Assembly (NCBI GenBank): GCA_949361645.1
Contig: OX442430.1
Span: 466,403-530,402, forward strand
Reading direction: 5' to 3'
Length of the DNA: 64,000 nucleotides
DNA from: Spongilla lacustris
Taxonomy: Eukaryota; Porifera; Demospongiae; Spongillida; Spongillidae
Of the stretch, positions 1 to 64,000 are shown in pieces. Both the position numbers and the translations under genes were made by a program. The notes beneath the pieces are model-generated. The model saw only the letters and a list, made by a program, of their open reading frames with translations, had not been told where the DNA came from and did no database searches. Position 1 is the stretch's first letter, and each line of letters opens with the position of its first letter.

Positions 1-40
1 ATCTGTGCCCACTGCTCTGGACAGCACAGCAAGACCACCC

Positions 41-65
41 TGTGTGTGTGTGTGTATGTGTGTGT

Positions 66-106
<41 letters not shown>

Positions 107-121
107 TGTGTGTGTGTGTGT
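41..121. repeat. (TG)n microsatellite with TATG interruptions
   Basis: Alternating TG dinucleotides broken by a few TATG units. It lies upstream of the possible Bicaudal-C exon at 194-326, probably in an intron. Confidence 0.95.
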
Positions 122-193
122 GTTTATCTCACATGTAGGCTTTCTTAAGGCTTGATTGCATGGGAATGTGACTTGCTCCTCTGCTTTGTCCAG

Positions 194-326
194 ATTCCGT
201 ACCACATAGAGACAGTAGCCCAAGTCTGACGCTCTCCAGCTCACACTTGGGTGGGTTCCCCAGCAAGAGGCCCACCACTAGGGAGTTCCTTACCTACGAG
301 CAGAGAGGAAGGAGAGGCTCAGAAAG
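194..326 (+). other. Possible internal exon of the Bicaudal-C-like gene
   Basis: A good acceptor (TTTGTCCAG, ending at 193) is followed by 133 bases open in one frame and rich in Ser, Thr, Arg and Gly, then AG/GTAGGA as a donor. The low-complexity Ser-rich composition would suit the linker before the SAM domain of Bicaudal-C proteins. The phase does not match the next recognisable exon at 1304: it leaves two bases where one is needed. Either an intermediate exon is missing, one boundary is wrong, or this is not an exon. Confidence 0.35.
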
Positions 327-429
327 GTAGGAGGGGCGTGGTCACATACCCCAGGAGGGTGGGGAGGGGGGAGGAGGTCTGCTAATTCATTGTAAGATTA
401 GGTTGAGCTAAGGTCCCCTATTTCCTATC

Positions 430-1245
430 CCCCCCCTCCCCCCCCCCATGTGCTAAAGTCTCCCCTATGGCCCCCCATGTGCTAAGGTCTCCCTATGCCC
501 CCCCATGTGCTAAGGTCCCCCTATGCCCCCCCCATGTGCTAAGGTCCCCCTATGCCCCCCCATTGTGCTAAGGTCCCCCTATGCCCCCCCCCCCCCATTG
601 TTGCTTAAGGTCCCCTATGCCCCCCCCATGTGCTAAGGTCCCCCTATGCCCCCCCCCCCCCCCCCCATGTGCTAAGGTCCCCCTATGCCCCCCCATGTGC
701 TAAGGGCTCCCCTATGGCCCCCCCCAATGTGCGCTAAGGTCCCCCTATGCCCCCCCATATGCTAAGGTCCTCCCTATGCCCCCCATGTGCTAAGGTCCCC
801 CTATGCCCCCCCAATGTGCTAAGGTCTCCCTATGCCCCCCTCATGTGCTAAGGTCTCCCTATGCCCCCCCAATGTTCTAAGGTCTCCCTATGCCCCCCTC
901 TCCCCCCCCCATGCATCCCCCATGCTAAGGTCTCCCTATGCCCCCCCCCCCCATGTGCTAAGGTCCCCCTATGCCCCCCCCCCCCCCCATGTGCTAAGGT
1001 CTCCCTATGCCCCCCCCCCCCCCCATGTGCTAAGGTCCCCCTATGCCCCCCCATGTGCTAAGGTCTCCCTATGCCCCCCCATGTGCTAAGGTCTCCCTAT
1101 GCCCCCCATGTGCTAAGGTCTCCCTATGCCCCCCATGTGCTAAGGTCTCCCTATGCCCCCCCATGTGCTAAGGTCCCCTTTGCCCCCCCCATGTGCTAAG
1201 GTCTCCCTATGCCCCCCATGTGCTAAGGTCCCCTATGCCCCCCTC
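430..1245. repeat. C-rich minisatellite, about 28 copies
   Basis: Tandem units of about 25-35 bases with the core ATGTGCTAAGGTCYCCCTATG followed by a C tract of 5-18 bases. Unit length varies mainly through the C tract, and the core is well kept. The array lies in an intron of the Bicaudal-C-like gene just upstream of the exon at 1304. Open reading frames across it reflect the repeat composition and are not genes. Confidence 0.93.
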
Positions 1246-1303
1246 TTGTGGTAGTATCAACACAACGTGTGGTGAGGTCACTTGTCTCTGTCCCTGTGCA
1301 CAG

Positions 1304-1408
1304 CGATGAAGGCCAAAGTGGAGCCTAGTGCTCCCCGTGTTCCCACTGAGAAATGGTCTGGGAACGGGTTTTCACAGTCATGGCATCCAGTAAGTATACA
1401 TGTACATG

Positions 1409-1462
<54 letters not shown>

Positions 1463-2556
1463 TGTGTGTGTGCAATTGATTTATATATGCTAGCGATATT
1501 ATTTTTAACCCCTTTCCACCTTGCTTTTGTCCCTCCAACTTGGTAGTGCACAGTATAACTTTTATACATGTATGTAGACTCCATACATTGTGTGTACGTT
1601 TTGCAGCTCTAATGTAACTTATTATAACTTATTATAACTTGGGGTTAGCTGTTACCTTTTTTTCCCCTCACCCCCTGCCCATTGCGCTTAAAGAACATAA
1701 CATCTACAGCAACACGCCCGGAATCCCCCAAAGGACTATCATCCTTGCACAAGGCAAGCCATCTGGATGGAATGATAAATTTTTTTTTTTTCTCAACTCT
1801 TAACCCTTTAATTAATTACATATTTTAACTCTTTGAATGCTTGTTCCCTTTGCCCCTACTACATACAGGCTGCATTCCAGGCCTTGGCAGACCAAGGTGT
1901 GGTGATGTACCCTTCATGTGAGATGATGTCAAACTTTTTGTTTCCATAGCAACATTACAAAGGACAGCTTTTGCTCAAGTTGAGCAAGATCGTTACCATG
2001 GAGTGACAGGTGTGTGGGGTGTGTCATATGGGAATGGTTAGTAGGCTCATTCTCTTCCCCAGACCTTTCTGATCTCCTAAAACTATTGGAGTTAGAGAAG
2101 TATAAAGAAAACTTTGAAAAACAAGAGGTAAAATGTCATGTATGGTACATGTAGTGCTCTGTACATGTATGCATCACCCTCCTCCTCCTCCCCTCCTCCC
2201 CCTCCCTCCCAGGTGGATTTCACCACCTTCCTGACAATGACAGAGGAGGACCTCAAGGAGATAGGTGTATCAACCCTTGGGGCACGAAGAAAACTGCAGA
2301 TAGCCATCTCAGGTGTGTAGGTATTTACCAGAATGCTTCACACATATACACAACATACACATATATGTACATACACACACACACACACACACACACAGAA
2401 ATCAAGAGGCTGAGGTCCCAACCACAGCCAACCAACATTGTTACATCAAGGGGCTTCCGCCCACAACAGCAGCTGCCTCCCGCCACTTCCCGGGTGATGT
2501 CCATGGGACGCATGGCAACCATGGGGCGGGGCGTCAGCCAGAGCATGAAGATGTGA
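1304..2556 (+). CDS. BICC1-like: Bicaudal-C-like RNA-binding protein, 3' end (SAM domain and C-terminus)
   Basis: Six exons join in frame: 1304-1389, 1694-1753, 1869-1896, 2063-2127, 2213-2312 and 2399-2556, giving 164 codons plus stop. The third to sixth encode a SAM domain (LSDLLKLLELEKYKENF, then VDFTTFLTMTEEDLKEIG, then GARRKLQIAIS). GARRK after a DLKE(I/L)G helix is typical of Bicaudal-C, a KH- and SAM-domain protein that recruits the CCR4-NOT deadenylase and polymerises through its SAM domain. The KH domains lie upstream of the window. A tail rich in Arg, Met and Gln ends MKM. Phases agree across the last four junctions. The second exon needs a GC-AG donor (ACAAG/GCAAGC) and is the least certain. 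The gene is tail to tail with complexin, about 330 bases apart. Confidence 0.85.
1409..1472. repeat. (TA)n(TG)n microsatellite
   Basis: A short TA run passing into TG repeats inside the intron that follows the exon 1304-1389. Confidence 0.95.
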
Positions 2557-2886
2557 GCAGTATGGCTGCTGCCAAATGTCCACGTTGGACAATGTACATC
2601 ATTAACCCTCATGCCCCGCCCAACTGCCCTTTTTCATGAATCATTACCTCATCACCTCTCCATTTTTGCAATTAAATATATATTTTTCCCTTATGCACTA
2701 TGATTGTAAAAATAAGTCCATGTCATTAACTGCTGATCTTTGACCTACGTGTATTGATGACCGTACACACACACACAAACACACACACACACACACACAA
2801 CCATCAGCATATATTGTTAGTACATGTACATGTAGTTTGAAAGTGTGGCTGTAAAACATTCAATGAGTATGCATTATGCGTGGTCA

Positions 2887-3321
2887 TCATGATATGCAAC
2901 ACTTCTCTCCGTCTCCATGGCTACCTGCCGTATGTTCATGGGTCCCGTGTGAGGTCTTAGCCTTTTGATCCGTCTTCGGCAACTGGTACCTCTCTCGTAT
3001 GTTCTTCCGTTCAAGCTCCTAACCAGCGATTAGACCTATGTAAACTTTGTTGATTGTGTATAGTCCTACTCGAACTAGGTTAGGCCTACGAATCCCGTCA
3101 CTAGGCCTCTAGTATCTCCTTACTTTCTCTTTGTGTAACTCCTCCTTTTCCCTCTTCTTTTGTTCCTCGTGCCGCTTGGCCTTCTTCTCTTCTTTCTCCC
3201 TGTCGTGTTCTAACTGCGCGTCCGAAGGTCCTTTGTCATCAAGCCCCACGGCATCCCCCATTCCTTTCGAAATCTTCTTCAGCTGGGAGCCTACTACCAA
3301 CGATGCTATTTCACCAGCCAT
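2887..3321 (-). CDS. CPLX-like: Complexin, complete two-exon gene with C-terminal CaaX box
   Basis: Exon 1 (3321-3124) encodes 66 residues, starting MAGEIASLVVGSQLKKISKG and continuing into a highly charged Glu/Lys helix. Exon 2 (3018-2887) encodes 43 residues. Its start continues the helix as ELERKNIRERYQLPK, matching the central SNARE-binding helix of complexins (the RxxIRxKYxLPK pattern). The 105-base intron has GTAAGG and GTTAG ends and phase 0. The 109-residue protein is short for the family (usually 130-160). Complexins clamp and promote SNARE-driven exocytosis. The last four residues, CCIS, form a CaaX box, as in complexin-3/4 and some invertebrate complexins, predicting prenylation and membrane anchoring. 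Exon 2 is easily missed because it is short. The gene may have extra 5' non-coding exons. Confidence 0.88.
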
Positions 3322-3497
3322 GACTTGATGTATGTATTAAAACTAACAGTTACGTAATTTGTTGCATCAATTCATCCCCCTCATGCTCAATATGAGTCTC
3401 GCGTGCCATGACGTGACCCATGTCATAATTATTCATCATTTATCATTTATCACGTCATGCATGGCACACTATATTCTACGTACTATACGTCCCATAT

Positions 3498-4341
3498 ACA
3501 TGGGCGTCGGAAGGTAAAAAGCATTGGTCCGGCAAATGAATACATACATAATGAGTGGGCGGACCCGGAGGGGGTGGGTGAGGGAGGGGGTCAGACCCCC
3601 TCCCGCCCAGCTAGGGGGTATGGGGAGCGCTGTAAGCTCCCCCATCGGGGTCTGGGGCGGAGCCCCAGAAGTTTGGCAAGTTGTGCATTATTAATGCCCT
3701 AAACCATAAGCAATCTCACTAGCTCGCACGCGTTAAGTGCTCGAAAATGCTAGGATAACCGTACGCCCACGCACCCAATAAAAGCGAAACGCATACACTA
3801 GTCGTAATGGATCACGTGAGAAGTTTCCTCAAATATCTACGTCGCCCACATCATCGGTATTCAAAGGTAATAAATTCCAAGAAGCTTATGAAAATCACTT
3901 TTAAAAGTGTTTTTGAAATGCTTCACAAGCATCTTTCCAGTTCTTATATTAGACTTTCAAAATGAAAGTAAGTTCACGTTTGGCTGCGTTTGGTACTTGC
4001 CTTGAATTTCTTCTCTACTTCTGTCATCATGAAAAAGCAGCATGCATCAGTACTGGCATCGCGGCTGTGCTTTTCACACCACTCTGCTCTAAACGAGCAC
4101 GTTTCACCCTTCGATCCAAACGAACGTTTTGGAAAGGGAAACCGGCGACTTAGATGGATGAAATTTCTCTGGCACCACGGCAGACGCAGAAAAAGAAGGA
4201 ACAGACAATAATGTCGAGCGAGTTGAATCCATTTCTCTTTTAGACGATGTACATTATTGTTATACATTATCGTAGAAAGTTAGACGAAAGGGCGGGTGAC
4301 GCGGGTCATCATCACCCGTACCCACGCCCATATTTGCTAAC

Positions 4342-4377
<36 letters not shown>

Positions 4378-4425
4378 ATTGGTCCGGCGGCCGCCGGACC
4401 TGCCGGACCTGTTCCGACGCCCATG
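3498..4425. mobile_element. Non-autonomous DNA element with GGGCGTCGGAA termini
   Basis: The ends are a perfect inverted repeat, ACATGGGCGTCGGAA at 3498-3512 and its complement at 4411-4425. Inside the left end are two hairpin-forming blocks: GGGGAGCGCTGTAAGCTCCC and GGGGCGGAGCCCC. The same blocks recur near 13690, 43450 and 44880. The right end has a CCGGCGGCCGCCGG palindrome and a 27-base T tract. No transposase was recognised. Short open frames around 3974-4267 have no recognisable similarity. Confidence 0.7.
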
Positions 4426-4539
4426 TAATATATGATGTCGTGGCATGACCAGCCTGACCTATTTATTTATTCCAATTTGATCGGCAGGCAAACCTGTAGC
4501 CATAGACACTTCTGTTGTTGTCAGCCCAATACAGTACTG

Positions 4540-4740
4540 TACAATCACACTGGAGGAGAAAAAGATGAAGCCCTTCACACTCAGAACATTCTGTTCATTC
4601 CCATGGCAGTAGAAGCATTTGGTGGATGGTGGTAAGAGAGCAAACCAGTTATTGCCACTCTTGCAGACACAGAGAATATCATGTCACACTAACCACCAAG
4701 TGTTACCTACCAACCACTCAACCAGCTATACCATGACCAA
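4540..4740 (+). pseudogene. Retroelement ORF fragment (C-terminal tail)
   Basis: The frame reads FIPMAVEAFGGWW, which resembles the C-terminal tail (IPLAVE-x-YG-x-WG) of a reverse-transcriptase protein family common in sponges and cnidarians. The following bases continue the similarity weakly after a stop. It runs into the assembly gap, so its length is unknown. Confidence 0.45.
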
Positions 4741-4753
4741 AGGTTGGCAGAGG

Positions 4754-4953
4754 NNNNNNNNNNNNNNNNNNNNNNNNNNNNNNNNNNNNNNNNNNNNNNN
4801 NNNNNNNNNNNNNNNNNNNNNNNNNNNNNNNNNNNNNNNNNNNNNNNNNNNNNNNNNNNNNNNNNNNNNNNNNNNNNNNNNNNNNNNNNNNNNNNNNNNN
4901 NNNNNNNNNNNNNNNNNNNNNNNNNNNNNNNNNNNNNNNNNNNNNNNNNNNNN
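4754..4953. other. Assembly gap of 200 N
   Basis: Exactly 200 N, which is typical of a scaffolding gap of arbitrary size. Open frames drawn through it are artefacts. Confidence 0.99.
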
Positions 4954-5446
4954 GAAGATCGATCAGACACTAATGGACCATGCATGTACATTTACATGTA
5001 CAGTACACATTGTCCCTAAAAACAGTTTTGGTTGCTTGTGAAGGACCCTGCACGTTAAGTACATTTAAGCACGCAGAATGTATCGAAGTTGATTTGACAC
5101 AGATCACTTTAATTTGCAGAGTACTGTAATGAAGGAACACACCTGTTGCTGTCATGTCAAGAAGAAAACAGACATATATGAGAAGATCAAGTTTTGCTGG
5201 TATCACTACTTTTACATTAAAACTGAGTAACATTGTTTATGGACTGAACAATATTTATCATCCATGGCTGAGTTAGTACTATATAAATGATATTCTATAT
5301 ACCAAGTTTAGGTAGTAGCATATGTGATCAGTGTAAAAATGTCTGTTGCAACATAAGTTATGAAATTCAGTATATAAAATATTTAGATTATATCATGACG
5401 TTCTTTTTGAAAGCATATATTTGCATCCAGTATAAAAAGCAAAGAA

Positions 5447-5735
5447 ACAAGTATATAAAAACATTCTCTATGAGAAAGTTGGTGGTATATAGGATTTGAA
5501 GGCAATAGTGGTGTAAAAAGCAGGGAAACAAGGGTTGAATGATAAGGAAAAACAAAATAGTCCTATATTTAGCCGGCACACATTGTGGAACATAACATTG
5601 TGCATGCATGTGCTAACATAGGACTATTTCGTTTTTCCTTATCATTCAACCCTTGTTTCCGCTTTTTACACCACTATTGCCTTCAAATCCTATATACCAC
5701 CAACTTTCTCATAGAAAATGTTTTTATATACTTGT
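5447..5735. repeat. Inverted repeat, arms about 125 bases (foldback MITE)
   Basis: Arms 5447-5573 and 5611-5735 are near-perfect complements around a loop of about 37 bases. The arms contain AAGGCAATAGTGGTGTAAAA. A diverged inverted relative sits in cathepsin intron 3 at about 40337-40500. This is a small palindromic element with no coding capacity. Confidence 0.85.
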
Positions 5736-6116
5736 CACAGATAAAAAAGCTCTCTATTAGTACGTGGACCGCGATATAGTCGCTTGATTTGACCGCCACA
5801 TCGCAATATACTGTCTCTCACTTTAGTATGCATGCAGTAGTAGGAAATTTAATTAACCTGGTGGGTGGAACATGATGCAATTTATTATGTCATAGCGCTA
5901 CGAATCTTCAACAGAGTTCTTTCATGTACTAAGCGTCAAATATCACATGAAAATTAATTTAATGAAATTCACGTGCCCTTGGTGCTGAAGTTGTTATAGG
6001 ACTCCGTATTGGTAAAGTTGCACTAACACATTAAATTTTCATTTATGAATGTCATTAAATCACGCGATGAAAAAACTCCACTGAATATGTTTTTCGTTAG
6101 CCGTAACATTGCACGT

Positions 6117-6211
6117 AGTCTCAGTCCCAGACCAGCAGCGGATGGATTACATCACCCCGCTAAGTGTAATCCATCCGCTGCTAGCAGTGAACTGGGTCTG
6201 GGACCGAGACT
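6117..6211. repeat. Perfect hairpin of about 95 bases
   Basis: AGCAGCGGATGGATTACA (6134-6151) pairs with its exact complement (6165-6182). Outside it, AGTCTCAGTCCCAGACC pairs with GGTCTGGGACCGAGACT, one mismatch aside. It could be a small MITE or, if transcribed, a stable RNA hairpin. Confidence 0.8.
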
Positions 6212-6823
6212 GAGTGAGTGAAACTCTAATCATTTAGCACACATAAACGTACATGAATGGCACGAGCCTGTCATAACTATGATAACTCTTCCTGAACACA
6301 TGATCAACCTAAGATAGAGTAGAGAGGTGTTCCGTCATCGAGCCCAAGTCCACTTCACCATTTCACCCCCCGGCATAGGCCTCAGCCAGGTTTGCTGCTA
6401 GCCTCTTTCAAGAAATGTACTCTGTGGAGATGTCCACTAGTGGTGTAAAGCTTCCCCTCTGCTCAGATAAGGCCTCACCCATGCAGAAATCTTCTTCTCT
6501 TTAGCTCCAGTGACCAAAACTACACTGCATGCACTCAGAATGATTTTTCTGCCCACCTATGAATTCTCCTACAGTGTTTTCTTGCACGGGCTGTAGTTTT
6601 CTACAAATGATTATAACAAGATAATTAAAAGTACTGAATGACTGGCTGAGCATACATGTACACCACATAACTCAACTATGCATATACATATAAAATACAT
6701 GTATATAGCAAGCATTGCTTCTTTTTCTAACAAGTCTCAGGAAGTACGTGGCCTCTTCCCATATATCCAGATATGATGTACACAATACACAAAACAAGAA
6801 GCTAGCCTGTGTGTTCTTGCCAG

Positions 6824-10143
<3,320 letters not shown>

Positions 10144-10259
10144 CGACACAGCAGCTTTTGCTATGGGTGTGGTCTAATAATCTATGATTACATCATCGTA
10201 AACATAATAGTTGCATGCACCTGACGTCACGCGCGTATGTTAATTGCTATAAATATACT

Positions 10260-11900
10260 CTGCGTAATCAATAACCGGACGGGAACGAACAACGGAGTAA
10301 TTTGTATCGTACGTGATGCAACTCCTCTACTGATTACCATAGAATAGTTAATGCCAAGGAGACAGCATCGAGGAAATATACAGGGTGTCTACGAATGAAC
10401 GCAACGCTTTTGATTGTGAATAACTTTTGATAGGATGGAGCAAAAAGTCTGGTATTTTGAAACAAAGTTGGTCGGTTTCCTCAAATTTTTTTTCCATTAA
10501 TTTAATTAAAACATTATGAATAATGCTAATTAATTTTAATAAGCACAGCAAATTAACTGATTTAAAAGTTCGTCTGTGTTCAGGTATCGGTTGTGAAGCT
10601 TCGATCAAAATATTGGATTTTTTCCACTTACTAAACTGAAACTACGATCCACTGCCTATTTTTCTTCGCATACGCATGCGCACTTGACCTCGTCCTAAGA
10701 CTTAATCTCGTGATTAAATCGCTGTTATAGTCTCGTGATATTACGGAGGCGGATCTTTAAGCACTCAGACCTGATGCCCCACCTTCTAAGGCGGATGCAA
10801 CTCCGTATGCCCCACCTCCTACGTGGGTGTTGCGAGTCCACTTTTAATTAGCCTTCCTCTAAGCTAATTAATTATCCATGTTTACAAGCAGAATGTGGTG
10901 CGCCTCAATTAGCACAATCGCACAGAGAGGCAATGAACAGTGTGGTACGTAGGATTGATATGCGGTGCCATTCTGTGAGTTAGTGAATCTGAGACGCACA
11001 CACGCGGGTTAGTAGACACGCAAAAATGAAATGTAAGAATTGATCACATACCTTCCAGCTCTCTCAGAGCTAATAATAGCCTATACATATACCAGCATCT
11101 CAAGCAGCACGCAGTAACTTGTGCGCAGACCTGATTTTGTCTCATAGCTAGGCTACATGTATATCGCTGTGTCTACGGCTTAAAGAATACTTTTGTGTCA
11201 TGTTTTTTCCATTTTTATGGAAGCCTCGTACCATCCATATGTGAAGGGTCAGTGAGCATTCAAGCCTCTATCTAAGGGTGTGCTTTCATTTAAATTGTAA
11301 CGTTGTGTGTTATTCCTTCAGTAAAAAATAACGGAATAGGTATGGGGAAAGTTCCAATTAAGAAAGATCTGTGTGCTTTGCAATCATGATGTGAGCTACC
11401 CTTAATTATTGCTGGTTTTAGATGATAGTTTGCACAAATTCTGTTACTTAGAGTGAATTTATTTTAAAACACTGGCAAATGTTGCAAACCTCCAGCAAGG
11501 TTTTTGATGATTTGTTTAAAGAGAAGCTGTGCTTTACTTTCAATGCTCCATTTTTTGAAGCTCGTGTAGCCTGATAATAAAATATAGTACATGGAGAATT
11601 CAAACACTACATGTGTACGCAGCTGCATGGGTATAGTATGGCAGTTTTGCCGCAGCAGGTTTTGCTGCCGGGTATACAGGGCCGTCGAGAGCTGGCACGG
11701 GCCCCGGGGCTATATAGTCCTTCTGGGCCCCATTAATGGTCCCCATTGGGATGGGTGCGGTAGATATAAAACACCATAAAGGGGGGGGGGGGGGGGGGGG
11801 GGGGGGAATATATCGCTTTCGTGTATTGGGTTATAAACTATTCAAGGATCATTTGTTGTTATAGCGCATGTGGCGAAAATTAAAAACACTTATACATGTA
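10260..11900. other. No gene recognised
   Basis: AT-rich non-coding sequence upstream of LRAT gene A. The stretch 10200-10260 resembles 30490-30550 upstream of gene B and includes TATA-like TATATTTATAG on the minus strand (about 10247-10257). A 26-G tract lies at 11781-11806. I see no coding pattern elsewhere. Confidence 0.5.
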
Positions 11901-11907
11901 CTGCGTG

Positions 11908-12863
11908 CCGGTGTCATAGTCGCCAATGACTCCCCTAAATTTTGACTCCCCAGTCATTCACGCCTAGGCATATTTGACTCCCCAGTCATTCGCGCCTAGG
12001 CATATATGACTCCCCCCTGATAAAAGTGACTCCCCGGAGTTATTATAACCTAAGGCATAATTAACTCCCCAGTCAATCTTGCCAAGGCGTACATGCGTAT
12101 ATGATTCTCCTGCTATCTGCCTAGACAAAATTGACTCCCGCGGCTTTGGGAAGTGGTTATAGCGTTAGGTATAAATAACTCCCCGTTGGCGGTTTTTCCA
12201 TCATCATGTACATAATTTCTGGACAGAGATAGCAAATAAAGTGTTTGAACACTAACAAAGACAAATAATATCACAGATTAACATGCAATTAATACACAAC
12301 CATGATGCAGGAACACTTTTTTGCTGTTCATGCAACAGAAATGATACCACTGTTGGTATTGATCACACTGTATTACATTGTAATCAGATGATTATGGCAG
12401 CCTGCATGTGCACATCAAATGTACCCTGAAACACTGGTTTTGTACTGCAAAGGTTCTGTGGAGTGAAGAAAATGATTCTTGGCAGTTCTGCTCAAAACAG
12501 TGCACCAAATGTAGATGAAGATTTATTTTTTTCAAATGTCACCTCTCCTAAATTTTCCCAGTAAGCAAAAGCAATGGCAAATAACCCACAGTCCACTCCA
12601 CAGTCGAACTTGAAGTTTTTGCATTTGCGCCTTAGATTGGCCTTATCTCCCTTTGAAATGCCCTTAGGATATTGATTCTTACACAGTAATCCTCGACAAC
12701 ACTGATATCCATGCGAGCGAGCTTTCTCACTTCAACAGGTACACGTGGCTTATGGAATTCACGTAGGGAGTCATATATGCCTAGGAGGAGTCATTTACAC
12801 CTTAGGCGTAAATGAGCGGGGGAGTCATTTATGCCTGGGAGTCATATATGCCTCTGACACCGG
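11908..12863. mobile_element. Non-autonomous DNA element with subterminal GACTCCCC repeats
   Basis: The ends are CCGGTGTCA (11908-11916) and TGACACCGG (12855-12863). The left 280 bases hold about eight copies of GACTCCCC mixed with CCTAGGCATATATGA. The right 120 bases hold the same motifs inverted (GGGAGTCATATATGCC). Clustered inverted subterminal motifs are typical transposase-binding sites. There is no coding capacity and no clear target duplication. Confidence 0.7.
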
Positions 12864-12904
12864 TATGATTATGTAACGTTATTTACCTATACATCGGCTA
12901 CATG

Positions 12905-13060
12905 CATATGTTACGCGCAAAGCATGGATTTGTGCAACCCTGGATCCATGGTTTGTGGTACATGTATAAACCATGGACTGGCCGCGCAATTCTGGGATTG
13001 CTTGTGCGCAAAGCATAAATCAGGACAATCCTGGGATTGCTCGTACCCAAAGCATAGATC
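12905..13060. repeat. Dispersed repeat with palindromic CCATGG core, copy 1
   Basis: This resembles 59275-59413. Both contain CGCAAAGCATGGATTTGTGC, then TCCATGGTTTGTGGTACATG running into AAACCATGG, then CCTGGGATTG and CAAAGCATAGATCTG. The central palindrome suggests a small MITE family. Confidence 0.75.
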
Positions 13061-13775
13061 TGTAATATATGTACATAATTATATTACGATGGGTAACGAG
13101 TACATAATTAATAACATGCACTTGCAGTATTTATAAAGCCCTATAGTGTACAAATACATTTTTTCTCTACTGATGAGACACCAAGCACAGTAAACTGCGC
13201 CATGGTTCAGAACTCTGGAAAATGAGGTAAGCCGGGATATGCAAATCTTTTGGTGCTAGGTTCCAGGCCATCTCCTTGCCCCTCTCCTATGAAGAGCAGG
13301 ATTCAGACAAATGGTCCATGCATACCTATCCATGCAATCATAAGGCGATCAACCTTGTAGCTAAAATCATAACTTGAACTGTCACGCAAAAATTGTACCG
13401 GGCGAAAATTGTACCGGCCGGTACACTTTTCGCAACCAAAATTGTACCGCCCGGTACAATTTTAGTTGCGAAAAGTGTACCGGCCTTGCCAAAAGTGTAT
13501 CGGGTAGTGAGAAAGTACCGTTAGCTTCAAGAAGTAAGTTGTCGGTTAGACCTGGCGAAGGGATATTTTATGTCCTGGCATGAACTGCGTTACTAAGGTT
13601 GAAAACTGGGGAAGGGGGGGGGGGGGGGGGGGGGGGGCTAAATGAATGGTGGAACCCCCTCTTGCAACAGCTAGGGGGTGTAGGGGAGCGCTGTAAGCTC
13701 CCCCACCGGAGTCTGAGGCGGAGCCCCAATATCCCAGAAAATTAATGATTATTTTTTTTATCCTCACGTATGTAC

Positions 13776-15299
13776 TACATACATGTACAGTGGAAACCAT
13801 CACACTTGCTCCTATAATTTTTTTGTACTGTTATTTTGTTCACTTGAATATATTTCAATAACAATGAGATCAAATGGAAATCTGACAACGCAGGTATAGT
13901 GTACAACTATTTTTCAATATATACTGAAAGTTAAAAAGCATCACGTGACTATTTACTTTTGTTATTAACACTTGTTGTGACCCCAGTACAAAAAAAATTG
14001 TGAGCATAATTCCTCCTCCTGTAGGCAATAGATCTTGACCATATTCGCAATGCATCTAAAGAACAAGCATTAGCAACCTTTGGCCGAGTCGGTTTTTAAG
14101 TCCGGTAAATAGTTACGGTATTATCGAGCTAGGTATGCGTTTTTAGCTCGTAAAAGCTTAGCGATGCTATTTCGTAGTACGCTCTCACTGGACTGCTATA
14201 TTTCGCTTCCGAGTCGTCACATGTTAGATCTATCGCGAAATCGTACTTGGGAGGCAATAGACCCTTCTTTGCCGTTAAAAAAGTGCCATCAGAGCTGAGT
14301 ACCTGAAAACCTCCGCCATATCGCGATGAATTACATTTGAAACGTCATCATTTCGTCATTTTGTATCGTGAATATATTTATAATGTGACGATAATACGAA
14401 TGGATGCAAGGGATTGTGAAAATGGTTCTTAACCTAGTGATGCTGCATCTTGCAGCCACTCACGGCGAACGTTTAGTAAATCAGTAGCATCAAATTGGGA
14501 AGCTTTATGGACCATCAAGACATTCGCCAAGGCTAGCGTTCTATCACCCAAAGCTTCGAATCCTAGATGGCAGCTTCCAAATAGCTAATTGGGTACGCTT
14601 CCCTTCCAGCTTTAGAGTTGCCTCTTGCTTTTTGACGTTTCTTGTAACCTGCCCAATTTGATGCTATATTATCTCTGCCGATACGTCACATTATAAATAT
14701 ATTCACGATACAAAATGATGCAATGATGACGTTTCAAATGTAATTCATCGCGATATGGCGGAGGTTTTCAGGTACTCAGCTCTGATGGCACTTTTTTAAC
14801 GGCAAAGAAGGGTCTATTGCCTCCCAAGTACGATTTCGCGATAGATCTAACATGTGACGACTCGGAAGCGAAATATAGCAGTCCAGTGAGAGCGTACTAC
14901 GAAATAGCATCGCTAAGCTTTTACGAGCTAAAAACGCATATCTAGCTCGATAATACCGTAACTATTTACCGGACTTAAAAACCGACTCGGCCAAAGGTTG
15001 CTAATGCTTGTTCTTTAGATATATTGCGAATATGGTCAAGATCTATTGCCTACAGGAGGAGGAATTATGCTCACAATTTTTTTTGTACTCGGGTCACAAC
15101 AAGTGTTAATAACAAAAATAAATAGTCACGTGATGCTTTTTAACTTTCAGTATATATTGAAAAATAGTTGTACACTATACCTGCCTTGTCAGATTTTCAT
15201 TTGATCTCATTGTTATTGAAATATATTCAAGTGAACAAAATAACAGTACAAAAAAATTATAGGAGCAAGTGTGATGGTTTCCACTGTACATGTATGTAT
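13776..15299. repeat. 1.5 kb near-perfect palindrome (arms about 610 bases)
   Basis: The left arm (13776 to about 14386) and the right arm (about 14682-15299) are complements with only scattered mismatches and small indels. Examples are CGAGTCGTCACATG at 14211 against CATGTGACGACTCG at 14850. The loop of about 300 bases contains a second inverted pair, GCATCAAATTGGG and CCCAATTTGATGC. The near identity of the arms implies recent formation or conversion. A transcript would fold into long dsRNA. Confidence 0.85.
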
Positions 15300-15440
15300 A
15301 GGCTCTGGACGGTACTGTACCAATGTGCTTCGTGTACAGAGTGAGTCAGTACTACAACCCTTGTACATAAAATTAAAAGAGGTACCCGACAACCATGGGG
15401 GAGGGGGCCCTTGCCTACGGGCCTGCTATAGAGGGGTTGC

Positions 15441-15881
15441 ATGGCCTACGTCACGTCGCAATGTCATGTGACAATTTATATTGCAACTTTTTTATATTGG
15501 GGGCAAGCGAGTATGGCACGTCAATGGAATGGAGCGTATTGTCAGAGTTTATCAGCGGTCGCCCGAGCCAGATATGAATCTAAAGTGTTGCAAGCGGGTT
15601 TAGGCGTTGACCATTGCTCGATCGACTATCTAACTCCTGCTGTTCTTTACTTTGCCAGAAATTGGCAGATGGTACAGGAAAGAACCTTACATACCTTGGC
15701 GGGTGGTAGGAAAGAACTTTACATGTCCGATCGCTTCGAGCACCCGACAACGCAGCAAGTTTTACTCAATAGACGTGCTATACTATCCTTACGCTTTGCC
15801 CCCAATGATATAAAATCGCTTCGTCACATGACACCACGAGATCCATGCAACCCCTCTATTGGTGCTAAGCTTTTTAACTGA
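15441..15881 (+). CDS. Unrecognised 146-codon open frame inside the 13.4-16.5 kb element
   Basis: Open for 146 codons with mixed, non-repetitive composition, for example VARARYESKVLQAGLG and SLRFAPNDIKSLRHM. I recognise no domain. It lies between the palindrome and the right TIR, so it could be a remnant of the element's own gene or a chance frame. No splice context or promoter was recognised. Confidence 0.25.
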   Translation: MAYVTSQCHVTIYIATFLYWGQASMARQWNGAYCQSLSAVARARYESKVLQAGLGVDHCSIDYLTPAVLYFARNWQMVQERTLHTLAGGRKELYMSDRFEHPTTQQVLLNRRAILSLRFAPNDIKSLRHMTPRDPCNPSIGAKLFN

Positions 15882-16845
15882 TTTAAGCATGTCTGCTGCA
15901 TTTGCATGGATGCAACTCATTAGTTGTTGCAATTTGTCTAATAGTATATGGTCATTGTTCAAATGACATGCACTTTCTATATTTGGTATAAATATTCATT
16001 TAACGCTTAACAGACTGACAGGGTGTTGTTTTTTTGTGTGCCAATATAATTGGCTAGGTAATAATTAACGATATCTGTTATCAAAATCCTCGTCAAAATC
16101 AGCAATAAAAAAGTGTTTCTGTCCGAGGCATGTACATTGAGTTTATACTATTACATTCGCCTAACATATTCATAGTGGTTGGATATGTTGGCAAATAAAT
16201 AGCTACTTTGGAATGTATTGCACCTACAATACCGACGCATGTTATGCTCAGTGAAGTGCACTATAGTGTCAGAATTACCAACCTATATATAAAGTTTTTA
16301 TTTCAGCGAACTGTGTACAACACGTATTAAACTAGCAGAATACGTAATCCGACATCCTATATAGCTAACGGTCCATTCTCACTACCCGGTGCACGTTTGG
16401 CAAGGCCGGTACACTTTTCGCAACTAAAATTGTACCGGGCGGTACAATTTTGGTTGCAAAAATTGTACCGGGCGGTACAATTTTCGCCCGGTACAATTTT
16501 TGCGTGACAGAACACGCACTTGAGTCAATTGAGGCTACTATATAGGTTAGTACTCTTCTCATAAATCCTGATGCTATTTTAGTGGCACTTGATTTTGCTG
16601 CATGTAGTTTATTGAGAACTGGAAAGGGGACAAATGCAGGCTCACAAACTGCACCATAGACCGAGCACGTGGAAGACATTCAAAGAATGCTGAAATCTAT
16701 ATATTTAAAAAAACATACACACATAAATGTATAGCTATGTTTTTTTTTTTGTATAACCTACGTTATACATGACCTCGTTGTTGACATGGTCATAAAAATC
16801 TTCCACATACACCACTTTCTTAACACGGCTAGCACAGTGGTGTCA

Positions 16846-17250
16846 CTAGAATTCTTCACTGACAGATTTTTTTTTTAAATGACGACACAAACGTAACAAA
16901 TACTTGTCACATGTTTCTAATGCTAGCTGCTGACGAACAGAGCTAGAGCAAATCACAGAGTCCAAGTGCACCCAGACTTCAAACGGTCGGTTCAAGTCCC
17001 ATGCATTTATAAGCGCGTCTACCCAAAAAAATTTGCTCCCTGATTTCCTACCCATGCATTTTCATGCTCAGCACTGGAATCATTATGTAGATCGCGATCG
17101 TCGTTCCTAACTATGTCGGTGAAGGTGTTTGTGATAAAGCCTAAACATTTCAACAATTTTGTCGTGTCTTTTGGTAGGGCGCGGTTCTCTTCTCTTACAG
17201 CCCTTTCCTTTCTTTTGTGCCACCCGGACTTGTGCTTGTACATTTTAGAA
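16846..17250 (-). pseudogene. Possible hAT/ZMYM-type transposase N-terminal fragment
   Basis: The minus-strand frame starting near 17250 contains KSGWHKRKERAVREENRALP, a Lys/Arg/Glu-rich stretch like the N-terminus of hAT-type or ZMYM-like domesticated transposases. A second frame (17055-16846) follows after a frame change. The similarity is compositional and weak. It could be chance or another decayed element. Confidence 0.3.
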
Positions 17251-17353
17251 AATGAAATAAATTTGACGAAATTATATACGGTACATGAATAATACATTCT
17301 ATTCCGCACGGAACTTTTATTGCGCCTGCGCAATGATCAAAACAAAACATCAA

Positions 17354-17755
<402 letters not shown>

Positions 17756-18852
17756 GATACCAGTTGGGCGGCCCGGGCCCCATGTTTAACGACGGGCCCC
17801 GGGGTCAGCAGCCCCCCCGGCCCCCCCCTCTCGGCGGCCCTGCGGGTATAAAGGGTTTTTGGCCGCAGTGACACCTGCGACGCCAGAGACATACACTGTT
17901 AAAAAAAGGGTGTTGCCACAACACCCTTTGGGGTGTTCGTACGCCTGTTTAGGAATAACACCCCATGAAGTGTTGTGGTAACCGCTCAAGGGTGTTAGAA
18001 CCAACACCCCTGAAGTGTAGCCTGTACACTCTAATGAGTGTTGACACAGGTATCAATAGTTCGTGCATGCACCGTAATCTTATGATACAACATAAATTGA
18101 TCTTAATAAACTATACAACAACAGTTGATGATTTTAATAAAAAGTTGACAATAAATATAATCATACAACAAAACTATAAACATGTCTTTAGGGCCTATGC
18201 GACGATCGAGTAGTTCTGGAGTGTTTCTCTGCATCCTTCGGACACTAAACAAACGGAAAAAACACAATATATAATGGTCAGGTTCCAATATGAGACATGT
18301 CTAACCTTTTTAATTCAATCATGGGTGCAGCCCTCAGTCCGACGATGGTCATGATCGCTAAGCGGATCGGTGACAATAACAGCGTCAATCGTACCGATTG
18401 TTAAGCTTACCTGGAAGGCTTGCTAGAGCCAGCGTGTCATATGACCTTTGTAAGGTAAGGTAGGGCGTTATTTAGCGCGACAAGGTACTTACTGCCTTAT
18501 GCAGTGGCTCATTATAGTGAGGCAGTGCAGCGAGTGGTAGTAGCCGAATTTTCCTTAGCTAGACCGTATATAAACAGGCATTCCGGTCCGATCGCGAACT
18601 GCTGTTCTCGATGAACTCTCTTCAAAGCGCTCAACTCGTCTTACTCAAATGCATCGCTCAACGCTAAATAACAGAACGTGTTTCTAAAGGTCACGCATGC
18701 GCAATGAAATATATTTTTAGCATGACCTTACATATTTATATATTACAATTGTGAATACACGTTGCCCAAATGTGAGGAAAGCAATACAGGACTTTTGAGT
18801 AGTTCCAATTGCAAAAAAGCACACTTCTCTCTGAGTGTATTTGCTGTCCAAC

Positions 18853-19024
18853 AGTATTTCTGTGTACGTGTGTATGTGTATGCACACACATACATGTACA
18901 CACATGAAGCTATACACATACACACATGTGCTTGTGTGTTAATGTGTGCATTGTGTGTGCGAATGCGTGTGTATGTGTGAATATGCATGTGTGTATATGT
19001 GCATGTGTGCCATGTGTGTGTATG
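18853..19024. repeat. Cryptic (TG/CATG)n repeat
   Basis: Degenerate GTGTGTATGTG and CACACAT blocks inside the 4.25 kb transposon. A 36-C tract follows at 19086-19121. Confidence 0.9.
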
Positions 19025-19083
19025 CAGGCCTGTAGCCAGGGGGGTTGGTCAATCCCCCTTGTTTGATGCCTGATTGCGAGGGG

Positions 19084-19122
<39 letters not shown>

Positions 19123-19610
19123 CTTTCGTATTTTATTTGGCTAAATGTGAGGCCCCCCTCCCCCTTCCCAAACAGTCTTGCAGTCCTATTAATCGACGCT
19201 CCCCCCTGCGTGTGCATGTATGCATTGTGCGCGTGGGTGCATGTGTGTGCATGGTACTGTTTAGGGAGCTAAACAGGTTTTAATGGGCACTAGTAATTCC
19301 TGTGTACACGCGTAACCACATCACACTCAAGCCTTATTTTTGAGATGTGGAGTAGCCTTAGATGGCGCTGGGCGATGGCCCCTTTGTTCGCTTATTGTTG
19401 TATAATTGGACGGCCAGCCTCTGAGTATGCATGTATATAAAGATGATGTGCAACTCCAGCGCATGCTGCTGGTCAACAGGCGCTGGAGAGCTTCACCTTT
19501 CCCACCCTCCCCTCCACATGTATTTGTACTTTGCTGTATGATGCATTTCCTGGTCATATTCAATTACAGTAAGGCAGGGGGCGGAGCCGCTTGTCCCTAC
19601 AAAGCCGGCT

Positions 19611-19770
19611 AGCCAAGCCTGGACCAGCGTCCTGGCTTGGTACACAGGTCACCCAGTTGGTGACCAGTGTCACCCTGGTGCCTGCAGACTTCCCCAACGA
19701 TCCTGGATAGCCAAGCCTGGACCAGTGTCCTGGCTTTGGTACACAGGTCACCTGGTTGTGGTCAGCGGCA
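19611..19770. repeat. Tandem duplication of an approximately 97-bp unit
   Basis: TAGCCAAGCCTGGACCAG, then GTCCTGGCTT and GGTACACAGGTCACC, occurs twice (starting near 19611 and 19708) with few changes. Function unknown. It lies within the 4.25 kb element. Confidence 0.75.
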
Positions 19771-19936
19771 CTAGCTGGTGCCACCACTGCCGGGGAGTTT
19801 GGGTACAGGGACACAGGATCGTGGGGTACTCCTGCCCCTTGCCCCCATTTGCTGCCAATCAGTCAACCAATGAACATCACGCTTGCATTGCGTTTGGGGG
19901 TGTACCCAGCTAGGAATTATTAGGTTGATAATTAAG

Positions 19937-21071
19937 TGTATGCGTTTATATGTGTATGTGTGTGTGCATGTGTGCATTGTGTGTGTGTTCATATGTGTGT
20001 TAGCATGTGTGTTGTGTATGTGTGTGCATGTGTGTGTATGTGTATGCATGTCTGTGTGTGCGTTGTGTATGTGTGTGTGTCATGTGTGTATATGTGCATG
20101 TGTGTATGTATGCATGTGTGTATGTGTGTGTGCATGTGTGTGCGTGTGTGTGTGTGCATGTGTGTGTGCATGTGTGCATGTGTGTGTGCGTGTGTGCATG
20201 TGTGCATGTGTGTCATGCGTGTATGTGTGTGTGCATGTGTGTATGTGTGTGTGCGTGTGTGTATGTGTGTGTGCTGTGTGCATGTGTGTATGTGTGCATG
20301 TGTGTGTATGTGTGTGCATGTGTGTATGTGTGTGCAGGTGTGTTTGTGTGCATGTGTGTATGTGTGTGCAGGTGTGTTTGTGTGCATGTGTGTATGTGTG
20401 CATGTGTGTAGGTGTGTATGTATGCATGTGTGTGTATGTGTGTACATGTGCATGTGTGTGTACTGGATTGCCCCTAATTTGACTAACCCACCCCCTGGTT
20501 TACACATGCCATGTAAAAATAATACTACATGGCATGCCATATAACAGTGCAGAGAGAAGACATTTATATTTTTATATATTCTGAAACCCACCCCCTGTTG
20601 AAAATGTGTGTATGTGTGCATGTGTGTGCACGTGTGTGTGCATGTTGGTGCATGTGTGTGTGTGTGTGTGTATGCATGTGTGTGCATGTGTGTATATGTC
20701 CATGTTGTGTGTACAGTGTATGTTTTTATGCATATGTATGTGTGCATGTGCATATGTGTGTGTGCATGTGTGTATGTATGTGTGTATGTGTGCATGTGTG
20801 TGTATATGTGCATGTGTGTGTATGTGTGTATGCATGTGTGTGCATGTGTGTATGTGTCCATGTTGTGTGTACAGTGTATGTTTTTATGCATATGTATGTG
20901 TGCATGTGCATGTGTGTGTGCATGTGTGTATGTATGTGTGTATGTGTGCATGTGTGTGTATGTGTGCATGTGTGTGTATGTGTGTATGTGTATGTAACGT
21001 GTGTATGTGTGCATGTGTGTGTATGTGTGCATGTGTGTGTATCACTATGTGTGTATATATATGTGTGTATA
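19937..21071. repeat. Two long cryptic TGTGCATGTGTGTATG arrays
   Basis: Arrays at 19937-20461 and 20604-21071 are built from CATGTGTGTATGTGTG-like units. Within the second array about 160 bases are duplicated (TCCATGTTGTGTGTACAGTG near 20699 and 20858). Between the arrays, 20460-20600 is a dispersed repeat also found inverted at 34895-34990. Long open frames here are repeat artefacts. Confidence 0.93.
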
Positions 21072-22658
21072 TGGAACACACCTCAGTACTGATGAAACGA
21101 GGGAGAATACAAAGAGTGTCCAAACTCCTGCCATTAAGGCCACACAACAGTGTTCAGCAGCATTCATCCAGCATATTTCATTATTGTCTACTTGCTATCA
21201 GGACCTGCATGTGGTACATGTATAATGATATAGACATGTAGCCACATGACTGCATGAACACTTTTAGCATAAACCCAATATTCAAGCTGTGAAATATGTA
21301 TTTTTTGAAATTAATATAGGCTATTTCCTTGCTATATGCACGTAACAAAATACTTCAGTGTGAGTAGTGATGTATATATGCTCACATGTCATTTTACTAG
21401 GGTGAGATCTAAATAGAATCCAAGTAGGCTACGCCATGCTACTTATTAACCTTGATTTCACTCTCAACATAAAGTGGCATGAACAAGCATGCATCAAATT
21501 TGAAACTTAGTATAGGGCCTATGCATGCGTACTACAACACACTACTGATAGCGAAGCGCTAGCATGAGCACAGCGGTGCACATTGACGAACACTGCACAC
21601 TAGCCTTCATAAGCACAGCGAGATTACACGCATGAATACGGTAATTGCTGCGCATGTTGAAAAGGCAACGTGTATACGCACTGCCCTAGTCTAGAAATCC
21701 ACACCAATGCACGGGCCATGGCCATGCACCCGATGTTAGACATTTTTAACTGGTATGTTGTGTGCGTGCATATACCTTTAAGATATAACTCTGTCACTTA
21801 AAGTCCAGTAACTGTATCTACATCACCTCAAATATGAAGTCACAGCTGCCATCGTTCATATGCTGCCATACTATATCTCGCAAACCACGCCCTCAACCGT
21901 CAGAAAGTAATTACACACAAGGCTGAACATTGGGGTGTAAATGCGGTAAACCAGTGTTGTGACAACACACCTCTAAAATCACCCAACACCCCACTGTTGG
22001 TGGGGTATGCTGCTAACACCCCAGCATAGCCTGCTAACACCCATAGATGTCAGCTGAACACCCTAGTGTGTTGCCATAACACTCCTCGGGCTGTAACACC
22101 CCTCAATCCTAACACCCCTCGGGCCAGTTTTTTTAACAGTGTAATGATTCTCCGCGAGTCCGAGATTGTCGTGGCTATCAGACTTCTCGCTGATAAGCTC
22201 TTCGGCTTTTATGTCTCCCTCTTCTGGATTTGCCGCAGAGACAAGTGCAATAAGAAAAACCAGGAGATAAGGCTTCATCGTGTTGGTGCGAGATTGATCT
22301 GCAGACGAATAGCAGCTCGATATAGCTTTCCTCTTAAGTCCTCGTCACATGCCTAATCACTGCAGTGAAGCCATGCATATGGCTAATCAATAAGTTATTT
22401 GTTACTATACATGTATAGTTCACGCGCTCAGTGTATTTAGTTATGCACATGTATACTGATATGTCAATATGTCATGATGATGTACAATATTCAATCCAAC
22501 TTCATATATACATGTACATACGTATATATTATATCCATGTCAATTTACATGTAATTCTTTAGATTTTTTTTGTTTTGTTACATCGTCCACACTGCTGGAT
22601 TGAATGCTTCTTCAGTCAAGTTTGTCCTTCTGTGAGTACGAAAAAAAAAAAAAGCATA

Positions 22659-23957
22659 TCATTTGTATAAACCGGCAATTATTTCCTCACAGTCACTATT
22701 CTCGGTGATGGTCTTCTCGGCTTGGCCAGATGTGTTCCGCTCAGCTGGATTGTCACCTGGAGCGTCTGAATTTTCCGGCAACGTTTCTTCATGGTTTGCA
22801 TGGAGGGTTTCCTCTGCTTCAGGTAGTTCCATTGCAGTGGTAGGTTGTCCATCTAGGTAGTTTGCTGCCTGGTACGGTTTCGGGATAACAGCTGGGTAGT
22901 TTGGCAGTTTAGCAGCTGCCTGGTATAACGGTGCGGCAACCACAGTTGGATACTTTGCAGCTGCCTGGTATAACGGTGCGGTGACCGCAGCTGGGTATTT
23001 TGCAGCGGCCTGGTATAGCGGTGCGGCAACCACAGCTGGGTATTTTGCAGCTGCCTGGTATAACGGTGCGGCAACCACAGCTGGGTATTTTGCAGCTGCC
23101 TGGTATAACGGTGCGGCAACCACAGCTGGGTATTTTGCAGCTGCCTGGTATAACGGTGCGGCAACCACAGCTGGGTATTTTGCAGCTGCCTGGTATAACG
23201 GTGCGGCAACCACAGCTGGGTATTTTGCAGCTGCCTGGTATAACGGTGCGGCAACCACAGCTGGGTATTTTGCAGCTGCCTGGTATAACGGTGCGGCAAC
23301 CACAGCTGGGTATTTTGCAGCTGCCTGGTATAACGGTGCGGTGACCGCAGCTGGGTATTTTGCAGCGGCCTGGTATAGCGGTGCGGCAACCACAGCTGGG
23401 TATTTTGCAGCTGCCTGGTATAACGGTGCGGCAATCACAGCTGGGTATTTTGCAGCTGCCTGGTATAACGGTGCAGCAACCATAGCTGGGTATTTTGCAG
23501 CGGCCTGGTATAACGGTGCGGCAACCATAGCTGGGTATTTTGCAGCGGCCTGGTATAACGGTGCGGCAACCACAGCTGGGTATTTTGCAGCTGTTTGGTA
23601 TAACGGTGCGGCAACCACAACTGGGTATTTTGCAGCGGCCTGGTATAACGGTGCGGCAACCACAGCTGGGTATTTTGCAGCTGCCTGGTATAACGGTGCG
23701 GCAACCACAGCTGGGTATTTTGCAGCTGCCTGGTATAACGGTGCGGCGACAGCAGCTGGGTAGTATGGTTTTGCTCCCGGGTATGACGAGCTTTTGGCCG
23801 TACCTGCGACACCAGAGACATAGTGATTCTCCGCGAGTCCGAGATTGTCGTGGCTATCAGACTTCTCGCTGATAAGCTCTTCGGCTTTTATGTTTCCCTC
23901 TTCCGAATTTGCCGCAGAGACAAGTGCAATAAGAAAAACCAGAAGATAAGGCTTCAT
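22659..23957 (-). CDS. Secreted 15-residue-repeat protein, intact copy (432 aa)
   Basis: A single uninterrupted frame. A signal peptide (MKPYLLVFLIALVSAA) is followed by an acidic segment (about residues 18-48), then about 19 tandem 15-residue repeats of consensus YPAVVAAPLYQAAAK, encoded by a 45-bp minisatellite. The C-terminal tail (about 75 residues) is acidic and polar and ends NSDCEEIIAGLYK. Alternating Ala/Pro/Val with regularly spaced Tyr and Lys resembles structural extracellular proteins such as cuticle, silk or adhesive proteins. I recognise no named family. A TATA-like TTTAAAAGG lies 54 bases upstream (24011-24019) and is shared with the copy at 25360. Unit variants (YPAAVT, YPAMVA) recur in blocks, which suggests conversion or unequal exchange. 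Confidence 0.85.
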   Translation of the reverse strand: MKPYLLVFLIALVSAANSEEGNIKAEELISEKSDSHDNLGLAENHYVSGVAGTAKSSSYPGAKPYYPAAVAAPLYQAAAKYPAVVAAPLYQAAAKYPAVVAAPLYQAAAKYPVVVAAPLYQTAAKYPAVVAAPLYQAAAKYPAMVAAPLYQAAAKYPAMVAAPLYQAAAKYPAVIAAPLYQAAAKYPAVVAAPLYQAAAKYPAAVTAPLYQAAAKYPAVVAAPLYQAAAKYPAVVAAPLYQAAAKYPAVVAAPLYQAAAKYPAVVAAPLYQAAAKYPAVVAAPLYQAAAKYPAVVAAPLYQAAAKYPAVVAAPLYQAAAKYPAAVTAPLYQAAAKYPTVVAAPLYQAAAKLPNYPAVIPKPYQAANYLDGQPTTAMELPEAEETLHANHEETLPENSDAPGDNPAERNTSGQAEKTITENSDCEEIIAGLYK

Positions 23958-24010
23958 CGTGTTGGTGGGAGATTGACCTGTATAGATGAATAGCGACTCG
24001 AATTAGCTCT

Positions 24011-24019
24011 CCTTTTAAA
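24011..24019 (-). promoter_or_regulatory. TATA-like box of the repeat-protein gene
   Basis: TTTAAAAGG is conserved in sequence and distance (about 55 bases before the ATG) between the intact copy and the inverted paralogue (25298-25306). Confidence 0.55.
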
Positions 24020-24179
24020 CCCTCGTCGCGTTCAGTGAAGCCATACCACATTATTCCTTGTTGCCCCACATCGCTGAACGTAACTAAACATGTATTTGTA
24101 TACACAATCTGGAATAGTAAGCATTCAAAAGAATAAAATAAAGTATTCGAGTGCTATGCTGCTCATCACCCCATGCATG

Positions 24180-25080
24180 GGTCACATCTCCTCATGCAGA
24201 AGCAGGCGTCCAACAAGGTAACCTCCTGGGCTCCCTGCTCTTTGCACTTGTTCTGCAGAAGATCATAAATGCCATTGATCAGTGCTGATGATGACTGTGT
24301 CCACATACTCTATCAAGCTTGGTACCTCGACAATGGGACCTTAGCCGGCAAGAAATCTGCTATCCTTCATGCACTTTCTCTGTTGGATTCTATTGCATGG
24401 GCCAGCCCTTGGCATTTTTGTAAATCTGTCCAAATGTGAGTGAGGTGTTTTGTAAAGGCGACACCAGTGAGTTTCCTTCATCTATGTGGTCTTCTCATGT
24501 ACCTCACCTTGTTGTAAAGCGTTCAGAGGCCATGAAGTTGCTATCCAGACTGGTAGAAGTAGGGGCCTCAGACCCTCAGGTGGCCTTAATTCTGCTTTGA
24601 TTGTGTGGGAGCTATTGTAAATGAATCCATTTGGCTTGAGCTACCCCACCAAGTTTAGTCACAGAGGCACTTCGGCTGTTTGATGTTGAGGTTAGGCAAT
24701 GCTTCGCACAGAGCATAGCTGTAGAAGTTACTGATCGTGCATGGTAGCAGGTCCAACTGAATCTAAGTCACGGAGGTCTTGGGCTCCGCTCAGTTTCCCA
24801 CCACTCCTCAGCTGCCTATATTGCCTACCTTTGTGCTTCTGGCTTTGGTGATGCCCAGAATCCACACCTATTTCACGCGGTTGATCTCTTCAACAAGTTT
24901 GCCTCCCCATCTGAGGTAATCTCTGCGGATGCTATCATAGCCTTACCCATCCACCAAAGGGTAGTGTCAACGAAACTAGAGGACCACCAGTTCTCATTGT
25001 TATTGGAAGCATCATCACCTGCCAACAAGGCTCGGCTGCTCTCTGAGTCAGCACCTCATGCTGCATCCTGGCTACTAATC
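24180..25080 (+). pseudogene. Non-LTR-type retroelement reverse transcriptase fragment
   Basis: Broken frames contain a reverse-transcriptase core remnant (WYLDNGTLAGKKSAIL, with the usual YLDDGT box changed to YLDNGT). A downstream region follows (HSSAAYIASLCASGFGDAQN, then STKLEDHQFSLLLEAS). Several stops and frameshifts are present. It lies between the two inverted repeat-protein genes, just where their upstream homology ends (about 24132 and 25190), and ends at a poly-C tract (25092-25124). Confidence 0.75.
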
Positions 25081-25091
25081 ATACTCCTGTT

Positions 25092-25127
<36 letters not shown>

Positions 25128-25359
25128 CAGTAAGTTGTTTCTGGGCGCGTATAGAATATTGTAATTTTTTAATTTTTATTTTTAAAATTCTTTTGAATAC
25201 TTACTATTCCAGATTGTGTATACAAATACTTAGTTACGTTCAGCGATGTAGGGCAACAAGGGATAATTTGGCATGGCTTCACTGAACGCGACGAGGGTTT
25301 AAAAGGAGAGCTATAATTCGAGTCGCTATTCATCTACAGGTCAATCCCGTACCAACACG

Positions 25360-26512
25360 ATGAAACCTTATATCCTTGCTTTTCTTATTGCACTTGTCTC
25401 TGCGGCAAAATCGGAAGAGGGAGACAAAAGTGCTATCAGCGAGAAGTCTGATGGCTCGGTAGCGCAATCTATCCACGACAGTTTCGGACTCGCGGAGAAT
25501 CCCTATGTCTCTGGTGTCGCAGGTGCATGCGGCCAAAAGCCCGTTATATCCGGGAGCAAAACCATACTACCCAGCTGCGGTCGCCGCACCGTTATACCAG
25601 GCCGCTGCAAAATACCCAGCTGTGGTTGCCGCACCGCTATACCAGGCCGCTGCAGCTGTGGTTGCCCCACCGCTATACCAGGCCGCTGCAAAATACCCAG
25701 CTGTGGTTGCCCCACCGTTATACCAGGCAGCTGCAAAATACCCAGCTGTGGTTGCTCCACCGTTATACCAGGCAGCTGCAAAATACCCAGCTGTGGCCAA
25801 GAAACCGTTATACCAGGCCGCTGCAAAATACCCAGCTGTGGTTGCCCCACCGCTATACCAGGCCGCTGCAAAATACCCAGCTGTGGTTGCCGCACCGCTA
25901 TACCAGGCCGCTGCAAAATACCCAGCTATGGTTGCCGCACCGCTATACCAGGCAGCTGCAAAATACCCAGCTGTGGTTGCCCCACCGTTATACCAGGCAG
26001 CTGCAAAATACCCAGCTGTGGTTGCTCCACCGTTATACCAGGCAGCTGCAAAATACCCAGCTGTGAACATGAAACCGTTATACCAGGCCGCTGCAAAATA
26101 CCCAGCTGTGGTTGCCCCACCGTTATACCAGGCAGCTGCAAAATACCCAGCTGTGGTTGCCCCACCGCTATACCAGGCCGCTGCAAAATACCCAGCTGTG
26201 GTTGCCGCACCGCTATACCAGGCCGCTGCAAAATACCCAGCTGTGGTTGCCGCACCGTTATACCAGGCAGCTGCTAAACCGCCAAACTACCCAGCTGTGA
26301 TCCAGAAACCGTACCAGCAAGCAAACTACCCAGATGGGCAGTCTACCACTCCAATGGAACTACCTGAAGCAGAGGAAATCCTCCATGCAAACCATGAAGG
26401 AACGTTGCCGGAAAATTCAGACGCTCTAGGTGACAATCCAGCTGAGCGGAAGACATCTGGCCAAGCCGAGAAGACCATCACCGAGAATAGTGACTGTGAG
26501 GAAAAGTCTTAG
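25360..26512 (+). pseudogene. Secreted 15-residue-repeat protein, copy 2, with 4-bp frameshift
   Basis: Same signal peptide (MKPYILAFLIALVSAAKSEE), repeats (about 17) and tail as the intact copy, in inverted orientation. At 25524-25529 a four-base insertion (GTGCATGCGGCC against GTACGGCC) shifts the frame after VSGVAG. From the ATG the frame then reads 305 residues of a different, Cys-rich 15-residue repeat (CKIPSCGCRTAIPGR and variants) and stops at 26277, just after the array. The ancestral frame (25505-26512) stays open through the array and tail, ending NSDCEEKS. It is either a very young pseudogene, an assembly indel, or a gene re-read in a new frame. A TATA-like TTTAAAAGG is at 25298-25306. 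Confidence 0.8.
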
Positions 26513-26742
26513 TTAATTGTTTAGATATGTTTATTTCATTTTTCGTACTCACAGAAGGACAACCGTGAAGAAGCATTCAATCCAGCAGTGTGGACGATAT
26601 AACAAAACAGAAAATCTAAAGAATTACATGTAAAATGACATGGATAATATACGTATGTACTTGTATGAAGTTGGATTGAATCATCATGACATATTGACAT
26701 AACTAAAATAATAACACTGAGCACGTGAACTATATAGTAACA

Positions 26743-27368
26743 AATTGGGACAGTTTCCGCGAAAATGTCACCTTTTATAAATTATATAATGTTATAAAAA
26801 TTCTTCTTTTTTGAATCGCTATATCTTCCGAACGCTAAACGCTATCGACTTATTATTTTCAAAAGTTCATACTACACCATTTCTCTATCACAGCTTATAT
26901 TTTGGTGCTTTGCACTTGCTCCATGCCAGTATTGCAATGTTCGATACCCGACCGGGTTCAAACCCGCCATAACTTTAGGTAGGAGTAATCAAATCGCTTT
27001 ATAGGTACAGAGGTCCTATACCTATCGATTTGTACTGTTCGTTAATTTTTGTGCCATCTGTTATGGAGATACAGTTAACTAAACTACGTGCAATTTTTCC
27101 CGATATAACAACCGCCTCCCCATACATTTAGCGGGACACGATTTGCCAAAATCATTGGCGCGAATCGAGCGGGAAAAACTTTGTTCAACTGTATCTCCGT
27201 AACGGATGGCATAAAAATTAACGAACAGAACAAATCGATAGATACAGGACCTCTGTACCTACAAACCGATGTGATTACTCCTACCTAAAGAAAGATATAG
27301 AGATTCAAACAAGAAGCATTTTTATAATGTTATAAAAGGGTGACATTTTCGTGGAAACTGTCCCAATT
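26743..27368. mobile_element. Foldback element, 626 bp, family member 1
   Basis: AATTGGGACAGTTTCC at the left is matched by its complement at the right, and the whole element is a diverged palindrome. Shared with 34034-34866 are TTCAAACCCGCCATAACTTT, CTATACCTATCGATTTGT and ATTGGCGCGAATCGAGCG. Comparison with the other repeat-protein copy (near 22400) suggests insertion into an ACAAATAA site. Confidence 0.8.
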
Positions 27369-28374
27369 AATCATTAATATATATTAGCCATATGTGGTGT
27401 ACGTAGCGAAAGGCTCAGCCCCTCTCGCATTCTCGATTCCATGCTGTCGCAGCTGGTCATTTCTATTTAACGCTTTTATTTAGCTACCTGCAAGCAATAA
27501 TTAAGAGAAAGTTTGTATTTTTTTTCCGTAGGCCTACTGAGTTCCATAATTTTTCTTTGCCATTTACAATTCGTGGGCCAACGGCTCAATAAACTTAAAA
27601 TTTCATGCATGACGTGAAATTTCGTACAATGTAAAGGGCTGATAGGCGTGTGTCCTGCACGGCAACACAGAATATGGAGATGGGACCAATGTGGATCAGG
27701 AATGAGGGAAACCCTGGAGCTGCGATAGACCCCTTCAAATTTGTTCGTCTGTATTTTTTTCTATGGAAAATTTGTGTGCATACGGGCTACTGTAGCGCAA
27801 ATATTGTACCTGGCTAAAATTGCACCGGGTGGTATACGTTTGGCAGCCATGCAAAATTACATGTACCGCCCAGTGCAGTTTTGGTTACCAAAAGTGTAAC
27901 GACCTTGCCAATTAATACATATAGTGAGAAAGGATGATTAGCTAACATTTTTCACCATCACACATTATTTTCTGATGACTTGCAGGCCTGTCCCATGCAA
28001 GGAACCCAAGTTCACTTCTCCCTTTTCACCCCCTGGTGTTGGCCTCAGCCAGGTTTGCTGCTAGCTTCTTTCAAAAAATGTACTCTGTTGAGATGTCCAC
28101 TAGTGGTGTAAAGCTTCCCCTCTGCTCAGATATGGCCTCACCCATGCAGAAATCTTCTTCTCTTTAGCTCCAGTGACCAAAACTACACTGCATGTACTCA
28201 GAATGATTTTTCTGCCCACCTATAACTCAAACTATGCATATACATATAATATATATAGCAAGCATTGCTGTCGTTGTCTAACAAGTCCCAGGAAGTACGT
28301 GGCCTCTTCCCATATATCCAGATATGATGTACACAATACACAAAACAAGAAGCTAGCCTGTGTGTTCTTGCCAG

Positions 28375-30317
28375 CTAGGAGGTGTCCCCATGTGTCTCTG
28401 CATTATAGGGGGAATTTGCAGTGTTCCTGTGCTCTAGGTATCCAACTACTGCACCAAGCAGACCATTTCCAACAACACCAAACAGTGAGCTCCCCTTCTC
28501 ATATGCTTCTTTGGCATGTTTTGCAGCACCTTTCAGTGCAGCAGCTGTACCTGAGACAATCTGATAGCTGACAGCCTCACCAGTGATGGCCCAGTTCACA
28601 AAGCACTCGCAGTTATTAGTGATGAGGTTGTACTCCTTCTCATTCAGGCGACTGCGTGCTCTGGTGATGGATTCTTCCACAGAGAAGAGCCGCACCCCCT
28701 CTGGGTACTTGAGCACACACATGTCCTTCAAGTCTTCTTCCTTCACTGTCAGGGTCTCTTCTAGCACCACTCCAAGTGGAGCCCTCCCCCCATTTTCATC
28801 TCTGCTGCCCTGGAGATCATAGCTGTCCAATGCTGATGAGTGAGCCTCATGTCCTGGTCCTCGCTCACCAAGACTGGAGTAATGGATGACCCTGAATGAG
28901 TTGGCAGAATACACGTCGATCACCAACATGTGATGGTCATACATCCCTTGACGGTTTATCCTCAAGTGATCACCTAAGATAAGAAAAAAAAAGGGAGGTG
29001 CATAAAGGGAGGGAGGAGCAGAAGGGAAGGGGAGAATATTGGTCCTCACAGACCAGGTGCTTTGAAATTCCAAAAGCCAACTTAAGAGTCAGCTTCCCAC
29101 TAGTTGGGCAAGTCGAGCTACACCTGGCAACAAAATCCTATTAATGTACAGTGCATGGGCACATGAACTCGTCGGCAATTCTCTAGTCTACCACATCAGC
29201 TCCTGTTGCATGATTTAAACTACTCCACTGAGGCAATTCAACAGCAGGTTGAAGCCAAAAAGGAAGTTCACAGCTCAAAACGAGAGCACAGCCAGGGCAG
29301 CACTTCCAATCTCCGTTCACAGCTAGCTAACTCCACTCAACGGTCAATGGACCTGGCTCAGGAAAAGGGAGCATCCAACTGGCTACCTATTGATGAGAAT
29401 GGCTTCACCTTACAGGTGCATTTCGTGAAGCTCTAGCTCTTAGGTAAGGCTGGGTACCATCTAACCTTTCCTCCACCTGCAAATGTGGAAAGTCCTTCAC
29501 AGTAGAACATGCTCTCTCCTGTTTATTGGGTGGCTTTCCATCTATTCGCTACATTGAGATTTGCGATCTGACAGCTAATCTCATGGCAGAAGCCTGTCAC
29601 AATGTTTCCATTGAACCAACCCTCCAGACCATCACAGGAGAGACATTTTCTGCTATGTCAGCAAACACAGAATATGGTGGTTTTTGCGGTGGTCGATTTG
29701 AACGGACATTTTTTGATATCAGAGTTTTCAACCCCTATGCCCCTTCCAACCATATTCACACACTCTCCAGTTGCTACCGAAAACATGAAACTTTTTTTTT
29801 TTTAAAAGAGAGAATACGAGCATCAGTTACCCCAATCGTTCTCTCCTCAGCTGGAGGCAGCATGGCCTACCTACAAACGTTTGGCATCACTGCTAGCTGA
29901 CAAATGGGGCACATCATACAGTCAGGCTATGGGGTGGCTTCACTACCCTCTATCCTCGCCCATATAGGAGCCCGATCAAATCGAGGTCATGCGATACACC
30001 TCCCTCCCTCCATTGAACTGACAGCTCTGCCCTGACTCCATATGAACTCTTTGAAACCATTCACCTTTGAAGTTTCTTACAGTTAAATGTTTTTATTACA
30101 TGTATGTATTCTTGTAATGTTGTAATTAATCCACCCCTTGTTTGAAACATGGCGTACCCTACTACGTACTATTCTTAGGCCTACAGCTGGCGCAATCGTA
30201 CACCGTATATATGGTACGTACCTAGTAATAGGTATCTGCGTAGCCACTCGTCCGGTACATTACCTCACCTTGAGTAAGTACCGAAGCATTGGTCACCGGT
30301 ATCTTTATGTACTCCAT
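28375..30317 (-). CDS. LRAT-domain protein, gene B (duplicate of gene A)
   Basis: Exon 1 is 30317-30269 (MEYIKIPVTNASVLTQ plus a split Gly) and exon 2 is 28973-28375, for 215 residues. The protein is about 95 percent identical to gene A across exon 2, with the same GDHLRINR and NNCECFVNW boxes and Gly-rich hydrophobic tail, but exon 1 has diverged. The longer N-terminus possible in gene A is absent here, since an acceptor-like CTGTAG precedes the ATG. Donor GTGAGG and acceptor TTATCTTAG are good. The homology also covers about 300 bases beyond the stop and the region upstream of exon 1. The intron contains a retroelement fragment that gene A lacks. Both genes look functional. Confidence 0.78.
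29190..30080 (+). pseudogene. Retroelement ORF C-terminal fragment
   Basis: Frames read NSTQRSMDLAQEKGASNWL, GGFPSIRYIEICDLTANLMA and FCGGRFERTFFDIRVFNPYA, matching the C-terminal region of the same reverse-transcriptase family as 24180-25080. Frame changes and an 11-T tract break it. It lies antisense in the LRAT gene B intron. Confidence 0.75.
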
Positions 30318-30599
30318 TACCTACAGGAAATGTCTCGTACCCAGACCCAAAGTATGCAATAGTTGCCTCATTCCTAATTAGGCACAGATCGATTCAGGAT
30401 TAAGCCCCAAAGGACCACTCACCATTAGGACTGTATTTATAGCTTACTAATTCTTTCTACCAAAGGGGCCTGTTGCACATGATGACTTCACGCGCGCCCT
30501 ACATCACAACAATAAATGTACGCACGGGATCACGTGGTATTTATATATATGTCGCGATCGCGATTGGCCGATCGCATAAGTTGCGTACCTTAGGTACGC

Positions 30600-31640
30600 T
30601 AGAACCACTCTACTATGCGACGTTTCGAGCCAATGGTATGTCTGTTTGAGATTTTAAAAAATGCAATATGCCTCATAATGGTACATGTAGTGAAATCTCT
30701 AGAGGGAATTAATCATTTTTCGGTTTGCCCCCAAATAGACTAAACTTCCCCGCGTTTCTCGTGGATGCAGTGTTAAATATTTTTCATTTTCTAGGAAGCT
30801 CTGTTCAAATTGAAAGTGTGTAAACACAACACAGTAAACAATTATGATGTACAATGAGCTGCGCAACACAGTAAACTAAAGCTGCACAACACAGTAAACT
30901 AAAGCTGCACAACACAGTAAACTAAAGCTGCGCAACACAGTAAACTAAAGCTGCACAACACAGTAAACTAAAGCTGCACAACACAGTAAACTATGATAAA
31001 CTTTTCACACCTTGCATAAAGGAGCAGTTAAATGCGAATAGGCCATTCAAGTCTTGAAATTTGACACCAAATGATCTTCAAGTGTACATAACCCTATAGC
31101 CCACTCACCTTTGTCCTTTTGTAGCTAAGCCTGTACACTGCTAGTTTTTTCCCCTCATGATTTTAAGATGAGCATAAAGTTCACTTTACACGCATAAGCA
31201 AACAAGGTTGCATAGCTCCCTAAAGTGACTTTTTATTTTTTACTTTTGTCTTTCAGTTAAACTATATATCTGGTTATGAGCAAATGAATAAGATTTTCAA
31301 TAGCACAATAAAAAAGTGAACTGCATTTAGTGCCGGATAAGAAAACAGATGTCAGTTTGAAATGTGTAGCCTGGTCTGATCACATGTACTTTGTATTGAC
31401 AGAATGTATTTATGGACTCAAATTTGATCATAACCATAACCCTCCTCAGTACTTAAATGAGTGTGTGGTAATTTTGATTGCTTATGTTACAATGGTTGAA
31501 AAGAGTGGTCATAATTTATGCATTTTTAAAGGTGCTTTGAGGTTAGCAAGATTTGGACAACATATCCAGAAATGGCCCATACGTGCATACATAGGCGGTC
31601 ATCTTGCTTTTTATTTCAAGTTGAATTTTAAACAAGTTAT
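30600..31640. repeat. Dispersed 1 kb repeat, copy 1, with 23-bp tandem core
   Basis: Homologous to 36010-36900 from CGACGTTTCGAGCCAATGGT through ACAGAATGTATTTATGG to the end. Near 30857-30993 it holds six tandem units of 23 bases (core GCACAACACAGTAAACTAAA), whereas copy 2 has two. An open frame at 31330-31653 is not conserved in copy 2 and I do not call it a gene. Confidence 0.85.
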
Positions 31641-32344
31641 TAATGTACTATAAATCGGTCTGATTATCATATAGGTAAAATATTATTCCATTAACCATTC
31701 TTTAAATCAAGACAAAAATTTCTACCGCGCATAATTTATTCATATAAGTATGCCATTGCGTCATCTGCCAGAATTATTCAACAATAAGTCCAATAGTGGT
31801 AAATAAATGTGCACAATAAGTTAATTCAGCTGAAGATTAACAAGGCTGCTGGATTTTGATAATTTAATAGAGCCAATGGCAAGCCAGGTAGTACCATGCA
31901 GGACGTAATGCAACAGACATGCCACTTCATGTACTGCATCAGGACTAATGCTTGAGGCCCAAAAGGCCCGTGCATGCCATCACCATCGTTGCACACGATG
32001 TATATAAATACATGTAGGTAGTGTGTGCTTTAAAAATGTACTTTCTCTTAGAACCTGCTACATGTACATGTACAAGGGAGTTTACTACATGTACCCCAGG
32101 CGGCCTAGGATAACCACAGTTTACATAGAACACAATGACCCTATTGTTGAAGGTATTTAATGAATATTCTATTTATCTTCAGGGCAAAATTTGTACATGT
32201 ACATCTACACAGTGCTGCATGTACTTGCTGTGCGAAAGTACGGGTTTTAGTCAACTTCAATTTCATCTGAATAGTTATCTTCATCCTTCACCCTTACACT
32301 CCTCATCTTTGCCTTGGTGTTCATCACCACCAGTACCACCCGGA

Positions 32345-32590
32345 ACCCTGGACCTATGTAGGCCTAACCTGGACCAACATGTACCCTATTCTGGACCTAC
32401 ATGTGCCTACATAGGCCTATCCCTTGACCTACATGTACCTATATAGGTCTATCCGGTGTGTATTAGTACCCTGGACCTATACTAGTACCCTGGACCTATA
32501 CTAGTACCCTGGACCTAAATCTACCTACATAGGATGTACATACATGTACCTACCCTGGAGTACATGTACCTACCCCATGTACCTACATAA
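32345..32590. repeat. Degenerate tandem CCTGGACCTACATGTACCTA
   Basis: Repeated units of about 20-30 bases built on CTGGACCTA and ACATGTACCTACATAGG. Non-coding in appearance. Confidence 0.8.
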
Positions 32591-32594
32591 CATA

Positions 32595-33530
<936 letters not shown>

Positions 33531-34033
33531 CTTACTCTGTTCTGGCTTCACAAACAACTTAGCTTTTCACTGTTGCTCAGCTGAACACCTCGTGTTGTGT
33601 TCTGCCAGCAACATATTTTACAACTGAGGGGGTTGGGTGGGGGGGTGGGGGGGGCGTGGTACAGACGTACTTATGACCTTATGCTGATAAAATAGGCATA
33701 CACAGAAATGCATGTAGCCGTACTGGTGCGAATAATTGCGTATACGCCACACCTATAGTTGCACCTCATGCAGTTACTTGGATAAACTAGGCCTACCATC
33801 GTAACAGCTTAACAGCAGAATGAAATTACAACTACGTACCCACTACATGTACGTATGGGCGATGTTTACGAACGATCCGGATCGTATCATGCATATGTAC
33901 TCAACTGGTAGCAACAAGCCTCGTTGCGTAGCGCTAGTAGGGGTCCGGAACCGATTTCATACAGTATAAAACTGGTAGTACCAGTGATTTATCGCCAAAT
34001 TTGCAACAGGGGTGGGTTTCGGAATGTATATAT

Positions 34034-34866
34034 ATAATATGGGAAAGTTTACGAGAAAAGGGACCTAGCGTGTATTATAAAAAAGTATAATAAAAATGCA
34101 TTACGTTTGATTTGCTATAACTTCCGAACAGTTAACGCTATCAACTTCCTATTTTCAACACTTTATACTGCACCATTTCTCTATGGTAAAATACATTTTG
34201 GAGTCTTGCACTTGCTCCGTGTCAGTATTGCAACGTTCGATACTTCACTGGGTTCAAACCCGCCATAACTTTCGGTAGGAGTAATCAATTCGCTTCAAAT
34301 TCGGTTTGTAGGTAGAGAGGTCCTATACCTATCGATTTGTTCTGTTCGTTAATTTTTATGCCATCCATTACGGAGATACAGTTGAACAAACTACGTGCAC
34401 GTTTTCCCGCTTGATTCGCGCCAATGTTATAATCCCCGCCTTTCCATACATTGAGCGGAACGCAATTTGCCCAAATCATTGGCGCGAATCGAGCGCGAAA
34501 ATGGGCACGTAGTTTGTTCAACTGTATCTCCGTAATGGATGGCATAAAAATCAACGAAAAGAACAAATCGATAGGTATAGGACCTCTCTACCTACAAACC
34601 GAATTTGAAGCGAATTGACTACTCCTACCGAAAGTTATGGCGGGTTTGAACCCAGTGGGGTATCGAACATTGCAATACTGACACGGAGCAAGTGCAAGAC
34701 TCCAAAATGTATTTTACCATAGAGAAATGGTGCAGTATGAAGTGTTGGAAATAGGAAGTTGATAGCGTTAATTGTTCGGAAGTTATAGCAAATCAAACGT
34801 AATGCATTTTTATTATACTTTTTATAATACACGCTAGGTCCCTTTTCTCGTAAACTTTCCCATATA
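34034..34866. mobile_element. Foldback element, 830 bp, family member 2
   Basis: An almost perfect palindrome: GGGAAAGTTTACGAGAAAAG at the left and its complement ending at about 34860. The arms are about 390 bases and very similar. It belongs to the same family as 26743-27368 but has much better preserved arms. TA-rich flanks prevent a clear target-duplication call. Confidence 0.88.
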
Positions 34867-34894
34867 TATATAGGGGGTGGGCAAAAATAAAAGT

Positions 34895-36000
34895 CTTCCC
34901 TCTGCATCAAATGGCATGCCATGCAGTTTTATTTTGACATGGCATGTGTAAACCAGGGGGTAGGTTACTCAAATTAGGGGCAAACTAGGGGGTGGGTAGG
35001 GGGTGGATAGGGGGTGGGAGCGGTAGCTCTCTGGGTACATATAACAGGAGGGGATACAGGATACGCAGCCCTTCCGTGTTCCACGCGTGAGTCGATTTTG
35101 AGGGCACGAGACGGAGACAACATACTGATTCAATATGGTACACTTCTTTCAATTATGGAAGCCGATTTTTAAATTGGAAGGCCTAGAGTTTTCAAAACAT
35201 ATTATAGTTGTTTGATGTACTAGCTATATGTTTCTCTCATGGCAAAATAGGAAATCGTAAAGGTGTTGACACAAAAGGTCGTGGAATATTATAATGAAAA
35301 ACGCACCCAATGAACAATCCTAGGGAAGCGTAACCTTAAATAGGAAAAATACGGCGACCTTACTAAAATTCATGCCAAATATAGTGTACTATTAATCCCT
35401 CATGGCAAAAGCGAAGAAAAATCTGGTGTGCTTGGAATTGAAGTACCCCATACATGTCTATGGAAGATATACGGGAATATTCGGTGATTCGCAAACCGCG
35501 AATTAATTACCCTGTCCCTCACCACCTTGAGAATTACTGAATCAAAATTGCATGAAATATGGGTCATACAGCTATAGGAGGGTACATAAATTCCTTTTTC
35601 AAACAAGCCAAAGCTTCTATTGCACTCGTTTTCAGCAGCTAGTAAGTTACAAGACATTTTCGCTCGCGGTAGGCAGGGGGCGTGGTCCGCTCATCCAAAC
35701 TGCCAGCGAAGGCAGGTTTTGCAAGTTCTACCAAAACATCCAGTCTGTACCTGTCTGGATAGAGCCATGGTATGTTATTTAGTACGACAGGAAGAAAGAT
35801 TCTTGAAGTCCGCCCACGCAAAAATTCACTCGCTGTAATGCCGTTTTCACATTTCATTACCTTGCACTGCATATCACTCCGACCGTGAGAGTTGATTACA
35901 TGTATTTAACTTAGAGCCATAATCCTTTTCACAAATTTTCATACAGTCTTTACGCATTTATTGTAACGCTCTAGAAGGAATATGTTATTTTTAAAAATCT
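34895..36000. other. No gene recognised
   Basis: Includes an inverted copy (34895-34990) of the repeat at 20460-20600 (GGCATGCCATG, CCAGGGGGT). The rest shows no coding pattern, splice set or known element. Confidence 0.5.
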
Positions 36001-36009
36001 GTACCCCTT

Positions 36010-36900
36010 ACGCGATAACGCTAGAACCACTCAACTATACGACGTTTCGAGCCAATGGTATGTCTGTTTGTAATCCAAAGAAAAAATGCAATATGCCTCA
36101 TAATGGTACATGTAGTGAAATCTCCACTCAAAACCAAGCAATTCTAGCTAGAGAGAATTAATCCTTTTTCGGTTTGCCCCCAAATAGACAAAATTTCCCC
36201 GCGTTTCTCGTGGATGCAGTGTTAAAATTTTTTCATTTTCTAGGAAACTCTGTACAAATTGAAAGTGTGTAAATACAACACAGTAAACAATAATTATGTA
36301 CAATGAGCTGCGCAACACAGTAAACTAAAGCTGCACAACACAGTATACTATGATAAACTTTTCACACCTTGCATAAAGGAGCAGTTAAATGCGAATAAGC
36401 CATTCAAGTCTTGAAATTTGACACCAAACGATCTTCAAGTGTACATAACCCTATAGCTCACTCACCTTTGTCCTTTTGTAGCTAAGCCTGTACACTGTTA
36501 GTTTTTTCTCTCATGATTTTAAGATGAGCATAAAGTTCACTTTACACGCATCTTTCATGCAAACAATGTTGCATAGCTCCTTTTACTTTAGTCTTTTAAA
36601 CTATCTGGTTATGAGCAAATGAATAAGATTTTCAATAGCACAATAAATAAAGTGAACTGCATTTAGTGATAAGAAAGCATATGTCAGTTTGAAATGTGTA
36701 GCCTGGTCTGATCACATGTACTTTGCCTTGACAGAATGTATTTATGGGTTCAAATTTGATCATGACCATAACCCTCCTCAGTACTGAAATGAGTGTGTGG
36801 TAATTTTGATTGCTTATGTTACAATGGTTGGAAAAAGTGGTCATAATTTATGCATTTTTAAAGGTGCTTTGGGGTTTGCAAGATTTGGACATTTGCATGG
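36010..36900. repeat. Dispersed 1 kb repeat, copy 2
   Basis: See the copy at 30600-31640. This copy has only two of the 23-bp units, an extra 30 bases near 36120 and small deletions. Confidence 0.85.
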
Positions 36901-37587
36901 GATTGTATTGAGGTACACAAATGTTGCATAGTAGCGGGAAGAGCCATTCATAACATATAATATGCCAATGAAAAGAAGTATCGTGTTATTGCAACCGTTC
37001 CTATTGTAAACTAGCAGTTAAAGGATAAACAGTTGTGTTATATAGTGCAAAATCTACCAATGAAAGCACTACCATGCAAAAGGAGGGGAAGGTGGAGGGA
37101 GGAATGTGAGGAAGCCAAAGGGACAGAGGAGGAGGAAAGGGGCACCTGCACGTATATGTAGCTGACAACGCTTGTGCATGGTTGGTTCTTCCAGTCTGTG
37201 GAGTCAGGAAGAACCCCCCCCCCCCCCCCCGCTATCCCAATATGTTTGTCACGGTCATATCCTACTCCGAAATAGTGAAATACATCTTTTCTCTCTAAAC
37301 CCATTTTGTGAAGTGATATGCCAAATTTATCATAGACCGCTCAGGCTTGTTTATTGTTTTCAAGACTGCATAATTTATGTTTGTAAAAATATGCATCTGT
37401 ATGTAACTATCACCTAGGCTAATCCTCAACAAGGAACCCCTGAATGTCTCGATTTAACCCATTATTATCTCTCGCGCTCGCCTCCCAAAGTCAGTCATAA
37501 CTCTGACACCTTAACCACTTACTGTCCTTATTTTTGTTGCAAAGGCGGATCCAGTAGAGGGGCTCATTAGGACCGGATCCTCTAGCT

Positions 37588-37618
<31 letters not shown>

Positions 37619-38160
37619 CTTGGAACCATTAATAAATTTAATTAGTCCGCGGCCGCGCATCTTACATCACTCTCTAACACCCTAGCTCTACGCGGCGCCT
37701 CTCCCGCCTCTTCCCCCTCATCAACTCTTCATGTAGGAACTGTGCTGGCTTCCTAGAGTGAAAGATGTCACCCTAGGACGACATAACGTTAAATATATTT
37801 TGTGGAGAAGGCTAGAAATTGACTTTGAAAGGTCTGAAAGTGGATTTCAGTGTAATTGTTTTTCCCAACAATCCCACAACGCTGAATACAAAATAAGTTT
37901 CATTGATATATAAGTAGGTTGACTACAGTAGACGTTAGCGATAAGAAAAGATAACGGGTGTAATGCATCCGTACGCGCACGTGCTTAAAATGAAGAAGCC
38001 TTAGAAGGGGAATTACTTCTTGCCTTTACCCTAAACGACCACTCATCTAGCTTTCACCCTCAAAAGTATATTGTATTAGTTTAGAGTTATCAAATACCAC
38101 GTGATACAATGACATGTTGAAGAAAAAAGTAATGTTAACAATTACAGTAAACAGTAAACA
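36900..38160. other. Intergenic, no gene recognised
   Basis: Contains poly-C tracts at about 37205-37230 and 37589-37615, the latter near a GGATCC-rich segment that looks like a decayed element end. This is the region upstream of cathepsin L. Confidence 0.5.
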
Positions 38161-38164
38161 ACGG

Positions 38165-38173
38165 TATATAAAA
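38165..38173 (+). promoter_or_regulatory. TATA box of cathepsin L
   Basis: TATATAAAA lies about 90 bases upstream of the ATG at 38261, in the context ACGGTATATAAAATGAGC. Confidence 0.65.
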
Positions 38174-38260
38174 TGAGCTGCTCAGTCTCTTCTGAAGCGT
38201 TCCGTTCGTCATTTGCATTTGCTTCGTAACTCCAGGGCAGCTATATATATGTATATGTAC

Positions 38261-46609
<8,349 letters not shown>

Positions 46610-46899
46610 ACGTCCCCAGACCAGACCAGCAAGACCAACAAGAGGGGTTTGTACTACAACCACACCCCTCTTGTTGCACCTTAGTGTAGTTCTAGCTAAC
46701 AGTGCAGTGTAGCTAACATTCCACTTCCCTTTGCATAGATGTGTTCTATACATTTCCTCATTTTTAAAGTCAAAGCTGAGTTCTTGAACCTTTACTTATG
46801 ATGTCAGATGTGTAGGGGAAAACTAATCATCAGACCAAGGCGGGTTGAAGATACATGCTTGTGGGTAGAGGTCTCAGATTAGCATTTGCTTTACTCATT

Positions 46900-48190
46900 A
46901 TAGTACTTCATCAAGGCCACCTCTACTTAGGCTAAGTACTTGTTGCCAAGCATGGTTTGGAGTGTCTACAGAAGTGCACTCTATGAAGTACTGGTGAACA
47001 TCACCATCAATGAACCCCAATGCTTCAAACTTTACCGAGTTGAACAATTTGCAAAACCCACCACACTAAGGAACTTGAGGATCAACAGCAACAACCTCAT
47101 TCAGTTGGTTGAGTGGCTTAAAAGCATTTGCATCTTTTTCTGCTACAAAAAATTATGTGTCCTTTGTGTGCACCAAAGATTTCAAGGTAAGGAGCATTGG
47201 ATCTCTTCATTTTAATTAGGAAAATACTAAGGTCTCCTCTGCTAAACATCTCACGTTTTGTAGGGTTAACAAAGAGGCCCAATGGTGGGCCCGATTCCTG
47301 GATGTTAGAGAGGGCTTTCTGTGCTGGTGATGGAGAACCAGTAATAACAACTTTCTGCTACGCAAGGCAAAATAACAATGGACCCAGGGAGTCTCCTTGT
47401 TGTACACCACTTTCTGAACTTATAGTTCCTATTTGATGCCAAAGGAGGGGATGCAGACCATGGCACCATGAAGCCCAAGGGAGCAGCTCGATCTGGAAGA
47501 TGTATACTACACTCATCAAATACGACACCAGGTTCAATGCATTTCTCATGTCAAATTTGAGAACACAAAGTCCTCCTCTTCCCAGTGGTCCTCTGTGCAT
47601 TCCCTCAACCCATGGACAACCTTTTCACCACTAGGAGGACATGCCACACTAAACTGATGAGGTGAAAAGAAATCAGCTGCTTTTGCCTTTGTTACCAGAG
47701 ACATTTTCCAACCAATTGGGCAAACTTCTGGAGATGAGTCCGGTCTGTCTTTCACTATAGCATTAAGACTTCCTCCAGCTAAGTGCTTGGAGACACATGA
47801 TGGTACTTTTCCAGAAGCTACATGTGTACATGTAAGAGATTAACAATGTCTCAGAAGAGAAGAACTAAGTGATGTTGGCAATCACATGCCTGCAGCACCT
47901 ATCAAATGTTGAATGTGCAAACCAGAGGGTCTGCATGCCATAGCCTTTGGGAAGGACCTTAAGACTGACATGATGTCAAAGTCTAGGGGGAGGATGGTAG
48001 AACCTGAAAACTCAATTGATGGTGTGATGGGAAGAGTTCCCTTGGGATGTTTGGACTGCAACATTTCCCATGTAGTATCAGTGTTAGGTGCTATATCTGA
48101 GGGTTTGACAAGCTGTACAGCCCCTCCAGTTATGCTGCCTAGGAATATGAACTCTGGATGTTGCCAGAAATCATCAAATTGACCCTGAGA
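46900..48190 (-). pseudogene. Retroelement reverse transcriptase remnant, copy A of the segmental duplication
   Basis: Broken frames in transcript order: the N-terminal region (TLPITPSIEFSGSTILPLDF, then SGLHIQHLIGAAGM), then CPIGWKMSLVTKAKAADFFS, then the polymerase region FDMRNALNLVS and GVQQGDSLGPLLFCLA. It is paralogous to 62690-63990. An internal part present there (61560-62680) is deleted here at 46900. Confidence 0.75.
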
Positions 48191-49034
48191 CCATAGGTCT
48201 CAAAGATAGTCAATAGACACTGGCTTATTTTGACATCCCCTGCGCTTCTACAAAACAAGAACGCATTTGGGGAGTAGAAAAAGTTTCAACCTTGTTGCAT
48301 CATGATTTTAAAAAAATGGCTGATCTTAAATTGAAAATACTAGTGCAAATGCTGGCCTAGCTTGTGATGAATGGTGTTGTATTGAATTTTCAGTACAGAT
48401 GTCTTCAAAAGATGGCAGGATGGAATTGTTCTCACTGCCTTCTGAGGCTCGAGACACAGTAGTAGTAGGAGGTTCTTCCATGAAAGGCTGTTTTGAGGAT
48501 GCAGGGATGGCAAAAAGTTAGGGGTGAATAGCTACTGTCCATTTACCTGTATGGTGTGCAGCTGCAGAGGAGACAATGATGGTGTTATTATCATTATTAA
48601 TAGGCTGGTCACTACTTGTATAGATAATGTGTTTTCTTATCAAACAGCATTTGGCTCACTGCTACCATTGGAAAACTAAAGTTATGCCTCACGTGCTATA
48701 ACAGGTACATACATACCATCAATAAAACTAAAGGAACAGTTAATGTAATGTACCTATATGAAAATTGAAAATTCATCTTCATGATCATCGTCATTAGCAC
48801 CATAATCATCATATGGGTTTTATCAATCTATCTCCTTCTGTATCACATTTGATGTAGGTATCTGATCCGTTTTATGACAATAACTCCCATATGCACATTT
48901 AAGTCTCATTCGACTAATTAGCAGCTGACAAGTAAACTAGATCATTTTCATCACACCTCATTAGACACACCATTGTTGTTTGACAAAGTTAATGATTCAC
49001 TGCACACTAAAAAAATTGCAACTAAAACTAGTCA

Positions 49035-52000
49035 TTATGTTTCTAGAAACAGCTGCAGCAGATAGCCAATGTGTCCAAAAAGTTCTTTCCACCTTTTCAG
49101 TGCCTGTTTGTAGTAAATTCCACACAGGTATTATAAAGCAAGAGAAAGTGAAGCACACCAAAATATCAATGTTCACTGAAACTTGCATTCACTTTAGTGT
49201 CCAGGTGAAATAAAAATACATGTGGAGCACAGTAACAGATGGAAACGCAACACAGTAACATATTGTTATCACAATAAAAAAATGCAATTAACGTAACTGT
49301 ACAACATACCTTCTGCATTGTTCATAGTACATGTATAATTACGGTGACAAGGAATAATTATAGATACAGTAAAGGTACAATACAAAATGCAATATCATTT
49401 AAACATACCCCCTGCATTGTTCGTAATAGTATGGATAGTGAAAGGAAATAAGTAGACAAAGTATTATGAATCAGAAAAGCATTATCACTGATATGCTTAC
49501 ATACTGCATTGTTCATGATACAATCGATTATGACAATGAATAAGCATTGTCCACAAATAGTACCAGTCATAAGCAAACATGGTACTGTGCAATGAGAAAC
49601 GCATATACTTACTCCCTACATTGTTATAATAGTGTTGGAAAATGAATAAGTGAACATGGCATGAGGCAATCACAAATGCAGGATTACTGATTTACTTACT
49701 CCCTGCATCATTTGTAATAGTATTGAAAAGACCATTGTTCATGATAGTTAACAAGCAAACATCACTGATATCCTTACATACTGCATTGCCATAATTTATG
49801 ACAATGGATAAGAAGACATGGTATGATGCAATCAGACAGGCAGCATCATGATTGTACTTACTCCCTGTGTTGTTCATAATATTATAGATAGTGACAAAGA
49901 ATACATAGGTAGCAATTGGAAATGCAGCATCGCTGATGTACTTACTCCCTGCATTGTTCAAAATGGTTTTGTTAGTGACAGAGAGTAAGTAGGCATGGTG
50001 TGATGCAATCAGAAATTCAGATGCACTTACTTGCTGCATTGTATTATAGAAACAAGGAATAAGTAGATATGGTGCAATCCAATTGGAAATGCAGCATTTA
50101 TGATGTACTTACTGGCTGCAGTGTTGATAATAGTATGGCCATGCCATAGTTGTATTGAAAAAATTGCACGTTATGGCTGAATTGGAGGTTCAGCATAATA
50201 AATGATCTTACTTTCTGCAGTGTTCATGATAGTGTCAAGGATGGCAGAATAATTAGGCATGTTAAGATGCAATGGGGAGATGCTGATATCCTTACATACT
50301 GCATTGCCATAATTTATGACAATGGATAAGAAGACATGGTATGATCCAATCAGACAGGCAGCATCACTATTGTACTTACTCCCTGTGTTGTTCATAGTAT
50401 TATAGATAGTGACACAGAATAAGTAGGTATGGTATGATGCAATTGGAAATGCAGCATTGCTGATGTACTTACTCCCTGCATTGTTCAAAATGGTTTTGTT
50501 AGTGACAGAGAGTAAGTAGACATGGTGTTATGCAATCAGAAATTCAGTATTATTGATGCACTTACTCCCTGCATTGTTTTATAGTAACAAGGAATAAGTA
50601 GACATGGTACAATCCAATTGGAAATGCAGTATTTATTTTGCAGATAGTAAAAATGAAACAGTACATATGGTATGATGGAATCAGAAATGCAAGATTGCTG
50701 ATGTACTTACTCCCTGTGTTTTTCATAATAGGAAACATTAGATATGTTGTGATGCAATTGGAAATGCAGCATCATTGATGATGTTCCAAACAGTGCCAAT
50801 GGTGACAAGAAATGTGCAGGCATGAATTGCAAGGGAAGATGCAATATCATTCATCTTACTCCCTGCAATGAAAACAAATGTGTAAGGCATATTACAATGA
50901 GAGATGCAACATCACTGATATCCTTACATTCTGCATTGCCATAATTTAAGACAATGGATAAGAAGACATGGTATGATCCAATCAGACAGGCAGCATCACT
51001 ATTGTACTTACTCCCTGTGTTGTTCATAATAATACAGATTGTAAACATGAAACAGTAGATATGGTATGATGAAATGCGGGATCGCTATGCAATCAGACAG
51101 GCAGCATCAATATTGTGCTTACTCCCTAATAGTAATTATAGTGACAAAAAAGAAGTAAGTATGGTATCAATTATGTAGAAATTTGGAAATGCAGCATGGC
51201 TTTAAATACTTACTCCCTGCATTGTTCAAAATGGTTTTGTTAGTGACAGTGAGTGAGTAGACATGGTGTGACACAATCAGAAATGCAGTATTATTGATGC
51301 ACTTACTCCCTGCATTGTTTTATAGTAACAAGGAATAAGCAGACATGGTACAATGTAATTGGAAATGCAGATGTACTTACACTCTGTGATGTTCATAATA
51401 GTATGGCCATGCCATGGTTGTATTGAAAATATGGGCACATTTTGGCTGAATTGGAGGTTCAGCATAATAAATGATCTTACGTTCTGCAGTGTTAATGATA
51501 GTGTCAAGGGTGGCAGAATAATTACACATGTTAAGATGCAATGGGAGCTGCTGATATCCTTACATACTGCATTGCCATAATTTATGACAATGGATAAGAA
51601 GACATGGTATGATCCAATCAGACAGGCAGCATCATGATTGTACTTACTCCCTGTGTTGTTCATAATATTATTGATAGTGACAAAGAATAAGTAGGTATGG
51701 TATGATGCAATTGGAAATGCAGCATCATTTGTGATGCAACAGTGCCAATGGTGACAAGAAATGTGTAGACATGAATTCCAATGGAAGATGCAATATCATT
51801 CATCTTACTCCCTGCATTGAAAACAAATGTGTAGGCATATTACAATGGGAGATGCAACATCACTGATATCCTTACATACTGCATTGCCATAATTTATGAC
51901 AATGGATAAGAAGACATGGTATGATGCAATCAGACAGGCAGCATCATGATTGTACTTACTCCCTGTGTTGTTCATAATATTATAGATAGTGACAAAGAAT

Positions 52001-54042
52001 AAGTAGGTATGGTATGATGCAATTGGAAATGCAGCATCGCTGGTGTACTTACTCCCTGCATTGTTCAAAATAGATAGGGACAAGTGTTATATGATGCAAT
52101 CAGAAATGCACTATGACATACTTACATGCTGCATTGTTCATGATAGTGCATTCGCATAGCATTGATAGTGACAACGAATAAGTAGACATGATACAGTGCA
52201 ATGCGAAATGCAACATCAAGGAATAAGTAAGTATGGGGATGATCCAATAGTAAATGCAGCATTGATGGTGTACTTACTCCCTTCATTGTTCACAATAGTA
52301 AAAAGGAATCAGTAGATATGGTATTATGCAATGAGCAACGCAGCATAGCTGGTGTACTTACTCCCTGCATTGTTCATATAATGGCCACAGTAGTATTAAA
52401 AGTGGCAAAGAATAAGAAGACATGTTATGATTGAATTAAAATATACAGATACAAATAATAACAGCATACACAAATTCATGAGGCAAGTAATGGCAAGCAT
52501 TTCATGCACTTACTAGTAGCTTTTTAAGAAGAAGAAATGTTGATGCATCTACTCCCTGCACTGTTCATAATAGTATGCATGTATGATTGCAATGGAAAAT
52601 GCATTTGTTTTATCTTACTCCCTGCGTATGCATTGTACACAATATAGGTTTGATAGTGATGATGCAATCAGAAATGCAGCACTGCTGATGTACTTACTTC
52701 CTGCATTGTTTATAATAGTATTGATAGTGACAAAGAATAAGTACACATAGCATGATGTAATTGGAAAAGCAGCACTGCTGATGTACTTACTCCCTGCATT
52801 GTTCATAATAGTATTGATAGTGACAAAGAATAAGTACACATAACATGATGTAATTGAAAATGCAGCACTGCTGATGTACTTACTTCCTGCATTGTTCATA
52901 ATAGTATTGATAGTGACAAAGAATAAGTACACATAGCATGATGTAATTGGAAATGCAGCACTGCTGATGTACTTACTTCCTGCATTGTTCATAATAGTAT
53001 TGATAGTGACAAAGAATAAGTACACATAGCATGATGTAATTGGAAAAGCAGCACTGCTGATGTACTTACTCCCTGCATTGTTCATAATAGTATTGATAGT
53101 GACAAAGAATAAGTACACATAACATGATGTAATTGAAAATGCAGCACTGCTGATGTACTTACTTCCTGCATTGTTCATAATAGTATTGATAGTGCCAAAG
53201 AATAAGTACACATAGCATGATGTAATTGGAAATGCAGCACTGCTGATGTACTTACTTCCTGCATTGTTCATAATAGTATTGATAGTGACAAAGAATAAGT
53301 ACACATAGCATGATGTAATTGGAAATGCAGCACTGCTGATGTACTTACTCCCTGCATTGTTCATAATAGTATTGATAGTGACATAGAATAAGTACACATA
53401 GCATGATGTAATCGGAAATGCAGCACTGCTGATGTACTTACGTCCTGCATTGTTCATAATAGTATTGATAGTGCCAAAGAATAAGTACACATAGCATGAT
53501 GTAATTGGAAATGCAGCACTGCTGATGTACTTACTTCCTGCATTGTTCATAATAGTATTGATAGTGACAAAGAATAAGTACACATAGCATGATGTAATTG
53601 GTAATGCAGCACTTATTAAGGTACAGGTGGACATACACCATAATTGATCTTACGTTCTGCAGGGCTCATCGTAACATCAAAGGTGACAGAGAGTAATGAG
53701 GCATGTTTTAACATGCAATTGAAAAAGGAACATTACGGAAATCCTTACATCCTGCATTGTCGTAATTGAATATGAATAAGAATCGTTCATAATAGTATTG
53801 GAATAAGGTGACACGGCATGCGTCAATCAGAAATGCAGCATCGCTAGCTGTACTTACTCCCTGCGCTAGATGAGCGCTCATCTCAACGGCATCCTTCGGC
53901 GTTGCATTGATGACATATCATTATGGCAATGCATGTATACCTGGTTCAGTGACGACCTCGGCACCTCAAGCTGGTAGCGATTCGGACGGGCGTCAGCGAA
54001 CAAGACAATCAGGGTCACAAGAAGAGCCAGTTCCTTCAGCAT
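49035..54042 (-). CDS. Novel secreted-protein gene apparently built from single-codon exons
   Basis: Exon 1 (54042-53941): MLKELALLVTLIVLFADA signal peptide, then RPNRYQLEVPRSSLNQ, ending in phase 0 at GTATAC. Then come 48 cassettes CAG/NNN/GTAAG. Lowest base and residue, in transcript order: 53858G 53749D 53654N 53535E 53442D 53349G 53256E 53163E 53070G 52977E 52884E 52791G 52698E 52619G 52553G 52362G 52278G 52126H 52053G 51960G 51876Y 51809G 51648G 51564Y 51481N 51381S 51307G 51214G 51123G 51012G 50928N 50860G 50711G 50566G 50473G 50380G 50296Y 50212K 50113P 50031Q 49946G 49862G 49778Y 49700G 49613G 49501Y 49409G 49310K. A six-base candidate (52514) may also be used. The terminal exon (49103-49035) follows TTTACTACAAACAG in phase 0: ALKRWKELFGHIGYLLQLFL, ET, stop. 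No stop codon occurs among the cassettes. Family unknown. Confidence 0.6.
49290..53870 (-). repeat. Tandem array of about 50 microexon/intron units
   Basis: Units of about 65-120 bases (some longer where a cassette is lost), read on the minus strand as GTAAG(T/G/A)...CAATGCAG plus three bases. Conserved blocks are the donor with following ATCAG or CATCAGC, GGTATGATGCAATT-like internal sequence, and CAATGCAG or AACACAG. Between units the splice blocks are the best-kept part and the three bases between them vary. A few units lack a recognisable cassette (around 50640, 50770, 51740 and 52200). Each intron has an AG-free stretch before its acceptor. Confidence 0.9.
52615..53634 (-). repeat. Homogeneous 93-bp tandem subarray (about 11 units)
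   Basis: Ten to eleven units of exactly 93 bases with very few differences. These are the youngest part of the microexon array (exon 3 + intron 90). Because 93 is divisible by three and the unit lacks stops, a 339-codon frame runs through it. That frame is a by-product, since it is not kept in the older units. The microexon codon alternates between GAA, GGA and GAC here. Confidence 0.93.
53941..54042 (-). CDS. Signal-peptide exon of the microexon gene
   Basis: 34 codons ending in phase 0 with CAG/GTATAC. Residues 1-18 are a classic signal peptide with an ADA cleavage site. A decayed duplicate lies at 58832-58960, and conservation extends to the upstream ACTGAAACGATTGG. The sequence TTCTTACAG just before the ATG could be a 5'UTR acceptor. 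Confidence 0.75.
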
Positions 54043-54096
54043 TTTCAATCGTCGAGTTGGCTGTAAGAAGAAAATGCAGGTGACTGAAACGATTGG

Positions 54097-54105
54097 TTTT
54101 TATAT
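54097..54105 (-). promoter_or_regulatory. TATA box of the microexon gene
   Basis: TATATAAAA on the minus strand (in GGGGTATATAAAAACC), about 55 bases upstream of the ATG. This spacing supports exon 1 as the real first exon with a short leader. Confidence 0.65.
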
Positions 54106-54109
54106 ACCC

Positions 54110-55090
54110 CTACACAGGAAGCCGATGGTTGCATGTATTGGTTCACGAGGACATATAATTATCATTGCGATACATGTATGCAGAGGATTATAAATTAATT
54201 CCAAGCAAACCAAGGTAACAGGAATCTACGAAAACGGGAAAACTACCGCGTTGCATAATATGTGAAAGTAGCACTAATACGAAGAGATCGCTTGGCAACT
54301 TGGCACACCCACTTCAGCACAACCAACTAACTCTGTACGACATACATGTAACCATGCACACACCTGCGAAAGGTTATTCACAGTGCATGGTTACTAAACT
54401 CACCGGCGCGCGCGTGCTTGAGTTCGATGTTCGTGAGATCTCGTTACTGCATGAACATGGAAGCTTTAACGGACGTAAAATGTTTATAAGTTAGATTTAA
54501 CTCCAATACTCTACTGATCTACAATGGTTCATTAGATTAAATTGAGCGAAGCTTCAGTCTCTAGTGGTAGTTTTTTTAGGTGAGTGCATGATTTTGACAT
54601 ACAGTATGATATAGGCCTACGTACTGGTGTAGTTTATGGCATCCTCTGTGGTAAGAGTATTTCTATACGCTCGTTCAATTTTCCTCTAGAACCCAGAAAG
54701 CATGCATCTATTGCATGCGGTGTTTGTTTTTACTCTGCACAATATATATATATAATTATATATATATATGTCTTCTATGGACAGCTAACGGTTAAAACCA
54801 TTCAGGGTTGCTGCGGTATAACAAGCCTTGTATTCAACTTAATCCCGCATGACCATGTACTGTTTACTTCCAAACTAACTCAGTTGTGCGAGTTCGTTGA
54901 GGAATCGAGGTTCCTAAGTATCTACATAGAAGATACCCGGCCTACTCAAAAGGCTACGCCGTATACACTTAGTTCTCTCCAAGAGCAATTTTGCGTGTAT
55001 TACATAGATTTTTAAAATATGTGTAACTGATCATGAGATACCCTTTAGCATAGTTTCATGCTGTATTAAAATTCTCCTGCATGCCACAAT
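54110..55090. other. No gene recognised
   Basis: AT-rich sequence upstream of the microexon gene. A 143-codon frame at 54584-55015 has no recognisable features. The segment ACTCAGTTGTGCGAGTTC near 54880 recurs inverted near 55920 as GAACTCGCACAACTGAGT, so the two probably bound an inserted segment. Confidence 0.5.
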
Positions 55091-55099
55091 AATTTTGGT

Positions 55100-55720
55100 C
55101 AAAGTACCATGATGCATATTTTGACGTATTGTGACGGAACGTATAGATTGGGGCGCAACCGCCGAGGGCTTCTCAAGAGCAGTAAGTTTAAGGGCAGCAA
55201 AAGACAACACACAAATACAATGCGCAGCTTTAAATACATACACACAAAGCTGTATTGTTCAGCCTTTCGGCGCATTAACAGACAAAGAGGCTCTACGCCG
55301 TCACGCTGGATGCTGACGGCTAGGCCTCCCACCTGAATAGCATAATCCACTTATCACGTTACGGTTTCCCGGGCGGGTGCCCAGACCTAGCCGCGTGGCA
55401 CGCCTCTCTCCATTGGGTGCCCAGTCCGCCACACGTATAAGGGTCTTTCAAATGCATCTAGCTGTTCTTCCAGACCTCTTTCAGCTCTCCATGAGCGAGC
55501 AAAGAAAGGGCCAAACGGGAATATGGACAACGCATTCGAGATGTTGTCTTTACGCCCTTACCTCCGGCGCAATGGCGAGAGCTAGAAGCAAGCACTTTTT
55601 ACAAACGACTAGCTGATGTACTATTTGAAAAGCAAGACACGGCATATTCCATGAGATGCCGTCTGTGCCATACTGCGCATGCAGTGCATGGCAATCATGC
55701 GCCTGCGAGGAATCGAAGTA
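55100..55720 (+). pseudogene. Retroelement C-terminal remnant
   Basis: Frames read AKREYGQRIRDVVFTPL and TFYKRLADVLFEKQDTAYS, resembling the REYGQRVREVE and FYKRLADLL segments near the C-terminus of invertebrate reverse-transcriptase proteins. Several frame changes. It lies between the inverted GAACTCGCACAACTGAGT copies. Confidence 0.55.
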
Positions 55721-57480
55721 GGTCTTTTAACCACCACCTGCATGGTCTAGTGTGACCTGGCCCTAGCAGTACATGAGGGCAGAGTCTTAATGAGCTGAAT
55801 TTCTGTAGATCATATATGTTTGTGAGTATGCATTATAGGAGGGAGCTTAATTTAAGTGTTTATAGCGTAACCTTTTCACTATTTTTGATTCTTAGGAACC
55901 TCGAGTTCTCGATCGAAGAACTCGCACAACTGAGTTAGTTTGGAAGTAAACAGTGGTTATGCCATATATGGGTATGCGGTATTACGTTGAAAACAAGGTA
56001 CCTCAAAGAATTGCGGCTGTGTTGGATGATGCATGGTGCAATGCCTATTATGGTGATGGCCTAAAAAAAAAAAGTGGCCACAAGGAGTTGTTTAGACAAG
56101 CTGAAGCCATGTACATGGTCACATGCAGATTGGTATAATATATTTCGAAGCTACATGCTCACAAATTGCATGGTGTATAAATTGATACTGGTGAGTGGTG
56201 ATGCATGGTGTGGAAAAAGTGATATCTCGGGGGAAATGTACTTTATATTTGGTAGTATTATTGGAGGCTCGCCAAGCAACTGCACAAAGGGAGACACAAA
56301 GGACTGCTGATCAAGACATGATGGACCTGACGACATGTGCAAGGCTGAGTTCTGAATCATGGCGCAGTTCACTGTGTGCTCGGTGTCTCATCAGTAGAGA
56401 ACAGTTGTATTTGTACACCATAGAGCTTTTTATTTGCACTACAAACGCATGTTATTTGATATCAAGTAATGTGTATGTACTAACTATTTTTCGTTGCATG
56501 TCCATGGCTAATATACTGCTGCATGGATGCACATGCATCTTATATGTGTATTGGTCTATTGGTCAGTCATTAGGTATACAAACTGCATCTAAAGTGGTCC
56601 AAATGAATCACTATGTAATCCCCATGCCAATTAGAAGTTCCGATCAAAAAGAGAAAAGCTGGTAATATGCATTCATTTGGATCTGGATGCATGTGATACA
56701 AAAGCGTAGCTAAAAGACAACATTTTTTCCAGCCTCCAGTTGCATGCATTCAGAGCCAATTATTCCCGACGGCGTGCATGGTATATCGTGGGCGTTATAT
56801 TTGTTTCCTGCGAGTTAATAGGATAGCTTCTATTACTACGCAAATAACGCCCACAATATATCATGCACTTGAATAATAAATGCTTAGGGTTAGGGTTAAA
56901 GTAGGGAAACTAAGCTGAGCTTGGGTCCCAGGGAAAATATGTATCCCCGACTCCAGCACTTTGCTGATATGCTTCAACTAACTCTAGCTCAGTCTTTCCA
57001 ACTTGGTCACTTAAGTCGTTCTGAAGTGCCAGTCACTGCCTTTTCTTTTACTCTCACCAGCTTTACTTCAATCCTAGCCATCACTTTCTCGTCTAATTTT
57101 CTTGTCGTCTCTCTGATTACTTCATACCATCTACGTTGAAATTCTCCCTCATCTCCGAGTATGGGGGGTGCATGGAGCTATCCCTCGCAGACCGCTGGCC
57201 GCGCCCCAGCTCCCTCCAGATTTGAATTGTCTTAAACATGTTGTTTATGAGGGCCTCTTAGGGTTAGGGTTGATTAATTAATGCTTCTGGACGATACATA
57301 ATACATACATGTACAAAGAGACTACTACTAGCTGATCGCTCATCTCAAGGTTAGTAAATCATTATGGCAGTACATTATTAAATAATTAGATAATTCACTA
57401 TCAAATAGAAAATGCACACACAGAGACTACCTAGACGATTAAAATAAAATAAAATATATTACAATATAATATAAAACATA
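55720..57480. other. No gene recognised
   Basis: Mixed non-coding sequence. Two short telomere-like TTAGGGTTAGGGTT stretches are at about 56885 and 57257. The segment 57331-57380 (CGCTCATCTCAA, ATCATTATGGCA) resembles intron 1 of the microexon gene near 53875-53930 and marks the far side of a retroelement insertion. Confidence 0.45.
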
Positions 57481-57489
57481 CTACAGCTG

Positions 57490-58800
57490 AAATTCATTCT
57501 GGCAGGTATGGAAGCCCAGCTCCGTCTTCAATCTTCATCCTTCTCCTCCATTTCACTCTACTGCCGCGAATGCACAGATTCGTAGCACGATGGACAGCAA
57601 AAAACATCCTTGCACGCACATAGCCCAGCACTTCACTGTTAGACTTGTGCCAAATTGCAGCTATTTTTTCAGCCAAATGACATATAAATGTCTTTGCCTC
57701 AAGACCCAGTGCCCCATCAGCTGTCACAACAAATGGTGTAAAAGATGCATTACTTATTTCTTAGTTTGTGTTCAATCGAGGAAAGAACTGCACCCATATC
57801 ACAGTGCAAGTAAGAATTAGCATCTGAATCCACTACTCAAACATCAAAAAAGGTAGTAGCTTGAGGCTATCATACACCACGAACAGAAAGATCAGCAACC
57901 AAAGCAGGAACATTTTCACAGTCATTGTACGATAGGTTCTTTCACAACCTCTTTATAGGCAATTGAAGCTAGGTCACCAAGGGCATCCCTAATCTCATTG
58001 TGTCTCTGAATGACTAAACTGCCCTTTTTTCTACAATCAAGGGCATGTCCAGTGCTGAACTGACTACCACAACCATCACACAGAGCTGGCAATCATAGTA
58101 ATGGTCGATGATATCGCAGTGCCAGTGAGTCCCGAAATTCAGTGGCAGATAGATCAAAATGATGGCATGCCATTGGTATCACTGTCAACCATGCAGAGGT
58201 CTTTCCATCCATTCCTAGTTGTATAGCTCTCTTCTTGTTGTTATCAAAGGTTTATAAAACTGAATTCAGAAGGTTCTGGTATTGGATTTCAATGTCTCGA
58301 TTTAATTCCCGGTGTAGCTTTGAAAGGTGGTCTATGTGATTAAATACTGAGAAGACTGAATTACACTTGATTGCATCAACTATATGAGCTGTACATTTTC
58401 TTGAATTTGCAAAGGAAGATACTGCTGTTGATAGAGGATCGCGAATTCCCAGTCCTCCATGATGGGCTGGAAGTGAAACCAGTTTCTTTTTACAGTTCCC
58501 TGGAATAAAGCTGGCCAAAAGATGTCGTTCAATGCATTGCGCAGGATTTCAAAGCAGGATTCACAATTTGGTACCACTCTTTGCAGGTAAGACCATTGGA
58601 ATTGCACTGATTTGGAAAGAGCTGAAAATGCAGCCTGGGAGTATAATTTGGCTGCCTCAGCCAATACACCCACTCCAGATGTCCAAGTTTTAACCTTCTC
58701 TAAAACAAAAGCAATGGCACATCCTCTTCCTCCGCAATGAATCCTCCCAAGAAACGATGTCCACGAACTATTTTTACTCCAAGTTCTCCAAACAGTGCCT
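57490..58800 (-). pseudogene. Retroelement ORF, C-terminal part, inserted in a microexon-gene pseudocopy
   Basis: In transcript order: AAKLYSQAAFSALSKSVQFQ, LVSLPAHHGGLGIRDPLSTA, then MTADGALGLEAKTFICHLAE and VLGYVRARMFFAVHRATNL. These match the post-polymerase and C-terminal region of the same retroelement family. Frameshifts and gaps are present. It separates the decayed first exon (58832-58960) from an intron 1-like segment at 57331. Confidence 0.78.
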
Positions 58801-58831
58801 TAGCTTCAGCCTCCCAGTACCAGGTTATACG

Positions 58832-58960
58832 TTAGTGACGATCTAACCTCGAGTTCATAGCAATGGGGACGGGCATCAGCGAACAAGGCAAACGTGCAGG
58901 GTCACAAGAAGAGTCATGCAGCTCCATCAGCTTTTCAATCATCGAGTTGGCTGTTAAATA
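58832..58960 (-). pseudogene. Decayed copy of the microexon gene's first exon
   Basis: Matches 53941-54060 (TCTTCTTGTGACCCTG, CTTGTTCGCTGATGCCCGTC, CAACTCGATGATTG) and continues upstream with ACTGAAACGATTGG. The start codon is lost and small indels break the frame. No cassette array follows on its downstream side. Confidence 0.85.
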
Positions 58961-59274
58961 AATTGAATGCAGGTGACTGAAACGATTGGGTTTTCTGAAA
59001 TATAAACCTACACACACAGGAAGCCGGGAAGTATGCATTTGGAGTTACAGAACATGTCAAAAAGAATTTAATTATTCCATTTCGTGTGATTCACGCCTGG
59101 ACTGGTTTAAACTTCAAGTTGGCTGTATTGGTCTGAAGCGCGAACCAAAAAGAAGCTTTGGTTTTGCGTGAATGTTATATTCTCTACAGTTCACCTTTGG
59201 ACGAGAAGTACAGTCTTTTAATTACAAAATAGCCACAGCTGCAGCGTTGCCTTTCTTAAAACGTTACTTTGCAT

Positions 59275-59413
59275 GTATATATGTTACACGCAAAGCATGG
59301 ATTTGTGCAATGATTGCCCTGTGCAAACCCTGTATCCATGGTTTGTGGTACATGTACAAACCATGGATTGGCAGTGCAATCCTGGGATTGATCTTGCGCA
59401 AAGCATAGATCTG
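59275..59413. repeat. Dispersed repeat with palindromic CCATGG core, copy 2
   Basis: See 12905-13060. Both share the AAAGCATGGATTTGTGC and TCCATGGTTTGTGGTACATG blocks. Confidence 0.75.
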
Positions 59414-59861
59414 CTATAGTACTATTAACAAGATTTACAAATATAATCACATAAATTTAGATGGTGGATTCATGGGAAATGATTGAGTAAAAACAAAGAA
59501 TACAAGGGATTACGACAATCTAAAAATGGTATAACAAAGAGGGAGTGGTTAGAGCACACATATACATTGCACCAACAATCCCACTGAACAGGAGTACAAA
59601 ACTCAGGCAAAAAAAAAAACAGGTTTTGATCATGCTTTCCAGGCCTGGTACACTAATGAGGCCACCAGACCTGCTTCAGGGTTATGAGCAGTTGGGTACA
59701 GATGCATGTGTGTATAAGTAAACATGATGGGTAAATTAATCTATAGAACACATCTGTGCAAAGGGAAGTGAAATGTTAGCTACGCTGCAGTGTTAGCTAG
59801 AACTACACTAAGGTGCAACAAGAGGGGTCTGTGTACACTATGCTGGTCTGGCCGGAGGCTT

Positions 59862-59967
59862 TCAACCATTCACAGAAGGGTACAAGGCAGCTGTGGCAAT
59901 ACCACACTGGTTGTCTTTATTTTGGCTCATCCAGATATATCCTTGTAGACCCCAGTCAGTTTCCCAG
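59862..59967 (-). pseudogene. Inverted extra copy of cathepsin L exon 8
   Basis: 106 bases, the same length and phase as exon 8, with a usable acceptor (ACGCAG). It reads [20 protein letters not shown] and ends YPSVNG, stop. Intact in sequence, but no exon 7 or earlier exon lies upstream on its strand, so it cannot make a protease alone. The flanking 3' sequence (59740-59860) is also copied. Confidence 0.85.
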
Positions 59968-60359
59968 CTGCGTGTGTGGGTGTGTGTTTGTGTGCGTGTG
60001 TATGTGTGTGTGTACAAGGAAGTGTGCTTAGCAAATGACGGATTGTCAATGAGTTTAAGTGGAAGCACGATCATGTGATGCAGACAATACATTGTTACAA
60101 TTAAGTAATGGTCGAGACTTCCATTACTGCACAATCAACCCTTTCACAACATTATTATTGTAATGATGTGTTTTGTCAGTACTGGAAGTCTTCATCATAA
60201 CCACATGGTCATGTCTTGACATCACCTGACATCACCAGATGCCACATGGTCACGTCTTGACATCACCTGACATCGCCAGATGCCATGTGGTCATGTCTTG
60301 TCTGTGTCCTAGTTTTGTAGAAGCGCAGGGGATGTCAAAATGCCTTAACCCTTTAATCC

Positions 60360-61560
60360 TCATGCCTTAACCCTTTAATCCTCATGCCTTAACCCTTTAA
60401 TCCTCGTGATTGATTTTATTGGATTTACTGTGCACATTTCTGTATAACCTTTACGTACCTCATATAGCGCAATCCTGTAATGCCACCTAAACACATTAAC
60501 CCCTTACTGCCCATTTTTTGTCCCCTTTGCAGTTTTACAGTGGTGGGGTATACAATGAACGAAATTGTTCTCAGACTGCTCTAGACCATTGTATGCTGGC
60601 TGTTGGCTATGGCTTCACAGGTACACAGGACTACTGGATTGTGAAGAACAGGCAAGTCGAAAAAGATTCAAATTCTGAAATGTTCTCCATGTTTGCTTGG
60701 GTTATGGGTTGCTATGGATAGCAAAGGTTTAGGAGAGGTATAGATAAAGAATGGACAGAGAATTAACTAAATAATTGAAATAGCTAGGTGTTGAAAGTGG
60801 TCTGAGCATCATATTAAAAGTGGATTGGATACCATGGCATAATATCATAACTGCTTTTGACTTCAATGTTTCTCCTTATAGAGCAGGAGAAATACCCCCC
60901 CCCCCCCCCCCCCCCCCCCCCAAAAAAAGCAACAAACATTCACATACAAATAGTAACTGCTGTCCTGCAGTGTGAACATTGAACACTTGTTGGCTGCAGT
61001 GTATAGTTATATACAATACTGCAAGCCTCCAAACCTCTGTAGGCCCATGTTGTAGTGTCTGTGCCATGACATCATCTGTGGAGGGGTTTGTTGTGTGCTT
61101 TTTTTTCTTTAAAAGCATGTGTCTAAATGTACCCCCCCCCCACACACACACACACACACACAGCTGGGGAACTGACTGGGGTTTACAAGGATACATCTGG
61201 ATGAGCCGAAACAAGCACAACCAATGTGGCATTGCCACTGATGCCTTGTACCCTTCTGTGAATGGTTGAACGTCCCCAGACCAGACCAGCAAGACCAACA
61301 AGAGGGGGGTGTACTACAACCACACCCCTCTTGTTGCACCATAGTAGTGTAGCTAACATCCCACTTCCCTTTGCATAGATGTGTTCTATTTTTTTTTAAG
61401 TCAAAGCTGAGTTCTTGAACCCTTACTTATGATGTCAGATGTCTAGGGGAACAGTTCATACGGAATAATCATCAGACCACGGTTGCAGATACATGCTTGT
61501 GTGTATAGTTCTCAGATTAGCATTTGCCTTACTCAATACAGTACTTCATCTTTGGTAGGT
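60360..61560 (+). repeat. Segmental duplication of the cathepsin L 3' region
   Basis: Parallels 45690-46900 through intron 6 end, exon 7, intron 7 (including its poly-C and CA tracts), exon 8 and 3' flank. The copies differ by point changes and small indels. Homology resumes at 62690 with 46905, where the first copy has a deletion. Confidence 0.88.
60533..61269 (+). CDS. Partial cathepsin L (exons 7 and 8 only)
   Basis: Exon 7' is 60533-60651 ([20 protein letters not shown], then [19 protein letters not shown]) and exon 8' is 61164-61269 (ends YPSVNG, stop). Both frames, the GC donor and the acceptors are intact, and the catalytic His and Asn are kept. The residue after the His is Cys instead of Asp. 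Exons 1-6 are absent upstream. It is a truncated duplicate, or a possible alternative 3' end for the gene at 38261. Confidence 0.75.
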
Positions 61561-61789
61561 ATCTGAAGAAATTTAAGGTGCACAAAAAGAATTCAGACTG
61601 GTGCATGAGGGGTATCCATGTCTATTATGACTAACAATGCCTTCATCTTCATTTACATTAATTATTTGTGGAAAATTAGTCTAGAAATAAATCTGAGGGA
61701 ATCAAATTTCACGTCTATATAATTAATAATTTACATTGTGCATTTTACTGTAATCAAAATACACCTACACCATGTACAAGCAGTTGCAG

Positions 61790-63990
61790 ACAGATGTCAT
61801 CATAGTACTATTAATAGTGCCCAAAACAGCAGCAGCCATTTCCATGCTGGACTGCAACAGAGAGCTTTGCATCAGGTAGTTGAACAGCAATGGTTATTGA
61901 GAACTGGTGTAGGTTGTGGCTAGTGGGACACACTTCCACCTAAGTTCATTAAATTTGTCCACATCGGCACTGTGCTTTTGCTGTTCAGCTGCCAAGGCTG
62001 CTGACCCTCACTTCAGTAAAGGTACTTGGGATTAAGCGGTGAGGTGACAGTACCGTCAAAGGCAGCTGGCTTGCCTAACACCCAGTTGGGAACCAGGATA
62101 TCAGTAGGTTGAGAATGCCATTGGTTATGCCCAAGACCACTCCCTGCCTCTAGGTGGACACCAATACAGGCTACCAGCAAGACTATAGACGTGCATTGTG
62201 TAGTCTGTTGTGGTGGGAGACCACATCACCTCTGTGCACTTGCAGGTTAATGCATGATGACCCAAGGGATCCAAACAGTGAGAGGGACAGTATGGACAGT
62301 TGGTACCTTGGGAGACATCAATGCCTAACCAACACTTCACCAGCCTGAAACTAAGGGCGGTTAGGGTCAAGATGAACATTGAGCCTCAGTGCTGGAACAA
62401 CTTGGAGCCATGCAGAAGCATGGGGAGAAGAAGCAGATAGAAGTTGTGCCCCGTCTGGCAAAGCTAATTAAAAGATTGCAAGAGAAGTCTGGATTGATGG
62501 TCTTAAAATCTGCTGGATAGATCCTTTTGCTGACAAGGTGAGTGCACAGCTGCCTCCATTGAGATTTCCTCAGCAGGTGAAATAAGATGTTATAATCTTC
62601 TACTGCATTTATAAGATGATTATTAGTGCTGGAACTACTGTCAGCTGCTGTGAAGGAAGCAATATAGGTTGCTGAAGAGTCCCAAGGCCACCTCTACTTA
62701 GGCTAAGTGCTTGTTGCCAAGCATGGTTTGGAGTGTCTACAGAAGTGCACTCTATGAAGTACTGGTGAACATCACCATCAAAGAACCCCAATGCTTCAAG
62801 CTCTAACGAGTTGGACAATTTGCAAAACCCACCACACTAAGAAACTTGAGGATCAACAGCACCAGTTGGTTGAGTGGCTAAAAAGCATTTGCACGCTTTT
62901 CTGCTACAAATTTAGCACAAAATATTAGGTGTCCTTTGTGTGCACCAAGGATTTCAAGGTGAGGAGCATTGGATCTCTTCATTTCAATTAGGAAAATACT
63001 AAGGTCTCCTCTACTAACATCTCACGTTTTGTCTGGTTAACAAAGAGGCTCAATGGTGGGCCCGATTCCTGGATGATAGAGAAGAGGGCATTCTGTACTG
63101 CTGATGGAGGACCAGCAATAACAACTTTCTGCTGTGCAAGGCAAAATAACAATGGACCCAGGGGTTCTATTAATTGTACACCACTTTCTGAACTTATAGT
63201 TCCTATTTGATGCCAAAGGAGGGGGATGCAGACCATAGCACCATGAAGCCCAAAGGAGCAGCTCTGGAAGATGTATACTACACTCATCAAGTACTACACT
63301 CATCAAGTACGACACCAGGTTCAATGCATTTCTCATGTCAACTTGAGAACACAAATTCCTCCTCTTTCCAGTGGTCCTCTGTGCATTCCCTCAACCCATG
63401 CCCCATGGACAACCTTTTCACCACCAGGAGGACATGCCACTCTAAACTGATGAGGTGAAAAGAAATCAGCTGCTTTTGCCTTTGTTACCAGAGACATTTT
63501 CCAACCAATTGGGCGAACTTCTGAAGATGAGTCTGGTCTGTCTTTCACTAAAGCAGTAAGGCTTCCTCCAGCTAAGTGCTTGGAGACACATGATGATACT
63601 TTTCCAGAAGCTACATGTGTAAGAGATTAACAATGTCTCAGAAGAGAAGAACTAAGTGATTTTGGCAATGGCATGCCTGCAGCACCTATCAAATGTTGAA
63701 TGTGCAAACCAGAGAGTCTGCATGCCATAGCCTTTGGGAAGGACGTTAAGACCGACACGATGTCAAAGTCTAGGGGGAGGATTGTAGAACCTGAAGGCTC
63801 AATTGATGGTGTGATGGGAAGAGTTCCCTTGGGATGTTTGGACTGCAACATTTCCCATGTAGTATCAGTGTTAGGTGCTATACCTGTGGAAGTGAGGGTT
63901 TGACAAGCTTTACAGCCCCTCCAGTTATGCTGCCTAGGAATATGAACTCTGGATGTTGCCAGAAATCATCAAATTGACCCTGAGACCATA
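61790..63990 (-). pseudogene. Retroelement reverse transcriptase, copy B of the segmental duplication
   Basis: In transcript order: TLPITPSIEPSGSTILPLDF, VRPIGWKMSLVTKAKAADFF, MRNALNLVSYLMSV, then VHQYFIECTSVDTPNHAWQQ, then NCPYCPSHCLDPLGHHALTC (a Cys/His motif near the C-terminus of this family). Many stops and frameshifts. It extends beyond the window end. Confidence 0.78.
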
Positions 63991-64000
63991 GGTTACAAAG

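Follow-up and report, generated by a model that had tools for sequence, protein, structure and literature searches.

Predicted runs of one-codon exons in a family of secreted-protein genes of the freshwater sponge Spongilla lacustris

Three-base exons mark the lower limit of known splicing, and a locus in Spongilla lacustris raises the question of whether a secreted protein may be built from dozens of them in succession. The locus lies on the minus strand of the window, a 64,000-nucleotide stretch of contig OX442430.1, in which a sequence-only reading had described a single gene with a signal-peptide exon, about 48 consecutive three-base exons and a terminal exon. The acceptor–donor gap of exactly three bases on which that description rests was recovered by scanning: 46 units of the form [CT]AG-NNN-GTA[AT]G occur on the minus strand between 54042 and 49103, whereas dinucleotide shuffles of the same interval (n=300) contain 0.29 on average and 3 at most. 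With the donor GTA[AT]G[TAG] and the interval 54100-49000, spacing 3 accounts for 44 units, spacings 7, 8 and 20 for one each, and the remaining spacings from 0 to 30 for none. The 46 triplets (GDNEDGEEGEEGEGGHGGYGGYNSGGGGNGGGGGYKPQGGYGGYGK) include no stop codon, as had been claimed. The count of about 48 thus stands at 46 by scan, the other two being weaker candidates read by eye (Table 1); their counterparts in the paralogue L038 are CAATGTAG for the weaker unit and CAATGCAG-AAT-GTAAGG for the degenerate one. Part of the acidic block also forms a tandem array with a 93-bp unit (10.3 copies, 52659-53613, 96% matches).

Table 1. Predicted parts of the window gene in transcriptional order (positions are those of the window)
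Feature	Position	Strand	Sequence or product	Remarks
TATA-like promoter element	54095..54110	-	GGGGTATATAAAAACC	putative promoter; from sequence
Exon 1, signal peptide, 102 nt	53941..54042	-	MLKELALLVTLIVLFADARPNRYQLEVPRSSLNQ	3' end CAG/GTATAC, phase 0
Probable exon 2, 36 nt	53858..53893	-	DAVEMSAHLAQG	relic of the acidic propeptide exon seen in the family
Acidic block, 13 one-codon exons	52619..53751	-	D N E D G E E G E E G E G	scan
Acidic-block exons 1-7, low coordinates	53749, 53654, 53535, 53442, 53349, 53256, 53163	-		
Acidic-block exons 8-13, low coordinates	53070, 52977, 52884, 52791, 52698, 52619	-		
Degenerate candidate unit	52553..52555	-	GGA	donor GTAGAT; by eye
Gly/Tyr block, 32 one-codon exons	49310..52364	-	GHGGYGGYNSGGGGNGGGGGYKPQGGYGGYGK	each between [CT]AG and GTA[AT]G
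First exon of Gly/Tyr block	52362-52364	-	GGA	scan
Weaker candidate unit	52278..52280	-	GGA	acceptor CAATGAAG, AAG; by eye
Last exon of Gly/Tyr block	49310-49312	-	AAG	scan
Terminal exon	49035..49103	-	ALKRWKELFGHIGYLLQLFLET, then stop	phase 0; from sequence

Exon 1, the TATA-like box and the terminal frame agree with the first description. The GGA at 53860-53858, previously taken as the first of the three-base exons, is present, but it is less likely to be a separate exon and more likely forms the 3' end of exon 2, because the frame of the latter resembles the acidic second exon of the family (..DTVEMSDEV.. in other members, DAVEMNDQLALR in L038). The acceptor of this exon 2 (GCCGAAG) is weak, and GGA could instead be a 3-nt exon preceded by CGCAG.

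The observed pattern is real, but the gene is not single and belongs to a genome-wide family. The pattern CAATGCAG-NNN-GTAAGT has 648 exact matches in the genome and its reversed control none; of 100 listed matches, 86 are preceded by a paralogous signal-peptide exon (MLKELALLVTLLALFADARP...) and 14 are not. The signal-peptide exon itself has 62 genome matches (49 at E<0.01) and is common to 31 of 36 stretches, and the predicted leader is conserved and hydrophobic, with a hydropathy of 2.9-3.5 in the members listed. An unbiased set was obtained by fetching 15 loci with the signal-peptide exon only, from contigs outside the 100-match listing, and in 14 of them an array is present, with between 5 and 39 units at three-base spacing. 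All 15 loci, the one miss included, hold 268 units at this spacing, compared with 4 for the opposite strand, and no other spacing totals more than 15. The inference of consecutive three-base exons, drawn from one locus, is therefore supported at independent loci, since the signal-peptide exon has paralogues throughout the genome, selecting loci by this exon alone led to an array in 14 of 15 cases, stops are avoided in a single frame of the triplets and paralogues conserve the splice-site bases.

More than two dozen relatives were examined, the largest array comprising 48 units and three of 31 genes having fewer than 5. The distance between units, minus the three bases, has a median of 88 nt (5th-95th percentile 71-254, missed units included). 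An acidic exon 2 (3n+1, ending in phase 1) and an exon 3 (3n+2, ending in phase 0) could be traced in 11 of 28 genes, giving a phase chain that leads from the signal peptide to phase 0 at the start of the array; this chain was not found in the other 17. By scripted search, 6 of 28 genes have a phase-0 terminal motif in common, and window-like phase-0 ends are present in five other genes, among them L038 (ALKRPKEPFGYIG, then stop) and L030 and L035 (both VQRPEPCGHHG, then stop). The motif was not found in 22 of the 28, and the stretches of L033 and L039 end early. The architecture predicted from these sequences comprises a signal peptide, one or more acidic propeptide exons, one-codon exons and a terminal exon. 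Two candidate features were rejected: a Gly-Leu-stop exon as the common end of many members proved to be a by-eye mis-split, and 9-nt 'PTG/STG' exons in L032 proved to be a 35-bp minisatellite, a single 9-nt exon (ELH) remaining in that gene.

The reading frame of the arrays bears on whether the units are included in messages at all. In a recursive splice site, which has zero length, the acceptor directly abuts a strong GTAAGT donor. The acceptors and donors of the sponge units stand almost back to back in a similar way, and the inclusion of three-base exons is difficult, so the units could be decoy or recursive sites in transcribed genes, rarely or never included, with the leader joined to the terminal exon. 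Decoys need no frame, yet one frame alone avoids stops: 619 triplets from 31 genes contain one stop (TGA in L011) where base composition predicts 29.9 (P 3e-12, with paralogues that are not independent), and across 477 contiguous triplet pairs phase 0 has no stop while the other two phases have 7 and 49. The single stop is that of the strict scan; the stops of a loosened scan, mostly with AAG acceptors inside GGAAG-TAAG, were left out. The units hold three coding bases read in one frame, and AG abutting GT is not their arrangement, the 15 exon-selected loci having 3 pairs at spacing 0 against 268 at spacing 3. Moreover, the triplets are peptide-like and gene-specific, and a motif in L039 is duplicated at the codon level. 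Decoy or recursive sites are thus considered highly unlikely.

An unspliced minisatellite, in which a tandem repeat unit carries splice-like motifs incidentally, would account for the homology of units within and between loci and for the portion of the window array that is a 93-bp TRF repeat. Against this stand the avoidance of stops in one phase, the position of the arrays after a signal-peptide exon and the true minisatellite of L032, in which the pattern is absent (one unit at spacing 3). Within the unit, moreover, conservation is highest at the splice-site bases and lowest at the exon positions. The information content of the first two exon positions in the unit profile is 0.04 and 0.10 bit, far below that of the flanking intron, and in five pairs of paralogues (83 of 96 units kept) changes were found at 5 of 746 splice-site bases, 151 of 3795 flanking intron bases and 27 of 249 codon bases. 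The W/L038 alignment is possibly mis-registered among near-identical units; when this pair is left out, the respective figures are 4/656, 128/3326 and 17/219, and the acceleration of codons has p 0.012. Splice-site bases thus change about 6 times less than flanking intron between paralogues, and codons about 2 to 2.7 times more, with marked differences from pair to pair (0/63 in two of them); codon changes comprise 17 nonsynonymous and 3 synonymous, a ratio not clearly above neutral. The minisatellite explanation is accordingly regarded as barely credible.

On translation, the arrays yield peptides that are cysteine-rich, collagen-like or Gly/Tyr-rich. A Pfam scan of 7 predicted products returned matches below the curated cut-off in every case; the best (GRP glycine-rich, window model, 27.7 bits with 30 needed) is given no weight. 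L033 encodes a GPPGPPGPP run, and L039 encodes CPPGCFLTDRCNINHPPPPC and then again CPIGCFLTDHCNINDPPPPHC. Such Gly-X-Y spacing and the repeat of the Cys motif depend on the order of the units and hint at the joining of long uninterrupted runs. This speaks against the idea that each message takes a small, variable subset of the spliced units, the array being a set of options for alternative splicing, and that the long peptides are never made. Skipping would cost nothing, because all units are symmetric cassettes in phase 0, and donor and acceptor strength does differ between units; selection of this kind is nonetheless judged unlikely.

It is very probable, on the sequence evidence, that the sponge possesses a gene family in which a leader exon is followed by runs of one-codon exons that are spliced, residue by residue, into a secreted peptide. 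Recognition of each unit by the spliceosome would follow intron definition, spanning the unit's short and uniform intron, and removal of the introns would join each codon to the growing message. As the units lack the exonic half of the U1 site, a near-perfect GTAAGT donor may compensate for it. This donor is found in 533 of 619 units; in a relaxed scan, whose counts include some chance sites, it follows 495 of 650 triplets that do not end in G and 38 of 78 that do (p 1e-6). When one intron-plus-codon unit is duplicated in tandem or lost, the peptide would gain or lose exactly one residue with the frame kept, and any unit could be skipped in frame, so that the mature peptide would be free to diversify rapidly while the secretion leader stays constant. 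This is likely to represent a new category of gene architecture, in which the exon is a single codon, unit duplication and loss drive hypervariable secreted peptides, and combinatorial skipping could multiply isoforms.

If the arrays are spliced as predicted, exon size would be reduced to one codon, dozens of times consecutively, a test of the capacity of the spliceosome where exon definition is lacking, and duplication of an intron–codon unit would offer a route to building peptides one residue at a time. The sponge would also be a third, unrelated lineage, beside flukes and aphids, with fast-evolving secreted proteins built from micro-exons. Schistosome micro-exon genes (MEGs) comprise 35 genes for secreted proteins with a constant N-terminal signal peptide and about 10-20 exons, many of them very short and a multiple of three in length, separated by introns of 0.1-5 kb (PMC10526429). 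The sponge family resembles them in its secreted product, predicted from leader hydropathy, and in its many short multiple-of-three exons, predicted from the dominance of spacing 3. It differs in its introns of about 88 nt and exons of 3 nt, in genes with up to 48 units that are tandem duplicates, and in a leader that is apparently unrelated in sequence. The earlier statement that schistosome micro-exons are longer is roughly right, their size being given as 3-81 bp in the abstract and as 6-81 bp, mostly 15 bp, in the text of PMC10526429. Aphid bicycle genes likewise form a fast-evolving secreted family with a signal sequence and many micro-exons, about 17 per gene, whose internal exons are almost all in phase 2 and encode CYC motifs (PMC9168663). 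The sponge exons are in phase 0, the phase with no stop in the 477 pairs, and hold one codon each; no CYC motif common to the family was seen by eye in the translated arrays. An exon of exactly one codon also occurs in otherwise ordinary genes such as Drosophila homothorax, as a lone, isolated 3-bp micro-exon (PMC7392893), in contrast to the dozens that would consecutively make the mature sponge protein. By analogy, the sponge family may work in the manner of schistosome MEGs and aphid bicycle genes, no feature specific to either being found. A public RNA-seq run of Spongilla lacustris, ERR12708738, is named in PMC12141999. No paper on such arrays was found in the open-licence PMC literature, where absence is a weak sign.

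A 26-base unit pattern had no match in viral contigs, and a related 18-base pattern had four in 257 Gb of prokaryote contigs, one per contig, which are taken as chance. The read-through ORF of the window array (339 aa) had no match in the protein collection at E<=0.001, so arrays of other species cannot be traced by it. The protein predicted from a spliced model was matched through the signal peptide and leader only, the array-encoded part being unmatched, and Ephydatia muelleri was the sole organism among the named matches. Its proteins include counterparts of the signal-peptide exon that are 96% identical, and its models have exons 1-3 in common with the family. Some of these models stop a short way past the leader, and P0008 seems by eye to run into a homologous unit intron; if splicing proceeds as predicted, freshwater sponge annotation thus probably omits the mature portion of an entire secreted family.

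The array of three-base units that the sequence-only reading had described in the window was borne out: after the signal-peptide exon on the minus strand, 46 units of the pattern [CT]AG-NNN-GTA[AT]G were counted (54042-49103), compared with a mean of 0.29 and a maximum of 3 in shuffled array sequence, and acceptor and donor are separated by three bases, with hardly any other spacing. The approximately 48 units proposed earlier are reached with two weaker units added by eye, while the supposed first unit, GGA, is present as a triplet but is probably absorbed into a reduced exon 2 (DAVEMSAHLAQG) rather than forming a unit of its own. None of the triplets is a stop, and in translation an acidic block comes first and a Gly/Tyr block second.

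The window array belongs to a gene family. A search of the whole genome (248.56 Mb) for the exact pattern CAATGCAG-NNN-GTAAGT gave 262 forward and 386 reverse matches, and its reversed control gave none. In 17 of 20 stretches fetched around listed matches, one strand carries an array of four or more units, and a paralogous signal-peptide exon, or leader (MLKELALLVTLLALFADARP...), lies upstream of nearly all of these arrays. A leader search of the genome returned 62 matches at E<=10 (49 at E<0.01), a lower bound because the leaders of loci L023 and L024 are missing from that list. Among the 100 pattern matches listed, all on contigs C1 and C2, 86 have a same-strand leader no more than 9 kb upstream and the other 14 do not. 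A second sample comprised 15 loci chosen by leader alone, on contigs outside those of the listed pattern matches; 14 carry 5-39 units at spacing 3, the sole exception (L032) has one unit, and a 35-bp minisatellite interrupts it. Across these loci 268 acceptor-donor pairs are at spacing 3, no other spacing between 0 and 30 exceeds 15 pairs, and the antisense strand holds 4 pairs at spacing 3. At two loci, L026 (C2:10917001-10927000; array CGMGGGGIPIP) and L018 (C1:986001-996000; array LYDDDDDD), no leader at E<=0.01 was found within the fetched stretch, and either the leader has diverged or a second family uses the same units.

Judged by their sequence, the arrays are coding. The 619 units of 31 leader-bearing genes include one stop triplet, compared with 29.9 expected from the base composition of the three triplet positions, the P value of this deficit being a guide only because paralogues are not independent; one leader match at locus L011 was left out of the set because a second gene follows that leader. 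Across 477 neighbouring units, stops number 0 in phase 0, and 7 and 49 in the other two phases. The translated arrays resemble secreted peptides, and their sequences are gene-specific, ranging from RRCPSHFPDCGPDPCFDQCPPECGCPPAGEGCGPRGK in L013 and a collagen-like GPPGPPGPP run in L033 to a cysteine motif present twice in L039 (CPPGCFLTDRCNINHPPPPC and CPIGCFLTDHCNINDPPPPHC), with one codon per predicted exon throughout; a few of these residues come from a loosened scan. No Pfam family exceeded the cut-off for the seven predicted products scanned. Locus L011, with two leader exons 1.8 kb apart and a single array after the second, holds the only in-frame stop (TGA) and is possibly a decaying member. 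Codon preference within units is strong across all arrays (Pro CCT 99/107, Cys TGT 80/84, Gly GGA 78/101), which could stem from unit duplication or splicing constraint.

When 617 units are aligned, the information content is 0.04, 0.10 and 0.45 bit at exon positions 1, 2 and 3, typically 0.3-1 bit in the flanking intron and up to 2 at the splice sites, with AG and GTA-G fixed by the scan pattern itself. Five paralogue pairs, for which a context filter retained 83 of 96 units, differ at 5/746 splice-site bases, 151/3795 flanking intron bases and 27/249 codon bases. The pair of the window gene and L038 may be mis-registered among near-identical units; excluding it leaves 4/656 (p 1e-6), 128/3326 and 17/219 (p 0.012), respectively. 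The few splice-site differences relative to flanking intron therefore indicate that the splice sites are conserved, and this sequence pattern points to selection on the units for splicing. The codons are likely hypervariable, unevenly among pairs (0/63 changes in two of the five), and unit exchange between copies could contribute to their differences.

Splicing of the units is predicted. With unit introns uniformly short (median 88 nt), recognition across the intron would be the natural mode; exon definition would not be possible for a 3-nt exon. Of 619 units, 533 have GTAAGT as donor, and in a relaxed scan this donor was commoner after codons with a final base other than G (495/650) than after those with a final G (38/78), as would be expected if the intronic part of the U1 site compensated for the codon. 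Tandem duplication of one unit would add one residue in frame, and skipping of any unit would keep the frame. By this predicted splicing the family would work like both schistosome micro-exon genes and bicycle genes, although it differs from the former in intron and exon sizes and from the latter in exon phase.

In 11 of 28 genes a scripted search recovered a chain in which the leader is joined by an acidic exon 2, with its end in phase 1, and by an exon 3, with its end in phase 0; exon 3 of L021/L022 is doubtful within that count. In L030 the chain reads ..ARPEPYK / KDTVEMSDKVDIGGEDDDLVASRDDILD / EMIISYMRAKNAEGLKTQ, giving phase 0 at the array start. In 6/28 genes, including that of the window, a phase-0 terminal exon carrying the motif E[PL]xG[HY]xG was recovered, and the terminal sequence is alignable among the window gene, L038, L030 and L035. 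Exons 1 to 3 are shared with gene models of Ephydatia muelleri, another freshwater sponge and the source of all leader matches bearing names (e.g. protein model P0003, ..PSK LKDTLIEMSDEVEENSDSLTNSNDILE EMIVSYLRAKNAGSLKAAW). A further model, P0008, ends in VSITNVMLPNAP, of which 7/12 residues are identical to the translated start of a Spongilla unit intron (VSINDVTFPIAP); this match, noted by eye, hints that arrays exist in E. muelleri too.

Other features of the window are listed in the table. In the region 57330-58950 (minus), no array follows the degenerate leader copy, and the approximately 1.5 kb separating it from the exon 2-like scrap looks like part of a retroelement. The repeat proteins are each encoded by a single uninterrupted exon with 19 and 16 copies of a 45-bp unit, and their Extensin-like Pfam matches are weak and below the cut-off.

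Additional features of the window
Feature	Position	Strand	Remark
Degenerate leader-exon copy, ..ALFADARPHCYELEVRSSL	~58940-58830	minus	
Scrap resembling exon 2	~57350-57330	minus	
Secreted protein with 15-residue repeat YPAVVAAPLYQAAAK	22659-23957	minus	Inverted copy
Secreted protein with 15-residue repeat YPAVVAAPLYQAAAK	25505-26512	plus	Inverted copy
LRAT-family (lecithin retinol acyltransferase) reading frame	6824-7507	minus	Exceeds Pfam cut-off
LRAT-family (lecithin retinol acyltransferase) reading frame	28375-29073	minus	Exceeds Pfam cut-off
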